Source: Shewanella sp. Arc9-LZ (GTDB lineage Bacteria; Pseudomonadota; Gammaproteobacteria; Enterobacterales; Shewanellaceae). From it: 64,000 nucleotides of DNA. A model generated the notes under the pieces. The model saw only the letters and a program-made list of their open reading frames with translations. It searched no databases and was not told where the DNA came from. The translations under genes were made by a program, and so were the position numbers. How positions within the stretch are numbered: position 1 is the stretch's first letter; the number at the start of each line of letters is the position of its first letter. Location of the stretch: NCBI RefSeq assembly GCF_010092445.1, contig NZ_CP048031.1, positions 2,046,001-2,110,000 on the forward strand. The letters run 5' to 3'. Shown piece after piece: positions 1 to 64,000 of this stretch.

Positions 1-582
1 CTCTACTTTAATTAAAAATGAAAAAGATGAACTTAAGAAAAACACGTAATTATACACGTAAATTAAGCTCACGTTGTGCCAATTAAGCGCTATCGAAAAT
101 CATTTAGGCTTATCGCCTTGTTTGTTGAGGTTTATGACAACAATTGTAGATGTTTTTTTATAGTAATTAATCGGTAATTAACTTGCATTACACATCATTG
201 CAGGTTTTAATTGCGCCGTTTTTATAAAGGCTAAAAATGTGGTTGGTTAGCAATTAAAAAGTGAACTAACTGCAGGCTTAATCAGTAAAATACTTGTTAC
301 AGCAGCGAACTGATGTTCAGCAGCCAAAATTTGCATGCTTTGTGGATTTCTGCGTAAGATGTTCTATATAAGCAGATGCGAAACATGATAACAATGACGA
401 TATGATCTCGAGCCAATTTATAGGGCCTTCATTTTGTCTGTCACAGGTTTTACAGCCATAATCATAGTGCTGAATAAACCATTTTTATTTCTTGGATAGC
501 ATTGTTGTGTTATCTGGATTTTTAACAAGCAGAAGCCACTTTTGGTCAACTGCTAACTTTGATACAAATACGGAAAATAATT
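1..582. other. Intergenic region upstream of speA
   Basis: No open frame, tRNA or strong terminator is recognisable here. The stretch is AT-rich with many short stop-bounded frames. A small hairpin (AGGC-TTATC-GCCT near 107-119) precedes a T-rich stretch and could end an upstream transcript outside the window, but it is weak. The speA promoter must lie here; I could not fix its -35 and -10 elements with confidence. Confidence 0.5.
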
Positions 583-2493
583 ATGTCTGATTGGTCTATC
601 GAAGATGCTCGCTCGGGTTATAACGTGACTCACTGGAGCCAAGGTTTTTATGGTATTCGTGAAGATGGCGAAGTGACAGTGTCACCTAACCCACAAAATC
701 CTGATCATAAAGTCGGCTTAAATGAACTAGCCAAAAGTATGGTCGAAGCAGGCGTCTCGTTACCGGTATTAGTCCGTTTCCCGCAAATCTTACACCATAG
801 AGTGGAAAGTTTATGCGAAGCATTTAATGATGCTATTAAGAAGTACGATTATCAAAATGATTACTTGTTAGTTTACCCCATTAAAGTAAACCAACAGAAA
901 ACGGTAGTTGAAGAAATTTTAGCTAGCCAAAAATCTAAAGAAGTCCCTCAGTTAGGACTTGAAGCCGGTAGTAAGCCAGAGTTAATGGCTGTACTTGCTA
1001 TGGCACAAAAAGCCAGTTCGGTCATTGTATGTAATGGTTACAAAGATAAAGAATATATTCGTTTAGCACTTATCGGCGAAAAGCTTGGCCATAAGGTGTA
1101 TATCGTTCTGGAAAAAATGTCAGAACTTAAAATGGTATTAATTGAAGCTGAAAAGCTTGGTATTACACCTCGTTTAGGTTTACGTGTGCGTTTGGCTTTC
1201 CAGGGCAAAGGCAAATGGCAAGCCAGCGGTGGTGAAAAGTCTAAATTTGGTTTGTCTGCAGCACAAGTGTTGAAAGTTATAGCTGAATTAAAAAGTGCTA
1301 ATATGCTTGATTCTCTGCAGCTATTGCACTTCCATTTAGGTTCGCAAATTGCCAATATTCGCGACATTCGCCAAGGCGTAAGTGAAGCTGGCCGTTTTTA
1401 CTGTGAATTGCGCCAACTTGGTGCCAGCATTGATTGTTTCGATGTGGGCGGCGGGTTAGCGGTTGACTACGATGGTACTCGTAGTCAGAGCAATAACTCA
1501 ATGAACTATGGTTTAAATGAGTATGCTAACAATATCGTCAACGTATTAACTGATTTATGTAATGAGTACGAGCAACCAATGCCGCGTATTATTTCTGAAT
1601 CTGGTCGCCATTTAACGGCGCATCATGCGGTGTTAATTACTGATGTTATTGGTACTGAAGCGTATCAACCAGAAAATATTCAGGAACCAAGTGAAGAGGC
1701 GCCGCAATTGCTCCACAATATGTGGCAATCTTGGTTAGAAATCAGCGGTCGATATGATCAACGTGCAATTATTGAAATTTACCATGATAGTCAAAGTGAT
1801 ATTTCTGAAGCACACTCATTGTTTGCTGTGGGTCAATTAAGTTTGGCTGACCGAGCTTGGGCAGAACAAGCTAATTTACGTGTTTGCCATGAAGTGAAGG
1901 GACTATTAAGCAACAATAACCGCTATCACCGTCCAGTGATTGACGAATTAAATGAAAAGTTAGCTGATAAGTTTTTCGTTAACTTCTCTTTATTCCAGTC
2001 ATTACCTGATGCATGGGGTATTGATCAAGTGTTCCCAGTGTTGCCGTTATCGGGTTTAGATAAAGCACCTGAGCGCCGTGCGGTTATGTTAGATATTACC
2101 TGTGACTCAGACGGTATTGTTGACCAATACGTAGACGGTCAGGGAATTGAAACCACATTGCCCGTCCCAGCATGGAGTGCCGACAGCCCATATTTGATTG
2201 GTTTCTTTATGGTGGGTGCATACCAAGAAATTTTGGGTGATATGCATAACTTGTTTGGTGATACTAACTCTGCTGTTGTTCGCATTGATGAGCGTGGATT
2301 AAGCCAGATTGAATCTGTTTTAGAAGGCGATACGGTAGCTGACGTTTTACGTTATGTAAACTTAGATGCGGTTGACTTTATGCGCACTTATGAAGAGCTT
2401 GTAAATCAGCATATTGTTGAAGAAGAGCGTGCCAGTATTCTAGAAGAGTTACAGTTAGGGCTTAAGGGTTACACTTACTTAGAAGATTTTTAA
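583..2493 (+). CDS. speA: Biosynthetic arginine decarboxylase SpeA
   Basis: Decarboxylates arginine to agmatine, the first step of the agmatine route to putrescine. The 636-residue protein has the length and layout of the PLP-dependent SpeA family: the YPIKVNQQ motif with the PLP lysine near residue 101, a TIM-barrel domain, the DVGGGL phosphate-binding glycines and a GRH motif, then the C-terminal beta domain with CDSDG. I chose ATG 583 ([10 protein letters not shown]), preceded by GGAAAATAATT, over an in-frame ATG 24 bases upstream. A hairpin terminator follows. The agmatinase that would use its product, three genes on, is a pseudogene, so agmatine must be processed elsewhere or accumulate. 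The family call is secure. Confidence 0.97.
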
Positions 2494-2525
2494 TCTTATC
2501 GACTAAGTGATGTTAGCTTGTTATT

Positions 2526-2562
2526 AAAAAAGCCTAGCGATCTCAGGTCGCTAGGCTTTTAA
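2526..2562 (+). terminator. Rho-independent terminator of speA
   Basis: A 10-bp perfect stem (AGCCTAGCGA, 2531-2540, with TCGCTAGGCT, 2548-2557) and a 7-base loop, followed by T residues. It lies 38 bases after the speA stop and separates speA from the SAM decarboxylase gene. Confidence 0.85.
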
Positions 2563-2746
2563 GTTGCTAACATATTTGTAATTATTCAGGCAGTTCTATT
2601 TAAGCCTATTTTATCGTTGGGAAATGCTTATTTAAACCGCTAAACTACGCTTTTTTCTCTTTTAACTGCGCATATATGGCTTAACCATGAGACATTACAT
2701 TTTTATACAAACATCTCTAATTAGAATAAGTGCTGAGTAGTTACAC

Positions 2747-3676
2747 ATGTTTTTTGAAGGTTCAGAGAAAAAGTTAGAGATTATTGTTAATGAATCAGCG
2801 CCTAAATTACGATCCTTAGATCGAACATTTTGGCTGGGGCTCGTTGCTGCCTCAAATGCAGACATTTTATCTTCCATAAGTAATGAATATTGTGATGCTT
2901 ATTTGCTGAGTGAATCGAGTTTATTTGTTTGGGATGATCGTATCGTTATGCTCACTTGCGGGGCTAGCACGTTGGTAGAATCTGCATGCTACTGCATTGA
3001 ACATTTAAGTGAACAGGCGATTGCGTACATTTGTTATCAACGCAAAAATGAATACTATGCCCATTTACAAGCAACTTCCTTTATCGATGATGTGTTTAGA
3101 TTAAGGCAGTTTATTGCTGGGCAGGCCTATCGAATGGGTCATTTAGATAGCCATCATCACTATATATTTTCGACCAACAAAGACTATCAAGCTAGCCAGC
3201 TCGATACTACCAATGAACTGCTGATGTACCATATTTCTGGTGCAGTAGCTGATTATTTACGTGGTGAGCAGCAATCAACTGTTCAAATTAGTCAGATGCT
3301 GCAACTGGAACAATTATTTAATGGTTTTAGTATTGATCAGTATTTATTCAGTCCGTTAGGTTATTCAATAAACGGTATTCGCGGTGCTGAATATTTTACA
3401 ATACACATTACACCACAAGAAAATAGCTCATATGTGAGTGTTGAAACTAACATTGATCTTAGCTCAACGCCGGTTGATGTTTTTGCTGAACTGGTAAGAT
3501 TATTGCAGCCTAGTAGCTGTGACATTATTGGCTTTAATAGTCATATTGCCAATAAACCCTTTTTAAATTATTTGTGTTTAAGCCATTGCGCGATGCCAAT
3601 CGAGCAAGGTTTCACTATACACTTTAACCACTATCAGCAAGATTGCTCAGAACTGCTGAGCCCTACACTATTATAA
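2747..3676 (+). CDS. S-adenosylmethionine decarboxylase proenzyme, eukaryote-type
   Basis: Makes decarboxylated SAM, the aminopropyl donor for spermidine. The 309-residue protein aligns by eye with animal and plant AdoMetDC rather than with the short E. coli SpeD: it starts FFEGSEKKLE and carries YLLSESSLFV at residues 52-61. Self-cleavage is expected between Glu56 and Ser57, leaving a pyruvoyl group on Ser57. Cys71 in LTCGAS matches the catalytic cysteine, and GYSINGIRGAEYFTIHITP matches the region holding the processing Ser and His. All key residues appear intact, so it is probably active. It sits between speA and the agmatinase pseudogene. No spermidine synthase gene is in the window. Confidence 0.93.
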   Translation: MFFEGSEKKLEIIVNESAPKLRSLDRTFWLGLVAASNADILSSISNEYCDAYLLSESSLFVWDDRIVMLTCGASTLVESACYCIEHLSEQAIAYICYQRKNEYYAHLQATSFIDDVFRLRQFIAGQAYRMGHLDSHHHYIFSTNKDYQASQLDTTNELLMYHISGAVADYLRGEQQSTVQISQMLQLEQLFNGFSIDQYLFSPLGYSINGIRGAEYFTIHITPQENSSYVSVETNIDLSSTPVDVFAELVRLLQPSSCDIIGFNSHIANKPFLNYLCLSHCAMPIEQGFTIHFNHYQQDCSELLSPTLL

Positions 3677-3706
3677 TTATCAACAGTTGCCATCTTTTGG
3701 TCGTTT

Positions 3707-4327
3707 ATAACTACTTTCGTAGAAAAATTTGATTATTCGTATTATTCAAACCCATGTGACTATTTACGCCAACCGCTTGATTTCAAACCCGCAGAGTCTG
3801 ACGCAGACGTTGTTATTGGTTTACCTTTTGATGCCCACACAGATACCGCCAAGGCCGTAAGTACGGTACGACTACGGGACAATGTTTTACTATGCACTGC
3901 GTGAGGGGTTTATTGATGTTGAGCATTCAATGCAAATTGCTATTTGTACTGAATAGCACAAAAAAGGTCATGGCTTTGAAGTGATTGATGCCGCTACCGT
4001 GAATAACTTAACGGCTCAACAAATGGTTGAACAGTTAATTATGCGTGTTGGCGATATGCCGTTATACGTCGCATTCGACATTCGACATTCGACATTGACT
4101 GTTTATGTTTAGACCCAGCTTTTGCAACCGCTACAGCTACGCCCGTTTGTGGTAAGTTCACTAGCGAGATCATTCGTGGCTTACGTGGTTTAAATATTGT
4201 CGGCATGGATGTTGTAGAACTAGCACTCTTTTATGATTATACAGATGTTACCCCGCTAGCTGCAGCAACACTGGGCCTTGAAATGCTACAGGTGTGGGCT
4301 GAAGGTAAAGGCTTAATTAAAAAGTAA
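3707..4327 (+). pseudogene. speB: Agmatinase (SpeB) pseudogene
   Basis: Remnant of the ureohydrolase that converts agmatine to putrescine and urea. Conceptual pieces match SpeB: TTFVEKFDYS and DVVIGLPFD at the start, [38 protein letters not shown], and [13 protein letters not shown] near the end. Lesions seen: the expected start codon reads ATA (3707-3709); GLPFD is joined directly to AHTDT near 3827-3835, deleting roughly 105-110 codons including the GGDH metal-binding motif; a frameshift follows near 3841-3870; TAG interrupts at 3954-3956; ATTCGAC is present three times at 4073-4093, adding 14 bases and shifting the frame; TGTTTA is duplicated at 4100-4111. The frame then runs to TAA at 4325-4327. 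The gene cannot make an active enzyme. Confidence 0.93.
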
Positions 4328-4352
4328 TTTCAACTTTGTAATTAAACACATT

Positions 4353-4380
4353 AGCCAACGAGTTGACGTTGGCTTTTTTG
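4353..4380 (+). terminator. Terminator after the agmatinase pseudogene
   Basis: Stem AGCCAACG (4353-4360) with CGTTGGCT (4367-4374), 6-base loop, then TTTTT. It has outlived the gene it served and now isolates the polyamine genes from pdxH. Confidence 0.85.
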
Positions 4381-4429
4381 TGTCTGCTCAGCGTAGAATA
4401 GGTTCAGCAAGGTTTAATGAGGAACCAAT

Positions 4430-5068
4430 ATGAGTGATTTAAGTGATATTCGCCGTGAATATACCCAGGGCGGATTAAGACGAGCGAATTTGCCTGTTAA
4501 CCCAATGGATCTATTCGAACAATGGATGCAACAGGCAAAAGATGCCCAACTTACTGACCCAACGGCCATGTGTGTCGCGACGGTAGACGAAGATGGCCAG
4601 CCATTTCAACGTATTGTGTTATTAAAAAAGTTTGATGATAACGGTTTTGTGTTTTTTACTAATTTAGAAAGCCGCAAAGCAAAACAAATTGCGATTAACA
4701 GTAAAGTCAGTTTACTGTTTCCTTGGCATCCACTTGAACGTCAAGTGGCTGTATTAGGGCAAGCGGAGCCATTATCGATGTTGGACGTGGCGAAATATTT
4801 TATGTCTAGACCAAAAGACAGCCAAATTGCTGCCTGGGTATCTAAACAATCAAGCAAGATTAGCGCACGACAGGCGTTAGAAGGTAAATTTGCTGAAATG
4901 AAAGCTAAATTTGCCCAAGGTGAGGTTCCATTACCTAAGTTTTGGGGTGGATATTTGGTGCGACCAGCTAGCATTGAGTTTTGGCAGGGTGGTGAACATC
5001 GGTTACACGACCGATTTATTTACACTAAAACCGATGCGGATTGGAATATTGATCGGTTGGCACCTTAA
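4430..5068 (+). CDS. pdxH: Pyridoxine/pyridoxamine 5'-phosphate oxidase
   Basis: FMN-dependent oxidase that converts pyridoxine or pyridoxamine 5'-phosphate to pyridoxal 5'-phosphate, the last step of vitamin B6 synthesis and salvage. Its 212 residues match the family length. The N-terminal [10 protein letters not shown], the FMN-binding [10 protein letters not shown] and [10 protein letters not shown] segments, the [17 protein letters not shown] stretch and the C-terminal WNIDRLAP are all characteristic and intact. ATG 4430 is preceded by GAGGAA. Its stop overlaps the start of the next gene (TAATG), so the two are probably co-transcribed and translationally coupled. Confidence 0.97.
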
Positions 5069-5565
5069 TGAGTGTTAATGAAGTGGAGCATTTTGCGGTG
5101 ATAACCAATAAAATCTGGGTTGATGCTGATGCTTGCCCCAACCCAGTTAAAGAAATGTTGTTTAGGGCATCTGAGCGTAAATCGGTTCGATTAGTGTTAG
5201 TGGCCAATCAAATGATTAAAGTGCCTATTTCGCCCTTAGTTAGCATGATACGGGTGAGTTCGGGTTTTGATGAAGCAGATAACTACATTGTGGAACAAGT
5301 CGTCAAAGGGGACTTAGTCGTCACTGCTGATATTCCTCTGGCATCTGATGCGGTTGATAAAGGCGCACTAGTATTAAACCCTCGTGGTACCGTGTATACA
5401 GCTGAAAATATTAAACAGATTCTGACGATGCGCGATTTTATGGAAGAAATGCGCAGCAGTGGCATCCATACTGGTGGTCCGAACAGTTTTTCGCAAACGG
5501 ATAAACATGCTTTTGCACAAGCGTTAGACAAATGGCTGGCTAGATTGATCCCCAGCAAGATATAA
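5068..5565 (+). CDS. yaiI: UPF0178 family protein, YaiI/YqxD type
   Basis: Conserved protein of unknown role. The family is linked by structure prediction to PIN-like nuclease folds; that is family knowledge, not shown here. The signature [17 protein letters not shown], the [10 protein letters not shown] segment, VVTADIPLA and the [11 protein letters not shown] motif are present. ATG 5068 overlaps the pdxH stop by one base. A GTG at 5098, preceded by GTGGAG at about 9 bases, would give the shorter N-terminus usual in this family, so the true start is uncertain. Confidence 0.9.
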
Positions 5566-5625
5566 CCAAAGATTACTCTATACTTATTTATTGTTAATCT
5601 TACTTTCTATACAAAGGACTTTACG

Positions 5626-6201
5626 ATGAAAAAATGGTTACCATTATTAGCCGCGAGCTTGCTGAGTACATCAGTGATGGCAGGCGATTGGCAAGTCAAT
5701 CAAGATCATTCTCGGGTGAGCTTCATTTCGATTAAGAAAGCCGATGTTGCTGAAGTGCATCATTTTAAACAAGTTGCAGGTTCATTAACGGATGCTGGTG
5801 CATTTTCTTTATCGATTGATTTAACCAGTGTTGATACCGGAATAGAAATTCGTGATCAACGAATGCAAGCAGTGTTATTTGAAGTGGCACAGTTTCCTAA
5901 GTTAACCTTGGATGCAGTGGTTAACCCTAAATTGCTAGCCGGATTAAAAGTCGGTGACACGCTAACGACGCAAGTTGAAGCAACCATTAAGCTACATGGT
6001 CAGAAACAACAGAAGAGCTTTGATGTGTTAGTCGCTAAATTGTCGGATAAGAAAATGGTGATTTCAAGCTTAGCGCCAGTGATTGTTCAAGCAAGTGAAT
6101 TTGGTTTAGTGTCCGGTGTCGAAAAACTTAAAGAAATGGCGGGATTGCCGAGTATCAGCTTAGCGGTGCCAGTGTCATTTGTGCTAACCTTAGCGCAATA
6201 G
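5626..6201 (+). CDS. YceI family periplasmic lipid-binding protein
   Basis: A 191-residue exported protein. MKKWLPLLAASLLSTSVMA is a typical signal peptide with cleavage after residue 19 or so, and the mature part begins GDWQVNQDHSRVSFISIKK, the classic YceI start. The family forms a lipocalin-like beta barrel that binds isoprenoid or other amphiphilic lipids in the periplasm; the ligand cannot be read from sequence. The RBS AAAGGAC precedes the ATG. It stands alone, 60 bases after the yaiI-like gene. Confidence 0.92.
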   Translation: MKKWLPLLAASLLSTSVMAGDWQVNQDHSRVSFISIKKADVAEVHHFKQVAGSLTDAGAFSLSIDLTSVDTGIEIRDQRMQAVLFEVAQFPKLTLDAVVNPKLLAGLKVGDTLTTQVEATIKLHGQKQQKSFDVLVAKLSDKKMVISSLAPVIVQASEFGLVSGVEKLKEMAGLPSISLAVPVSFVLTLAQ

Positions 6202-6283
6202 TTATATGTGGTTATCAATGGTTTTCAATCATCAGGTTGAGAGCCATTTCCTGTTAAGTCGTTTTTAAGAAAGGTGGTATGAA

Positions 6284-6634
6284 ATGGTTACTGACAAAGA
6301 CGGATACATGCATTTAATTCAGTATTTAACTGAACATTTAGGGCTATTTGAGTCGTCTGAGAGTAATGCCGCTGCAACGGAAACTGTCATGGAATTGTTT
6401 GAAGAGCAGTTATCTGCTCAGATCATTATGGTATGTGGGCAAAACCCGCAATTATCATTTGCACAACGTAATATGGTGATCCGCGAAATTGACGCGATTG
6501 TATATGACTTAGAAGAGATTTTAGCCTCTGTAGCCAATCAACAAGCCACCCCTGAACAAAGCATTTTTATTACTGAGTTTTCAGGACTGATTAAAAATTT
6601 ATTCGATCAAGAAGTTGATCATTTATTGCAATAA
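6284..6634 (+). CDS. DUF3802 family protein
   Basis: A small acidic, mostly helical cytoplasmic protein of 116 residues (MVTDKDGYMHLIQYLTEHLG at the start). It resembles the DUF3802 family of Vibrio and Shewanella, for which I know no function. No signal peptide, membrane segment or cysteine pattern is seen. AGGTGG precedes the ATG. The gene lies between yceI and the zinc protease family gene; it could be in an operon with the latter, 55 bases downstream. Confidence 0.75.
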   Translation: MVTDKDGYMHLIQYLTEHLGLFESSESNAAATETVMELFEEQLSAQIIMVCGQNPQLSFAQRNMVIREIDAIVYDLEEILASVANQQATPEQSIFITEFSGLIKNLFDQEVDHLLQ

Positions 6635-6689
6635 ACGTACATAAAATTAGCCGCTACTAAAGCGATTTGTGGATTTTTTGGGATTGATC

Positions 6690-7574
6690 ATGTTTAAAAG
6701 AATTGTGATTTCGACTCTGCTGTGTTTGCTTTCTATATCTGTTTTTGCGAGTGATAAAACCGTTTTAAGTCAAGTTGAAACCATGACCGTAGCTAAGTCA
6801 GGACTACAATATAATGCTCGCATTGATACAGGTGCCGTGAACACTTCACTGCACGCTGTCAATTTAGAAATCCTTGGCGGTGCATCCAAAAAAATGAAAA
6901 GCAATGTTGGTAAAATTGTTGAATTCACTACTGAAAATGAACGTGGTGATAAAAAACGCATTCAAGCCGAAATTGTCAGTACTTCAAGGGTGAAAAACTC
7001 TCAAGGTATTGAAACTCGTTACATGGTGAAGCTTGATATAGGTTTTCCTGATCAATTGCATAATATTCATGTTAACTTACGCGATCGTAGCCACATGAAT
7101 TACAAATTACTTATTGGGCGTAACTTTTTAAAACATAACTACATTGTGGATGTTTCTGACAAAAAGACCATTGGTCCTTTAGCTGAGCTGAGCATTAAGC
7201 AAACTGGCTTAATGTACAATACGCGTATAGATACCGGCGCCGTTGAAAACTCATTACATGCAGTTAATATTCGAGTCGAGAATGAAGACAAAGTGAACAT
7301 TGAAAATAACATCGGTAAGATGATTACGTTCACCACAGCGAATGAAAAAGGCGAAAAAGCTGATGTTCGCACCAAAATTCGGGGCACATCGTTAATTCGT
7401 AATGCACAAGGTACAGAAAGGCGTTATATGGTGAGGTTAAGTGTTGGTGAACCTCGTCATGAATTTATAGTCGATGTGAATCTTAAAGACCGTACCAAAA
7501 TGGGTTATAAATTATTAATTGGCCGAAATTGGTTACAAGGTCACTATATGGTTGATGTGTCTAAAAAGCATTAA
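6690..7574 (+). CDS. Exported tandem retropepsin-like protein (ATP-dependent zinc protease family)
   Basis: A 294-residue protein with signal peptide MFKRIVISTLLCLLSISVFA and two homologous domains, roughly residues 27-158 and 164-292. Each carries the aspartic-protease-like motif YN-RIDTGAV-SLHA (DTG at 46-48 and 181-183), an FTT-NE-G segment and a closing DR--M-YKLLIGRN-L (near 131-147). This is the RimK-associated family, annotated as ATP-dependent zinc protease but predicted to be retropepsin-like. I prefer ATG 6690 because GGGATTGATC lies just upstream; ATG 6669 would add seven residues before the signal peptide. The duplication may let one chain supply both halves of an active site. Substrate unknown. 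Confidence 0.85.
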   Translation: MFKRIVISTLLCLLSISVFASDKTVLSQVETMTVAKSGLQYNARIDTGAVNTSLHAVNLEILGGASKKMKSNVGKIVEFTTENERGDKKRIQAEIVSTSRVKNSQGIETRYMVKLDIGFPDQLHNIHVNLRDRSHMNYKLLIGRNFLKHNYIVDVSDKKTIGPLAELSIKQTGLMYNTRIDTGAVENSLHAVNIRVENEDKVNIENNIGKMITFTTANEKGEKADVRTKIRGTSLIRNAQGTERRYMVRLSVGEPRHEFIVDVNLKDRTKMGYKLLIGRNWLQGHYMVDVSKKH

Positions 7575-7587
7575 TTGCTTATTATTG

Positions 7588-7626
7588 GTCAATAACATCA
7601 GTCAATAACATCGTTCAATAACATCA
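7588..7626 (+). repeat. Three 13-bp tandem repeats downstream of the zinc protease gene
   Basis: Units GTCAATAACATCA (7588-7600), GTCAATAACATCG (7601-7613) and TTCAATAACATCA (7614-7626). They begin 13 bases after the stop codon and lie before the terminator. Confidence 0.9.
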
Positions 7627-7632
7627 GCTAAC

Positions 7633-7664
7633 AATACCGCTCAATATGAGCGGTATTTTTTTGG
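7633..7664 (+). terminator. Rho-independent terminator
   Basis: Stem AATACCGCTCA (7633-7643) with TGAGCGGTATT (7647-7657), 3-base loop, followed by a run of T. Terminates the zinc protease family transcript. Confidence 0.85.
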
Positions 7665-8099
7665 CTGTTTTTCACGCCTAGGTAACCAAAAAAGATCGTA
7701 GAAAGAGGTGTGTGAATAAGCGGTAGTTAGGCGCGGTTGTTGACTGAAATTGCTTTTGTATTCACTGCAACATCTTTGCAACCTTATTGTCATCCGTAAT
7801 CGTTATAGTAAGCGCTGATTGAGCTATGTAGCCTCAACGCGGGATCATAAATGCTTATCAAACATGCGCTTATTTCGCTATCTCTGTTGTATCAACTTAC
7901 AACTCGTACACTATTGATTCGTCAATACGGTTTGTTAGCAAAACAATGGCAAGCTTGATATTGATGATTTGAACATAAACGGATCTTTATCTGTTTATTA
8001 CAACGGTTATTCCGAGCTGAGGTTATACCAAGCAATAAAATATCAATTGAATAATTAAATTAACTCATTGGATTTATGGATAATGAATAGGGGTTCACT
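7665..8099. other. Intergenic region before the secreted nuclease gene
   Basis: About 435 bases with no convincing reading frame or RNA gene. It must hold the promoter of the nuclease gene; AGGGGTT just before ATG 8100 is its ribosome-binding site. Nothing else is recognised. Confidence 0.5.
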
Positions 8100-10967
8100 A
8101 TGTTAGTTCAAAAGTCGTTGCTCGCGATATCGATATCATCTTTAATGGTATTCAATGTTGCTGCTCAAGATGTGCTTATTTCAGAGTACATAGAAGGCAG
8201 CAGTAATAACAAAGCAATTGAATTGTACAATCCAAGTTCGACAGCGATAGATTTGAGTAATTATGTGTTGTCGTTTTATTTTAATGGCAATACCGCAGCG
8301 ACAACCAATATTGCATTGAATGGCAATATTGCAGCCAACTCAACGTTTGTTATCGCCGATAATGACGCATCTGCAGAGATCCTTGCGCTTGCTCAACAGA
8401 CGAGTACAGCGAGCTTTTTTAATGGTGATGATGCCATTGTACTCAGTCACAATAGCGTAGTGATCGACTCTTTAGGACAAGTGGGTACAGACCCCGGTTC
8501 ACAATGGGGAGCAGGTGATTTATCGACCCAAAACAATACTCTTCGTCGTGACGCCACTCAATTAATTGCCGATACCATCATTGACGACGAAGTCACATTT
8601 ACTGGCTGGCAAGGTTTTGCTCAAGATGACATCAGCGATTTAGGTGTTTTCGCGGGTAATGATTCAGGTCCAACAGATCCGGTAGACCCAGTAGATCCAA
8701 CTGACCCAATAGAATTTGTCTGTTCACAAAGCGCAGTCGCAATCCATGACATTCAAGGGATGGATGACACAAGCCCTCTAGTGGGTTCAGACGTGGTGGT
8801 TGAAGCGATTGTGACGAGTAATCAACAAGCTGGGCTAAAGGGTATATTTATCCAAATGGCCGACAGCGAAGTCGATGCTGACATTAACACCTCAGAAGGT
8901 ATTTTTGTTTACAGCGGTAATCAATCACTTGACGTGAATGCCGGTGATAGAATTCGTTTACAAGCTTCTGTCGCCGAATATCAAGGCACAACTCAGTTGT
9001 CTAATGTGACTCAATTTGCGTTATGTGGTACTAACCTACCATTGCCTGTGGTTGCTACTGTCACATTGCCGTTAGCCGACAATCAACAACTTGAGCGTGT
9101 TGAAGGCATGCGGGTATTATTCGATCAATCTCTGGTGGTCAATGAAGTGTATAACTTGGGCCGTTATGGTGAAGTATCATTAGGCAGTAGTCGCCATTTT
9201 ATCGGTACTCAAGTTGCTTTACCTGGTGCAGCAGCGCTGGCAGTGACTGAAGCGAATGCCAGAGATAGTATCTTGTTGGATGATGGCTTAACCAGCCAAA
9301 ATCCTGAACAGATACCTTATCCAGCTCCTGGGTTATCAGCCTCAAATACCTTACGGGTAGGCGATTCTGTTACCGGGCTCGAGGGTATTATGCATTATGG
9401 CTTTAGCCAATATCGTGTGATGCCAACTCAAGTGGTCAATGTAGTGCAAAGTAACCCGCGACAATCTACTCCAGAGTTAGCGCTTGGCGCAGATCTTCGT
9501 GTCGCCAGTTTCAATGTGCTTAATTATTTCAACGGTGATGGCAACGGCAATGGATTTCCGACTGATCGCGGCGCCGACACATTATCTGAATTTGAGCGTC
9601 AACGCGTGAAAATTATCAGTGCAATGCATGCCATTAACGCTGATGTATTTGGTTTAATGGAAATTGAAAATGACGGCTATGGTAGTGATTCAGCCATTAA
9701 CGACTTAGTCAGCGGATTAAACCAAGCTATGGGAGCGGAGGTATACGCTTATGTTGTGCCTTCAGTGGCACAAATAGGTACCGATGCCATTGCTGTGGGA
9801 ATGATCTACCGTGCTGATAAAATCACTCCAACAGGTGATGCTCAAATATTATCTTCAGCTAATTCGCCTGTTGATGGAAATGGCGCGGCATTGTTTGATG
9901 ACGGTAAAAACCGTCCGATGTTAACGCAATCATTTATGCTCAATGGCCGTGAGGGCAGCATTGTTGTCGCCGTAAACCATTTAAAATCAAAAGGAAGTAG
10001 TTGCGACAGTAACAATGATCCTGATTTATTGGATGGCCAAGGTAACTGTAATTTAACCCGTACCCGGGCAACAGATGCTATTGGGCAATGGTTAATGGAG
10101 CAGTATCCAGAGCAAAAAATCTTGGTAATGGGTGATTTAAATGCTTATGCCAAAGAAAATCCACTCACTCAACTTGCCAGCCATGGCTATAGCGAATTAA
10201 ATGAGCATCTTGGCAGTGTTAATTCATACTCCTATGTGTTCTCGGGTGAGTCAGGCCAATTAGACCATGCATTAGCAAACCAAGCGTTATTGGATAATGT
10301 ATTAGCCATAACGGAATGGCACATCAATGCTGACGAGCCAAGGATCCTTGATTATAACCAAGAGTTTAAATCTGCTGCTCAGATACAAGATTTGTATCAA
10401 GCTGATGGCTTCCGCTCTTCAGACCATGATCCTGTGATTGTTTCACTGCAATTTGAGGTGAAAAATGAGCTCCCAATCGCCAGTTTTGATCATCAAATCA
10501 ATGGTAGCCAACTACAGGTTCAGTCTACCTCTGTTGATAATGATGGTGATATTACGTCATTAGAATGGGATTTTGGTGATGGTACTATCGTTAATGGTAC
10601 TGTTGCTAATGGAGAAACGGCTTCACATCAATATCTGCAATCAGGTAATTATCAAGTTCAGCTTACTGTTACTGACAATAAAGGTGAGGTTGTGACAACC
10701 GTGAAAACCATAAATGTGCTTGTTGAACCGGCTAATATAGCGCCAACTGCACAAATACACTTGGTTAACTTATGGTTTATGAAATTATTTATTTCAACGA
10801 GCTATGACCAAGACGGTTTTATTAAACGTCAAAACTGGCTATTTAATAATGGTCGAAAAGCACATGGGCCAATCGCGTTTAGTTTCAGTCGTCGCGATAA
10901 AGCTGTGTCACTGACGGTAGTCGATAATGACGATGAAAAAGACACTGCAACACTCAATTTTAGATAG
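8100..10967 (+). CDS. exeM: ExeM/NucH family extracellular endonuclease
   Basis: A large secreted DNase of 955 residues. Order of parts: signal peptide (1-22), lamin-tail domain (about 23-145), Asp/Pro linker (191-204), OB-fold domain like YhcR (about 206-310), endonuclease/exonuclease/phosphatase domain (about 465-785), a PKD domain with WDFGDG (about 790-873) and a second PKD-like tail (880-955). Catalytic motifs are visible: ASFNVLNYF, EIEND (521-525), NHLKSKG (626-632), GDLNAY (679-684) and SSDHDPV (773-779). In Shewanella the family degrades extracellular DNA in biofilms or for phosphorus supply. I see no C-terminal hydrophobic anchor, so it is probably released. It has its own terminator. 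Confidence 0.92.
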   Translation: MLVQKSLLAISISSLMVFNVAAQDVLISEYIEGSSNNKAIELYNPSSTAIDLSNYVLSFYFNGNTAATTNIALNGNIAANSTFVIADNDASAEILALAQQTSTASFFNGDDAIVLSHNSVVIDSLGQVGTDPGSQWGAGDLSTQNNTLRRDATQLIADTIIDDEVTFTGWQGFAQDDISDLGVFAGNDSGPTDPVDPVDPTDPIEFVCSQSAVAIHDIQGMDDTSPLVGSDVVVEAIVTSNQQAGLKGIFIQMADSEVDADINTSEGIFVYSGNQSLDVNAGDRIRLQASVAEYQGTTQLSNVTQFALCGTNLPLPVVATVTLPLADNQQLERVEGMRVLFDQSLVVNEVYNLGRYGEVSLGSSRHFIGTQVALPGAAALAVTEANARDSILLDDGLTSQNPEQIPYPAPGLSASNTLRVGDSVTGLEGIMHYGFSQYRVMPTQVVNVVQSNPRQSTPELALGADLRVASFNVLNYFNGDGNGNGFPTDRGADTLSEFERQRVKIISAMHAINADVFGLMEIENDGYGSDSAINDLVSGLNQAMGAEVYAYVVPSVAQIGTDAIAVGMIYRADKITPTGDAQILSSANSPVDGNGAALFDDGKNRPMLTQSFMLNGREGSIVVAVNHLKSKGSSCDSNNDPDLLDGQGNCNLTRTRATDAIGQWLMEQYPEQKILVMGDLNAYAKENPLTQLASHGYSELNEHLGSVNSYSYVFSGESGQLDHALANQALLDNVLAITEWHINADEPRILDYNQEFKSAAQIQDLYQADGFRSSDHDPVIVSLQFEVKNELPIASFDHQINGSQLQVQSTSVDNDGDITSLEWDFGDGTIVNGTVANGETASHQYLQSGNYQVQLTVTDNKGEVVTTVKTINVLVEPANIAPTAQIHLVNLWFMKLFISTSYDQDGFIKRQNWLFNNGRKAHGPIAFSFSRRDKAVSLTVVDNDDEKDTATLNFR

Positions 10968-11014
10968 GTAAATATTGTCGATATGTGAATAAATATTCAC
11001 GAAAAATAATGAGG

Positions 11015-11038
11015 AAGGCGCAACATGCGCCTTTTTTA
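11015..11038 (+). terminator. Terminator of the secreted nuclease gene
   Basis: Stem AAGGCGCA (11015-11022) with TGCGCCTT (11026-11033), 3-base loop, followed by TTTT. Confidence 0.85.
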
Positions 11039-12430
<1,392 letters not shown>

Positions 12431-12445
12431 CGGAGCAAAAAGTAG

Positions 12446-14833
12446 ATGAAATTCAGTGAATCTTGGCTTCGTGAGTGGGTTAACCCATCAGTAAGTCGTG
12501 ACGCATTATCACACCAAATCACCATGGCCGGTCTTGAAGTTGACGGTATTGATGCCGTAGCTGCCGATTTTAGCGGTGTTATTATTGGTGAAGTGGTTGA
12601 ATGTGGCCAACACCCAGATGCAGACAAATTACGCGTCACCAAAATCAATGTTGGCGGCGATGAGCTTATTGACATTGTTTGTGGAGCACCAAACTGCCGT
12701 TTAGGCTTAAAAGTGGCTGTAGCGATGGTTGGCGCTGTATTACCTGGCGATTTTAAAATTAAAAAAGCCAAGTTACGTGGTCAACCGTCAATGGGCATGT
12801 TGTGCTCGTATGGCGAGTTAGGTATGGACATCGAAAGTGATGGCATTATCGAATTACCACAAGATGCGCCTTTAGGCGTCAATGTGCGTGAATACTTGCA
12901 ATTAGATGACGCCATTATTGATGTTGATTTAACGGCTAACCGCGCTGATTGTTTAGGCATGGCAGGGCTTGCACGCGAAGTGGGTGTATTAAATCGCCAA
13001 GCAGTGACAGAGCCTTCCTGGGAAGCGGTAACGGCCACTATCGACGCGCCGTTTAGCATAAATGTTGTTGCACCAGATTTGTGCCCACGTTACTTAGGCC
13101 GTGTGGTTAAAAACATCAATGTTAAGGCTACTACGCCATTATGGATGCAAGAAAAATTGCGTCGTAGTGGTATTCGCTCAATCGATCCCATCGTTGATAT
13201 CACCAACTATGTGTTGATCGAATTTGGTCAGCCAATGCATGCGTTTGATTTAAATGCTTTAAACGGCGGTATTACCGTGCGTTTAGCTGATGGTGTTGAA
13301 AAGCTAACCTTACTGGATAGCAACGAAATTACCGTTCCAAGCGATACCTTAGTGATTGCAGACGACAAACAAGCGGTTGCGCTTGCGGGTGTGTTTGGCG
13401 GCGAAAGTACCGGTGTGAATGAAAACACCCAAGACATTCTTTTAGAGTGCGCTTTCTTTGCACCATTAGCCATCATGGGTAAATCTCGTCGCTTAGGCTT
13501 ACACACAGACGCGTCACACCGTTTTGAACGTGGTGTAGACCCTGAGTTGCAACATAAGGTTATGGACCGCGCTACACGCCTTGTATTAGATATTTGTGGT
13601 GGTGAAGCCGGGCAGGTGATTGAAGCCGTGTCTACTGAGCATTTGCCCGCAGCCGCTAATATCACTTTGCGTCGTAGCAAGTTAGATAAAAGCTTAGGCC
13701 ACTTTATTCCAGATTCTGACGTGGTTGAAATTCTAGAACGTTTAGGTTTTAGCGTGCAGACTAGCGGTGATGTATGGCATGTGACAACGGCTACCTATCG
13801 CTTTGATATGGCGATTGAAGAAGATTTAATCGAAGAAGTCGCCCGCATCTACGGCTACAACAACATTCCTAATATCGCCCCTCAAGCGGCGTTAAGCATG
13901 CCAGATCACAAAGAAGCGGATATTTCGTTAAAACGTGTGCGCAGTATATTTGTGGCTCGTGGTTTCCAAGAAGCGGTGACCTACAGCTTTGTCGACCCTA
14001 AGATGCAGAACATTGTTCATCCTGGCGAAGAAGCCATGGTATTGCCTAACCCGATTTCTGTCGAAATGTCAGCAATGCGCTTATCAATGTTTACTGGATT
14101 ATTGACCGCAGTAGGCTATAACCAGAGCCGTCAGCAAAATAGAGTACGTTTATTTGAGACCGGTTTACGCTTTGTTCCTGATGCACAAGCAGATTCTGGA
14201 GTTCGTCAACAAGCTATGCTGGGCGCGGTTATTTCCGGTGTTCAAAACGAAGAACATTGGTCAATGGAATCGAAAACTGTCGACTTCTTTGATTTAAAAG
14301 GTGATTTAGAAGCAATAATCGGCTTGACAGTTGCCTCTACAGAATTTAGCTTTAGAGGGGCAACACATCCTGCGCTGCATCCAGGTCAATGTGCTGAAAT
14401 ATTACGAAATAATCGAGTCATTGGTTACATCGGTGCTATCCATCCTAGTTTGGAAAAGCCGTTTGGACTCAATGGAAAAACAATTGTTTTTGAGTTAGAA
14501 CTGGATGCATTATTGCACGCCCGTTTGCCGCTAGCCCAAGCTGTATCTAAGTTTCCTGCCAATCGTCGCGACATCGCGGTAGTAGTAGATGAAACAGTTT
14601 CTGCAACTGATGTTATGAATTTGATAAGAAAAGTTGGCGAAAATCAGTTGGTTGGCTTAAACTTGTTCGATGTATACCAAGGTAAAGGTGTTGAGCCAGG
14701 CAAAAAGAGCCTAGCCATCGCACTTACGTTACAAGACACTACTCGTACACTTGAAGATAAAGATATTACTGAGACTATGGAATCAGTGGTATCGGCTCTA
14801 AAGACCGAGTTCAACGCATCGTTGAGGGATTAA
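12446..14833 (+). CDS. pheT: Phenylalanyl-tRNA synthetase beta subunit
   Basis: Beta subunit (795 residues) of PheRS, carrying editing and tRNA-anticodon recognition functions. The N-terminal [14 protein letters not shown], the EMAP/OB tRNA-binding domain (about 40-150, with HPDADKLRV), the B3/B4 editing domain, the B5 domain and the C-terminal anticodon-binding domain ([13 protein letters not shown] at about 700) are in the expected order and intact. AACGGAGC precedes the ATG. IhfA follows after 3 bases, so the genes are one transcription unit. Confidence 0.98.
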
Positions 14834-14836
14834 AGT

Positions 14837-15136
14837 ATGGCACTTACCAAAGCCGAAATGGCAGAACATCTTTTTGAAACATTGGGCATTAACAAACGTG
14901 TGGCTAAAGAGATGGTTGAGTCTTTTTTTGAAGAAATTCGTGAAGCACTCGAAAGTGGTGAGCAGGTCAAGTTATCTGGCTTTGGCAACTTTGACCTTAG
15001 GGACAAGAATCAAAGACCGGGAAGGAACCCGAAAACTGGTGAAGATATTCCGATTTCTGCACGCCGTGTTGTTACCTTCCGTCCTGGACAGAAGTTAAAA
15101 TCACGTGTCGAAGCGGCAAACTCGGGTAAAAAATAG
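14837..15136 (+). CDS. ihfA: Integration host factor alpha subunit
   Basis: DNA-bending protein that forms a heterodimer with IhfB and shapes promoters, replication origins and recombination sites. The 99-residue HU/IHF fold is complete: [17 protein letters not shown], the [14 protein letters not shown] strand, the [13 protein letters not shown] arm containing the intercalating proline, and [10 protein letters not shown]. The RBS GAGGG lies in the end of pheT, implying translational coupling. A strong terminator follows. Confidence 0.98.
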
Positions 15137-15177
15137 TTCACTAGTTAATACGCCAATCCGAACGGATCTGTATTACG

Positions 15178-15213
15178 AAGAGCCACTCTTAATTGAGTGG
15201 CTCTTTTGTTTTT
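15178..15213 (+). terminator. Terminator of pheST-ihfA
   Basis: Stem AAGAGCCACTC (15178-15188) with GAGTGGCTCTT (15195-15205), 6-base loop, then a T-rich tail. Confidence 0.9.
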
Positions 15214-15451
15214 GAATTTGGTGAATGTAACCCACCGTTTGCTGCATCAGCTTGATATTGGCATGGTAACCAGTGTATTCGATACATCTTGCCCAGGCTG
15301 TTCTAAAGTAGGTGTGAGTAAGCTGTGCAACAAAGACGTTTGCTATTGTCTGGTATAATTTCTGTTTCACACTCATTAATCACTAGTATAATGCCTTCGT
15401 TATAATATGATTTTTTACCGTGGGTCACGGTCAGTTTATTTGGAGTTTCTT

Positions 15452-16387
15452 TTGGCACGACAAGCAAAATATTTTGATACTCGCTTTAATAAATCACTAT
15501 TGCATCCTCGTTACTGGGGAACATGGCTAGCTATCGCTGTGTTGTTTCTATTTGGCGTACTTCCCGCAAGCGTAAGAGATCCCATTGCGAGACTATTGGC
15601 TCGAGTCGTGATGAAAGTGGCCAAAAAACCATTGCGAATAGCAAAGGTGAACATTACCCATTGTTTTCCAGAAAAATCAGCTGAACAAGTCGATGAATTA
15701 ATCAAAAAAAATGTTGAGACATTTGTCATTACTTTATTATCGCAAGCAGAGCTGCTTATTCGTTCTACCGCGCACCTTAAACGACGTATTCAACTTAACG
15801 GTTTTGAGCATGTTAAAGCAGCTCGCGATGCTAAGCAGCCGATTATTTTCATCATGCCGCATGTATGGCCGATGGAGTACGCAGGTCTTCGTATTAACAT
15901 GGAAATACCTTTAGTGACTATGGCTAAGGCTCATCGCAATGGGTTATTTAATTGGTTTAGTAACCGGATGCGCAGCAGTCAAAATGGTCGCGTGTATATG
16001 CGTGAAGCAGGCATCAGAGCATTGTTAGCAGAGTTAAAAAATGATAACAGTTTTTTCTATTTACCAGATGAAGACTTAGGCCCTGAACAGAGTGTGTTTG
16101 CACCTTTTATGGGTACTGTTAAAGCGACGTTACCCGTGGTAGGGCGCTTAGCTCAAGCCGGCAATGCACAAGTTATGCCTGTTAAAATAGGATACGATCA
16201 ACAAGCTAAACAATTTATTATGACAGTGATGCCAGCGGTGAATCCTGATGAAATGATTGGCAAAGAAAACGAAGCTATCGCATTAAACAAAGTGGTTGAA
16301 CAAGTCATTAATGCTTATCCAGAGCAATATATGTGGTTTTTGAAATTACTTAAAACTCGTCCTCCGGGCGAGCAAGAATTTTACTAA
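15452..16387 (+). CDS. lpxM: Lipid A biosynthesis late acyltransferase, LpxM-type
   Basis: Inner-membrane acyltransferase that adds a secondary acyl chain to Kdo2-lipid A. The N-terminal part resembles E. coli LpxM closely (FDTRFNKSLLHPRYWGTWL), followed by a hydrophobic anchor (about 25-40). The catalytic HX4E motif is PHVWPME, His137 and Glu142. The ending FLKLLKTRPPGE is also LpxM-like. I chose TTG 15452 because GGAG lies 8 bases upstream and the product begins MARQAKYF; ATG 15407 would extend it by 15 residues without a clear RBS. The exact acyl chain and position cannot be told from sequence. It appears monocistronic. Confidence 0.88.
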   Translation: MARQAKYFDTRFNKSLLHPRYWGTWLAIAVLFLFGVLPASVRDPIARLLARVVMKVAKKPLRIAKVNITHCFPEKSAEQVDELIKKNVETFVITLLSQAELLIRSTAHLKRRIQLNGFEHVKAARDAKQPIIFIMPHVWPMEYAGLRINMEIPLVTMAKAHRNGLFNWFSNRMRSSQNGRVYMREAGIRALLAELKNDNSFFYLPDEDLGPEQSVFAPFMGTVKATLPVVGRLAQAGNAQVMPVKIGYDQQAKQFIMTVMPAVNPDEMIGKENEAIALNKVVEQVINAYPEQYMWFLKLLKTRPPGEQEFY

Positions 16388-16435
16388 AATATAACGACTA
16401 CCATGATATGAACACAATAATAATAAGAGGTTTAT

Positions 16436-17305
16436 ATGGATTTTAATGAGTTATTAGCGGCTTTATCGTTTGTGGTATTCACTTATGATAATCATCACAT
16501 CACCTTATTGCAGCTGTTGCAAGTGCCTCTCTACATATTTTTAGCGTGGTTTATTATCACTCGTGTTGGGCGATTGATTGTTAAAGCACTAAAACGTCGT
16601 AAAGTGGGCGCAGATGCCATTCACTTGTTCACTCGCATGTATTTTATTATCAGTATTGCGGTGCTGGTGTTTACCAGTATGGAAATTTTAAATATTCCAT
16701 TAACGGCATTTGCGTTTGTGTCTGGTGCGATAGCCATTGGGGTCGGTTTTGGTGCACAAAACATTATCAATAACTTTATCAGTGGTTGGATTTTAATGTG
16801 GGAACGGCCAATCCGTATCGGTGATTTTTTAGAAGTCGGTGAAGCCCGTGGAGTAGTGGAGTGTATTAATACTCGCTCAACCTTGATACGCCGAAATGAC
16901 GGGGTGCACATGCTAGTGCCTAACAGTCAGTTACTGGAAAATACCGTAACTAATTGGACCTTGATCGATAAAAATGCACGTACATTTGTTCGTGTTGGTG
17001 TCGCTTACGGTTCGGATGTGATTAAAGTGCGTGAGCTGATTTATCAAGTTATTGCTGAACGGGATGATATTCTGCCGCAACCTAAACCTTCTGTCTTATT
17101 TGAGGACTTTGGCGACAACGCATTGATTTTCGACTTAATATTCTGGGTCAGTGCAGTGTCAGAAACGGATATCCGCCGCCGTCGTAGCGAAATTCGCTTT
17201 AGAATGTATGAACTATTTAACGAGAATAATGTGGTGATAGCATACCCACAACGTGATTTGCATGTTAATGGTAATTTGACGATAACTCAAAGTCATAAAA
17301 TGTAA
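16436..17305 (+). CDS. MscS family mechanosensitive ion channel
   Basis: Probable inner-membrane channel protecting against osmotic shock. The 289-residue protein has about three membrane segments (near 22-42, 64-84 and 88-122). The last is the Gly/Ala-rich pore helix (FVSGAIAIGVGFGAQNIINN), followed by the beta domain with PIRIGDFLEV and the conserved VPNSQLLENTVTNWT. A soluble C-terminal alpha/beta domain completes it. AGAGG precedes ATG 16436. Which MscS subgroup it belongs to is not resolved. It converges on the his operon across a bidirectional terminator. Confidence 0.93.
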   Translation: MDFNELLAALSFVVFTYDNHHITLLQLLQVPLYIFLAWFIITRVGRLIVKALKRRKVGADAIHLFTRMYFIISIAVLVFTSMEILNIPLTAFAFVSGAIAIGVGFGAQNIINNFISGWILMWERPIRIGDFLEVGEARGVVECINTRSTLIRRNDGVHMLVPNSQLLENTVTNWTLIDKNARTFVRVGVAYGSDVIKVRELIYQVIAERDDILPQPKPSVLFEDFGDNALIFDLIFWVSAVSETDIRRRRSEIRFRMYELFNENNVVIAYPQRDLHVNGNLTITQSHKM

Positions 17306-17335
17306 ATAAAACCATTTTTATATCAATGTATATCA

Positions 17336-17363
17336 ACAAAAAAGACGCCGTAGCGTCTTTTTC
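17336..17363. terminator. Bidirectional terminator between the MscS channel gene and hisIE
   Basis: Stem AAAAGACGC with GCGTCTTTT (about 17340-17361) around CGTA. The flanking A run and T run allow it to act on both the plus-strand channel gene and the minus-strand his operon. Confidence 0.88.
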
Positions 17364-17388
17364 TATTTAATGCAGAAGGACTCGAAAA

Positions 17389-18009
17389 CTACTTGGCTTT
17401 ATTGTGGCGATCTAATAAGTTTTTATTAATATCAGCCATTGATAAGCCTTGGTCTTCAAGTAACACGATTAAGTGATACATCAAATCAGAGGCTTCATTC
17501 ACAAGCTCCTCTTTATCATGAGTCGCAGCAGCAAGTGCAGTTTCTAAACCTTCCTCACCGACTTTTTGGGCGATACGCTTAGTACCACGTTCAAATAGCG
17601 AGGCAGTATAGCTTGACTCAGCACTTTGGCCTTTACGTGAAATAATCAACTTGGTTATATTATCGATAAAAGGATGCGCGTTACCATCTTTCCAGCAGCT
17701 TTCTGTCCCAGTGTGACACGTTGGGCCGTTAGGAATAACTTGAACTAGAAAACTGTCGTTGTCGCAGTCTTTGTCGATAGCAATGAGATCAAGCGTGTTG
17801 CCTGAGGTTTCGCCTTTGGTCCATAGACGTTGTTTAGAACGACTAAAAAAAGTGACTTGTTTGGTGGCTAAGGTTTTCTCTAATGCAGCTTGGTCCATGT
17901 AACCTAGCATGAGGACTTTGCCCGTTAGGTGGTGCTGTATAACCGCTGGGATCAAGCCTTGTTGCTTGTCCCAATCTACGCCTGCGCTATCAAATTTGAG
18001 GTCTGTCAT
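17389..18009 (-). CDS. hisI: Bifunctional PR-AMP cyclohydrolase / PR-ATP pyrophosphatase
   Basis: Carries out steps 2 and 3 of histidine synthesis. The N-terminal HisI domain (about 1-115) has [30 protein letters not shown] and the zinc site near the [10 protein letters not shown] and [11 protein letters not shown] segments. The C-terminal HisE domain (about 120-206) has the all-alpha [13 protein letters not shown] pyrophosphatase motif. At 206 residues the fusion matches the enteric HisIE. It is the last gene of the his operon, 51 bases after hisF, and ends at a bidirectional terminator. Confidence 0.97.
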
Positions 18010-18060
18010 CTGTAATCTCTTTTTGGTAAGGCTATTTTCTAGTTTCGTAAAAGTCTAAGC

Positions 18061-18834
18061 CTATAAACGAATCGCGATGTTATTGGCGTGCAAGTATTGT
18101 TTTAACTCACCAATATCAATGATGCCTTTATGAAACACGCTTGCTGCTAATGCGGCATCAACCTTGGCAAGTTCAAACACTTCTTTAAAGTGCTCCATGG
18201 TGCCCGCACCGCCAGAAGCAATTAACGGTACATCGCAAATGGCGCGTACTATGCTGAGTTGTTTGATGTCATAACCACCGCGCACGCCGTCTTGGTTCAT
18301 GACGTTCAATACAATCTCGCCACAACCGCGTTTTTGCACTTCTTCAACCCAATCCTGAGTATACCATTGAGTGTCTTTGGTAGCGGCTTCATCCCCGGTA
18401 AACTGTTTTACTTTGTAACTGTCAGTTGCAGCATCATAAAATGAGTCAATGCCGATAACGATACACTGGCGGCCAAACTCATCTTGTAGGCGTGATATTA
18501 AACTCGGGTCGCTTAATGCAGGCGAGTTAATCGATATTTTATCAGCACCAAAGGCGAGTTTTTCGCGTGCTTGCTCGATGGTTTTAATGCCCCCGGCGAC
18601 ACAAAACGGAATATCAATTTGTTCAGCAACGCGGCTTACCCAAGATTTATCGATAACCCGGTCGTGCGCGCTGGCGGTAATGTCATAAAACACTAACTCA
18701 TCAGCGCCTTCTTCTGCATAACGGGCGGCGAGGGGAACGATGTCTCCAACAATCTCGTGATTGCGAAACTGCACCCCTTTAACCACTTTACCTTCGCGTA
18801 CATCAAGACACGGAACTATGCGTTTGGCCAGCAT
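18061..18834 (-). CDS. hisF: Imidazole glycerol phosphate synthase cyclase subunit
   Basis: Uses ammonia from HisH to make IGP and AICAR. A 257-residue half-barrel-duplicated TIM barrel starting [20 protein letters not shown], with the catalytic aspartates in PCLDV and in the [15 protein letters not shown] neighbourhood; phosphate-binding GGIKT and SGGAGTM are present. The start overlaps the end of hisA by 19 bases, so expression is probably coupled. Confidence 0.98.
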
Positions 18835-19553
18835 TGTATTGCCTCCTTAACGGTAAATTGGTTAATCAGTAAAGCTTTACCGATAATAATGCCCGATGCT
18901 TTGCTGTCGCGTACAGCGGCAACATTGTCAAGTGTTGCAATGCCACCAGAGGCTTGCCAAAGGATATGGGGATACGTTGCGGCAAGTTCCGTGTAGAGCT
19001 CGGTATTGGCGCCTGTTAAGGTGCCATCACGGCTGATATCAGTCACTAAAGCATGCTTAAGACCGACGGTTTCAAATTCAGCCACTAACGACTCTAATGA
19101 CTTACCGCCACCCGATTGCCAGCCCGATACCGCGACAATTTTGTCGCCGTTATCGTTAATATTGACATCAAGAGCCAAACAAATGGCATCGCTGCCGTAT
19201 TTTACAAACCAACTTTTGACCAGTTTAGGCTCTTTGACTGCAAGAGAGCCTATCACCACACGTTTAACACCAATGGCTAATAATTCCGCGACTTGCTCTT
19301 CGCTGCGAATACCGCCGCCGACTTGAATATCAACATCAAGTCCCGCAGCAAGTTCAGCAATTAATTGAGTTTGGCGTTTATTCGGATCTTTAGCACCCGT
19401 TAAGTCAACGATATGCAGCAATTTTGCCCCTTGGGCTTGATAAGACTGCAATTGTACCAGTGGACTTAAGTCAAAGGTGGTCTGTTTGTCATAGTCACCT
19501 TGGTACAAGCGCACCACTTGGCCGTCAATTAAATCAATGGCAGGAATAATCAC
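18816..19553 (-). CDS. hisA: Phosphoribosylformimino-AICAR ribotide isomerase
   Basis: Amadori isomerase of histidine synthesis, 245 residues, a TIM barrel related to His[21 protein letters not shown] holds the first catalytic Asp; [28 protein letters not shown] and ASGGIATL are the expected barrel motifs. Its start overlaps the hisH stop by four bases (ATGA type). Confidence 0.98.
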
Positions 19554-20200
19554 TGTGGTGTCCCCATGTTTAAGAAGTTCTGTAAAATTTGTGCGCCTAC
19601 TTTGGCACTTTTTTCTGGGTGGAATTGCACCCCAAAAAAGTTTCCTTTACCAATGGCGGCACTGAATGACTCGCCATAAGTGCTGCTGGCTAGGGTGTAC
19701 TCACTGATTGGCGCACGGTAGCTGTGAACAAAATACACGTAGCTGCCATTTTCAATGCCAACAAATAATGGGTGATCGCTCACCTCTATTTGATTCCAGC
19801 CCATGTGTGGCAGCGGTAAGCCTTTACTGTCTAGGTCGCCAATGTCTGTCGGCACTAATCCTAGACAGGTGATATTTTGCTCGCTGCGGCCGCCATGTTC
19901 ATTAGACAATGATGCCAGCATTTGCATGCCTAAACACACGCCCATAACAGGTTGCGTTAAGCTTTTAATTAGCTCGATAAGGTTCTTTTGTTTTAGGGCA
20001 TCCATGGCCGCACCAGCGGTGCCAACACCCGGTAGTACCACTCTTGCGGCGCTGCGGATGACATCAAAGTCAGCACTGACTAAGACATTGGCATTCAGAC
20101 GCTCAAAAGCGAACCGTACAGAGCTTAAATTGGCACAGCCGGTATCAATAATCACGGTAAGATCATTGGTAGCGTTTGAAGTATTCGATACTTGTGTCAC
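19550..20200 (-). CDS. hisH: Imidazole glycerol phosphate synthase glutaminase subunit
   Basis: Class I glutamine amidotransferase that feeds ammonia to HisF. The 216-residue protein shows the nucleophile elbow [11 protein letters not shown] and the VQFHPEKS catalytic His/Glu pair, together with the oxyanion-related PGVGTAG. The N-terminus has about ten extra polar residues before the [13 protein letters not shown] strand. It lies 9 bases after hisB and overlaps hisA. Confidence 0.97.
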
Positions 20201-20209
20201 ATGAACTCC

Positions 20210-21277
20210 TTACAGCACACCTTTGCTTGATGGCAGTATGTCACCTTCGACTTTCACCGCTTGGCGAAGCGTACGGCCTAACACTTTAAACAGTGCTTCT
20301 ACTTTGTGGTGATCGTTATCGCCTTTCGATCCAATGTGCAAAGTGCAACGTAGGCCATCAGCGAATGAGCGGAAGAAGTGAGGCACCATTTCGATGGCCA
20401 TTTCACCGACCATTTCACGATCAAAGTCAGCATTGAATTTTATGAATGGACGACCAGAAATGTCCATTAAACATTCGCCACTGGCTTCATCCATAGGTAA
20501 GCTAAAACCAAAACGAGCGATACCGCGTTTGTCGCCTAATGCCTGGCGAATGGCATCGCCAATAGCGAGGGCCGTGTCTTCTACGCTGTGGTGGTCGTCA
20601 ATTTCTAGGTCGCCGTCAACATGCACGTCCATTTTAAAATTACCGTGGGTTTGAATTTGATCCAGCATATGGTCAAAAAAGCCAATCCCGGTTTCAATCT
20701 TACCTTTGCTTTGGTTGTCTAAGTCGATGGTGACTTTGATGTCGGTTTCTTTGGTGGTACGCACTACCGTTGCCACGCGACCTTTACTTAATAAAGCGCT
20801 GGTTATAGCATCCCAGTCGAGTGTTTGACGATTATATTTAAAGCTTTTAATGCCCATGGCATTAGCGAGCTCAACGTCAGTTTCACGATCGCCAATTACC
20901 GCGGATTCAGTAAAATCTACTTTACCTTGGGTTAAGTAGTCTTTTACTAAGCCAAGTTTAGGCTTACGACAGCTGCAGTTTTCATCATTAAAGTGTGGAC
21001 AGATAACCACATCGTCAAAAACGACACCTTGGCTTGAAAAAATTTGCATCATCATGTCGTGCGGGGCATCAAAGTCTGCTTTTGGAAACGAAGGTGTGCC
21101 CAAACCGTCTTGATTGCTGACCATGACTAAACGGAAACCGGCTTTCTGCAATTTAAGTAACGCTGGGATCACTTGTGGTTCAAACACTAATTTAGCCAAA
21201 CTATCGAGTTGTTTATCGATGGCTGGCTCTTCAACTAATGTACCGTCGCGGTCGATAAAAAGGATTTTCTGTTTCAT
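20210..21277 (-). CDS. hisB: Bifunctional histidinol-phosphatase / imidazoleglycerol-phosphate dehydratase
   Basis: Steps 6 and 8 of histidine synthesis in one chain of 355 residues. The N-terminal HAD phosphatase (about 1-165) has the catalytic [20 protein letters not shown] and a zinc-binding [15 protein letters not shown] loop. The C-terminal dehydratase (about 168-355) has [26 protein letters not shown] and HKVEALFK metal sites. The fusion is the usual gammaproteobacterial form. A gap of 112 bases containing tandem repeats separates it from hisC. Confidence 0.98.
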
Positions 21278-21344
21278 GCTAACTACCTTAATGGTGATAT
21301 CTAATTCTTATTTATGATGTATAGGGTATTGACCGATATGCAAC

Positions 21345-21392
21345 GTGCACTAACGCACTAACGCACTAACGCACTAACGCACTAACGCATTA
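21345..21392 (-). repeat. Six 8-bp tandem repeats starting at the hisC stop codon
   Basis: Read on the minus strand, TAATGCGT (the hisC stop TAA plus five bases) is followed by four copies of TAGTGCGT and a final TAGTGCAC. The array starts exactly at the stop codon and lies in the hisC-hisB gap. Because the unit is 8 bases, stops occur in all three frames. Confidence 0.92.
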
Positions 21393-22439
21393 ACCAAATA
21401 ACTGAATAATCACATCGGTTTGTTTGGCTGATGTAAAGCTAAAACGAATCGCATCAGCAAGGCGTGGGTCTTTGTATGCTCGAGCAACCACGCCGGAATC
21501 GCTTAATCGTTTAGCGGCTGCTTGTACATCGTCAAATTGGGCTAAAACATAGTTACCGTTGGCAGGTAACACCTTAGCGCCATAGGCTGTTAATGCAACG
21601 CTTAAGCGTTTGCCTTGTTCAATTAAACTGGCGACTTGAGTTCGCATAGTGTCAATGCCAGCAGGACTTAACGCTTTTACCGCAAGGTCTGACACCGGTA
21701 ATGGCACCGGGTAAGGGGCGATGACTCGCATGACTAAGTCAATAATGTCATCACTGGCGAGCATAAAGCCACAACGTGCACCTGCTAAAGCAAATGCTTT
21801 TGATAATGTGCGCAACACCACAAGGTTAGGGTAGGTGCCAAGTAAATCTGCCACGCTGTAGTCTGGGCAAAACTCAATGTAGGCTTCGTCTACCACCACA
21901 ATAGCTTTAGGTGCTGCGTTAATAGCTTGTTCAATTTTGTCTTTTGCAATCACGGTGCCGGTTGGGTTATTTGGGTTACAAATAAATACAATTTTGGCAT
22001 TGCCGATTTGTGTTGGCCACGCATCCGGTAACTGATATTCATCTGTTAAACTTAACGCTGTGACAGCTACATTAAAGGTTGCAGCACTAATTGAATACAT
22101 TCCATAAGTTGGACCAAAACAAGCAATACTGTCGACAGCAGGGATACAAAATGTACGAATAAGTAATTCGATCGCTTCGTCGGCACCGCGACTGGCAATA
22201 ATATTACTTGCCTTAACGCCTGAGTAACGGCTGTAAGCATTGATGAGTTCAGCAGGTTGGCATTCTGGGTAACGATTCACTTTATCAAGCGGGCTATTAT
22301 TGAATGGCGATTCATTGGCGTTAATCCAAATATCACCGCGACCACCAATTCGTCTGGCACTCTGGTACGGGGTCAATGTCAATAATTCGGGTCTGGCCAA
22401 CGTTTTTGGATCAAAAGGCGCAGCTAAGGTTTGGCTCAT
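21390..22439 (-). CDS. hisC: Histidinol-phosphate aminotransferase
   Basis: PLP-dependent class II aminotransferase, 349 residues. WINANESPFNN, the substrate/PLP-binding ASRGADEAIELLIR, FICNPNNPTGT, VVVDEAYIEF and RTLSKAFALAGARCG (PLP lysine in SKAF) appear in order. It follows hisD after 84 bases. Its stop codon is the first unit of a tandem repeat. Confidence 0.97.
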   Translation of the reverse strand: MSQTLAAPFDPKTLARPELLTLTPYQSARRIGGRGDIWINANESPFNNSPLDKVNRYPECQPAELINAYSRYSGVKASNIIASRGADEAIELLIRTFCIPAVDSIACFGPTYGMYSISAATFNVAVTALSLTDEYQLPDAWPTQIGNAKIVFICNPNNPTGTVIAKDKIEQAINAAPKAIVVVDEAYIEFCPDYSVADLLGTYPNLVVLRTLSKAFALAGARCGFMLASDDIIDLVMRVIAPYPVPLPVSDLAVKALSPAGIDTMRTQVASLIEQGKRLSVALTAYGAKVLPANGNYVLAQFDDVQAAAKRLSDSGVVARAYKDPRLADAIRFSFTSAKQTDVIIQLFG

Positions 22440-22512
22440 GGCGGTGTTCTCTACTTTCTACTCTAATAGGGTGCTAACTAGCGCTTAGCGATAGTGCTGA
22501 CAATATGAATGA

Positions 22513-22526
22513 CTCACTACTCACTA
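22513..22526 (-). repeat. Two 7-bp tandem repeats starting at the hisD stop codon
   Basis: On the minus strand TAGTGAG occurs twice (22526-22520 and 22519-22513). The first TAG is the stop codon of hisD. Confidence 0.85.
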
Positions 22527-23813
22527 CTCAAAACTGGCTAAACGAATGGCGATAGCATTTTTATGTGCATCTAATAATTCATTTTCTGCCAACACCATCA
22601 CAGTGTTACCTAAAGTTTTAAGCCCTTGTTGGCTGAGCTCTTGCACTGTAAAACGTCGACTAAAATCGGCTAATGACAAACTTGAAACTGAACGGCTATA
22701 ACCATAAGTCGGTAAAACATGGTTAGTACCACTAGCATAATCGCCCACAGACTCTGGGGTATAAGCGCCTAAAAAGACGGAGCCGGCACCGCGAACTTGT
22801 CTAAGCACGTCACGTGGGGCAGTAGTTTGAATAATTAAATGTTCTGGGCCATACAAATTAGACACTTTTGCAGCTTGCACCATATCGCTAACAATAATAC
22901 TGCGGCTGCATTCTAGCGCTTGTGCGGCGATGTCTTTACGGCTCAACTGTGCTAATTGTTCAGTTAACGCTTGGTTGACTTGCTCTGCCAGTGTTAATGA
23001 GTCAGTCACTAACATTACTTGCGAGTCAACACCATGTTCTGCTTGGGATAATAAATCGGCCGCAACAAAACCAGGATTTGCATCTTTGTCGGCAATCACT
23101 AACACTTCAGACGGACCTGCAGGCATGTCTATTGACACACTAATACGGCTGTCCTGTGACACTAATCGTTTTGCTTCAGTCACATAACGATTACCCGGAC
23201 CAAATATTTTATCTACGTTCGGCACCGACTCTGTCCCAAATGCTAATGCCGCAATGGCTTGGGCACCACCCACCTGGAAAATATCAGTAATACCACAGAC
23301 ATTGGCGGCATAAATAATCGCATCATTAATCGGCGGTGGACTGACTAACACACGCTTTTCGCAACCGGCAATTCTTGCTGGTAACGCCAACATCATTACT
23401 GTGGATATTAATGGAGCTGTACCACCGGGAATATATAAGCCGACTCGCTCGATGGGTTCACTGCGCAATTCACAACGAATTCCCGCTTGAGTTTCTATAT
23501 CAACACCCTGAAACACCTGCGCCTTGTGAAAGGTTTCAATGTTGTTCACCGCTTGCGCAACAGCTTGTTTGACGTCGTCACCTACACGTGCACATGCTGC
23601 CGCAATGGCGTCAGTTGATAATGCGAGCTCAGTCAGTTCAACACCGTCAAATTGCTTGTTATAAGCCCGTAATGCGCTATCACCTTGAGCGTTGACTTGC
23701 TCAATAATGTCACGAACACGTTGCTCTACACTTGCATCACCAATTAATGGCGAACGCGCTAACGTTTGTCGTTGTTGTTCAGTAGATAAAGAAGCCCAAT
23801 CGAGAATTTGCAT
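22524..23813 (-). CDS. hisD: Histidinol dehydrogenase
   Basis: Zinc-dependent NAD+ enzyme oxidising histidinol to histidine, the final two steps. It has 429 residues, the family length. YIPGGTAPLISTVMMLALPA, the GGAQAIAALAFG and FGPGNRYVTEAKR segments, the DMPAGPSEVL motif and SQAEHGVDSQ are all intact. ATG 23813 follows the hisG stop by 5 bases, so the genes are co-transcribed. Confidence 0.98.
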   Translation of the reverse strand: MQILDWASLSTEQQRQTLARSPLIGDASVEQRVRDIIEQVNAQGDSALRAYNKQFDGVELTELALSTDAIAAACARVGDDVKQAVAQAVNNIETFHKAQVFQGVDIETQAGIRCELRSEPIERVGLYIPGGTAPLISTVMMLALPARIAGCEKRVLVSPPPINDAIIYAANVCGITDIFQVGGAQAIAALAFGTESVPNVDKIFGPGNRYVTEAKRLVSQDSRISVSIDMPAGPSEVLVIADKDANPGFVAADLLSQAEHGVDSQVMLVTDSLTLAEQVNQALTEQLAQLSRKDIAAQALECSRSIIVSDMVQAAKVSNLYGPEHLIIQTTAPRDVLRQVRGAGSVFLGAYTPESVGDYASGTNHVLPTYGYSRSVSSLSLADFSRRFTVQELSQQGLKTLGNTVMVLAENELLDAHKNAIAIRLASFE

Positions 23814-23818
23814 TTGTG

Positions 23819-24718
23819 TTACCCCATCATTTTTTCAATAGGCATGACCAGAATTGAGCTTGCACCTAGTGCGGTTAATTCTTCCATAGTGTCCCAGAAT
23901 AAATCTTCTGTGCTTACTACGTGAATTGCCACACGATTAGTGTCGTCATTAAGTGGTAATACGGTTGGGTTTTCAGCGCCTGGGAGTAGGGCAACAATTT
24001 GATCTAACGTTTCAATTGGAGCGTGCAATAAGATGTACTTACTTTCACGGGCACGGATAACGCCATTAATACGCGATAAGATTTTGTTGATTAGAGCTTG
24101 TTTTTCAGTAGATTGAGTTTTGTTTGATTGAATAATGCAAGCCATTGAGCGGTAAATGACTTCGGTTTCATACAAGCCGTTCGCTTCAAGGGTTGCACCG
24201 GTCGAGACTAAATCACAAATGCCATCTGACAATCCTGCCCGTGGCGCGACTTCAACAGAACCTTTAAGCATACAGTCGCTGTAGTTAATGCCTTTTTCTA
24301 GCATAAAACGACGCAGTAAGTTCGGGTAAGATGTCGCGATGCGCAGACCTTCTAGTGAGTTGGCATCTTTATATTCAAACTCATTAGGTACCGCGAGTGA
24401 TAAACGACATGAACCAAAATCTAATTCACGTAATTTAGTGCATTCAGCCGGTTTACCTGCTAGTTGGCGCTCTATTTGTTCTTCTTCTAGAACGTTTTCA
24501 CCGATAATACCTAGGTCGACAACTCCATCCATTACTAAGCCTGGAATATCATCATCACGAACGCGTAATAAGTCGATTGGCATGTTGTCTGCGTGTGCAA
24601 TCAAGCGTTGCTCATTAACGTTAAATTTAACGCCACAGCTTTTCAGCAATTGTTGAGATTCTTTAGATAAACGGCCTGATTTCTGGATGGCTATACGTAA
24701 ACGCTTTGACTCACTCAT
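23819..24718 (-). CDS. hisG: ATP phosphoribosyltransferase, long form
   Basis: First and committed enzyme of histidine synthesis; joins PRPP and ATP and is feedback-inhibited by histidine. The 299-residue length includes the C-terminal regulatory ACT-like domain of the long HisG class (about 225-299). [37 protein letters not shown] and the PRPP site region ([14 protein letters not shown]) are present. It is the first structural gene after the hisL leader and attenuator. Confidence 0.98.
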
Positions 24719-24791
24719 GTGATAATTCCTTATGTATTAAATATAAAATGTGTAAATTTAACTGCTTAAATAAAAATAAAAATTTAGAAAA

Positions 24792-24820
24792 CAAAAAGCC
24801 CCTGAAATTCCTTCCAGGGG
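24792..24820 (-). terminator. his operon attenuator terminator
   Basis: On the minus strand, a 9-bp stem (CCCCTGGAA with TTTCAGGGG, one G-T pair) encloses a GGAA tetraloop and is followed by CTTTTTG. It lies between the hisL peptide and hisG, at the position of the classical his attenuator. Upstream, CCTTCGG and CCGAAGG segments (about 24855-24882) and GAAGG/CCTTC can pair to form the alternative structures. Confidence 0.9.
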
Positions 24821-24882
24821 TTTATGTGAATAATTGTTCACCACCAGAAGGATATCGTCCTTCGGCAGTTAGCATCCGAAGG

Positions 24883-24930
24883 CTACCGCATATGGTGATG
24901 ATGGTGGATTGTAGTCACTTGGATGTTCAT
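24883..24930 (-). CDS. hisL: his operon leader peptide
   Basis: A 15-codon frame reading MNIQVTTIHHHHHMR, with five consecutive His codons at positions 9-13 and a TAG stop. It begins at 24930 on the minus strand, with AAAGAG about 7 bases upstream, and is followed by pairing segments and the attenuator hairpin before hisG. When charged tRNA-His is scarce, ribosome stalling on the His codons would favour the antiterminator and allow transcription of the operon. This is established for enterics; the sequence layout here supports the same mechanism. Confidence 0.93.
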   Translation of the reverse strand: MNIQVTTIHHHHHMR

Positions 24931-25529
24931 TTCAGTACTCTTTATTTGCTATTAGTAAATCAGTTCAAATGAGGGATTATGCACTCATCTGATGTCGTGT
25001 ATATCGACTTGCAGTTAACTTAACCGCATTTATGCTTGTTTGCAAGAGCGGATAAAGCATTAATGTTATTTAATTACCATATTTTTTGCATAAGATATGC
25101 TTTCTTGTCTGTTTGTGATCATTAGAGCCGATTAAGTAAAGCGTTAACAACACAACTGCTTAATATTTTAGCTATCGATGCCCTTGGGGATTAACCTCTA
25201 CTTGTTGTTTGTCGATAAATGACTTTGAGAACTCAATAAATACAAAGGGTAGACCGTTAGCGTAATGACGCCTCCCATTTGGCACTCTACATCGCTTAGG
25301 TTAATGATACCGTTTAATGGCTTGATTCTTATGCAACAAGAGCCGTGTGCTAGTCGATTATTCAAGGGACAAACGATGTTTTAGTGTGATGAAACTTGTT
25401 CCTTTAGTCTTTATGAATCGCAATGTTTAAATCATATCGTTATAAGCCATTGAGTTTATTGGACGCTACTTATAAGCTGGCGTGTATTACGCTTTATTAA
25501 TTTAGCTAACTTCTCGAGGTACGCACAGT
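24931..25529. other. Intergenic region between the his leader and the diguanylate cyclase
   Basis: About 600 bases between divergent transcripts. A candidate his promoter is annotated separately. No credible reading frame is present. I compared the 25190-25330 stretch with a c-di-GMP riboswitch because the next gene makes c-di-GMP, without a convincing match. Confidence 0.5.
25017..25045 (-). promoter_or_regulatory. Candidate his operon promoter
   Basis: On the minus strand TTGCAA (25045-25040) lies 17 bases before TAAGTT (25022-25017). The -35 is good, the -10 weak. Transcription would start about 80 bases before the hisL start. Spacing is ideal but the match is modest, so this is tentative. 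Confidence 0.3.
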
Positions 25530-26414
25530 ATGAAGACCATTGATGTAGTGGCGCTTAGAGATGTTATGGACTTAATGCTCGATGCAGTATGTGTGGTTGA
25601 TAAAGCAGGAAATTTTGTGTTTGTTAGTGCTGCATTTGAAGATATTTTTGGATACTCTCCTGACGAAGTGATAGGCAAACCTATGCTTGACCATGTTTAT
25701 CCTGAAGACGGTATAAAGACACTTAAAGTCGTTGAATCATTGCTGAGTGGCAAAAAACTACCTCGTTTTGAAAATCGTTGGGTTCGTAAAGATGGCAAAA
25801 TAATTGATATTCTTTGGTCGGCACGATGGTCTGAAGATCACCAGTTTAGAATTGCAGTTGCTCATGATATTACTGAACGAAAATTAATGGAGCAGCAACT
25901 TCATTACATTGCAGGACATGATCCATTAACAGAATTACCTAATAGAGCATTGTTGTTTGGGCGTTTACAAACATCGCTTGGACTGGCGCGTCGCGAAGGC
26001 TCTCATCTTTCTTTGTTATTTATCGACATTGATGGGTTTAAACATGTTAATGACAGCTATGGGCATCTTGTTGGTGACAAGCTACTTAAGAATATCGCTC
26101 AGCGTTTGCGTGATTGCGTTCGTAAATCAGATACGGTTGGACGTTTTGGTGGCGATGAATTTGTCGTTGTACTAAACGGTATTGATTCAGTTGATAGTGT
26201 GTTGTTTATTGCAGAGAATATTCGACTTGAACTGGAGAAAACTTATCAATTTGATAGCCTTAATTTGCAACTTTCACCGAGTATTGGTGTCGCTCGTTAT
26301 CCCGATAATGGTGCTGATGAGCAGCAATTAATTCAATATGCAGATCAAGCTATGTATAGAGCAAAAAATGCTGGAGGGAACCGGATCGATACTGGTGTAG
26401 ACCATCTTAAGTAG
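25530..26414 (+). CDS. PAS-GGDEF diguanylate cyclase
   Basis: Probable cytoplasmic sensor that makes cyclic di-GMP from GTP. The 294-residue chain has a PAS domain with PAC tail (about 8-118: VDKAGNFVFVSAAFEDIFGY, VRKDGKIIDILW, DITERK) followed by a GGDEF domain (about 125-290). The active-site GGDEF is intact at 207-211, and RKSD at 198-201 stands exactly five residues upstream as the inhibitory I-site, so product inhibition is likely. No membrane segments. The signal sensed by the PAS domain is unknown. GAGGTACGCACAGT precedes the ATG. Monocistronic. Confidence 0.95.
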   Translation: MKTIDVVALRDVMDLMLDAVCVVDKAGNFVFVSAAFEDIFGYSPDEVIGKPMLDHVYPEDGIKTLKVVESLLSGKKLPRFENRWVRKDGKIIDILWSARWSEDHQFRIAVAHDITERKLMEQQLHYIAGHDPLTELPNRALLFGRLQTSLGLARREGSHLSLLFIDIDGFKHVNDSYGHLVGDKLLKNIAQRLRDCVRKSDTVGRFGGDEFVVVLNGIDSVDSVLFIAENIRLELEKTYQFDSLNLQLSPSIGVARYPDNGADEQQLIQYADQAMYRAKNAGGNRIDTGVDHLK

Positions 26415-26423
26415 GGTTACGGT

Positions 26424-26476
26424 TTAGGGCCTGTTGATCTTTCAAGGCTGTTTTTGCAAAGATCAACAGGCCTTAG
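26424..26476. mobile_element. Minimal palindromic element with 15-bp inverted repeats and TTAG flanks
   Basis: GGCCTGTTGATCTTT (26428-26442) is perfectly inverted at 26458-26472, with a 15-base spacer. TTAG directly repeats on both sides (26424-26427 and 26473-26476). A TTAG duplication fits the YTAR target of IS5-group transposases, so this could be a tiny MITE or an IS reduced to its joined ends. No poly-T follows, so it is not a standard terminator, although it may still fold in the cyclase mRNA. Confidence 0.5.
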
Positions 26477-26648
26477 ACATTAGCTCAAACTGTAACAAGA
26501 GTTATGTAACGAAATAGCCGTTCATCATTAATGGTAACCAGAACTATGGTTAACGATATGTTCTGCGCATAAAAACATAATGTACTCGATAGCTTTTAAT
26601 ATGATGATGTATTCATCTAGTTGTACAGATTAGGAAGAACATTTTAGT

Positions 26649-27032
26649 ATGCGAAAAACCGATAAAAAAATCGATAATAAATTAAGAGAGGGGTTAACCG
26701 TCGTATGCGAACATGCACTGGATAGCTATCCTGGTTTTGCATGGATTACGCACGTCGTTGATTACACGACATTCCCCAAGAGCTTACGAATTATTTGTAT
26801 ATTTGATACTGAAACACAACTAACGCAATTTAATCAAAGTGGTCATAAAGCGCTACTGTTAACACTAATTCAACGCACCCTTGCTCAATACCAGATTGAT
26901 CTCAAAGATATTAATCAACATGTTAGCTTTGATACTGAAACTGCTTGTGATCAGCAACATCATGGTAATTGGGCGTCGCGATTACATAATGCCAGTAGTA
27001 TCGATAAAAACGGGCTATCTAAGCTGCACTAA
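26649..27032 (+). CDS. Hypothetical protein
   Basis: A 127-residue, soluble, basic-to-neutral protein that I do not recognise with confidence. It begins MRKTDKKIDNKLREGLTVVC and contains an aromatic stretch GFAWITHVVDYTTFPKSLRI followed by IICIFDT, suggesting an alpha/beta fold. The C-terminal 30 residues are polar and probably flexible. No signal peptide, membrane helix or helix-turn-helix is evident. AGGAAG lies about 11 bases before ATG 26649. It stands alone between the palindromic element and a minus-strand gene. Similar proteins in related genomes are, as I recall, labelled Fis-family regulators, but nothing seen here supports that. Confidence 0.7.
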   Translation: MRKTDKKIDNKLREGLTVVCEHALDSYPGFAWITHVVDYTTFPKSLRIICIFDTETQLTQFNQSGHKALLLTLIQRTLAQYQIDLKDINQHVSFDTETACDQQHHGNWASRLHNASSIDKNGLSKLH

Positions 27033-27087
27033 CGTTGTATTGGGATTTTGTTTAAGCTCTTGATATTTAATGTTAATTTTTTAACCG

Positions 27088-27639
27088 TTAACTCATTAGA
27101 TTAAAGTTCTGTTGGTGATTATAAAAATGCAGTACATGGGCAAGCTCGTAATCTGCTTTGTTTAATTCACCATAAGCAAAATGTGGTGCCAAATCAGTTT
27201 TATATTGTTGAAAATCTTTTAAAGATTGTATCAGCCTAGCGAGTGCTTGATTAACATCAACACTGCGGTCTAACTCTGGCGCAGCAGGGATTGGTTCGGC
27301 TAAGTTATGAGACATTGCACCTTTAGTGACAAATGCGGTGAATGCCAGGGCTCCGACAGTTTGTTTAAAGAGTGCTGATTTATGCTCTGGAAACCCGCTC
27401 ATTGAAAATTCAACACTTTGCGCGCAATGTGTAAACACTTCAGCACTGTTCCACTTGCCAGTGCTTAAACCTGCAAGTTGTTCGGTTGATAACATCGTTA
27501 ACTTATTCAACTTGGCTAATAGTACAGCAATGTTCAGTTGTGTTGGATCATTGCCTTGGCTTAACCATAATGCACTGGCACCAGTTAATCCTACCGCAGC
27601 GCCTAACATTCCCACTTTTAAAAACTGTCTGCGTTGCAT
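27088..27639 (-). CDS. Tat-exported DUF1569 family protein
   Basis: A 183-residue protein beginning MQRRQFLKVGMLGAAVGLTG, a twin-arginine signal (RRQFLK followed by a hydrophobic stretch), so it is probably folded, possibly with a cofactor, before export to the periplasm. The mature part resembles DUF1569, a DinB-like four-helix bundle family: GKWNSAEVFTHCAQSVEFSMSGFP. DinB-like proteins often bind a metal through histidines; His residues are present but I cannot assign a site. Function unknown. Confidence 0.8.
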   Translation of the reverse strand: MQRRQFLKVGMLGAAVGLTGASALWLSQGNDPTQLNIAVLLAKLNKLTMLSTEQLAGLSTGKWNSAEVFTHCAQSVEFSMSGFPEHKSALFKQTVGALAFTAFVTKGAMSHNLAEPIPAAPELDRSVDVNQALARLIQSLKDFQQYKTDLAPHFAYGELNKADYELAHVLHFYNHQQNFNLMS

Positions 27640-27802
27640 TATGTGGCCTTTTTGGTAGGCATTAACTTACTATTTAATGTCATCATCATAATCAACTTAA
27701 CGACTGTGTGCATCTGTGTGGATTGCTTATTTCTATAACAAGATGTTAATTGCCGTGGCAATCAATAGAACAAGCTCGTTAGCCAAATAATCAAATGGCT
27801 AC

Positions 27803-29146
27803 TCAAGGGTAAATAATATTCGATGATGTCAGCTGCAATTGTATTTGACTGCTTATTTCGGCTTTTTGACTGGCTGTTAAGAGGGTTGAGTTATCAATTG
27901 CTGTCATCGCTGCTCGTTTGTCAAACCCACTCCAGACATTGACGGTACTGGCAATAGATTCTAATCGAGTCGTGGCATCATTAATGCGTTCGGCTACATT
28001 AAACGCTTGTTGTGGATCTGTTTGGCTCAACTGGGCTGATCGTTGACGAAAAGCAATATCTTTGTTGTCATCGGACAGCGAGTTAATTACCTGCAAAAAA
28101 TCGACTTCCGAATTTTCTGCGAGGGCGTAGCTAGCGTTAATGATAATATCCCGCTGAACATTCGCTTCATAATTATCTATTCGCGCTAGCATCATATTGG
28201 GTTCCACACTGGCTATTTCAGCTAAGGCACTGTTGAAATAATCTTGATTTAAATCGTAAGCTTGTTTTTGATTGTTTAAAAATACTAAAGCAGCTTCAGG
28301 ATCTGTTTCTGCCATTTTTCGAGAGACAATATATATCCCGCTGGCACGTTGCTCTACGGCAATAGTATCTAACCAATCGACAGCATCTTGAGTATTCTTT
28401 TCAACCAACTGATATACCATCGATGTAATAAGATAATTAGTCGACTCATTTAATGGCAGTGATGAAATGAGATTGGCGGCTTCGTTAGGTGACTGTTCAA
28501 TGTAGTAATACATGGTATTTAAGTACATTTTTAACGTTGATTGAGTTTCTGTTTGCAATTTTAACCATTCAAATGCGGCTATTGCATCGGTGTTGGCCCA
28601 TGAGTCGACAATCGACATGATGATCGACGACTTCATTGGTTCTACTGCTAATAACTCTACATCGCTTAATGCTTGTTGCGGATTTACAGACGCTAAACCA
28701 CGTAAATAACCGTCGAGTAATGATTCATATTGTTCAGTCGACTTTTGCTGTTCTAGCCATGAAATGACATTTGAAAATTGCATTTTCCCCGCTATTTCTA
28801 AAATTAATCCATATAAGTCTTCATGTTGCGTTTCTTCGGCAACGAGTAATGCTTCTAGAGGGTCTTGCTCGGCCAATTGCATGATGCGAAAAATCGACAT
28901 GTAAGGCGTTTCATCATTGCCTAACGATGCCTTAAATGCTTCTCGGTCGTGAGTGTTCTGGGTTACATCATTTACCGAAGTAAGATTAGCTTGACCTACA
29001 GAGACAAATTTTGAAGTGTTGCCTTGTGGTGTTTTGGACAATAAATCGGCATGTTCGGTAGTGTCTGGGGTGTCACTAGGCCATATCAGCGGATAACTGA
29101 TAAACCCGATACACCAACTTATAACCACTACAATTAACCATTTCAT
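27803..29146 (-). CDS. Membrane-anchored helical-repeat protein of unknown function
   Basis: A 447-residue protein with one N-terminal hydrophobic segment (MKWLIVVVISWCIGFISYPLIW), which is a signal anchor or an uncleaved signal, then a polar linker and a long all-helical region from about residue 80. That region repeats a pattern in which a DP--A or N-Q-A turn starts each pair of helices (DPLEALLVAE, NPQQALSDVE, DAIAAFEWLK, DPEAALVFLN, DPQQAFNVAE), typical of a TPR/HEAT-like solenoid. No catalytic motif is visible. It is likely periplasmic and scaffolding in nature; that is inference. No RBS stronger than AAGGAAAAGC is seen before ATG 29146. Confidence 0.75.
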   Translation of the reverse strand: MKWLIVVVISWCIGFISYPLIWPSDTPDTTEHADLLSKTPQGNTSKFVSVGQANLTSVNDVTQNTHDREAFKASLGNDETPYMSIFRIMQLAEQDPLEALLVAEETQHEDLYGLILEIAGKMQFSNVISWLEQQKSTEQYESLLDGYLRGLASVNPQQALSDVELLAVEPMKSSIIMSIVDSWANTDAIAAFEWLKLQTETQSTLKMYLNTMYYYIEQSPNEAANLISSLPLNESTNYLITSMVYQLVEKNTQDAVDWLDTIAVEQRASGIYIVSRKMAETDPEAALVFLNNQKQAYDLNQDYFNSALAEIASVEPNMMLARIDNYEANVQRDIIINASYALAENSEVDFLQVINSLSDDNKDIAFRQRSAQLSQTDPQQAFNVAERINDATTRLESIASTVNVWSGFDKRAAMTAIDNSTLLTASQKAEISSQIQLQLTSSNIIYP

Positions 29147-29494
29147 TATTGCTTTTCCTTAAGCTTATTGACTGTGTTCAAATATCTCTAGGGCTACGTT
29201 ATTATGATGCCGTTAACATTGCAACGAATTATTCAGTAATAGATTTAATAAAAACGAGTTTAACTGACTAATTTTTATATTAATTTATCATCGACATTTA
29301 AATTTTGAGTTTGAATAAGTCATCATAGGTAAAACTGACAAAAACGAGACATTCCACTTAGAAAAAAATTAACCCGATATTATTTCGGATAATCTATGTT
29401 TATTTTTATCATCAACAAAATCGAGACCTGGATCTTATATTGCGACTAAAAATAAGGCTATCTTTACAGTAGTGTTTTTATAGAGCAATAACTT
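29147..29494. other. Intergenic region between divergent genes
   Basis: About 350 AT-rich bases separating a minus-strand gene from the permease. It must contain two divergent promoters. No operator palindrome, small gene or RNA could be supported. Confidence 0.5.
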
Positions 29495-30508
29495 ATGTTT
29501 CAGATTTTTTCTGATTTTGCATCTTGGCTTATATACAGTTTATTGGGGTTGTCGCCAGAGACCAAACTCGGAGATGCGCTGCATTTTTTTGTTGAAGACG
29601 TCACTAAAATTTTTGCTTTACTGCTGGTGATGATTTATTTCATTGCCCTCATCCGGGCTTCGTTAAATGTTGAGCGTGTCAGAGATTATTTAGCAGGTAA
29701 ACACCGAGGATTAGGTTATTTAATGGGATCAGGTTTTGGTGTCATAACGCCATTCTGTTCTTGTTCGAGCATTCCTGTTTTTTTAGGTTTTACCTCTGCC
29801 GGGATCCCATTAGGGATCACCATGAGCTTTTTGATTACCTCGCCTTTAATCAACGAAGTCGCAATATTACTGCTTATGAGCTTATTGGGGCTCAAATTTA
29901 CCTTATTGTATATTGCCGTTGGAATGAGCGTGGGAATGTTAGGCGGCCTGTTTCTTGACAGTATTAAGGCTGAACGTTGGCTACAGTCGTTTGCGGCCGA
30001 AGCCTTAAAACGTGGTCAGCAGAAGGGGGTTGGCAATACTGCTGATGATAGTGGCAAAGTGCAAACTATGTCATTGCTACAAAGGCATCAATTTGCCAAA
30101 ACTGAGATGCTAGATATATTCGGCCGAGTGTGGAAATGGGTCATCATTGGGGTGGGTTTGGGCGCGGCGCTGCATGGCTTTGTACCGGACGGTTGGATTG
30201 AAGCGCATTTGGGCGACGGACAATGGTGGTCTGTTCCTGCTGCGGTGTTGCTCGGCATTCCACTTTATTCCAATGCGACAGGTGTTATTCCGATTATGGA
30301 AAGCCTTATTATCAATGGTTTACCAATAGGTACCACATTAGCATTTTGTATGAGCACTGTAGCGGCCAGTTTTCCTGAATTTATTTTGTTAAAGCAAGTC
30401 ATGCAATGGCGTTTACTGGCAATATTATTTAGCCTTCTATTAGTTTCATTCACTTTAGTGGGGTGGATATTTAATGCATTTGCTCCGTTGCTATCATCTA
30501 CGAATTAG
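29495..30508 (+). CDS. Permease of the ArsP/DUF318 family
   Basis: An integral membrane protein of 337 residues with about eight hydrophobic segments in two blocks separated by a cytoplasmic loop (about 160-210). The first block has the family hallmark TPFCSCSSIPVFLGFTSAGIPLG, whose cysteines lie at the membrane mid-plane in ArsP-like proteins; the second has LGIPLYSNATGVIPI. Some members export organoarsenicals; others are of unknown substrate. No ArsR-type regulator is nearby. A small redox protein gene follows 16 bases later, a common pairing that suggests a thiol-linked transport or reduction step. Confidence 0.88.
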   Translation: MFQIFSDFASWLIYSLLGLSPETKLGDALHFFVEDVTKIFALLLVMIYFIALIRASLNVERVRDYLAGKHRGLGYLMGSGFGVITPFCSCSSIPVFLGFTSAGIPLGITMSFLITSPLINEVAILLLMSLLGLKFTLLYIAVGMSVGMLGGLFLDSIKAERWLQSFAAEALKRGQQKGVGNTADDSGKVQTMSLLQRHQFAKTEMLDIFGRVWKWVIIGVGLGAALHGFVPDGWIEAHLGDGQWWSVPAAVLLGIPLYSNATGVIPIMESLIINGLPIGTTLAFCMSTVAASFPEFILLKQVMQWRLLAILFSLLLVSFTLVGWIFNAFAPLLSSTN

Positions 30509-30524
30509 TCACAAGGAACAATAA

Positions 30525-30755
30525 ATGAAAATCATTAAAGTATTAGGTTCTGGTTGTAAAAAGTGTCTTGAAACTGCTGAGCTTGCCCAAGCTGTTGCTG
30601 ATGAAAAGGGGGTTACAATAAAAATCGAAAAAGTGACCGATATGGCACAAATTATGGCTTATGACGTAATGAGTACGCCAGCGGTAGTGGTTGATGAAAA
30701 AGTGGTCCACAAAGGCAGTAAGCCCACCAAAGAACAGATGGCAATGTGGATATAG
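30525..30755 (+). CDS. Small thioredoxin-like redox-active disulfide protein
   Basis: A 76-residue minimal thioredoxin/glutaredoxin fold. GSGCKKCLET supplies a CXXC redox pair (Cys10 and Cys13), and MSTPAVVVDEKVV contains the cis-proline strand. It belongs to the group annotated as redox-active disulfide protein 2. It directly follows the permease gene with CAAGGAAC as RBS, so both are likely co-expressed; it may reduce the permease substrate or the permease CXC cysteines. Role is inferred. Confidence 0.88.
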   Translation: MKIIKVLGSGCKKCLETAELAQAVADEKGVTIKIEKVTDMAQIMAYDVMSTPAVVVDEKVVHKGSKPTKEQMAMWI

Positions 30756-30805
30756 AAGATATGTTTTACGGATGATTTTGTGATGCCTGATATATTGTCA
30801 TTTGA

Positions 30806-31015
30806 CTTATTTGGTCAAAATCGGCCGAAAAAGTCACGAGCATAAGTGTTAAACGCAAGGTTACCAATGAAAAAGTGGTATTTGAATTCACCCCTGAACA
30901 CCACATTCAAAACCTGTTCTCTGAATTACTAAAAAATAAACGTTTGATTATATTTTATACGAGTCAAGAAATGCTGAGTCACGCTGGTGGCCAGCATTTT
31001 TTGTTTCTGGTCTAA
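30806..31015 (+). pseudogene. Possible remnant of a coding sequence without start codon
   Basis: A 69-codon open frame from one stop to the next, with no ATG at its beginning, translating to protein-like text such as VTNEKVVFEFTPEHHIQNLF. I cannot assign it to a family. Its last part overlaps a terminator hairpin, so it could be chance or the decayed end of a gene. Confidence 0.22.
30970..31003 (+). terminator. Probable terminator before yoaA
   Basis: AATGCTG (30970-30976) pairs with CAGCATT (30992-30998), with an inner GT/AC-rich region, followed by TTTTTTG. It would end the permease/redox transcript, 215 bases after the redox gene. Confidence 0.6.
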
Positions 31016-31153
31016 ATTTAGTCAAATCATCGATATTGTTTATACAACTGCCTTTACAACTTTTGGTGATAAACAGTTGGAACATGATGCCGTTATAAGC
31101 ATAATAGCCCAAATCACACTACATCAGCATTAGCGCGATAATTTGAGGATGCT

Positions 31154-33079
31154 TTGAGCTCTACACTTACCCAATCTGTAATCCATGAATTTAGCGATCG
31201 CGGTGCGTTAGCCAAACATGTGCATCATTACCACCACCGACAAAGTCAGACGGATATGGCCGTTGCGGTCAGTGACGCTATTGCTAAAAAGCATAATCTG
31301 ATTTTAGAAGCGGGTACTGGTGTGGGTAAAACCTATGCGTATTTAATTCCGGCCTTACTCAGCGGCAAGCAAGTGGTTGTGAGTACCGGCAGTAAAAATC
31401 TGCAAGAGCAGCTATTCCTCAAAGATCTCCCCGCATTGCTTGCCATGTTAGATGTACATGTACCCATTGCGTTATTAAAAGGGCGTAACAATTATTTATG
31501 TCAGTTACGTCTTGAAAAGCAGATGCAAAATGCCAGTCAATTTAGTGAATATTATATTGATGATTTACTCAAGATTAACCAATGGGCACATTTAAGTAAA
31601 GATGGCGATATCGGCAATTTAACCTCGGTGGCAGAGCATTCAGAGGTTATTCCTAGCGTTGTGAGCACCAAAGAAACCTGTACGGGTAAAAAATGCGATC
31701 ATTATGATGTGTGTTTTACCCGTAAAGCACGTATTAGGGCTATGGAGGCAAAAGTGGTGGTGGTTAATCACCATTTATTTTTTGCCGACCGCTTACTCAA
31801 AGACACCGGGTTTGCCGAGTTATTGCCAGATCCTGATGTGGTTATTTTTGATGAAGCCCATTTGGTGCCAGATATTTGCATTAACTACTTTGGCAGCCAT
31901 ATCTCCAGTCGCGAAATTGATCAGTTGCTTAATGGCATCATTAAAATACACAAACAACTCATTCGCGACAGTATTCAAATAGAGCAACTGTCGCAACGTG
32001 GGCTGTTGGCTTTGAGTGACTGGCACAACGCTATGTACGACAACCAAGTAACTGATTGGCGTAAAGTACTCGCCAATAAACACTTAGCGACAGTATCGTG
32101 GGCACTACAACAGGCACTTACCGACCTTACCAATGTAATGCGTCATCATCTTGGGCGTGAAGACCAACTCGACTTAGCGTTTGAACAATTGCATGAGCTT
32201 GCTGAAAAGCTACAAGACTATTTTGAATGCAAAGACATGCAAGCGGCTTATAGTGTCGAGTTAGGTCCGCGCTTTATCCTGTTAAGACTGAGTCCTATCA
32301 ATGTGGCAAAACAATGCCAGCAGCTGTTTGATGCCAAAACTCGCTGGATTTTCACCTCGGCTACCTTACAAGTAAACCGAAGTTTGGGCCATTTTGCGAC
32401 TGAGCTAGGCTTGTTATCAGCACAACAAATCATTTTAGACAGTCCATTTGATTACCCTAATCAAGCGGTATTTTGTGTACCGCGCCATTTAGGTAAAGTA
32501 GGGCAGTCGCAACATACGGTAAAACAATTAGTCGATGTGTGTATTCAAGCTATCAACGCGGCTCAAGGCCGTACGTTCATATTGTTTACTAGCCATCAAA
32601 TGCTCGAACAAGTTGCATCCGCTTTACAAGGTAAAGTCGCTTATCCTTTACTGGTACAAGGCCAAGCCAGTAAACAAAGTTTGTTAAATAAATTTAGGCA
32701 GTTAGGTAATGCAGTATTACTCGGTACTAGCAGTTTTTGGGAAGGCGTCGATGTTCGCGGTAAGTTACTCAGCTGCGTGATTATCGATAAGTTGCCGTTT
32801 GTATCGCCAGATGATGCCTTATACAAAGCCCGTGCAGCCAATGCCGAACGTCAAGGGCTTGACCCCTTTGACCATATTTCTCTGCCACAAGCGGTCATAA
32901 GTTTAAAGCAAGGCGTCGGGCGGCTAATCCGTGATGAGAAAGACCGTGGTGTGCTTATTTTGTGCGATAACCGCATCGTTAACCGCGCTTATGGCCAGGC
33001 GTTTATTAATTCTTTGCCACCCATGCAACGCACACGTGACTTAGACCGTGCATTACAATTTTTAAAACAAATCCCTTAA
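31154..33079 (+). CDS. yoaA: ATP-dependent DNA helicase YoaA (DinG/XPD-like)
   Basis: An iron-sulfur superfamily 2 helicase linked to DNA repair; in E. coli it works with the HolC clamp-loader subunit. The 641-residue protein has Walker A EAGTGVGKT (52-60), four cysteines for a 4Fe-4S cluster (116, 176, 181, 187), DEAH (233-236), and C-terminal helicase motifs GTSSFWEGVDV and QGVGRLIRDEKDRG. The start appears to be TTG 31154 with GAGG five bases upstream; no nearby in-frame ATG fits better. It is followed by tsaB, the same neighbour as in E. coli. Confidence 0.93.
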   Translation: MSSTLTQSVIHEFSDRGALAKHVHHYHHRQSQTDMAVAVSDAIAKKHNLILEAGTGVGKTYAYLIPALLSGKQVVVSTGSKNLQEQLFLKDLPALLAMLDVHVPIALLKGRNNYLCQLRLEKQMQNASQFSEYYIDDLLKINQWAHLSKDGDIGNLTSVAEHSEVIPSVVSTKETCTGKKCDHYDVCFTRKARIRAMEAKVVVVNHHLFFADRLLKDTGFAELLPDPDVVIFDEAHLVPDICINYFGSHISSREIDQLLNGIIKIHKQLIRDSIQIEQLSQRGLLALSDWHNAMYDNQVTDWRKVLANKHLATVSWALQQALTDLTNVMRHHLGREDQLDLAFEQLHELAEKLQDYFECKDMQAAYSVELGPRFILLRLSPINVAKQCQQLFDAKTRWIFTSATLQVNRSLGHFATELGLLSAQQIILDSPFDYPNQAVFCVPRHLGKVGQSQHTVKQLVDVCIQAINAAQGRTFILFTSHQMLEQVASALQGKVAYPLLVQGQASKQSLLNKFRQLGNAVLLGTSSFWEGVDVRGKLLSCVIIDKLPFVSPDDALYKARAANAERQGLDPFDHISLPQAVISLKQGVGRLIRDEKDRGVLILCDNRIVNRAYGQAFINSLPPMQRTRDLDRALQFLKQIP

Positions 33080-33152
33080 GCTTTTTAAAACCGTACGCAT
33101 CAGTTATCATATTGAGTCTATTTGATGTTTTTTTACTGGGTAACCCATCATA

Positions 33153-33854
33153 ATGCCAAAGCCGTTAACCATCCTCGCTCTTGATACTTGCACTGAAACT
33201 TGCTCCGCTGCGTTAACCATTAATGGTGAGGTGTTTGCACTTATTGCTGATGCACCACGTGAGCATAGTCAACGATTATTACCTATGGTCGATGAAGTGC
33301 TAGCCCAAGCCCAAGTGACACTGGCCGATGTGGACATGATTGCCTATGGCCGCGGTCCTGGCAGTTTTACCGGTATTCGCATTTGTACCAGCATGACCCA
33401 AGGATTAGCCTTGGGACTCGACTTGCCGGTTATTGGCATTTCGACCTTAGCTGCTATGGCCCAATTAGCCATAACAGAGCAAGGTGCTACGCAAGTATTG
33501 TGCTGTATTGACGCCCGTATGAAGGAAGTCTATTGGGGCCAATACATTGCCAAAGACGGCATTGCTACCTTAGTAGGTCAAGAACACGTTAGCGCGCCAG
33601 AAGCGATTGAGTTAACCCTCGATACACAACAAAACATTAGTGTTTGTGGCACAGGCTTTGAAGCCTATCCACAATTATTAACGATAGCGCCACACATGAC
33701 ACCATGCACCCAAGCAACTTATCCAGATGCGAAAGCCATGTTAATTCTGGCACAACAAGGTTATCAACAAGGTTTGCATACTACTGTAGATGAACTTTCG
33801 CCTGTGTACCTTCGTGATACTGTTACGTGGAAAAAACTTCCGGGCCGAGAATAG
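33153..33854 (+). CDS. tsaB: tRNA threonylcarbamoyladenosine biosynthesis protein TsaB
   Basis: ASKHA-fold partner of TsaD in making the t6A37 modification of ANN-decoding tRNAs. 233 residues starting MPKPLTILALDTCTETCSAAL, with the family motifs YGRGPGSFTGIRI and CIDARMKEVYWG and the C-terminal SPVYLRDTVTWKKL. TsaB itself is not catalytic but is needed to activate TsaD. It is 73 bases downstream of yoaA. Confidence 0.96.
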   Translation: MPKPLTILALDTCTETCSAALTINGEVFALIADAPREHSQRLLPMVDEVLAQAQVTLADVDMIAYGRGPGSFTGIRICTSMTQGLALGLDLPVIGISTLAAMAQLAITEQGATQVLCCIDARMKEVYWGQYIAKDGIATLVGQEHVSAPEAIELTLDTQQNISVCGTGFEAYPQLLTIAPHMTPCTQATYPDAKAMLILAQQGYQQGLHTTVDELSPVYLRDTVTWKKLPGRE

Positions 33855-33904
33855 CCATTCACGGCAATTTGACATAAAGTATAAGATTAAAATATAGGTA
33901 AACG

Positions 33905-34243
33905 GTGTCGTTAATGACGATAAATTCAGCATTATCAATGGCAAATAATCAATCAGGCCCAATTAGCCTGAGCCAAGCTGTTGCCGGTAATCGGCCGATC
34001 ATAGCGGCCCACGAACCTATTATTGTTAATCCTGCTACTGTAGAAACTGAGGTTCAAGGGATTGAAGCTCGCAACATGGCCATTGTGGATGATTCAACTT
34101 TATCGGCCAAACAGCAAGCGCGTGTTGAATACGACCGTGAGACTTACAGTCAGCGTGGCGCTATAGCTCAGTATTTATCGACACAGCATTCTGCTAAAAG
34201 AGACGAAATTCAACAAATGGTTGGTATTGATTTATATGCCTAA
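33905..34243 (+). CDS. Hypothetical protein, 112 residues
   Basis: A polar, probably partly disordered small protein with no signal peptide or membrane helix. Its C-terminal third (QRGAIAQYLSTQHSAKRDEIQQMVGIDLYA) looks most conserved-like and helical. I do not recognise the family. GTG 33905 has AGG six bases upstream; ATG 33914 would be too far from it. Its stop overlaps the start of the M50 peptidase gene by eight bases, which suggests coupled expression and a possible link to that protein. Confidence 0.7.
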   Translation: MSLMTINSALSMANNQSGPISLSQAVAGNRPIIAAHEPIIVNPATVETEVQGIEARNMAIVDDSTLSAKQQARVEYDRETYSQRGAIAQYLSTQHSAKRDEIQQMVGIDLYA

Positions 34244-34913
34244 TGTGCCGTTGTCTGCAACACCCAGTCGTAGCCGTTTTGTGATTGAATTACTGTTGGC
34301 TTTTTTACTGACGCGATTCCCTTATATCTCTATACCTTTTAAATGGTTTGAAAGTTATTTTCACGAATTATCTCATGGCATCGCGACATTATTGACCGGT
34401 GGCTCGGTCAGTCATATTCAGCTATTTCCAAACGGCGCTGGCTTTTGTTTTAGCCAAGGCGGCAGCAGTATCTTAATCGCTTATGCGGGCTATTTTGGCG
34501 CCGCACTCTGGGGTTATTCGATATTTCTGATGGCAACGCAAAAACAGACCATTAGATTTACCCTGACTTTACTCGCGTTTACCGTGGCTGCATCGTTACT
34601 TTTTTGGGCTCGCGATGTGTTAACCATTGTTATACTCAGCGTATTGATAATACTTTTTTTGTTACCACTTAAATTAAAAAACAGTAGTCTGTTAAACACC
34701 TTACTGCGTATATTAGGGTTAATGATTATTTTAAATGCCATGGCAAGTCCGATGGTATTATTGGGGTTAAGCGGTCAAGGTGATGCGGTTATGTTAGCTA
34801 AAATGACTTGGCTACCTGCATGGTTATGGGTAATAACATGGCTCGCCTTTAGCGGGTTTATGTTGTTGCTCTGTTGGCGTAAAGTTGATCGAAAAAAGGG
34901 AGTGTCAAAATGA
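34236..34913 (+). CDS. M50 family membrane metallopeptidase-like protein
   Basis: An integral membrane protein of 225 residues (from ATG 34236) with the zinc-binding HELSH motif at residues 43-47 in YFHELSHGIATLLTGG, followed by about five hydrophobic segments. This matches the M50B-like group of small intramembrane proteases or their relatives. A second metal ligand (Asp in a later helix) could be WARD near residue 130 but I cannot prove it. An alternative start at 34221 adds five residues. It overlaps both neighbours (eight bases upstream, four downstream), so the three genes form a tight operon. Confidence 0.8.
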   Translation: MPNVPLSATPSRSRFVIELLLAFLLTRFPYISIPFKWFESYFHELSHGIATLLTGGSVSHIQLFPNGAGFCFSQGGSSILIAYAGYFGAALWGYSIFLMATQKQTIRFTLTLLAFTVAASLLFWARDVLTIVILSVLIILFLLPLKLKNSSLLNTLLRILGLMIILNAMASPMVLLGLSGQGDAVMLAKMTWLPAWLWVITWLAFSGFMLLLCWRKVDRKKGVSK

Positions 34914-35773
34914 AACGTAACATGATGTTAGGAGCCTTAATTGGCTTATCAAGTTTAGGTATGTCGACCGCAATATACGCAGCCGATAATATGCCCGATA
35001 AAAAAGTGACGGCACCGAAGGTTAGTTCTGCCCTTGCTAAAGCAGTGGCCAGCGAGTTTCGTACTGCAGATAATAAACTACGTGACCAATATCGTCATCC
35101 TGCTGAAACATTAGCGTTTTTTGATATTAAGCCTGAACAAACTGTGATTGAACTATGGCCAGGTGGTGGTTGGTATGCTGAAATTTTAGCGCCATATCTA
35201 GCTGAAAAAGGCCAATATGTAGCTGCTAATTTTGAAACTAATCCTGCAACAGACACGAATCAAAGTGCTTATTACAAATCAGCTGGTTTAAAGTTTGAAA
35301 AATGGGTTAACGATAACAAAGCCAGTGTAGGCAATGTACAGTTTGTAACGCTTGATCCACCGGCTAAGTTTTCATTGGGTAAAGATAATTCTGCAGACCA
35401 CGTATTAACATTCCGTAACTTGCACAATTGGGCAATGAAAGGAGAGTTGGAAGGTGTGTTTAAAGCCGCTCATGACGTGTTAAAAGTTGGAGGCTCATTA
35501 GGCATTGTTGAACATCGTGCCAATATCGGTATGGCTGCAGAAAGTGGCTATATGGATCAAAATCAAATGGTTGAGTTGGCCAATAAATACGGTTTTGAAT
35601 TAACCGGCAGCTCTGAAGTGAATGCCAATCCTAAAGACACTAAAGATTATCAAAAAGGTGTGTGGACATTACCACCGCGTTTAGCTATGGGCGATCAAGA
35701 TAAACAGAAGTATCTTGATATTGGTGAAAGTGACCGTATGACAATCAAATTTACCAAAATAGCCGCTAAATAA
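34910..35773 (+). CDS. Exported class I methyltransferase-like protein
   Basis: A 287-residue protein with a clear signal peptide (MKRNMMLGALIGLSSLGMSTAIYA, cleavage near residue 24) followed by a class I SAM-methyltransferase-like fold: VIELWPGGGWYAEILAPYL is the glycine-rich motif I region, and later VTLDPP, LTFRNLHNW and VLKVGGSLGIVEHRA fit motifs III-V. Periplasmic SAM is not generally expected, so the fold may bind another ligand or be regulatory. The start overlaps the M50 gene stop (ATGA). This pairing is the most suggestive feature of the cluster; function unknown. Confidence 0.85.
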   Translation: MKRNMMLGALIGLSSLGMSTAIYAADNMPDKKVTAPKVSSALAKAVASEFRTADNKLRDQYRHPAETLAFFDIKPEQTVIELWPGGGWYAEILAPYLAEKGQYVAANFETNPATDTNQSAYYKSAGLKFEKWVNDNKASVGNVQFVTLDPPAKFSLGKDNSADHVLTFRNLHNWAMKGELEGVFKAAHDVLKVGGSLGIVEHRANIGMAAESGYMDQNQMVELANKYGFELTGSSEVNANPKDTKDYQKGVWTLPPRLAMGDQDKQKYLDIGESDRMTIKFTKIAAK

Positions 35774-35794
35774 TTTTTGTAAAGTGAGCCAACA

Positions 35795-36688
35795 ATGTTG
35801 AACATTGATGTAGAAGAAATTCAATTGCCGTTGGCTCATATTACTCTTGCAGCTAAACGTTATGGTCAAGCCGACAAGCCAGTGATTTTGGCTTTGCATG
35901 GTTGGCTTGATAATGTCGACAGTTTTATCCCCTTAGCGCAGGCCTTTGCTCAGCAAGGGTTATTCGATAAATTTCAACTGATGTGCATCGATTGGCCAGG
36001 GCATGGATTATCAGATCATCGCCCAGGGCGTTATCCGTTGCATTGGGTTGATTATATTTACGATCTGCAAGCCGTGATCCATACCCTGTCACAAGAAACG
36101 GGTCCCATTATCTTATTGGGCCATTCGCTCGGCGGCATTGTGGCGTCAGCTTACAATGCATGTCTTGCTGACAACATCCATAAACTCATATTAATAGAAG
36201 CCCTAGCACCGTTATCTGAATCTGCCACACAAGCTAAAGATCGCTTACGAAAAGGCTTACAGCAACAACAACGCTTTAATCGTCAACTAGCCAGAGTCAC
36301 TCCAACGTATTCTTCAATGGATACTGCGATTCAGGCTCGCCATCAACTCACTGGATTAGCATTACCATGGTGCGAAATGATCACCAAACGTAATATGGCC
36401 GCCACTGATGGCCACTATTCTTGGCGTAGTGATCCTCGGTTAAAATTAGACTCACTTAACCGTTTTACCTTTGAACAGGTTGACGCTTTGATGACAATAA
36501 GTGACACGCCTTCGTTACTCATTGTTGGCCATGATGGCTATAAACAATTAACAGTATCAACAGAGCAAGCCAATAAATGGTTTTCCAATATTGATATTGT
36601 TCATTTAGCCGGAGACCATCATCTTCACATGGGGAATGCCGACCTGGTTGCTAAATCGATTGGAGCATTTATTCTAAATAGCCGTTAG
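35795..36688 (+). CDS. Alpha/beta hydrolase
   Basis: A cytoplasmic hydrolase of 297 residues, no signal peptide. LALHGWLDNVDSF is the oxyanion strand region, LLGHSLGGIVAS holds the nucleophilic Ser, and AGDHHLHMGNADLV holds the likely catalytic His, with an Asp around GHDGY. The family includes esterases, lipases and acyl hydrolases; the substrate is not predictable. It is 21 bases after the methyltransferase-like gene and may be the last gene of that operon. FadD lies downstream in the same direction after a gap of about 200 bases. Confidence 0.9.
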   Translation: MLNIDVEEIQLPLAHITLAAKRYGQADKPVILALHGWLDNVDSFIPLAQAFAQQGLFDKFQLMCIDWPGHGLSDHRPGRYPLHWVDYIYDLQAVIHTLSQETGPIILLGHSLGGIVASAYNACLADNIHKLILIEALAPLSESATQAKDRLRKGLQQQQRFNRQLARVTPTYSSMDTAIQARHQLTGLALPWCEMITKRNMAATDGHYSWRSDPRLKLDSLNRFTFEQVDALMTISDTPSLLIVGHDGYKQLTVSTEQANKWFSNIDIVHLAGDHHLHMGNADLVAKSIGAFILNSR

Positions 36689-36886
36689 CCATAGGTGAAA
36701 ACGCTGTTATTTTTAGTTTATTTATGTGATTATGATCGAAAATTAAAACACTTGTATGATTTAGTTCATGACAAGCAACATAATAAAGCCTGCGAAAACA
36801 ATATTAATGATACGCAGACAATAAAATATTTTACCACTGACGGGGAATGCACGTCTTAGCACAGTGGGCATTATTAGGAGACACCT

Positions 36887-38560
36887 GTGGACCAGCCTTG
36901 GATTAATAATTTACCTGAACATGTTCCGGCCGAAATCGACCCATCTCAATTCAGTTCTTTAGTACACATGTTCGAAGATGCAGTAGCAAAATATGCTGAC
37001 CAACCTGCATTTATTAACATGGGTGCGACGATGACGTACCGTAAACTCGAAGAGCGAAGTCGAGCATTTGCTGCATATTTACAAAACGAACTGCACTTAA
37101 ATAAAGGCGACCGTGTTGCCATTATGATGCCCAATTTGCTGCAATATCCTATTGCTCTGTTTGGTATTTTACGTGCGGGTATGGTGGTGGTTAATGTTAA
37201 CCCACTGTATACGCCACGGGAATTAAAACATCAATTAGTCGATTCGGGTGCAAGAGCCATCATTGTGGTGTCTAACTTTGCTAACACTCTAGAAGAAGTT
37301 GTTGATCAAACACCAATAGAGTCGGTCATTATCACTAACCTTGGTGATCAGCTCAGCGCACCCAAACGCACCTTAGTGAATTTTGTTGTTAAATACATTA
37401 AAAGATTAGTACCAAAATATCATTTACCGCATGCATTATCATTTCGCGATGCGCTCTCTAAAGGCCGACGCCTGCAGTACATTAAAGCCGATATTAGTGG
37501 CGAGGATTTGGCCTTTTTACAGTATACCGGTGGAACTACAGGGGTATCTAAAGGTGCCATGTTAAGCCATAAAAACGTAGTAAGTAACGTTTTACAAGCT
37601 AGTGGCGCTTATTCTCCAACGCTTGATGATGGTGCTGAGTTTGTGGTGACAGCATTGCCTCTTTACCATATCTTCGCACTGACAGTTAACTGTTTATTGT
37701 TTTTACACAAAGGCAGTAAAAATCTTCTGATCACTAACCCTCGAGATATCCCAGCATTTGTGGGTGAACTTAGAAAGTACCCGTTTACGGTATTGACGGG
37801 TGTTAATACCTTATTCAATGCTTTGGTTAATAATGAAGAATTTACTCAACTTGATTTTTCTGGTTTAAAATTGTCTATTGGCGGCGGGATGGCGGTGCAG
37901 CGCGCCGTTGCTGATAAATGGCAAAACCTTACTAAGACACGTTTACTCGAAGGCTATGGTTTAACTGAAGCATCACCATTGGTCACATGCTGCCCATATA
38001 ATCTCAGTGGGTACAATGGCTCTATTGGTTTTCCTGCGCCTTCAACCTTCATTCAGATACGTGATGATGATGGTAAAGTATTAGCCCAGGGTGAAACCGG
38101 TGAGTTGTATGCTCAAGGCCCGCAAGTGATGCAAGGCTATTGGCAGCGTCCGGAAGAAACGGCCAGTGTGATTGATAAAAACGGTTGGTTAGCCACTGGT
38201 GATATTGGTTATATGGATGAAAAAGGTTTCTTTTTCATTGTCGATCGTAAAAAAGACATGATTTTAGTATCAGGTTTTAACGTATTTCCGAATGAAGTAG
38301 AAGAGGTTGTTGCCCTACACCCTAAAGTTATCGAAGTCGCTGCTGTTGGCGTTCCCAATGATGCCAGTGGCGAGTTAGTGAAGATTTTTGTGGTAGCAAA
38401 AGACAAATCATTAACCGAAGAAGAACTGATTAAGCACTGCCGTCATCATTTAACGGGATATAAAGTTCCTAAGCTGGTAGAATTTAGAGACGAATTACCG
38501 AAAACCAATGTGGGTAAAATTTTACGCCGACAACTTCGAGATGAAGTTAACAAAGCGTAA
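36887..38560 (+). CDS. fadD: Long-chain-fatty-acid-CoA ligase FadD
   Basis: Activates imported long-chain fatty acids to acyl-CoA, feeding beta-oxidation and producing the FadR ligand. 557 residues, close to E. coli FadD (561). The AMP-binding motif [14 protein letters not shown], the GYGLTEASP motif, and the [23 protein letters not shown] fatty-acyl signature are intact, ending in [14 protein letters not shown]. The start is GTG 36887, with AGGAG six bases before. Soluble, membrane-associated. Followed by a terminator and rnd, as in E. coli. Confidence 0.97.
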
Positions 38561-38564
38561 AATC

Positions 38565-38591
38565 AAAGCCGGCAACTAAGCCGGCTTTTTT
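38565..38591 (+). terminator. Terminator of fadD
   Basis: Stem AAAGCCGGC (38565-38573) with GCCGGCTTT (38580-38588), 6-base loop, and T run, beginning five bases after the fadD stop. Confidence 0.88.
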
Positions 38592-38649
38592 ATGTTTGGT
38601 TGTTATCAGCTTATCGTATTGCTCACACCTTTTTTTAGCGGAGCCTATT

Positions 38650-39762
38650 TTGTTAACGTTTGAATATATCAGTGATGATGCCAGCCTGTTGTCATTAGTT
38701 GAACAATACCAACAAAGCACCTTGCTGGTGCTAGATACTGAGTTTGTCCGCACTCGAACCTATTATGCTAAATTAGGCCTTATTCAAGCCTATGATGGCA
38801 AAACTTTAGCCTTAATTGATCCGGTTGCGATTACCGATTTAAGCCCATTTTGGCAGTTATTAACTGACCAAAATATTGTCAAATTAGTGCATTCATGCAG
38901 TGAAGATCTCGAGGTGTTTGCTCATTATGGTGAATGCCAACCAAGCCCTTTATTTGATAGCCAAATAGCGGCAAGCTTTGCTGGTTTAGGCCACGGATTA
39001 GGTTATGCCAAGCTCGTTGACGCATGCTTGCAAGTCGAAATAGATAAAGGCGAATCACGTACGGATTGGATGAATCGTCCACTGTCTGATGCGCAATTAC
39101 AGTATGCGGCTAATGATGTGTTTTATTTATATCAATTATACCCTCAGCTGCAACAGAAGCTTGCTGCGGACAATCGTCTTGAATGGTTGTTTGAAGAAGG
39201 TCAGCGTATGACAGAAGGGCGCATGTCATTGCCAGAAGGCGACAGCGTTTACCTTAAAGTCAAAAATGCATTTCAATTATCGAGTCAGCAGCTAGCCTAT
39301 TTAAAAGTATTGGCGAAATGGCGTCTAGCCAAAGCGGTAAGCCGCAATCTAGCGCTGGGTTTTGTGGTAAAAGACCATGCATTAATTGCATTAGCCAAAA
39401 AACAACCGACCACACTGGCGGAATTGAATAGTTTAAATGACTTAACAGATCAAGAGAAACGTATTCACGGCAAAGATTTATTAACAGTTATGGCGACGGC
39501 AGATTTAATTAATCTACCTGAAGAAGTTGATGTTGTTGCGCTTAAGTCAGGTTATAAATCAGCTTTTAAAGAAGTTAAAACAGTCTTAACTGAATTATGT
39601 GAGCGTGAAAATGTCGCATTAGAATTTGTTGGTTCTAAGCGCCATATTCATGAATTTCTATTATGGTTGTATCACAACAAACAAACACCAACACCGATAC
39701 TCTTGGTCGGTTGGCGTGGGCAGTTGGTAGGTGATTTACTAGAGCCAGTGCGCTTTAGTTAA
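38650..39762 (+). CDS. rnd: Ribonuclease D
   Basis: 3'-5' exoribonuclease that trims tRNA and other stable RNA ends. 370 residues from TTG 38650 (product MLTFEYISDD), which has GGAG six bases upstream; an in-frame ATG at 38596 would lie in the preceding terminator region. The DEDD catalytic motifs are VLDTEFVRT, the HSCSEDLEVF region, and the QYAANDVFYLYQLY block. A single HRDC domain (about 205-290) and a C-terminal helical domain follow. The stop codon lies in a duplicated 12-base segment. Next to fadD, as in E. coli. Confidence 0.95.
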   Translation: MLTFEYISDDASLLSLVEQYQQSTLLVLDTEFVRTRTYYAKLGLIQAYDGKTLALIDPVAITDLSPFWQLLTDQNIVKLVHSCSEDLEVFAHYGECQPSPLFDSQIAASFAGLGHGLGYAKLVDACLQVEIDKGESRTDWMNRPLSDAQLQYAANDVFYLYQLYPQLQQKLAADNRLEWLFEEGQRMTEGRMSLPEGDSVYLKVKNAFQLSSQQLAYLKVLAKWRLAKAVSRNLALGFVVKDHALIALAKKQPTTLAELNSLNDLTDQEKRIHGKDLLTVMATADLINLPEEVDVVALKSGYKSAFKEVKTVLTELCERENVALEFVGSKRHIHEFLLWLYHNKQTPTPILLVGWRGQLVGDLLEPVRFS

Positions 39763-39778
39763 TTCAGCTTTAGTTAAT
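39752..39778 (+). repeat. Duplicated segment at the rnd stop codon
   Basis: GCTTTAGTTAAT occurs at 39752-39763 and again at 39767-39778, a 15-base period. The first copy contains the rnd stop TAA in frame, and the second supplies another TAA in the same frame. Confidence 0.85.
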
Positions 39779-39796
39779 GCAATTTATCAACATACC

Positions 39797-39833
39797 AAAA
39801 AAGGATACTCGCATAATGCCAGTATCCTTTTTT
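39797..39833. terminator. Bidirectional terminator between rnd and minE
   Basis: Stem AAAAAAGGATACT (39797-39809) with AGTATCCTTTTTT (39821-39833), 11-base loop. Its A and T runs let it work in both directions. Confidence 0.9.
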
Positions 39834-39864
39834 GTGTTAAGCAGAGTAGGGTGACCTTGGCTGA

Positions 39865-40125
39865 TTACTTTGAATCAGGTAAGGTAACGTTTAACTCTAA
39901 CACCGATAAATTGTCATCGTTTTGGTCAAGTTGCACAGAGACTTGGTCATCTGATATTTGCACATACTTACGGATCACTTCGATGATTTCTTGTTTCATC
40001 TTTGGGAAATAATCAGGTGCACCACGTTCACCACGTTGATGAGCCACAATAATTTGTAATCGTTCTTTTGCCAATGATGCGGTATTGGGCTTTTTACTGC
40101 TTCTAAAATAATCAAGTATCGACAT
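39865..40125 (-). CDS. minE: Cell division topological specificity factor MinE
   Basis: Drives pole-to-pole oscillation of MinCD by stimulating MinD ATPase. 86 residues: an N-terminal amphipathic helix ([24 protein letters not shown] start), the MinD-binding strand [10 protein letters not shown], and the C-terminal dimerisation domain. Starts two bases after the minD stop, so it is translationally coupled. Confidence 0.98.
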
Positions 40126-40127
40126 AG

Positions 40128-40937
40128 TTAGCTCCCAAATATCCTTTTAAGGAATCCCTTTTTTTCTTCTGTAATAAATCGAACAGGTACATCATCACCT
40201 AATAAGCGTGCAACCGTATCGCCATAAGCTAAACCTGCATCACTTTCTTGATCAATAATGACCGGTACACCAGAGTTTGACGCCTTCAGTACCGATTGAG
40301 ACTCAGGGATCACACCGAGTAATTCAATGGCTAATATTTCCTTCACATCCTCAACACTGAGCATTTCACCCGTTTTGACCCGCGCAGGAGAGTAACGAGT
40401 TAACAATAAATATTCTTTTATGGGCTCTAAAGACAATTCCGCACGACGTGAACGGCTCTGCAGCATGCCTAATATACGATCTGAGTCACGTACAGAACTC
40501 ACTTCAGGGTTAGTGGTAACAATCGCGATGTCGGCAAAGTAAAGCGCCATCATGGCACCTTGTTCAATACCCGCTGGTGAATCACAAACAATATAATCGA
40601 AATCTTTGGCTAAATTCTCAAGTACCCGGCCAACGCCTTCTTTAGTGAGCGCATCTTTATCGCGTGTTTGAGACGCGGGTAAGATAAACAGTTTGTCGCA
40701 GCGTTTATCTTTAATTAACGCTTGGTTCAAATTAGCTTCACCATTAATGACGTTAACAAAATCATATACGACTCTGCGTTCACAACCCATAATCAAATCA
40801 AGATTACGTAACCCAATATCAAAATCGATAACGACAGTTTTCTTTCCTTTTAAGGCCAATCCGGTGGCAATTGCTGCACTGGATGTTGTTTTACCCACAC
40901 CGCCTTTACCTGATGTGACAACAATAATTTGCGCCAT
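40128..40937 (-). CDS. minD: Septum site-determining ATPase MinD
   Basis: Membrane-cycling ATPase that recruits MinC and places the division site at mid-cell. 269 residues with the deviant Walker [33 protein letters not shown], and a C-terminal amphipathic membrane-targeting helix ([13 protein letters not shown]). Second gene of minCDE, 27 bases after minC. Confidence 0.98.
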
Positions 40938-40964
40938 TTATATTTATATCCTTGTATTTGCCGA

Positions 40965-41630
40965 TTATTGGGGCAATGATTCAACAGTAAGAGATGCGCC
41001 TTCAAGGCGAACACAGCCTCTTTGACTTAGATCGTATTGTTGCAAATGTTCTGTCAACCAATACTGTCCAGCAATCGATACTAATTCTGCTTCTAACGAG
41101 TTAGCGATAATCACACTTTGATTATCTCCCGCAGCACCCGCCATGGCTTTCCCACGAAGAGCACCATATATATGGATGCTACCATCAGCAATGACTTCAG
41201 CGCCATTACCAACCGCACCAAAAATGATTAAATCAGCATTTTGTGCGTATATTTGTTGTCCAGAACGCACATTTTGTTTAACAATTTTAGTTGCTCGTAC
41301 AGGCAACTCAGCTTTGCGGGCTTGTTTACCCGATTTAACCACTGCAATTGCCATACTTTTTGCTTGTTCAATTTGTTCTGGGCTGGCATCGGTAATGCCT
41401 ACAATAATAAGATTTCGGTCAATTAATAATTGTTTTAGTGCATTAAAATCAATGTGAGTATGCTGAATGGCTGATAAATTTAATACCAAGGGGGCGCCCA
41501 AAAAAAACTGGGGAGCTTGAGCCAATTTGTTGTCTAATTCAGCCGCAATGATATCGAGATCGTTATGATTGATATGCAGTACTGATAAGGTAAAAGACGT
41601 GGCCTTTAATTCGAGATTTTGTTTAGCCAT
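40965..41630 (-). CDS. minC: Septum formation inhibitor MinC
   Basis: Inhibits FtsZ polymerisation near the poles. The N-terminal FtsZ-binding domain (about 1-105, [15 protein letters not shown]) is joined by a linker to the C-terminal beta-helical domain that binds MinD ([35 protein letters not shown] region). 221 residues from ATG 41630; a TTG at 41648 would add six residues, and the GGAG near 41643-41646 leaves the choice slightly open. First gene of minCDE, divergent from ycgL. Confidence 0.96.
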
Positions 41631-41749
41631 CCCGGCGTGATTCTCCAATACTTCAGCGATAAACTGATTTACAATTATTTTCTTGTGCCACCATGTTATA
41701 GTGTGCTTAGTTGACTATCAAGTTTGAACCTTTGGAAATTTACACTAAA

Positions 41750-42028
41750 ATGATATGTGCAGTATATAAAAGCGGTCGAAGAGCAGATACTTACCTTTTT
41801 GTCAAAAAACGTGATGTATTTGATGACGTTCCTGAACCGTTAATGGAAATGTTTGGTTCAAAGACATTAGTGATGATTGTACCTTTATCTAAACGAGATC
41901 ATTTAGGTATCGCTGATATTGACAAAGTTAAGTCAGCATTAGTAGAAAAAGGCTATTACTTGCAAATACCACCACCGCAAATTAATTTACTCGAACAACA
42001 TAAACAAGAATTAGCTTTTAAGAAATAA
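41750..42028 (+). CDS. ycgL: YcgL domain protein
   Basis: A small (92-residue) conserved protein of unknown function found near min genes in many gammaproteobacteria. MICAVYKSGRRADTYLFVKKRDVFDDVP and the LVMIVPLSKRDHLGIAD segment are family-typical. I prefer ATG 41750; TTG 41711 would add 13 atypical residues. It is divergent from minC and is followed 31 bases later by a transglycosylase-like gene. Confidence 0.92.
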   Translation: MICAVYKSGRRADTYLFVKKRDVFDDVPEPLMEMFGSKTLVMIVPLSKRDHLGIADIDKVKSALVEKGYYLQIPPPQINLLEQHKQELAFKK

Positions 42029-42059
42029 GCTCATTCTTAAAGGAGTAATCAAGACGAAT

Positions 42060-43028
42060 ATGATTCAAAAAATCATTTTATGTGCATTTTGTTACTTCAT
42101 TTGTTCTAATATTGCCATGGCAGAAGACAGCCGTGGCGAATTTTCCGACTATTTGTTGGAACTACAACAAAGGGCAATAGCCACTGGCGTTAATCAACTG
42201 ACAGCAGAACGCTATATTGCTAATATTAAAATCTTCAAAAAAGCCAGCCTCAATACCCATTCAGATGAATCACAAACATTAGAACACTTTATTCCCCAAG
42301 CTGTACCTGAAATTACCGTGAGTACAGCCAGAGCAATGTTTCAGCAACATGAATCACAAATAGAAAATATTAGCCGAACTTATCAAGTTCAGTCCCGATT
42401 CCTGATGGCATTATGGGGGATGAACTCTCGATTTGGAGAGCGAACAGGACGTTTTTCTGGGTTATCTGTTTTAGCCTCACTGGCTTATAAAGGCGATAAA
42501 GAAGCTTTTTACATTAATGAATTTATTGCAGCGCTCAAGCTAATCGAACAAAAAAATATTACCGAAGATTTATTGCAAAGTTCTTCATCAGGGGCGATGG
42601 GACAGATGCAAATGATGCCTAGCCAGATACTCCAATACGGTATAGATGCCGATAAAGATGGCATCATTGATGTTTGGAGCAGTATGGATGATGCCTTTGC
42701 ATCTACGGCTAATATGCTACATCAACAAGATTGGCAATATGATTCTACGTGGGGAAGACAGGTAAAAACGACAATGATGTTAGATCCAAACTTACTTGGT
42801 TTACAATCACATCACACATTTCCAGATTGGCAAGCCTATGGTGTCAGGCGTTTTGATGGTGCAGATTTACCCCAACGTAATGACATGGAAGTATCATTAA
42901 TTGCGCCGGATGGACCCAAAGGCCGCTTTTATTTAACTTATAATAATTTTCGATTATTACATCAATTTAATAATTCTTTGTACGATACGCTGGCAATAAC
43001 CTACCTTTCTGAGAAAATTAAACAGTAA
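42060..43028 (+). CDS. MltB-like lytic murein transglycosylase, catalytic Glu replaced
   Basis: A 322-residue exported protein (signal peptide about residues 1-21, MIQKIILCAFCYFICSNIAMA) of the MltB/SLT_2 family, which cleaves peptidoglycan glycan strands. Family segments are clear: LMALWGMNSRFGERTGRFS, LASLAYKG, SSSGAMGQMQMMPSQ, DADKDGIIDVWSSMDDAFASTANML. The position normally occupied by the catalytic Glu (E in G-V-E-T-R-W-G of MltB) is Asn122 here, read directly as AAC. No C-terminal peptidoglycan-binding domain is seen. It may therefore bind rather than cut peptidoglycan. AAAGGAG lies 12 bases before the start. Confidence 0.88.
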   Translation: MIQKIILCAFCYFICSNIAMAEDSRGEFSDYLLELQQRAIATGVNQLTAERYIANIKIFKKASLNTHSDESQTLEHFIPQAVPEITVSTARAMFQQHESQIENISRTYQVQSRFLMALWGMNSRFGERTGRFSGLSVLASLAYKGDKEAFYINEFIAALKLIEQKNITEDLLQSSSSGAMGQMQMMPSQILQYGIDADKDGIIDVWSSMDDAFASTANMLHQQDWQYDSTWGRQVKTTMMLDPNLLGLQSHHTFPDWQAYGVRRFDGADLPQRNDMEVSLIAPDGPKGRFYLTYNNFRLLHQFNNSLYDTLAITYLSEKIKQ

Positions 43029-43090
43029 ATTGTACCGTTTTAGGTGTAAAATGCGTGAAAATTTAGACAATAAACTACTTTAGACATAAA

Positions 43091-43537
43091 ATGATGACTC
43101 AGTTTTGGATAACCACACCTTTAGAAAACATGACCCCCGAACAATGGGAGTCTCTTTGTGACGGCTGCGGTAAGTGCTGTCTAAATAAAATCATCGATGA
43201 TGAAACGGATGAACTTTATTATACCAATGCCGCCTGCCATCTATTGGACAACGATACTTGTGGTTGCCGTAGATATCCTGATCGTTTTACTTATGTGCCT
43301 GAATGTACTGCCATTACGCCTGAGAATATTGCTGAGCTGACTTGGTTACCCGATAGCTGTGCTTACCGACGTTTGCATGTTGGCAAAGGCTTACCTAGCT
43401 GGCATCCGTTATTGACTGGAAATAAACAGGCTATGCATGCAGCGGGTATTTCGGTACAAGGTAAAACCGTAAACGAAATGAAAGTGAAGTATTTGGAAGA
43501 CTGTATTGTACTGTGGCCGATGCTAGACGTTGAATAA
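43091..43537 (+). CDS. ycgN: YcgN family cysteine-cluster protein (UPF0260)
   Basis: A 148-residue cytoplasmic protein with a dense cysteine pattern: [34 protein letters not shown] and SCAYR. These belong to the YkgJ-like zinc/iron cluster family; metal type unproven and function unknown. ATG 43091 or 43094 both fit. It is 62 bases after the transglycosylase-like gene and convergent with dsbB. Confidence 0.95.
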
Positions 43538-43550
43538 TCAATTCTTCAAA

Positions 43551-43584
43551 TATAAAAAAGACCTCAATGAGGTCTTTTTTATAT
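43551..43584. terminator. Bidirectional terminator between ycgN and dsbB
   Basis: A near-perfect palindrome: AAAAAAGACCTC, a 3-base loop AAT, and GAGGTCTTTTTT. T runs on both strands. Confidence 0.9.
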
Positions 43585-43606
43585 TTGATTTCGAACTTTT
43601 GCTGAT

Positions 43607-44116
43607 TTATTTTGCAGATTTAAGTGCAGGTAACAACATCAACAACCAAATAACACCATAAACAGCAAAACCAAGCATCATCCATTGTGCCATGCTGACA
43701 GACAGCCACGACCATGGTGAGTCACTACACATGCCTGTTGGCGAGAATACTGAAGGTAACCAGGTGTCTAATGGCATAAAACTGGGGAATTCGGGGTAAA
43801 AAGAACAAGTCGCAAACGGTGAAGGATTAACTTGCATCTGGTTTAGATCATAAGCTAATTTGAAGCCCCAAACCGCCGATACAGACCATCCAGCCATACC
43901 CACAAATCGTAACAACCACACTTTCGGTTGTAGTATCCCTATCAGCGCAGCCAGAATAATACCGAGTACAGCAACCCGAATATAAATGCACATGACACAC
44001 GGCGCTAGATCCATTCCATATTGAAAGAAAAGGGCTGCCAATTCCAATCCAATGGCGGACAATAATAATAAACCCCAAGACAAACGGTTATGGCAAAACT
44101 GCTGTAGTTGCGACAA
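43607..44116 (-). CDS. dsbB: Disulfide bond formation protein DsbB
   Basis: Inner-membrane quinone reductase that reoxidises DsbA. 169 residues with four membrane helices. The first periplasmic pair is CVMC in DLAPCVMCIYIRV; the second pair is in the long periplasmic loop (ATCSFYPEF and GMCSDSPWSW). All four redox cysteines are present, and an Arg follows CVMC as expected. It lies 116 bases downstream of nhaB but behind a terminator, so it may have its own promoter. Confidence 0.97.
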   Translation of the reverse strand: MSQLQQFCHNRLSWGLLLLSAIGLELAALFFQYGMDLAPCVMCIYIRVAVLGIILAALIGILQPKVWLLRFVGMAGWSVSAVWGFKLAYDLNQMQVNPSPFATCSFYPEFPSFMPLDTWLPSVFSPTGMCSDSPWSWLSVSMAQWMMLGFAVYGVIWLLMLLPALKSAK

Positions 44117-44146
44117 TTTCAGTTCCTAATAAATGTGTTAACAGAT

Positions 44147-44173
44147 AAAAAAACACCCTCAAATGAGGGTGTT
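44147..44173 (-). terminator. Terminator of nhaB
   Basis: On the minus strand, AAACACCCTCA pairs with TGAGGGTGTTT (44163-44173 and 44150-44160) around two bases and is followed by TTTTT. It lies between nhaB and dsbB. Confidence 0.85.
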
Positions 44174-44232
44174 TACACAAACAATAGAGACTTTAAGATA
44201 ATTTATCTACTAAGTCCAATAAGCTGATTTAA

Positions 44233-45819
44233 TTAATGCCCCATTGCCGCGCCACTGATGTCTTTGGCTGAGTGGTGGATAATTAATTGAGTTTCATAAA
44301 GTAAATCAGTCATGTCGACTAAGAAACCTGACTCAATGGCCATCACGCCCACAATTGATAATACAATCGTATAAGGCAACGCCATCCATACCATACGGCC
44401 GTACGATAAACGAATAAGCGGTGCTATGGCCGAGGTTAACAAGAACAAGAACGCTGCTTGTCCATTCGGCGTAGCCACAGAAGGTAGGTTAGTACCGGTA
44501 TTAATTGCCACAGCAAGTAAGTCAAATTGATCTCGAGTGATTTGGCCACTCATCAATGCTGCTTTCACTTCATTAATGTAAACAGTTCCCACAAACACGT
44601 TATCACTGACCATAGATAACAAGCCGTTAGCGATGTAAAAAATCACTAACTGCATATTGCCTTCATAACCTAATGCCCATTGGATCACTGGAGCAAACAG
44701 TTCCTGGTCAATAATCACACCAACGATGGCAAAAAATACCGCCAATAGTGCAGTGAAAGGTAAAGCTTCTTCAAATGCTTTACCCAAAGAATGTTCGTCG
44801 GTTATACCATTAAACGCAGTGGCTAAGATGATGACTGATAAACCAATGAGGCCAACAGAAGCTAGGTGAAGTGCTAAACCAGCAATTAACCAAATACCAA
44901 TAAGGGCTTGGATAACCAATTTCATTTTATCTTGATTGGTTCTGTGCGAGTCTTCATGAGTGGCGTAATCAGTTAAAATCTTATGTACTGCATCAGGTAA
45001 TTGTGCACCATAACCAAAGACTTTGAATTTTTCGACAAGAAAACAAGTGAATATACCTGCAACCAATACTGGCATTGTCACTGGCGACATCCGTAAGAAA
45101 AACTCACCAAACTGCCAATGGGCTTGGGCCGCAATGATTAAGTTTTGTGGTTCGCCAACCATGGTGCAAACACCACCAAGAGCGGTACCAATGCCTGAAT
45201 GCATTAATAAATTACGTAAGAATGCTCGGAACGATTCTAATTCTTCATTGTTTAACTGTTCAGTTGTTTCAGATGTATGGTCGTGACCATCATTAAAACT
45301 CTTTCCTGAAGCCACTTTGTGGTAGATAGAGTAAAAACCAACGGCAACAGCAATAATAACCGCGATGACCGTTAACGCATCTAAGAACGCAGATAAGAAT
45401 GCCGACGCAGTACAAAACATCAATGAAACGATGATTTTCGAACGTACTTTGGTAATCATCTTGGTAAATACAAACAGTAACAACTGCTTCATAAAGTAAA
45501 TACCAGCGACCATGAAGACTAAAAGTAACAATACTTCTAAGTTTGCTTCAATTTCATGTAGAACTTGCGAGGGAGATGTCATGCCAATAAATACGGCTTG
45601 AATTGCGAGCAAACCGCCGGGCTGAAGTGGATAACATTTAAGTGCCATTGCTAGAGTGAAAATAAATTCAACGACTAGCACCCATCCAGCGATAAATGGA
45701 CTGACATAAAAAAACAGCAGGGGATTTATTACTAAAAATGCCAAAATTGCGTATTTGTACCATTTAGGTGAATTGCCTAAAAAGTTTACAAATAGCGCCT
45801 GACTTTTGGTTACAGGCAT
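44233..45819 (-). CDS. nhaB: Na+/H+ antiporter NhaB
   Basis: Sodium/proton antiporter for pH and sodium homeostasis, 528 residues, about 12 membrane segments. Starts [22 protein letters not shown] as in E. coli NhaB. Recognisable segments include [27 protein letters not shown] and [17 protein letters not shown] with conserved Asp residues in the membrane. Divergent from fadR across about 590 bases, an arrangement shared with E. coli. Confidence 0.97.
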
Positions 45820-46407
45820 ATCAGCCTCTCCGATATTGTTATTGTGGCAGTATTGTTACCATTTTTTGATAGCTTACAATACATCATTATTTTCAAATAG
45901 ATTTGGGAGAATAGAGGCAACTCAGATTAGAAAACTTGATAAGCATCAATTTTTCGTTAATTGAGTTTAAAATTCAATTCGATTGAACTGAGTATTTTGG
46001 CCAATTACTCTCTGTTGAATAAAGATATCTTGTTATAGCAAACAATGTGTTAGCAAAATAGTTTACTCACTAACTACGTATGGCTCTTATTTTCATCGCT
46101 AGTGTAGCTTAAAAAAAATCGAATTGTAACGCTGTTATTGTCGTTAGAATTAACACGTAGCGTTAACAAACTAGCTACATCATTATATACTAAACTTAAA
46201 GAGTTCTATCAGATAAATTGATGATATGTCGATGATTATAGTAGTTTAATGTGATGAATATTCAATTATTGATTTTTGCTCAGTTTAGTTGTTTGAAAAT
46301 CAATCGTAATGAGCGTAGTGATTAAACAATGGTTTTTATTTTCTACCGCTCTGGTATGATCAGTCACAATAGTTTCGCCATTGTTTAGCAATAGGATATG
46401 AAGGCTG
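45820..46407. other. Divergent intergenic region nhaB-fadR
   Basis: About 590 AT-rich bases. The fadR-side promoter with a FadR-like operator is listed separately. No frame or RNA gene could be supported in the rest. Confidence 0.5.
46349..46365 (+). promoter_or_regulatory. Candidate fadR promoter with overlapping FadR operator
   Basis: CTCTGGTATGATCAGTC has the core CTGGT-A--GA--CAG of known FadR operators (12 of 17 bases match the E. coli fadB site as I remember it). Inside it, TGGTATGAT forms an extended -10 element. Transcription would start about 40 bases before the fadR ATG, and FadR binding would block it. Inferred autoregulation. Confidence 0.45.
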
Positions 46408-47127
46408 ATGATCATCAATGCCAAAGGGCCAGCGAGTTTTGCCGAGAAATATATTGTTCGTTCCATTTGGGAAAACAAATTTCCACCGGGATCAATTTTA
46501 CCTGCTGAACGTGAGCTCTCTGAACTTATCGGTGTTACTCGAACAACGTTAAGAGAAGTGTTACAACGTCTTGCTCGAGATGGTTGGTTGAAAATTCAAC
46601 ATGGTAAACCTACCCAGGTGAATAATTTTTGGGAAACGTCTGGGTTAAATATTTTAGAAACCATTGCTGATTTAAATCCGGATGGTTTCCCGCTACTTGT
46701 CGACCAATTAATGGCTGCTCGTGGTAACGTAAGCAACATTTATTTTCGGGCCTCCATTCGCCACAATCCTGAAAAAGTAGTTGATGTATTAGCGGGTATT
46801 CATAGCTTAGAAAATGATGCAGAAGCGTATGCTACATTTGATTACCAATTGCATCATACATTAGCTTTTGCATCAGGTAATCCATTGTATGTATTGATTT
46901 TAAATGGTTTCAAAGGTCTTTATAATCGTGTTGGTCGATATTATTTTTCGAGCCAAGAAGCTCGTGAATTAACCATGCGTTTTTATGTCAAACTTGAAAA
47001 GTTAGCTAAAGATAAAAATTACTCTGACGTACCAGCATTAATGCGTATCAATGGTATCGAAAGTGGCAAAATGTGGCAAAAATTACGTGATGATTTACCT
47101 GCTGAAATGGGTCATGATAAATCCTAG
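46408..47127 (+). CDS. fadR: Fatty acid metabolism regulator FadR
   Basis: GntR family regulator that represses beta-oxidation genes and activates unsaturated fatty acid synthesis, released by long-chain acyl-CoA. 239 residues. The winged-helix part (FPPGSILPAERELSELIGVTRTTLREVLQRLARDGWL) is nearly the same as in E. coli, so the operator sequence should be conserved. The C-terminal all-helical acyl-CoA-binding domain follows. Its TAG stop begins a tandem repeat. Neighbours nhaB and ycgB match E. coli order. Confidence 0.97.
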   Translation: MIINAKGPASFAEKYIVRSIWENKFPPGSILPAERELSELIGVTRTTLREVLQRLARDGWLKIQHGKPTQVNNFWETSGLNILETIADLNPDGFPLLVDQLMAARGNVSNIYFRASIRHNPEKVVDVLAGIHSLENDAEAYATFDYQLHHTLAFASGNPLYVLILNGFKGLYNRVGRYYFSSQEARELTMRFYVKLEKLAKDKNYSDVPALMRINGIESGKMWQKLRDDLPAEMGHDKS

Positions 47128-47155
47128 TGAATTAGTGAATTAGTGAATTAGTGAG
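47125..47155 (+). repeat. Tandem 8-bp repeats starting at the fadR stop codon
   Basis: TAGTGAAT three times in succession (47125-47132, 47133-47140, 47141-47148) followed by TAGTGAG. The first TAG is the stop codon of fadR. The period of 8 places stops in every frame. Confidence 0.92.
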
Positions 47156-47176
47156 TAAAACCTCTCATTTACACTT

Positions 47177-47212
47177 AAAAAAGAGCCAATCAAATCGATT
47201 GGCTCTTTTTTA
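47177..47212. terminator. Bidirectional terminator between fadR and the spoVR-like gene
   Basis: Stem AAGAGCCAATC with GATTGGCTCTT (ending about 47207), 5-base loop, with A run before and T run after. Confidence 0.9.
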
Positions 47213-47260
47213 TAGCATAACTCATCTCGTTCAAACCACAGACTGTAAACTAGATAGACT

Positions 47261-48772
47261 TTATGCTGCTGTTTCTGGACACATTGATAAGGTACTAACA
47301 ATGCCTAAGTCATCAAGTTGCTCCAAGGTGACATTAAATCCCCATAATCGATGTAAATGCTTTAATACCTCTTGATGATTGTCTGCCAGCGGGATGCCGT
47401 CAAATGGTATGTAGCGTAAGATAATTGACCTGTCACCGTTCACTTGCACTTGTTGTACTTGTATATTGGGCTCGATATTCGACAGATTATATTGTTGTGA
47501 TAGGGTGTTGCGAATATCTTGGTAACCTTGATCATCATGAATGGCCGATATTGATAGTTGACTGCGTTTTTCATTATCTAAAATACCAAATAGCTTAAAG
47601 TCACGAATCACTTTAGGTGATAAATATTGGCTAATAAAACTCTCATCTTTAAAGTGTTTCATGGCAAAGTGAACCGTTGTCAGCCAATCGCTGCCTGCAA
47701 TGTCTGGAAACCATTTTCGATCTTCTTCAGTGGGGGTTTCGCAGATGCGTCTGATATCGATAAACATTGCAAACCCTAAAGCATAGGGGTTTATGCCACT
47801 ATAATGTGGACTATTATAGGCAGGTTGAGCGACCACTGCGGTGTGATTTTGCAAGAATTCCAACATGAAACGGTCGGTAACTTTATCGGTATCATATAAG
47901 CGATTGAGTATGGTGTAATGCCAAAAAGTTGCCCAGCCTTCGTTCATCACTTGGGTTTGCTTTTGTGGGTAAAAATATTGCGCCATCTTACGTACTATGC
48001 GCACCAATTCACGTTGCCAAGGTGCTAATAATGGTGCGTTTTTTTCAATAAAATATAAAATGTTTTCTTGAGGTTCACTGGGGAAAATAGCCGTCGTTTC
48101 AGGGGTGTCTGTTTGTGGTGATGTAGGCAGCGTTCGCCATAAGTCATTCACTTGGCTTTGCAGATAATCTTCACGCTCTTGTTGTCTTGCTTGTTCTTCT
48201 TTGAGTGACACTTCAGCTGGACGTTTGTAGCGGTCTACACCGTAATTCATTAATGCATGGCAAGAGTCTAAGGTCAGTTCAACTTGCTCTACACCATAAC
48301 GTAATTCACATTCACGAATATAATTCTTAGCAAAAACTAAATAATCAATAATCGAACTGGCATCGGTCCAGGTGTTAAATAAATAGTTATTTTTAAAAAA
48401 ACTATTGTGGCCATAACAGGCGTGAGCCATAACCAATGCTTGCATCGTGATGGTATTTTCTTCCATTAAATAGGCGATGCAGGGGGCGGAATTTATCACA
48501 ATTTCATAAGCTAACCCCATTTGGCCGCGCTTGTAGCCTTGTTCTGTTTGGATAAACCGTTTACCAAATGACCAATGAGTGTAACCAATGGGCATTCCTA
48601 TCCCTGCATAGGCATCCATCATTTGTTCCGCGGTAATAATTTCAATTTGATTCGGATAAGTATCAAGTTTAAAGAAAGCCGCGGCCTGTTCAATTTCATA
48701 TTGATATTGTTGCAGTAAATCAAATGTCCACTCGGGACCATCATCTAACGGGTTACGTTTATGTTGAACCAT
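47261..48772 (-). CDS. ycgB: SpoVR family protein YcgB
   Basis: A 503-residue cytoplasmic protein of the SpoVR/YcgB family, named from a Bacillus sporulation protein but widespread in non-sporulating bacteria. Features: GPEWTFDLLQQYQYEIEQ at the start, AHACYGHNSFFKNNYLF, MNEGWATFWHYTILN and NPYALGFAMFIDI. Molecular role unresolved. It is the last gene of the yeaG-yeaH-ycgB operon, nine bases after yeaH, which links it to the stationary-phase and stress kinase module. Confidence 0.96.
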   Translation of the reverse strand: MVQHKRNPLDDGPEWTFDLLQQYQYEIEQAAAFFKLDTYPNQIEIITAEQMMDAYAGIGMPIGYTHWSFGKRFIQTEQGYKRGQMGLAYEIVINSAPCIAYLMEENTITMQALVMAHACYGHNSFFKNNYLFNTWTDASSIIDYLVFAKNYIRECELRYGVEQVELTLDSCHALMNYGVDRYKRPAEVSLKEEQARQQEREDYLQSQVNDLWRTLPTSPQTDTPETTAIFPSEPQENILYFIEKNAPLLAPWQRELVRIVRKMAQYFYPQKQTQVMNEGWATFWHYTILNRLYDTDKVTDRFMLEFLQNHTAVVAQPAYNSPHYSGINPYALGFAMFIDIRRICETPTEEDRKWFPDIAGSDWLTTVHFAMKHFKDESFISQYLSPKVIRDFKLFGILDNEKRSQLSISAIHDDQGYQDIRNTLSQQYNLSNIEPNIQVQQVQVNGDRSIILRYIPFDGIPLADNHQEVLKHLHRLWGFNVTLEQLDDLGIVSTLSMCPETAA

Positions 48773-48781
48773 GATAGCCTC

Positions 48782-50047
48782 CTATATAGCTTGTTTTTTA
48801 AAGAGTTCACGGAAAACGGGATAGATATCTTCAACTTGGTGAATATGCTGTACCGCAATGTTGTCAAACTGCTGTTGTAACTGTTCATATTGATGCCACA
48901 AGGTTTGATGAGCCCGATGACTGATTTCGATGTAACTGAAATAGCGTACTTTGGGCAGAATATGTTTTGCTAATATTTCATGGCAAGTGGGGGAGTCGTC
49001 GGACCAATTATCGCCATCAGAAGCTTGAGCTGCATAGATATTCCATTCATTTTCAGGGTAACGAGCTTGTTGTATTTCATGCATCAGTTTTAATGCGCTT
49101 GATACTATGGTTCCGCCGGTTTCTTGTGAGTAAAAAAATTCGTGTTCATCGACTTCTTTTGCCTGTGTATGGTGGCGAATATATACTACCTCGAGGTTCT
49201 GATAACTGCGGGTCAGAAATAGATACAATAGAATATAAAAACGTTTAGCCATATCTTTGGTAGCTTGATCCATCGAACCTGACACATCCATTAAACAAAA
49301 CATCACCGCTTGACTAGAAGGGACTTCGCGTTTCGCATAGTTGTTATAGCGTAAATCAAAGGTATCGATAAAAGGTACTTTAGCGATTTGCTGCTTGAGC
49401 ACTGTTATTTGCTCTTTGATGGCTATAATCCGCTCGGCTTGAGCGCCAGGAGTATCTTCTAATACCGCAAGTTCGGCTTCCAATGCCTGTAGTGCTTTCT
49501 TTTTCCCGCCGCTCATGGCGATGCGTCTAGCGAGTGATGAACGCAGTGATCTGACAATATTGATATTGGCGGGTACGCCATCATTGGTGAAGCCTGCGCG
49601 ATAGGTTTGATATTCAACCAATTTATTAAGGCGATTATTCTGTAAGTTTGGCAGTTCGAGATCTTCAAACAACAATGCTAAATATTCATCTTTTGAAATA
49701 GTAAATACAAAATCGTCGTCACCTTCGCCACTATTTGAGGCATCGCCTCGACCTGCACCGCCTTGGCCATCTTTAGGCCGTTGAATTTGGTCTCCACGAT
49801 TAAATTGATCATTGCCAGGATGAACTCTGTCCCTTATTCCACCTTGTCCTTGCCTAAAAACGGGCTCACTGAGATCCCGCTTGGGAATACTAATCTGTTC
49901 ACCTTTATCAATATCCGTAACACTTCGGCGTGTTACCGCATCACCGACAGCTTTTTTGATTTGTTTTTTATAGCGTTCAATAAAACGCTGCCGATTAACA
50001 GTGCTTTTTCCTTTTGCGTTGAGTCGTCTATCAATAAAATTTGCCAT
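48782..50047 (-). CDS. yeaH: YeaH family protein (UPF0229, DUF444)
   Basis: A 421-residue protein with a positively charged start ([20 protein letters not shown]), a Gly-rich linker (about 85-105) and a C-terminal von Willebrand A-like region with the MIDAS-type motif [16 protein letters not shown]. The family acts together with the YeaG kinase in stress and nitrogen-starvation responses. It lies 64 bases downstream of yeaG, with a hairpin in the gap, and nine bases upstream of ycgB. Confidence 0.95.
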
Positions 50048-50069
50048 ACGTCGCTCCCAAGTCTTATGT

Positions 50070-50100
50070 TTGGTAGCGCCCTGGTCAGCGGCGCTACCAA
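50070..50100 (-). other. Intercistronic hairpin between yeaG and yeaH
   Basis: An 11-bp perfect inverted repeat (TTGGTAGCGCC at 50070-50080 with GGCGCTACCAA at 50090-50100), 9-base loop, no T run. It is probably an mRNA processing or stability element that sets the YeaG to YeaH ratio. Confidence 0.6.
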
Positions 50101-50111
50101 TTATTGGGTGT

Positions 50112-52046
50112 CTACGATGATTTACGCACTCGTAAATACCATTCTGACAATAGTCTGACTTGTTTTTTGGTGTAACCTTTTTCCATCATGCGATTAACAA
50201 AGTCGTCATGCTTACGCTGATCGTCATTCGATGTTTTGCCGTTAAACGAAATAACGGGCAGCAAATCTTCAGTGTTGGAAAACATTTTTTTCTCAATCAC
50301 GGTGCGTAATTTCTCATAGCTAGTCCACAGAGGATTATTACCTTCATTATTGGCTCGAGCACGTAAGACGAAGTTAACAATTTCATTGCGGAAATCTTTT
50401 GGATTACTGATCCCCGCTGGTTTTTCAATTTTCTCCAATTCAGCATTTAAGGCACCACGATCAAAAAGTTGTCCTGTTTCTGGGTCGCGATATTCTTGAT
50501 CTTGGATCCAAAAATCAGCATAGGTAACATAACGATCGAAAATATTTTGTCCGTATTCAGAATACGACTCAAGGTAAGCGGTTTGGATCTCTTTACCGAT
50601 AAACTCAACATACTTAGGGATTAAATAACCTTTAAGAAACTCTAAATATTTCTCACTTATATCGTTAGGAAATTGTTCTTGTTCAATTTGCTTTTCCAGT
50701 ACATAAAATAAGTGGACTGGGTTTGCGGCGATTTCTGCACTGTCAAAATTGAATACTCGTGACAAAATCTTAAATGCAAATCGGGTCGATAGCCCTTGCA
50801 TGCCTTCATCTACGCCAGCATAGTCACGATATTCTTGGTAGGATTTCGCTTTGGGATCGGTGTCTTTTAAGCTTTCACCGTTATAGACGCGCATTTTAGA
50901 ATAAATAGACGAGTTTTCGGGCACTTTTAAACGCGATAACACGCTAAATTGTGCCAGGGTTTCTAAGGTCCCAGGAGCACAAGATGCAGTGGATAATTCA
51001 GAATTAGCCAATAATTTTTGATAAATTTCCATTTCTTCAGATACCCGCAAACAATAGGGCACTTTGACAATATAGACGCGATCTAAAAACGCTTCGTTAT
51101 TTTTATTATTCCTAAACGCGGACCATTCTGACTCATTAGAATGGGCCAAAATAATACCGTTATACGGCAAGGCCGATAAGCCTTCAGTACCGTTGTAATT
51201 GCCTTCCTGAGTCGCAGTCAATAATGGATGAAGTACCTTAATGGGGGCTTTAAACATTTCAACAAACTCCATCAACCCTTGGTTTGCACGACATAACGCA
51301 CCTGAGTAAGCATAAGCGTCGGCATCATCTTGTGAAAAATGTTCTAACTGACGAATATCAACTTTACCCACCAAAGCAGAAATATCTTGGTTATTTTCGT
51401 CTCCGGGTTCTGTTTTAGCAATACCGATTTGATCGAGCACCGATGGATACACTTTTACGACTCTAAATTTTGAGATATTACCACCATACTGGTGTAAACG
51501 TTTTACTGTCCATGGTGACATAATCGTTTTGATATAACGACTTGGTATGTTGTATTCGTTTTTGAGTAGTTCACTGTCTTCTTCAGGATCAAACAGACAA
51601 AATGGGTGGTCGTTGACAGGACTACGAACGCCATCGGCAGTTAATATGTAAATCGGCACTTGTTGCATTAATGCTTTGAGTTTTTCGGCCAGCGATGATT
51701 TACCGCCACCGACAGGGCCTAAGAGATATAATATTTGCTTTGACTCTTCTAAGCCTTGAGCAGAATGTTTCAAGTAGGCCACGATTTGTTCAATCGCATC
51801 TTCCATACCATAGAAATCTTTAAATGCGGGATACTGTGCAATAACACGATTAGAAAAAATCCGACTTAAAATTGGATTTTTTGCTGTGTCAATAATCTGC
51901 GGTTCACCAATGGCCATGAGTAACCGTTCGGCAGCAGACACATAGGCACTTCTGTCTTGTTTACAGATATCGAGAAATTGCTCTAAGGTATATTCTTCGT
52001 CACGTTTTTTTTCATAGCGTTGTTGATAGTGCTCAAAAATGCCCAT
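50112..52046 (-). CDS. yeaG: PrkA family serine protein kinase YeaG
   Basis: A 644-residue AAA+-like and kinase-like protein. The N-terminal part has the Walker [17 protein letters not shown] and a Walker B-like region; the C-terminal part is the PrkA kinase domain ([27 protein letters not shown] lies in the ATPase part). In E. coli it acts in nitrogen-starvation and stress adaptation with YeaH. First gene of the operon; GGGGGTTACT lies upstream of the ATG. Start [14 protein letters not shown] is family-typical. Confidence 0.96.
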
Positions 52047-52293
52047 AGTAACCCCCTCAAAACGTACAGTTGTATGACGTAAAAAGCCTGAGTGATGAAT
52101 GCGATGGTCAAGAATGTAATGTTAAATCTGTTAGCGCAATATTAGGCTTTACGACTAAAGTGTAGGACAGGGTAAATAACTTGGCGAAGTTTTAATGAAA
52201 AATAAATCAAATAAAAACAATAACAAACAGTAGCATTTGCAATAGTTGCAAACATAGTCTGATGATAGGCAGCGTACTTTAGGCGGATAAAAT

Positions 52294-52322
52294 GACAAAA
52301 AAAGGAGCCAGAAGGCTCCTTT
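52294..52322 (-). terminator. Terminator of sodB
   Basis: AAAGGAGCC and GGCTCCTTT (52301-52309 and 52314-52322) around a 4-base loop, with TTTTTTT following on the minus strand. Confidence 0.9.
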
Positions 52323-52343
52323 AGTTTTTGCAGTTAATCGAAA

Positions 52344-52928
52344 TTAAGCAGCAAAATTCTTATTAACAAATTCCCAGTTAACAAGCTGCCAGAAGTGAGC
52401 TAAATATTCTGGACGTGCGTTACGGTAATCAACGTAGTAAGCATGTTCCCATACATCTACAGTTAATAGAATCGTAACAGACTCATCTGTTAACGGTGTA
52501 GCAGCATTGCTAGTGTTAACAATCGCTAATGAACCATCAGCTTTTTTCACTAACCATGTCCAAGCGCTACCAAAGTTATTTACTGCAGAATCAGTAAATT
52601 TAGCTTTGAATTCTTCAAAAGAACCAAAAGAAGCATTGATAGCAGCAGCGATATCGCCAGTTGCTTCGCCGCCAGCATTAGGTGCTAAGCAGTTCCAGTA
52701 AAAAGTGTGGTTCCAAACTTGAGCCGCGTTGTTGAACATACCGCCAGTTGAAGTTTTAACAACTTCTTCTAGTGTTTTGCCCGCAAACTCAGTTCCTTCA
52801 ACTAAACCGTTTAGTTTAACCACATATGTGTTGTGATGCTTACCATAATGGAACTCAATGGTTTCTTGAGAAATGTGTGGTTCAAGTGCGTTCTTTGCAT
52901 AAGGTAATGCTGGTAATTCGAAGGCCAT
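52344..52928 (-). CDS. sodB: Iron superoxide dismutase
   Basis: Converts superoxide to oxygen and hydrogen peroxide in the cytoplasm. 194 residues. Metal ligands sit in the expected places: His near HISQETIEFHYGKHH, His in AAQVWNHTFYW, and Asp/His in DVWEHAYYVDYRNARP. The FNNAAQ motif favours the iron-type enzyme over the manganese type. Monocistronic, with its own terminator; GGAGAGATACTA precedes the ATG. Confidence 0.97.
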   Translation of the reverse strand: MAFELPALPYAKNALEPHISQETIEFHYGKHHNTYVVKLNGLVEGTEFAGKTLEEVVKTSTGGMFNNAAQVWNHTFYWNCLAPNAGGEATGDIAAAINASFGSFEEFKAKFTDSAVNNFGSAWTWLVKKADGSLAIVNTSNAATPLTDESVTILLTVDVWEHAYYVDYRNARPEYLAHFWQLVNWEFVNKNFAA

Positions 52929-53162
52929 TAGTATCTCTCCATGGATTCAGGTTATCGTTTTGTTTACCCATCAGGTAACATTGCTCTATTGCTATTGTAC
53001 TGATTATTTTTGTGATGTGAATCATTGTTTAGGGAATTATGTGGATTGCAGTAATCGATTTTATGGATTTTAGATAAACCCTACAAACTGTGGCATTTTG
53101 TTCTTAGTCTAGGTGTCGTACAATAGACATTATGTATTCAGTCGTCGTACTTAGGAAATCAA

Positions 53163-53504
53163 ATGGAAACTGTAGAAAAGATTAAACAGCAAATTACCGA
53201 AAACCCAATTATTGTGTACATGAAAGGTTCACCTAAATTACCAAGCTGTGGATTTTCATCTCAAGTTGCTCAAGTGATGATCAACTGTGGTGAACAATTT
53301 GCGTTCGTAGATATTTTACAGCATCCAGATATTCGTGCTGAATTACCAAAATTTGCTAACTGGCCAACATTCCCACAATTATGGGTAGAAGGCGAGTTAA
53401 TTGGTGGCTGTGACATTATCACTGAAATGTTCCAAAAAGGTGAACTTCAACCAATTATTAAAGCAACTGCTGATAAATTCCGTACAGAAGACGCAGCAGA
53501 GTAA
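53163..53504 (+). CDS. grxD: Monothiol glutaredoxin, Grx4 type
   Basis: A 113-residue CGFS glutaredoxin that binds and hands over 2Fe-2S clusters with glutathione. The PSCGFSSQ active site follows KGSPKL, and NWPTFPQLWVEGELIGGCDI carries the cis-proline and glutathione-binding glycines. GGAAATCAA precedes the ATG. Divergent from sodB. Confidence 0.97.
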   Translation: METVEKIKQQITENPIIVYMKGSPKLPSCGFSSQVAQVMINCGEQFAFVDILQHPDIRAELPKFANWPTFPQLWVEGELIGGCDIITEMFQKGELQPIIKATADKFRTEDAAE

Positions 53505-53532
53505 TTGCAGATGATTGAGTGTTTACGCACTC

Positions 53533-53573
53533 AAAAAAAGCCCCAAAGCGAAAGGCTGTTGGGGCTTTTTATT
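53533..53573. terminator. Terminator between grxD and the uraA-like gene
   Basis: Stem AAAAAGCCCCAA with TTGGGGCTTTTT (53535-53546 and 53559-53570), 12-base loop; A and T runs on both sides make it bidirectional. Confidence 0.88.
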
Positions 53574-53627
53574 ATTTTTTAAAACATGTACTTACAAAGC
53601 AGTGCTTCTGCATGCGGTTACAGAAAG

Positions 53628-54857
53628 TTACTTTTCAACCTGTGGCTTTTTCACGGCAGGTAAAATCAAGTTCATCAAAATAGCAACAATACCGCACAAA
53701 CTTATCCCCGTTAAGCTAAACGAGCCAATACCAAACGCCATTCCGCCAATACCAAACACCAACGTTACCCCGACAATACTCAGATTACGAGGTTCAGATA
53801 AATCGACTTGATGACGAATTAAGGTATTTAATCCAACAGCTGCAATCGAGCCAAATAATAAGCACATAATACCGCCCATTACCGGTACAGGTATGGTTTG
53901 CATCATGGCACCCAATTTACCGACAAAAGCTAGGGTTATCGCAGTGATGGCTGTCCAGGTCATGATCCGTGGATCAAAACTTTTGGTCAGTGTAACCGCA
54001 CCGGTTACTTCACTGTAAGTGGTATTAGGCGGACCGCCCAATGCCGACGCTGCTATCGTAGCAATACCATCGCCAGTAAGGGTGCGATGTAAACCAGGCT
54101 TTTTAAAATAGTCTTTACCCGTCACGTTAGAAATGGCTAAAATATCGCCGATATGTTCAACCGCTGGTGCAATGGCAACTGGGATCATAAATAGAATCGC
54201 ATGCCAGTTAAATTCTGGGGCGACAAAGTTTGGCATGGCTAACCAAGCCGCTTGAGTAACTGGGGTGAAATCGACAACACCAAAGGCTAAGCTCACACCA
54301 TAGCCAACCAATATACCCGCCAGAATAGGCATTAGTCGGACCAATCCTTTAGCAAAAATCGCTACGATTATGGTGGTCATTAATGCCGAAAGTGAAATCG
54401 TTAGCGCGACATTTTGCTCTACGATGATCAAGCTTCCATCACCACTTTTACCTAATGCCATATTGACGGCTACAGGCGCTAAGCCTAAGCCAATGATCAT
54501 AATGACTGGGCCGACAACAACCGGAGGTAATAAAGTATGTATAAATCCAGTGCCACGAAGTTTTACTGTTAATCCAAGTAGCATATACACCACGCCAGCA
54601 GCCATTAAACCGCCCATGGTGGCAGGAATACCCCATGTTTGTACGCCATATAAAATGGGCGCAATAAAGGCAAAGGAAGAAGCGAGGAATACAGGTACTT
54701 GACGTTTAGTGACTAATTGAAACAGTAGGGTACCGAAACCGGCTGTAAATAATGCGACACTGGTGTCTAAACCCGTTAATAACGGCATTAGCACGAGTGC
54801 CCCAAAAGCGACAAATAGCATTTGTGCGCCTTGAAGCGGAATTAACACGCGTTTCAT
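53628..54857 (-). CDS. uraA: UraA-type uracil/nucleobase permease
   Basis: Nucleobase:cation symporter-2 family, about 14 membrane segments, 409 residues. MKRVLIPLQGAQMLFVAFGALVLMPLLTG, the FAFIAPILYG stretch and PAVEHIGDILAISNV with its conserved Glu are characteristic. GGPPNTTYSEVTGAV is another family motif. I chose ATG 54857, which has GGAG six bases upstream; an ATG at 54872 would place the RBS inside the coding region. Substrate likely uracil, by family. Near hda as in E. coli. Confidence 0.92.
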   Translation of the reverse strand: MKRVLIPLQGAQMLFVAFGALVLMPLLTGLDTSVALFTAGFGTLLFQLVTKRQVPVFLASSFAFIAPILYGVQTWGIPATMGGLMAAGVVYMLLGLTVKLRGTGFIHTLLPPVVVGPVIMIIGLGLAPVAVNMALGKSGDGSLIIVEQNVALTISLSALMTTIIVAIFAKGLVRLMPILAGILVGYGVSLAFGVVDFTPVTQAAWLAMPNFVAPEFNWHAILFMIPVAIAPAVEHIGDILAISNVTGKDYFKKPGLHRTLTGDGIATIAASALGGPPNTTYSEVTGAVTLTKSFDPRIMTWTAITAITLAFVGKLGAMMQTIPVPVMGGIMCLLFGSIAAVGLNTLIRHQVDLSEPRNLSIVGVTLVFGIGGMAFGIGSFSLTGISLCGIVAILMNLILPAVKKPQVEK

Positions 54858-55095
54858 ATTGTTCTCCATCATTATTTAGAAAGTTAGCGTGTGATTAAAC
54901 GGCGCGAATTGTCACATAAAAGCGATAATATGCATAACAACTTTGAGGACGCTGTAGCGATTATTGTTATTTGATATGGCTACAATACTGGGTCAATTTG
55001 GCGGCAGTAAAAAAGAGTTTTCGTTATCCATTACTCGATAGAATTTTATTATGATATAATTTGTTCACTTATATTTGCTGCGTTTATGTTATCAG

Positions 55096-56193
55096 ATGCT
55101 GAAAAAACTAATTAATCTCATTACGTTACCACTAATTGCGTTAACCTCGATTACGCTTGTGCATGCTGCTGAAGTGAGCAAGCTTGATGAAGCCGATATT
55201 ACGGTAGCTTCACGCGCAAACGATGTGAAAAATAACGCCCTTAAAGAGGCATTAGCTGCCGTTTTCTTAAAAAACTCTGGTCTGCCGAGTGTAGTATTAA
55301 ACCCATTGGTAAAAGACCAAATTAATAACCCAGAAGTCATTTTGACTCAATACGGTTATTATGAGAAAAATGGTGAACTCATGCTCAAAGCCAGCTTTGA
55401 CCATCAACGGGTTATTTCAACGTTACGTCAAGCCGGTTTACCTGTTTGGGGCAGTCAACGACCATTAACCTTGTTATGGATGTCGGTTGATGAAAATAAT
55501 GAACCGTCTATTTTAGCTGATGCTTCTTCAGCCGATATTCGATCAGAGTTGGCTCAAGAGTCTAATAATAAAGGCATTCCGTTATTGCTGCCTATTATGG
55601 ATTTGGATGATGTGATGCAAGTGAGTATCACTGATGTACGTGGAATGTTTACTGATGTGTTAGCTAATGCATCTACCCGTTATCAAGCTGATTACTTCGC
55701 TATTGCCAATTTGGATACTCAAAGCAGTAACGTTCATTTCACCATCAAATTATTTGATAAAAATAGAACTAATGGTGTACTACAGCCGTTAATTTCACAA
55801 CAGGGTGAAGCGACGGATTATCAACAAGCCACGAAGCGAATGATGAACATTCTGGCCGATTATTATATTAGCCAGTTTGCCATAGCCTCGACAGGCAGTG
55901 ATGTAGCTACCCAAGTCAGCTTTACTGGGTTAAACAACATGACTCAAGTGGTAAATATTGAAACCTATCTTCGTCAGCTTAGTGCGGTGAAATCCCTGAA
56001 ACTTAGTCAGTTTAAGGGTGAAGCAGCCACTTATACGATAGAATTGTTTAGCAGTGTAGATGATTTGCAACGATTGCTTAATATTGATAGTCGGTTATCA
56101 AAATTAGATACCGTTGGCAGTGTGGAGTCATTTTATGAGTCTAAGGCCGACAATTCTACGCCTAAATTACTTTATCAATGGTTGGGCCAATAA
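55096..56193 (+). CDS. DUF2066 family exported protein
   Basis: A 365-residue protein with signal peptide MLKKLINLITLPLIALTSITLVHA, cleaved near residue 24. Motifs typical of DUF2066 follow (AALKEALAAVFLKNSGLPSV region and YGYYEKNGELMLKASFD). No enzymatic motif is visible; function unknown. It is encoded just before hda and is probably periplasmic or lipid-facing. An in-frame TTG at 55075 would add seven residues before the signal peptide and is unlikely. Confidence 0.85.
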   Translation: MLKKLINLITLPLIALTSITLVHAAEVSKLDEADITVASRANDVKNNALKEALAAVFLKNSGLPSVVLNPLVKDQINNPEVILTQYGYYEKNGELMLKASFDHQRVISTLRQAGLPVWGSQRPLTLLWMSVDENNEPSILADASSADIRSELAQESNNKGIPLLLPIMDLDDVMQVSITDVRGMFTDVLANASTRYQADYFAIANLDTQSSNVHFTIKLFDKNRTNGVLQPLISQQGEATDYQQATKRMMNILADYYISQFAIASTGSDVATQVSFTGLNNMTQVVNIETYLRQLSAVKSLKLSQFKGEAATYTIELFSSVDDLQRLLNIDSRLSKLDTVGSVESFYESKADNSTPKLLYQWLGQ

Positions 56194-56347
56194 GTATTAT
56201 CAAAAGGTGCGCTGTACACTTTAATTGTACAGCGTGAAATGCTATACCGAGGTGATCTTTATGTGCAGGATTCTTGCTGATACTCGCATAATTGACGGAT
56301 TTAGGTATAATAACGTTAGTTAGTTTATGATTTTGAGACCTATCTGA

Positions 56348-57058
56348 GTGACACAAAACTCACCAAGACAATTATCTTTACCCGTTTATCTACCTGACGA
56401 TGAAACCTTTCAGAGTTATTATCCTGCTTCGGGTAATGATGAGTTGATCCAGAAACTTCAAGCTAGCGCTGAAGGCAATCTAGCGTCTTCTTTGTATGTA
56501 TATGGCCCAGAAAAATCAGGCCGCACGCATTTAATGCATGCAGCTTGTGCCCTTGCCAATGACCTAGAACGCCGCACTCTCTATATCCCATTAGGCATTC
56601 ATGCCAGTATTTCACCGGCATTATTTGAGGGCCTAGAATCTCTGGAATTGATTTGTATTGATGATATAGAAGCCATAGCGGGTCATCCTGTATGGGAAGA
56701 AGCTATTTTTCATCTATATAATCGTATAGCTGAGCAACAAGATTGCCGTTTAATAGTTAGCGGAAAGGCATCACCTTCTGAAACGGGGTTTTTATTGCCA
56801 GATTTGGTTTCTCGTATGCAATGGGGATTAATCTATCAATTACAACCAATGGCAGACGATGAAAAGCTCGTGGCCTTGCAGCGCCGAGCGGCAATGCGTG
56901 GTTTGCAGTTGTCTGATGAAGTAGGGCGCTTTTTACTGACGCGAATGGCGCGTGATTTACGCACCTTGTTTGATGTACTCGATAAACTCGATAAAGCTTC
57001 TATGGTACATCAGCGTAAACTGACTATTCCGTTTATAAAAGAGATGTTGAGACTTTAA
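56348..57058 (+). CDS. hda: DnaA inactivator protein Hda
   Basis: AAA+ protein that, with the beta clamp, triggers ATP hydrolysis by DnaA and prevents over-initiation. The 236-residue protein starts at GTG 56348. The clamp-binding motif QLSLP lies at residues 8-12, right after MTQNSPR; Walker A is the YGPEKSGRTHLM segment; the Walker B-like segment is LICIDDIEAI; sensor 2 lies in RDLRTLFDVLDKLD. Followed by a large palindromic terminator. Confidence 0.96.
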   Translation: MTQNSPRQLSLPVYLPDDETFQSYYPASGNDELIQKLQASAEGNLASSLYVYGPEKSGRTHLMHAACALANDLERRTLYIPLGIHASISPALFEGLESLELICIDDIEAIAGHPVWEEAIFHLYNRIAEQQDCRLIVSGKASPSETGFLLPDLVSRMQWGLIYQLQPMADDEKLVALQRRAAMRGLQLSDEVGRFLLTRMARDLRTLFDVLDKLDKASMVHQRKLTIPFIKEMLRL

Positions 57059-57110
57059 TACCTTAGGTTTTAATTCTTTAGGCAAAAATTATCGTCATCA
57101 GTCTACGCAA

Positions 57111-57162
57111 TCACACAATAAAAAACGCCAAATGAATTCATTTGGCGTTTTTTATTGTGTGA
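57111..57162. terminator. 52-bp perfect palindrome, bidirectional terminator
   Basis: A perfect inverted repeat with 26-base arms and no spacer, centred on GAATTC at 57134-57139. It contains AAAAAACGCCAAATG and its complement, so the T run follows the GC-rich stem on both strands. It separates convergent hda and the lipoprotein gene. Confidence 0.93.
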
Positions 57163-57171
57163 GTCAATGGT

Positions 57172-59121
57172 TTATTGCTTCACGTGATCACTGCCACTAA
57201 ATTGCAATGGTCTAGTCTCAGCAGTATTTTTTTCAGTTTGTGATGAGATTTTCTGTGGTGATTTTGATGGATCAGTTGTTAGCACCAAGTTTTGTGCCCA
57301 AGTTTGGCCTTTAACTAACGCTACTGGTGCAGGTAAACCGTCCATCACTTGGCTAACATCAACTTCAGGCAGTATTTGGCTCAAGACGTAGCTAGCGCGA
57401 TCGTATAACTCAGGTTGACCGACTCGGCCGCGTTGGCCCCATTCAACCACAATCGTCGAGCTCGTCTCAATTTCTGGTTTGTCAGTAATGGCGATATCAC
57501 GCAAAATACCATATCGATGGCTCATCATCACTTCTTCAAACAACATGGCAACATCTTCTCGTGTTGATGAATAGGCATAATCATCGTTGGCGAGGTCACT
57601 TGAGAAAAATAGCGCTACATCACTTGGAGTATAGGCTTTTTGGGTGTTATTTGCAGATTCACCGGCATAATTTACTTTTGCAAGACCATACATCTCATTA
57701 CTGGTTAATGGATAGCGTATATTGAGTTGAGCTGATGTCATGGCATTCGATTCATCACGACGCTGATATTCGTCTATTAAGGTAGGTCCTTGAATATTGG
57801 CATGCATGCTTTGTGGATAAAAATCATTTGCATGAGCCAGCTCATGATAGAGCAAATCAGCTAAATCATAAGACATGCTGTCAATCGTGCGGTTGATGCG
57901 ATTACCTTTTTCTATGTATTCACTTGCATAAGCATTATCTTTAACATAACGATAGGGAGATAAATAATTCAGGTCTTCACCAAAGTTGCTGCGATAATCA
58001 GGCGTTTCATTAATTGTATCTCGCTGAGCAGTAGTCAACCACAGGTATTCAGGGTCAAGATATATTGCTCCAATAAAACCAGCATAAAAGGCTGGTCTGA
58101 TATCGTAACTGATGACCACAGCCGTCACTGATTGCAACAATTCTACAAAGTCATTATGTGTTTGTGCGCGTAAATAGGCTTCAAAGTTTGCCCCCATCCA
58201 GTCGTGCGACACAAGTACTCTGTCCATAATAGTATCAATCGGATCTGGCTTAGTATCTTGGCTAATAAAGGGCAGCTCGTTAAGAATATTACATTGATTG
58301 ACTAGTTGGTTCGAGTAAACACAATAGGCCAGATTATTAGCATAAGGTGAGTTAGGCTTGTAAGGGTGCATTCGTGCAATGGGGTAGCTGAAGTAGGCGT
58401 CCGATGGGGCGTTTTTTTCTTTGGTTACGAGTAAATTGACGTCATCACTAATGGTTTGGCCATCAAATGTGGCAGTGGCTTTAAGACTGAATAATTGATC
58501 GGTATCGACGTTTGGCGCAACAAAAAGTGGCCTATTTATGTCACTCAAATCCACGTTGGTAAAGGCTTTATTATTAGCACTCGGATACATGCACCAACTA
58601 ATATTTTCAGGTACTTGGCCGTTTATATTTTGTATACGTAAACTCGCATCAGTTCTATTCACCATTTGATGATCGCTATTAATGCGTAAAATATTGTCAT
58701 TAGAATCGGCTGTAATTGATATCGTTTCTTCAATGTTGATATTACCGCCAGAGACAGTCACCTTAAAAGCGTAATCTTGGTTACTTGTGGGTGTGAATGC
58801 TAATACTTGGCTATTAACTGCAGCTAGTTCAAGACTGGGTCCTGATATCTGCTGCCACAAAAATGATTTGCCAATAGTGTCTTGTTCATTAAGGTTGGCA
58901 ATAATGCTGCCAGGCTTGTCTTTGGCATAATGCTGTTCAAGGGTAAAAGTCAATTGAGAGTTTGTGTCGGTAATTGAATAAGTTAAACTTTCACTGCAGA
59001 TTTCGAAAGTGGATGAGGTAGGCACACCTTGATCGTTATTGTCTGAATCTCCTCCGCAGGCGCTAACGAATATGGCACTGGCTAAAAGGCTATAGATCCC
59101 TAAATTTTGCGATAACTTCAT
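57172..59121 (-). CDS. Lipoprotein with metallopeptidase-like HELAH motif
   Basis: A 649-residue putative lipoprotein: the signal peptide ends VSAC with the lipidated Cys22. Residues about 40-235 look like two beta-sandwich (PKD/Ig-like) domains. A C-terminal region from about 240 contains HELAH at 426-430 in DLLYHELAHANDFYP, the zincin HEXXH signature; the third ligand is not obvious (candidates lie around EEVMMSHRYG). I do not recognise a named family. Likely a surface or periplasmic metalloprotease of unknown substrate. It stands alone and is convergent with hda. Confidence 0.8.
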   Translation of the reverse strand: MKLSQNLGIYSLLASAIFVSACGGDSDNNDQGVPTSSTFEICSESLTYSITDTNSQLTFTLEQHYAKDKPGSIIANLNEQDTIGKSFLWQQISGPSLELAAVNSQVLAFTPTSNQDYAFKVTVSGGNINIEETISITADSNDNILRINSDHQMVNRTDASLRIQNINGQVPENISWCMYPSANNKAFTNVDLSDINRPLFVAPNVDTDQLFSLKATATFDGQTISDDVNLLVTKEKNAPSDAYFSYPIARMHPYKPNSPYANNLAYCVYSNQLVNQCNILNELPFISQDTKPDPIDTIMDRVLVSHDWMGANFEAYLRAQTHNDFVELLQSVTAVVISYDIRPAFYAGFIGAIYLDPEYLWLTTAQRDTINETPDYRSNFGEDLNYLSPYRYVKDNAYASEYIEKGNRINRTIDSMSYDLADLLYHELAHANDFYPQSMHANIQGPTLIDEYQRRDESNAMTSAQLNIRYPLTSNEMYGLAKVNYAGESANNTQKAYTPSDVALFFSSDLANDDYAYSSTREDVAMLFEEVMMSHRYGILRDIAITDKPEIETSSTIVVEWGQRGRVGQPELYDRASYVLSQILPEVDVSQVMDGLPAPVALVKGQTWAQNLVLTTDPSKSPQKISSQTEKNTAETRPLQFSGSDHVKQ

Positions 59122-59221
59122 TAAGCGACTCCATGTCTATTTTATTATTATTTAACAATACATTTTTATAACATCTTGTTTGCAAAATAATGTAGCACGC
59201 TGTTTTGGTTAAATGCAACTA

Positions 59222-59245
59222 ACAAAAAAGCGCCCGAAGGCGCTT
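59222..59245 (-). terminator. Terminator downstream of the DUF2069 gene
   Basis: On the minus strand AAGCGCC pairs with GGCGCTT (59228-59245) around a TTCG-type loop and is followed by TTTTTT. Confidence 0.88.
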
Positions 59246-59271
59246 AGTGAGGCAACAAAAATGAAGTTTGT

Positions 59272-59649
59272 TTATTGTTGTTCAGACTTTTTCTTCAACC
59301 CTAATCCCAGTTCTCGGCCGCGTTTACGAGCATAGAATGGAAAACTCACCAACAAGACACAAATCAATACCGATTCAATCAGTGCAAATACCAGCGCATC
59401 AGTGGTGACATAAGCAAGGGTTAAGCCATGTAATAAGTATACACACAGAATAAAACTGGCCCATGCATATGTATATGGGTTACCGGTTAAGATGCCTTTA
59501 AGCGGAAACAGTAAAGGTACAATCCATATTAAGCTGAATCCTAGCGAGTAGGTGCCATTCATGCCTTGTTGAATAAACCAGCCGCTGAGCAGCAGGAGTA
59601 ATGCAAGGTAACCAATTCGACTTAGTTGAAACAAGGTTTGTGAAGTCAT
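59272..59649 (-). CDS. DUF2069 family membrane protein
   Basis: A small integral membrane protein (125 residues) with about four hydrophobic segments and a basic C-terminal tail (KRGRELGLGLKKKSEQQ), which suggests a cytoplasmic C-terminus. PLLFPLKGILTGNPYTYAWA is typical of DUF2069. Function unknown. It directly follows the arsC-like gene by 11 bases and shares its terminator. Confidence 0.85.
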   Translation of the reverse strand: MTSQTLFQLSRIGYLALLLLLSGWFIQQGMNGTYSLGFSLIWIVPLLFPLKGILTGNPYTYAWASFILCVYLLHGLTLAYVTTDALVFALIESVLICVLLVSFPFYARKRGRELGLGLKKKSEQQ

Positions 59650-59660
59650 TATTTTACTCG

Positions 59661-60023
59661 TTAAAGAATAGACAAAACATTTTCTGGTGGACGACCAATG
59701 GCTGCTTTGTTGTTGGCTAGCACGATAGGACGTTCAATTAATTTAGGTGTTGCTACCATTGCAGCGATGAGCTGATCTTCCGATAACGATGTGTCAGCCA
59801 AATTTTGAGCTTTATATTCGTCTTCTTTAGTGCGCATAAGCTGGCGAGCTGTTAAACCAAGTTGTTGCAAAATAGTCTGAATTTCAGCGGCTGTAGGTGG
59901 CGTCTTTAAGTATTCAACGACAGTGACATCTACTGCATTAGCTTGCAACAATGCGAGCGTCTCACGGCTTTTTGAACAGCGAGGGTTATGGTATATCGTT
60001 GTTTTGGTGGTTGTCATTGTCAT
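59661..60023 (-). CDS. arsC: ArsC/YfgD family thioredoxin-fold reductase
   Basis: A 120-residue protein of the glutaredoxin-like arsenate reductase family. IYHNPRCSKSRETLALL supplies the active cysteine in NPRCSKS, and RPIVLANNKAAIGRPPENVL has the Arg and Pro residues that bind arsenate in true ArsC. As in E. coli YfgD the gene sits beside bepA rather than an ars operon, so arsenate reduction is uncertain. Separated from bepA by a strong hairpin. Confidence 0.9.
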   Translation of the reverse strand: MTMTTTKTTIYHNPRCSKSRETLALLQANAVDVTVVEYLKTPPTAAEIQTILQQLGLTARQLMRTKEDEYKAQNLADTSLSEDQLIAAMVATPKLIERPIVLANNKAAIGRPPENVLSIL

Positions 60024-60033
60024 AGTCCGTCAT

Positions 60034-60074
60034 TAAAAAATGGCAAACAATAAGTAGATTTATTGTTTGCCATT
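60034..60074 (-). terminator. Terminator of bepA
   Basis: A 15-bp perfect stem (AATGGCAAACAATAA with TTATTGTTTGCCATT, 60039-60053 and 60060-60074), 6-base loop, followed on the minus strand by TTTT. It separates bepA from the arsC-like gene. Confidence 0.88.
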
Positions 60075-60114
60075 ATTCTATCAAAGAATAGCTTGTAAGG
60101 TTAGATTATCGCGG

Positions 60115-61584
60115 CTATTTTAATTCTTCCATTGCCCTATCTGCTTGTCTGAATTGTCTTATTCTTGCTTCAATTCGTGCCATTTGTAGGTTTTGGCCAT
60201 CAGAATAGCGATATGCATAATTGAGTTGGTCAATTGCACCTTTGTAGTTAGCCGATAAGGCCATGAGTTCAGCATTGCTATAATACTCAAGCGCTTTATT
60301 GTCTAGCTTACGATATGCATCAGCCATAATTTGATACGGCAGCATACTTTGCTTATCGAAAAATATCAGTTCTTCTAACAGCGGGATAGCTTTTTTAGGC
60401 TGATCTGCCTGAACATAAATATTGGCTAAGTTAGCGTTGACCACTTGTGAGGTCGGTTTTAATTTCCGTTGAGCTTCTAATAATGCTATTGCACCTGCAA
60501 AATCTTTTTTCTGATCTAATAAATCTGTTTTGGTGTCGATGTAGAACAGATTATTGTCATCTTGTTTTAGTAAATCATCAATGATCACTTCAGCTTGTGC
60601 AAATTTTTCTAAACGGAAAAGTGCTAAAGCTTTGCCATAGAGCGCGGCCTGTTTAAACGAATACTCGTTCTTTTTGAGTTGTTGATTAAACAAAGATAAC
60701 GCGGCATCATCACTAAAACTTGAAAAGCGTACTTGGATACGCGCTTTAGCTAGCTGAAAGTTAAGGCTGTTAGGGACATTACTTTTAGGGTACTGAGCCG
60801 CGCGGTTACGTGCCTCGGTAATACGTGATTCTGGCAATGGATGCGTCAGCAACATTTGTGGTGGTGTTGTGGTAAAACGATAACGAATTGCCAGTTGACC
60901 AAAAAATGTAGCGGCAGCATTAGGATCAAATCCGGCATCGACAAGAATTTGCATTCCAATACGATCAGCTTCTTTTTCATGTAAGCGGGTATAGTTAATT
61001 TTAGATTGTGTTGCTAAGGCCTGAGTGGTTGCTAAGGCTGCCATACCGGCTTGTGGTGCAGCAATCGTTAATAAAATAGCCCCTAACATTCCCACAATTG
61101 TGGCAGTTGAGCTTTTTTGTTGTGCCTCAAGAGATCGTGCTAAATGGCGTTGAGTGACGTGGGTAATTTCGTGGGCTAATACCGATGCAAGTTCACTTTC
61201 GTTGTCGGCATTTAAAAATAACCCCGTATGTACGCCAACATGACCACCAAAAAACGCAAACGCGTTGATTTCATCATTGCGGAGTAAAAAGAAATAAAAT
61301 GGTGTCTTTACCCCCGTGGCATTAGCAACAAGCTTGTTACCCAGTTCAGATAAATATTGGGTTAACACTGGATCACTGAGTACCGGTGCCGATGAACGAA
61401 TAACGCGCATATAGGCGTCTCCGTAGACAGTTTCTTTTTCTAAACTAAAAGTATTGACCGCTGCGGTACCTAGATCTGGAAGATCATTATTGGCAAAACT
61501 GTGGCCAATACTGGCAGCAAAAAGCACACTAATAGCACTAGCAGCCAGTGATTTTGAAAAGGTCGATAATGATAATTTACTCAA
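60115..61584 (-). CDS. bepA: Beta-barrel assembly-enhancing protease BepA
   Basis: Periplasmic M48 metalloprotease and chaperone that helps outer-membrane protein (LptD) assembly. 489 residues. A signal peptide (about 1-31, ending HSFA) is followed by the M48 catalytic domain with zinc motif HEITH (138-142) and a downstream EKEADRIG segment (third ligand), then a TPR domain (about 310-485, AKARIQVRF onward). Beside arsC-like and a PerM-type gene as in E. coli. Confidence 0.96.
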   Translation of the reverse strand: MSKLSLSTFSKSLAASAISVLFAASIGHSFANNDLPDLGTAAVNTFSLEKETVYGDAYMRVIRSSAPVLSDPVLTQYLSELGNKLVANATGVKTPFYFFLLRNDEINAFAFFGGHVGVHTGLFLNADNESELASVLAHEITHVTQRHLARSLEAQQKSSTATIVGMLGAILLTIAAPQAGMAALATTQALATQSKINYTRLHEKEADRIGMQILVDAGFDPNAAATFFGQLAIRYRFTTTPPQMLLTHPLPESRITEARNRAAQYPKSNVPNSLNFQLAKARIQVRFSSFSDDAALSLFNQQLKKNEYSFKQAALYGKALALFRLEKFAQAEVIIDDLLKQDDNNLFYIDTKTDLLDQKKDFAGAIALLEAQRKLKPTSQVVNANLANIYVQADQPKKAIPLLEELIFFDKQSMLPYQIMADAYRKLDNKALEYYSNAELMALSANYKGAIDQLNYAYRYSDGQNLQMARIEARIRQFRQADRAMEELK

Positions 61585-61711
61585 GCGGAACCTTTAATGA
61601 TGATTGAATCGAAAAATTAAGCTTAACCAGCAAGTTTGCTTAAGTTACATTGCTTGTGGTTTATTGTCCAAGCTAGGATAATAGCCCTAGATTGTTTAAA
61701 GCAAGTTGATA

Positions 61712-61933
61712 ATGATTTTAATTGATTTAACACCCTATGTTTGTCCTTATCCTTTAGTAAAAGTGAAACTTTTACTAAAGCAGATGGATGTGGATGAAAA
61801 ATTACATGTACTCTTATCTGACCCTGGTTCACGCCGAGATGTTCCCTTGTTGATAAAAAAAATGGGTTTTGGTATTGAAATCATTGCTGATCAACCGCAT
61901 TGTTTGTCATTTATCATCACCAAAACAAATTGA
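61712..61933 (+). CDS. TusA/SirA-like sulfurtransferase family protein
   Basis: A small (73-residue) protein of the TusA fold: a beta strand, VCPYPLVKVKLLLKQM with the conserved Cys at residue 11, and DPGSRRDVPLLIKKMG. TusA-like proteins carry persulfide sulfur or act as selenium and redox helpers. Whether it serves 2-thiouridine synthesis cannot be told. ATG 61712 is preferred over a TTG at 61706. It lies just before the PerM-like gene and divergent from bepA. Confidence 0.85.
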   Translation: MILIDLTPYVCPYPLVKVKLLLKQMDVDEKLHVLLSDPGSRRDVPLLIKKMGFGIEIIADQPHCLSFIITKTN

Positions 61934-61958
61934 TATTGTTTATATAAAAGGTTTTTCA

Positions 61959-63041
61959 ATGCTGGAAATTTTAACTGATTGGTACAAAACCCGTTTTAGT
62001 GATCCACAAGCCATAACGTTAATGTTTATCATTATTGGGATTGGTCTTGCATTGTACTTCGGTTCTGGATTGCTTGCGCCTTTGCTGGTTGCTTTGGTGT
62101 TAGCGTTTTTACTGGAGTGGCCGGTAGCACAAATGTCGCGACTGGGTATAAGCCGAACCGCTGCGGCAACAATCGTGTTGGTGGTATTTTTAGGGGTGAT
62201 GATTATTTTGATGTTTGGTTTGGTGCCCAGTATTTGGCGTCAAGGGGTGTCATTGGTTACTGATTTACCCTCAATGATCGATAAGGGCATGCTAATTGTG
62301 CGCGAGTTTAGCGCTGATTACCCGCAGTTTGTGAGTGCATCACAACTTGATTCGATGATGGAAGAAATTAATAAGATGCTTGATACACAGCACCTTATTG
62401 ATTTAGGGAAACAAATTTTAGGTTATTCTGCGTCATTATTAGTGTTAATGGTGTACGCGATTTTAGTGCCATTGTTGGTATTTTTCTTTTTAAAAGACAA
62501 AGACTTTTTATTAAACGGCAGCAAACGATTTTTCCCGTCTAACCGTGGTCTAGCGAGAAAAGTTTGGTTTGAAATGGACCAACAAATCTTTAATTATATT
62601 CGTGGTAAAGTGATTGAAATTGTTATTGTTGGCGTAGCCAGTTATATCTTTTTTGCTATCATGGGGCTGCGTTACTCAGCACTACTAGGTGTATTGACAG
62701 GCTTGTCGGTATTGATCCCATATGTTGGTGCTACTTTGGTTACATTGCCGATTGCATTAGTCGCATTTTTTCAATGGGGTTTTAGTGCTGAGTTTGGTTA
62801 CTTAATGTTAGGTTATGGGATTATTCAGGCGCTAGATGGCAATGTATTGGTACCGCTATTGTTTTCTGATGCGGTTGATTTACACCCGGTTGTGATTATT
62901 GCCGCCGTATTAGTCTTTGGGGGCTTATGGGGCGTTTGGGGAGTCTTTTTTGCCATACCACTAGCATCGCTAGTAAAAGCAGTCATTAATGCTTGGCCGA
63001 ATAACCAAGAGCAACAACGAGTCACACTTGACAGTGAATAA
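61959..63041 (+). CDS. perM: PerM/AI-2E family membrane protein
   Basis: A 360-residue membrane protein with about eight hydrophobic segments. It belongs to the AI-2 exporter-like (UPF0118) family; in E. coli the gene next to bepA is perM (yfgO). Recognisable stretches are SGLLAPLLVALVLAFLLEWP at the start and VPLLFSDAVDLHPVVIIAAVLVFGG near the end. The transported substrate is unproven. ATG 61959 has AAAGG about eight bases upstream; earlier in-frame starts would add an implausible N-terminus overlapping the TusA-like gene. Confidence 0.9.
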   Translation: MLEILTDWYKTRFSDPQAITLMFIIIGIGLALYFGSGLLAPLLVALVLAFLLEWPVAQMSRLGISRTAAATIVLVVFLGVMIILMFGLVPSIWRQGVSLVTDLPSMIDKGMLIVREFSADYPQFVSASQLDSMMEEINKMLDTQHLIDLGKQILGYSASLLVLMVYAILVPLLVFFFLKDKDFLLNGSKRFFPSNRGLARKVWFEMDQQIFNYIRGKVIEIVIVGVASYIFFAIMGLRYSALLGVLTGLSVLIPYVGATLVTLPIALVAFFQWGFSAEFGYLMLGYGIIQALDGNVLVPLLFSDAVDLHPVVIIAAVLVFGGLWGVWGVFFAIPLASLVKAVINAWPNNQEQQRVTLDSE

Positions 63042-63095
63042 CACTTGCCTGTGGTATTAAAACATCAGTACAGCAACAGAGCCGTTGGATACATT

Positions 63096-63126
63096 AAGCT
63101 AACCTCATTATGGGGTTAGCTTTTTT
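63096..63126 (+). terminator. Terminator of the perM gene
   Basis: Stem AAGCTAACC (63096-63104) with GGTTAGCTT (63114-63122), 9-base loop, T run. Confidence 0.85.
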
Positions 63127-63267
63127 ATTATTAGGCTTAAGTTGCGCCATATAGAGGTTATGACGAATGGAAATACAGATATAAAATAACTGCTAGGCAA
63201 ATAACAACGATTAAGAACGAGAAGATAGGCCAACATGGGCGTTATGCTATTTGCAACCCACTAAATT

Positions 63268-63316
63268 ATAGATAGGCTCATTTTATAGATAGGTTCATTT
63301 ATAGATAGGTTCATTG
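63268..63316 (-). repeat. Three 16-17 bp tandem repeats downstream of the DUF2897 gene
   Basis: On the minus strand AATGAACCTATCTATA occurs twice, then AAATGAGCCTATCTATA. The array starts within a few bases of the TAA stop (63321-63323) of the DUF2897 gene. Confidence 0.88.
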
Positions 63317-63320
63317 AGCA

Positions 63321-63554
63321 TTATAACGTTTTGTCTTTGCTGCCGTTGTCTTTCTCGTCTGAAGGTTCTTCAGTCAGTTTTTGTTCAGATTCTGGTGAAC
63401 TGGTTTCTTTTTCAGGATTTTGCTCTCGGTCTTTATGTTCACCAAATTGAGGCATTTTAAATTTGGCAGAATATTTCAACACCGCAATGTTACTTGCAAT
63501 AACGCCGATGACTAAAATGATAATTAGCCAAACTTCATAACCTTCTAGACTCAT
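63321..63554 (-). CDS. DUF2897 family small membrane protein
   Basis: A 77-residue protein with one N-terminal membrane helix (WLIIILVIGVIASNIAVLKY) and a long charged, probably disordered C-terminal tail rich in Glu, Ser and Lys. The YSAKFKMPQFG segment after the helix fits DUF2897. Function unknown. GGAGTTTCCA precedes its ATG. The kdsB gene lies upstream on the same strand with a hairpin in the gap. Confidence 0.75.
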   Translation of the reverse strand: MSLEGYEVWLIIILVIGVIASNIAVLKYSAKFKMPQFGEHKDREQNPEKETSSPESEQKLTEEPSDEKDNGSKDKTL

Positions 63555-63579
63555 TGGAAACTCCTTTTAACCTGCAATT

Positions 63580-63615
63580 TTATAGCTGATGTTGTTAAGA
63601 CAACACCAGCTATAA
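63580..63615. other. Intercistronic hairpin between kdsB and the DUF2897 gene
   Basis: A 16-base inverted repeat with one mismatch (TTATAGCTGATGTTGT with ACAACACCAGCTATAA) around a 4-base loop. Neither side has a T run, so it is more likely an mRNA processing or stability element than a terminator. Confidence 0.55.
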
Positions 63616-63629
63616 GCATATATGTTTGG

Positions 63630-64000
63630 TTAGTCGACGGCTAAACGTAGTTCACATTTGCGAATATCTTCAGGGGTATCGACTTCTGGAGAGTCAAATG
63701 CGCTGATAGCAATTTTAATTTTGTGGCCGTATTCGAGTGCGCGTAGCTGTTCTAATTTTTCGAGATCTTCAAGCCTACCTAAAGGTAACTTAGCAAAGGC
63801 ATTCACAAAACGCTTAGTGTAGCCATAAACACCTAAATGTTTGTAAACCGGATAGTCATTGGTATCGCGACCAAAGGGGATACGAGAGCGAGAGAAATAC
63901 AATGCATTATGGTCATTATCAAATACCATTTTAACGTGCATAGGATCGTCTAATTCTTTTTTATCGACGATTTCAAATCCTAATGTCGCCATTTCGAATT
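63630..64000 (-). CDS. kdsB: CMP-Kdo synthetase family protein KdsB, 3' part (window edge)
   Basis: C-terminal half of a cytidylyltransferase that activates Kdo for lipopolysaccharide core synthesis. The visible part begins within the frame at the window edge and shows [17 protein letters not shown]-like and [15 protein letters not shown] strands, [34 protein letters not shown] and the closing [11 protein letters not shown]. All are KdsB signatures. In Shewanella the homologous enzyme is reported to act on the 8-amino form of Kdo; the choice cannot be read from this half. The true start lies outside the window. Confidence 0.92.

Follow-up and report, generated by a model that had tools for sequence, protein, structure and literature searches.

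Why do several genes in one region of a Shewanella chromosome end in short tandem repeats that include the stop codon itself? The window analysed here, a stretch of 64,000 bases (bases 2046001-2110000 of a complete genome of 4,911,031 bases, i.e., 4.91 Mb, and assigned to the genus by protein relatives), had been described in an earlier note as holding six repeats of this kind, with a TAGTG shared by three of them, and their number was judged more than accidental. Direct reading of the sequence confirmed that in hisC, hisD and fadR the real stop lies inside the first repeat unit. The hisC array (21347..21392, minus strand) consists of about 6 copies of the 8-base unit GTTAGTGC, with the stop TAA at 21390-21392 inside the first unit, TAATGCGT, which is followed by four complete copies of TAGTGCGT and a partial fifth. 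At the end of hisD (22512..22530, minus strand), the 7-base TAGTGAG, noted earlier as present twice, reaches 2.7 copies in all and spans the stop TAG at 22524-22526, while the fadR array (47125..47155, plus strand) was found exactly as reported, with the 8-base unit TAGTGAAT three times plus TAGTGAG and its first base at the stop TAG at 47125. The 15-base duplication over the rnd stop (39753..39782, plus strand) is also real, with 13/15 bases alike, and is missing from the TRF list at score 30. The two other reported cases are weaker, since the DUF2897 array (63266..63315, minus strand; 3 copies of a 16-17-base unit) and the zinc-protease array (7588..7627, plus strand; 3 copies of a 13-base unit) start 8 and 16 bases, respectively, past the first base of the stop, and neither includes the stop codon. 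Two arrays were absent from the earlier list, namely a 15-mer in 1.9 copies spanning the hda stop (57054..57082, plus strand) and a 10-base unit in 2.1 copies (6209..6229, plus strand) directly past the stop of the gene at 5626-6201. The names hisC, hisD, fadR, rnd, hda, zinc protease and DUF2897 are backed by NCBIfam and Pfam.

The window also holds a 7-base array away from any stop, 3.6 copies of CATTCGA (4072..4096, plus strand), inside a broken arginase-family gene (3677-4330). The array sits at the junction of two matching frames of this gene, which is flanked by a PF01536-type S-adenosylmethionine decarboxylase gene and a pyridoxamine-phosphate oxidase gene. When the hda and 6209-6229 arrays are taken in and those of rnd and the protease are left out, stop-proximal arrays number 6 in the window, where 1.32 would be expected in 64 kb (Poisson P 0.0024), and about 0.18 windows this rich would be expected among the 77 in the genome. 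It is because of this richness that the window drew attention.

The rest of the genome was sampled with 100 stretches of 20 kb spread over it and a later replicate of 20, giving up to 119 stretches beyond the window. The stretch inside the window (L058) was excluded, as was the overlapping part of L059, a part that the count of 100 arrays in 1.98 Mb given below retained; the gap-class count excluded the whole of L059. The replicate entered the flank, start and edge tests and the counts of stop triplets, TAGTG, additional stops and gap classes, and was not part of the array abundance and gene location, the coverage, the Markov comparison or the random-placement test. Genes were called by our own script, with a coding density of 80% only, so that some genes were missed. 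Exact arrays were defined by a period of 5-17 and at least 12 matching bases, and five TRF score cut-offs (30, 36, 40, 50 and 60) were examined. Under this definition, 100 exact arrays were found in 1.98 Mb vs 3 in a first-order Markov control, and as far as sequence is concerned, the repeats are indeed more than accidental. Their units are diverse and many of them are unrelated. Among the 99 arrays placed on genes, 67 are intergenic (<10% coding), 7 mixed and 25 coding (>90%), though about 80% of the DNA is coding, and with at least 12 matching bases required, exact arrays cover 0.05% of the coding and 0.79% of the intergenic sequence. Exact arrays numbered 0 in 0.16 Mb of the his regions of eight close relatives, 27 in 0.84 Mb of 44 other Shewanella loci and 5 in 0.57 Mb of 28 non-Shewanella loci. 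Note that one group of separate intergenic arrays has 10-base units with the core AGCGAT or AGCGGT (L089 at 2179, 2936, 4051 and 14982; L036 at 10672; L092 at 6418), the L092 array having about 14 copies.

Arrays of the own genome are unevenly distributed among the gene flanks. Counted over 118 stretches and gaps of 15-700 bases, exact arrays per kb amount to 0.66 in convergent gaps (30 in 45.6 kb), 0.22 in codirectional gaps (31 in 138.5 kb) and 0.10 in divergent gaps (6 in 60.4 kb); the density in convergent gaps is nearly seven times that in divergent ones. Compared with random non-coding placement, a control close to the one requested in the earlier note and bearing it out, the 5′ edges of arrays lie within 15 bases of a stop 1.6-2.4 times too often (39 vs 24.5 at TRF score 30, 21 vs 10.5 at 50 and 14 vs 5.8 at 60), the observed number being reached in 0/200 placements. 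This excess continues 15-119 bases past stops (103 arrays vs 59.6 expected), and when the rate of that 3′ flank (15-119 bases) is taken as the expectation, arrays that overlap or touch the stop (edge at -15..+2) show no excess (27 vs 25.5, P 0.41; P 0.14 to 0.57 across the five TRF cut-offs). Likewise, exact arrays cover 6/1197 stop codons with a free 3′ flank (0.50%) vs 0.75% of intergenic triplets, again no excess, and the sign is unchanged at 8, 10, 15 and 18 matching bases. The corresponding coverage in the window is 2/48 stops vs 1.45% of triplets, hisC being left out on account of a one-base difference in its first unit; Fisher comparison of the stop coverage of window and sample gave P 0.054, 0.035, 0.035, 0.21 and 0.21 at 8, 10, 12, 15 and 18 matching bases, respectively. 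The genome-wide frequency test proposed in the earlier note thus had a divided outcome, with stop coverage not above that of intergenic DNA and 5′ edges at stops above random intergenic placement. In position, the arrays are more than accidental against random non-coding placement and not against the rest of the 3′ flank, a residual of long arrays apart. On the other side of genes, arrays are depleted less than 15 bases from starts (8 vs 23.3), with no depletion at 15-59 bases before starts (34 vs 27.2), and array coverage is 0.2-0.4% at 1-15 bases before starts vs 0.7-1.0% after stops (at least 12 matching bases).

The loci of other species do not repeat this picture as a whole. The 52 Shewanella his-region loci showed no overall 3′ bias at TRF score 30 (stop side 30 vs 30.7, start side 50 vs 37.9) and had 20 arrays vs 9.7 at 3-59 bases past stops; in the 28 non-Shewanella loci, 8 arrays lay on the stop side and 25 on the start side. 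This comparison is a weak test of the bias because all these loci come from one genomic region. The 3′ gradient is established for the own genome only and may be peculiar to it.

The history of individual arrays was followed in relatives. In a fadR search of 129 genomes of the genus, G085 came out as the nearest relative, with a his region 87% identical to that of the window. Its hisC carries one copy-like stretch vs six units in the window, with an identical HisC end residue, and its hisD has one 7-base unit fewer, with the stop one codon later. Over the equivalent fadR stop, G085 has five full copies (TAGTGAGA x5.6) vs TAGTGAAT x3.8 in the window, and the array keeps its exact stop phase in both despite the changed unit. 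About two diverged copies are present at DUF2897, and the protease array keeps its period with a different unit. Most of the arrays compared differ between the sister species in their unit or in the number of copies. The protease array of a second relative (G112) has the same period and zero length difference, so that not every array turns over fast, since this length is equal although the gene looks broken. Indeed, in G112 (L354) the zinc-protease gene looks broken and the 13-base array behind it is nonetheless unchanged in length. A separate observation is that additional in-frame repeats of 9 bases, which are absent from the window, lie close to the ends of the DUF2897 genes of G085 (L332) and G112 (L333).

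Beyond G085, no array lies over the hisC stop in nine further relatives, where G112 has a 14-mer at +31, and in 50 Shewanella hisC tails (50 of 52, with L135 and L161 left out) TRF placed no array over the stop and three further downstream, at +19, +30 and +44. At fadR, one of these nine relatives (G092, L303) has an unrelated 13-mer in 2.5 copies over the stop, another (G098) a 12-mer in 2.5 copies at +25, and the seven others have no array in the tail; of the 11 genomes read, only that of the window and G085 carry the 8-mer array. The fadR end must have gained arrays more than once, because the G092 unit over the stop is unrelated. We also considered stop capture, in which a lost stop is read into an existing array, and set it aside as unneeded, since the fadR stop codon has an identical position in 10/10 relatives read and HisC has an identical end in the window and in G085. 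Note that HisC is longer by 4-16 residues in 8/10 relatives, and that one-codon shifts inside an array do occur, as the HisD stop of G085 lies one codon later.

Altogether, we regard these arrays as very probably ordinary replication-slippage repeats that 3′ flanks tolerate and coding constraint trims, and not as a stop signal of a special kind. Strand slippage in replication would duplicate a stretch of roughly 6-17 bases head to tail, further slippage would let the array grow, shrink or homogenise, and copies would persist mainly where they are harmless. A duplication that contains the stop would not alter the protein, which still ends in the first copy, and since such duplications would be harmless and the DNA behind genes little constrained, arrays would gather in 3′ flanks and above all in convergent gaps. 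The visible edge of an array would tend to lie near the stop because coding constraint freezes the in-gene part of the first unit. The abundance of the arrays, their diverse units, their 3′ gradient and the absence of a stop-overlap excess over the 3′ flank are demonstrated in the own genome, as are the differences from its sister species; the slippage event itself and its neutrality are what we infer. The break in the arginase-family gene, with its 7-mer array, is another site of relaxed constraint. Results that count against slippage as the explanation are the excess of long arrays at stops, the loss of the barrier effect in one simulation setting (described below), the missing 3′ bias in the loci of other species and the protease array length kept in G112. 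Among the three ideas offered in the earlier note (a slippage hot spot, fail-safe stops, and a ribosome or mRNA-end signal), the first fits best, with the amendment that the favoured zone is the whole 3′ flank and not clearly the stop codon.

The excess of long arrays bears on a more specific proposal, in which gene ends themselves are a hot spot of array birth, as an example because translation termination or transcription raises slippage at the stop. At TRF score 50, the 3′ flank predicts 4.4 edges at -3..+2 of the stop and 11 are observed (P 0.0055); the observed and expected numbers are 7 vs 2.3 at score 60 (P 0.012), and with the 52 other Shewanella loci added at score 50, there are 13 edges (P 0.0017). 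The exact stop phase of fadR in two species and the unrelated 13-mer at the same place in G092 point in the same direction. In contrast, own-genome edges at -3..+2 show no significant excess at scores 30, 36 and 40 (P 0.33, 0.15 and 0.14), five cut-offs having been examined; the replicate stretches alone gave 1 vs 0.4; and total stop overlap stays at the 3′-flank rate, while the 50 Shewanella hisC tails read are free of TRF arrays over the stop. Moreover, a slippage simulation in which the coding part was frozen raised the number of edges at the stop 1.4-1.5-fold in two of its three settings, the barrier effect being absent in the high-mutation setting (0.24-0.67). With a simulated 1.45-fold barrier, P becomes 0.059 (score 50), 0.065 (score 60) and 0.030 (score 50 with the 52 Shewanella loci), and the model thus absorbs much of the long-array excess. 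We take this excess (11 vs 4.4 at score 50) to be probably for the most part the frozen-coding effect; gene ends as a specific hot spot are unlikely. Similarly improbable is an extended version, according to which long arrays start at stops beyond what coding constraint explains. In that case, slippage with one edge at the stop would be seeded by a gene-end process, such as an encounter of replication with terminating ribosomes or polymerase. This process would recur at one gene, as at fadR with unrelated units in two lineages, and the arrays could be a stop reservoir that lets the protein end shift by one codon, as between the two hisD genes.

It could also be thought that the arrays are selected, either as fail-safe terminators, whose 7-8-base stop-bearing units would catch read-through or frameshifted ribosomes in every frame, or as RNA elements or sites bound by a regulator, comparable to the TAACTGA heptamers found in marine Beggiatoaceae. 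The units at stops do hold stops, and those of a length not divisible by three give them in all frames, as the earlier note had stated for units of 7-8 bases; in stop-overlapping units, stop triplets are also more frequent on the coding strand than on the opposite one (12 vs 3, P 0.035), a class that includes the real stop by definition. In contrast, units 3-119 bases downstream have no significant strand excess (29 vs 18 of 92 arrays, the others tied, P 0.14), arrays elsewhere lean to the opposite strand (27 vs 45, P 0.044), and the period is divisible by three in 8/23 stop-overlapping arrays. Additional stops within 5 codons occur in 34.0% of 1163 tails in frame vs 38.0% in +1 and 34.7% in +2, i.e., without an in-frame excess, and the eubacterial survey PMC6764699, in the part available, reports a paucity of additional stops. 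Selection for fail-safe termination, as suggested in the earlier note, therefore appears very unlikely. A regulatory role would agree with short 7-8-base tandem intergenic units that contain stop triplets, with the TAGTG common to three arrays of the window and with clusters of three close TAGTG copies at five genomic places vs one for the reversed control pattern. These places are hisC, fadR, 1405095 (39 bases past a stop), 4131259 and 4360735, but at 4131259 the copies lie on the strand opposite the gene, at a TAA stop, and at 4360735 they lie inside an open reading frame. In the array at 1405095 (L001 from 1501), five units of TAGTGTC give way to five of TAGTGAA, which looks like the spread of a unit variant and is in keeping with slippage. 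Outside the window, TAGTG occurs in 2/61 exact arrays of period 6-9, where 118 pentamers occur in at least three such arrays, and we rejected it as a common motif. The sharing seen in the earlier note is present in the three window cases and does not extend to a general motif; it is a coincidence, aided by frequent T after stops (502/1163 genes, with TAGTG at 24 stops and TAATG at 61).

The ribosome or mRNA-end signal also envisaged there fits poorly with units that are mostly unrelated between sites, and the five arrays folded (z -0.38, -0.28, -1.58, -0.48 and +0.59) showed no structure clearly beyond shuffles, 14/200 shuffles of the fadR array folding equally well. A separate hairpin lies downstream of the fadR array (z -8.54). 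No Rfam match at the gathering score was obtained in the window, and terminators were rejected together with RNA structure, as 4 terminator-like sites were counted vs 4.1 in shuffles, with none at the his arrays. Given in addition the depletion close to starts and the restriction of the fadR 8-mer array to the window and G085, a role as regulator sites or RNA elements is hardly credible.

Among known systems, the ordinary slippage repeats favoured here showed no difference in kind from the long simple sequence repeats and minisatellites of bacteria, as surveyed by Mrazek and co-workers and described in the available parts of PMC4679880 and PMC4692102; they are tandem beyond chance, mainly non-coding and variable between relatives. 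The same partial texts report that heptamer repeats are over-represented in bacteria and propose polymerase slippage as the cause; the 3′-flank gradient and the trimming at stops measured here are absent from the descriptions in those parts. The TAACTGA heptamer of marine Beggiatoaceae likewise holds stops in all frames, and 13 of its sets overlap the stop of the upstream gene; its author argues, in the portion of PMC4679880 at hand, that a unit of this kind can overlap no part of a gene but its end, so that this overlap is a necessary consequence. According to the same portion, Beggiatoaceae have one TAACTGA unit in 169 sets, mostly just before starts, whereas the units of the genome studied here are diverse and depleted less than 15 bases from starts, and neither a single unit over many sites nor a concentration before starts was found. 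Fail-safe stop codons resemble the arrays in placing extra stops behind the real one, as described in PMC6764699, whose accessible part finds no compelling evidence of selection for additional stops in eubacteria; our in-frame test agrees with that part of the survey, and neither of the two marks of fail-safe stops was observed. For REP-like or terminator-like RNA elements, both folding beyond shuffles and an Rfam family match were lacking. A literature search that covered few subscription-journal papers found no paper on stop-codon arrays in Shewanella.

The finding carries a caution for genome reading. Stops in every frame give repeats at stop codons an air of design, but in this genome arrays are equally dense throughout the 3′ flank, and most of them differ among relatives. 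The gradient from convergent through codirectional to divergent gaps provides a simple map of insertion tolerance in gene flanks, and the arrays could be used to tell strains apart.
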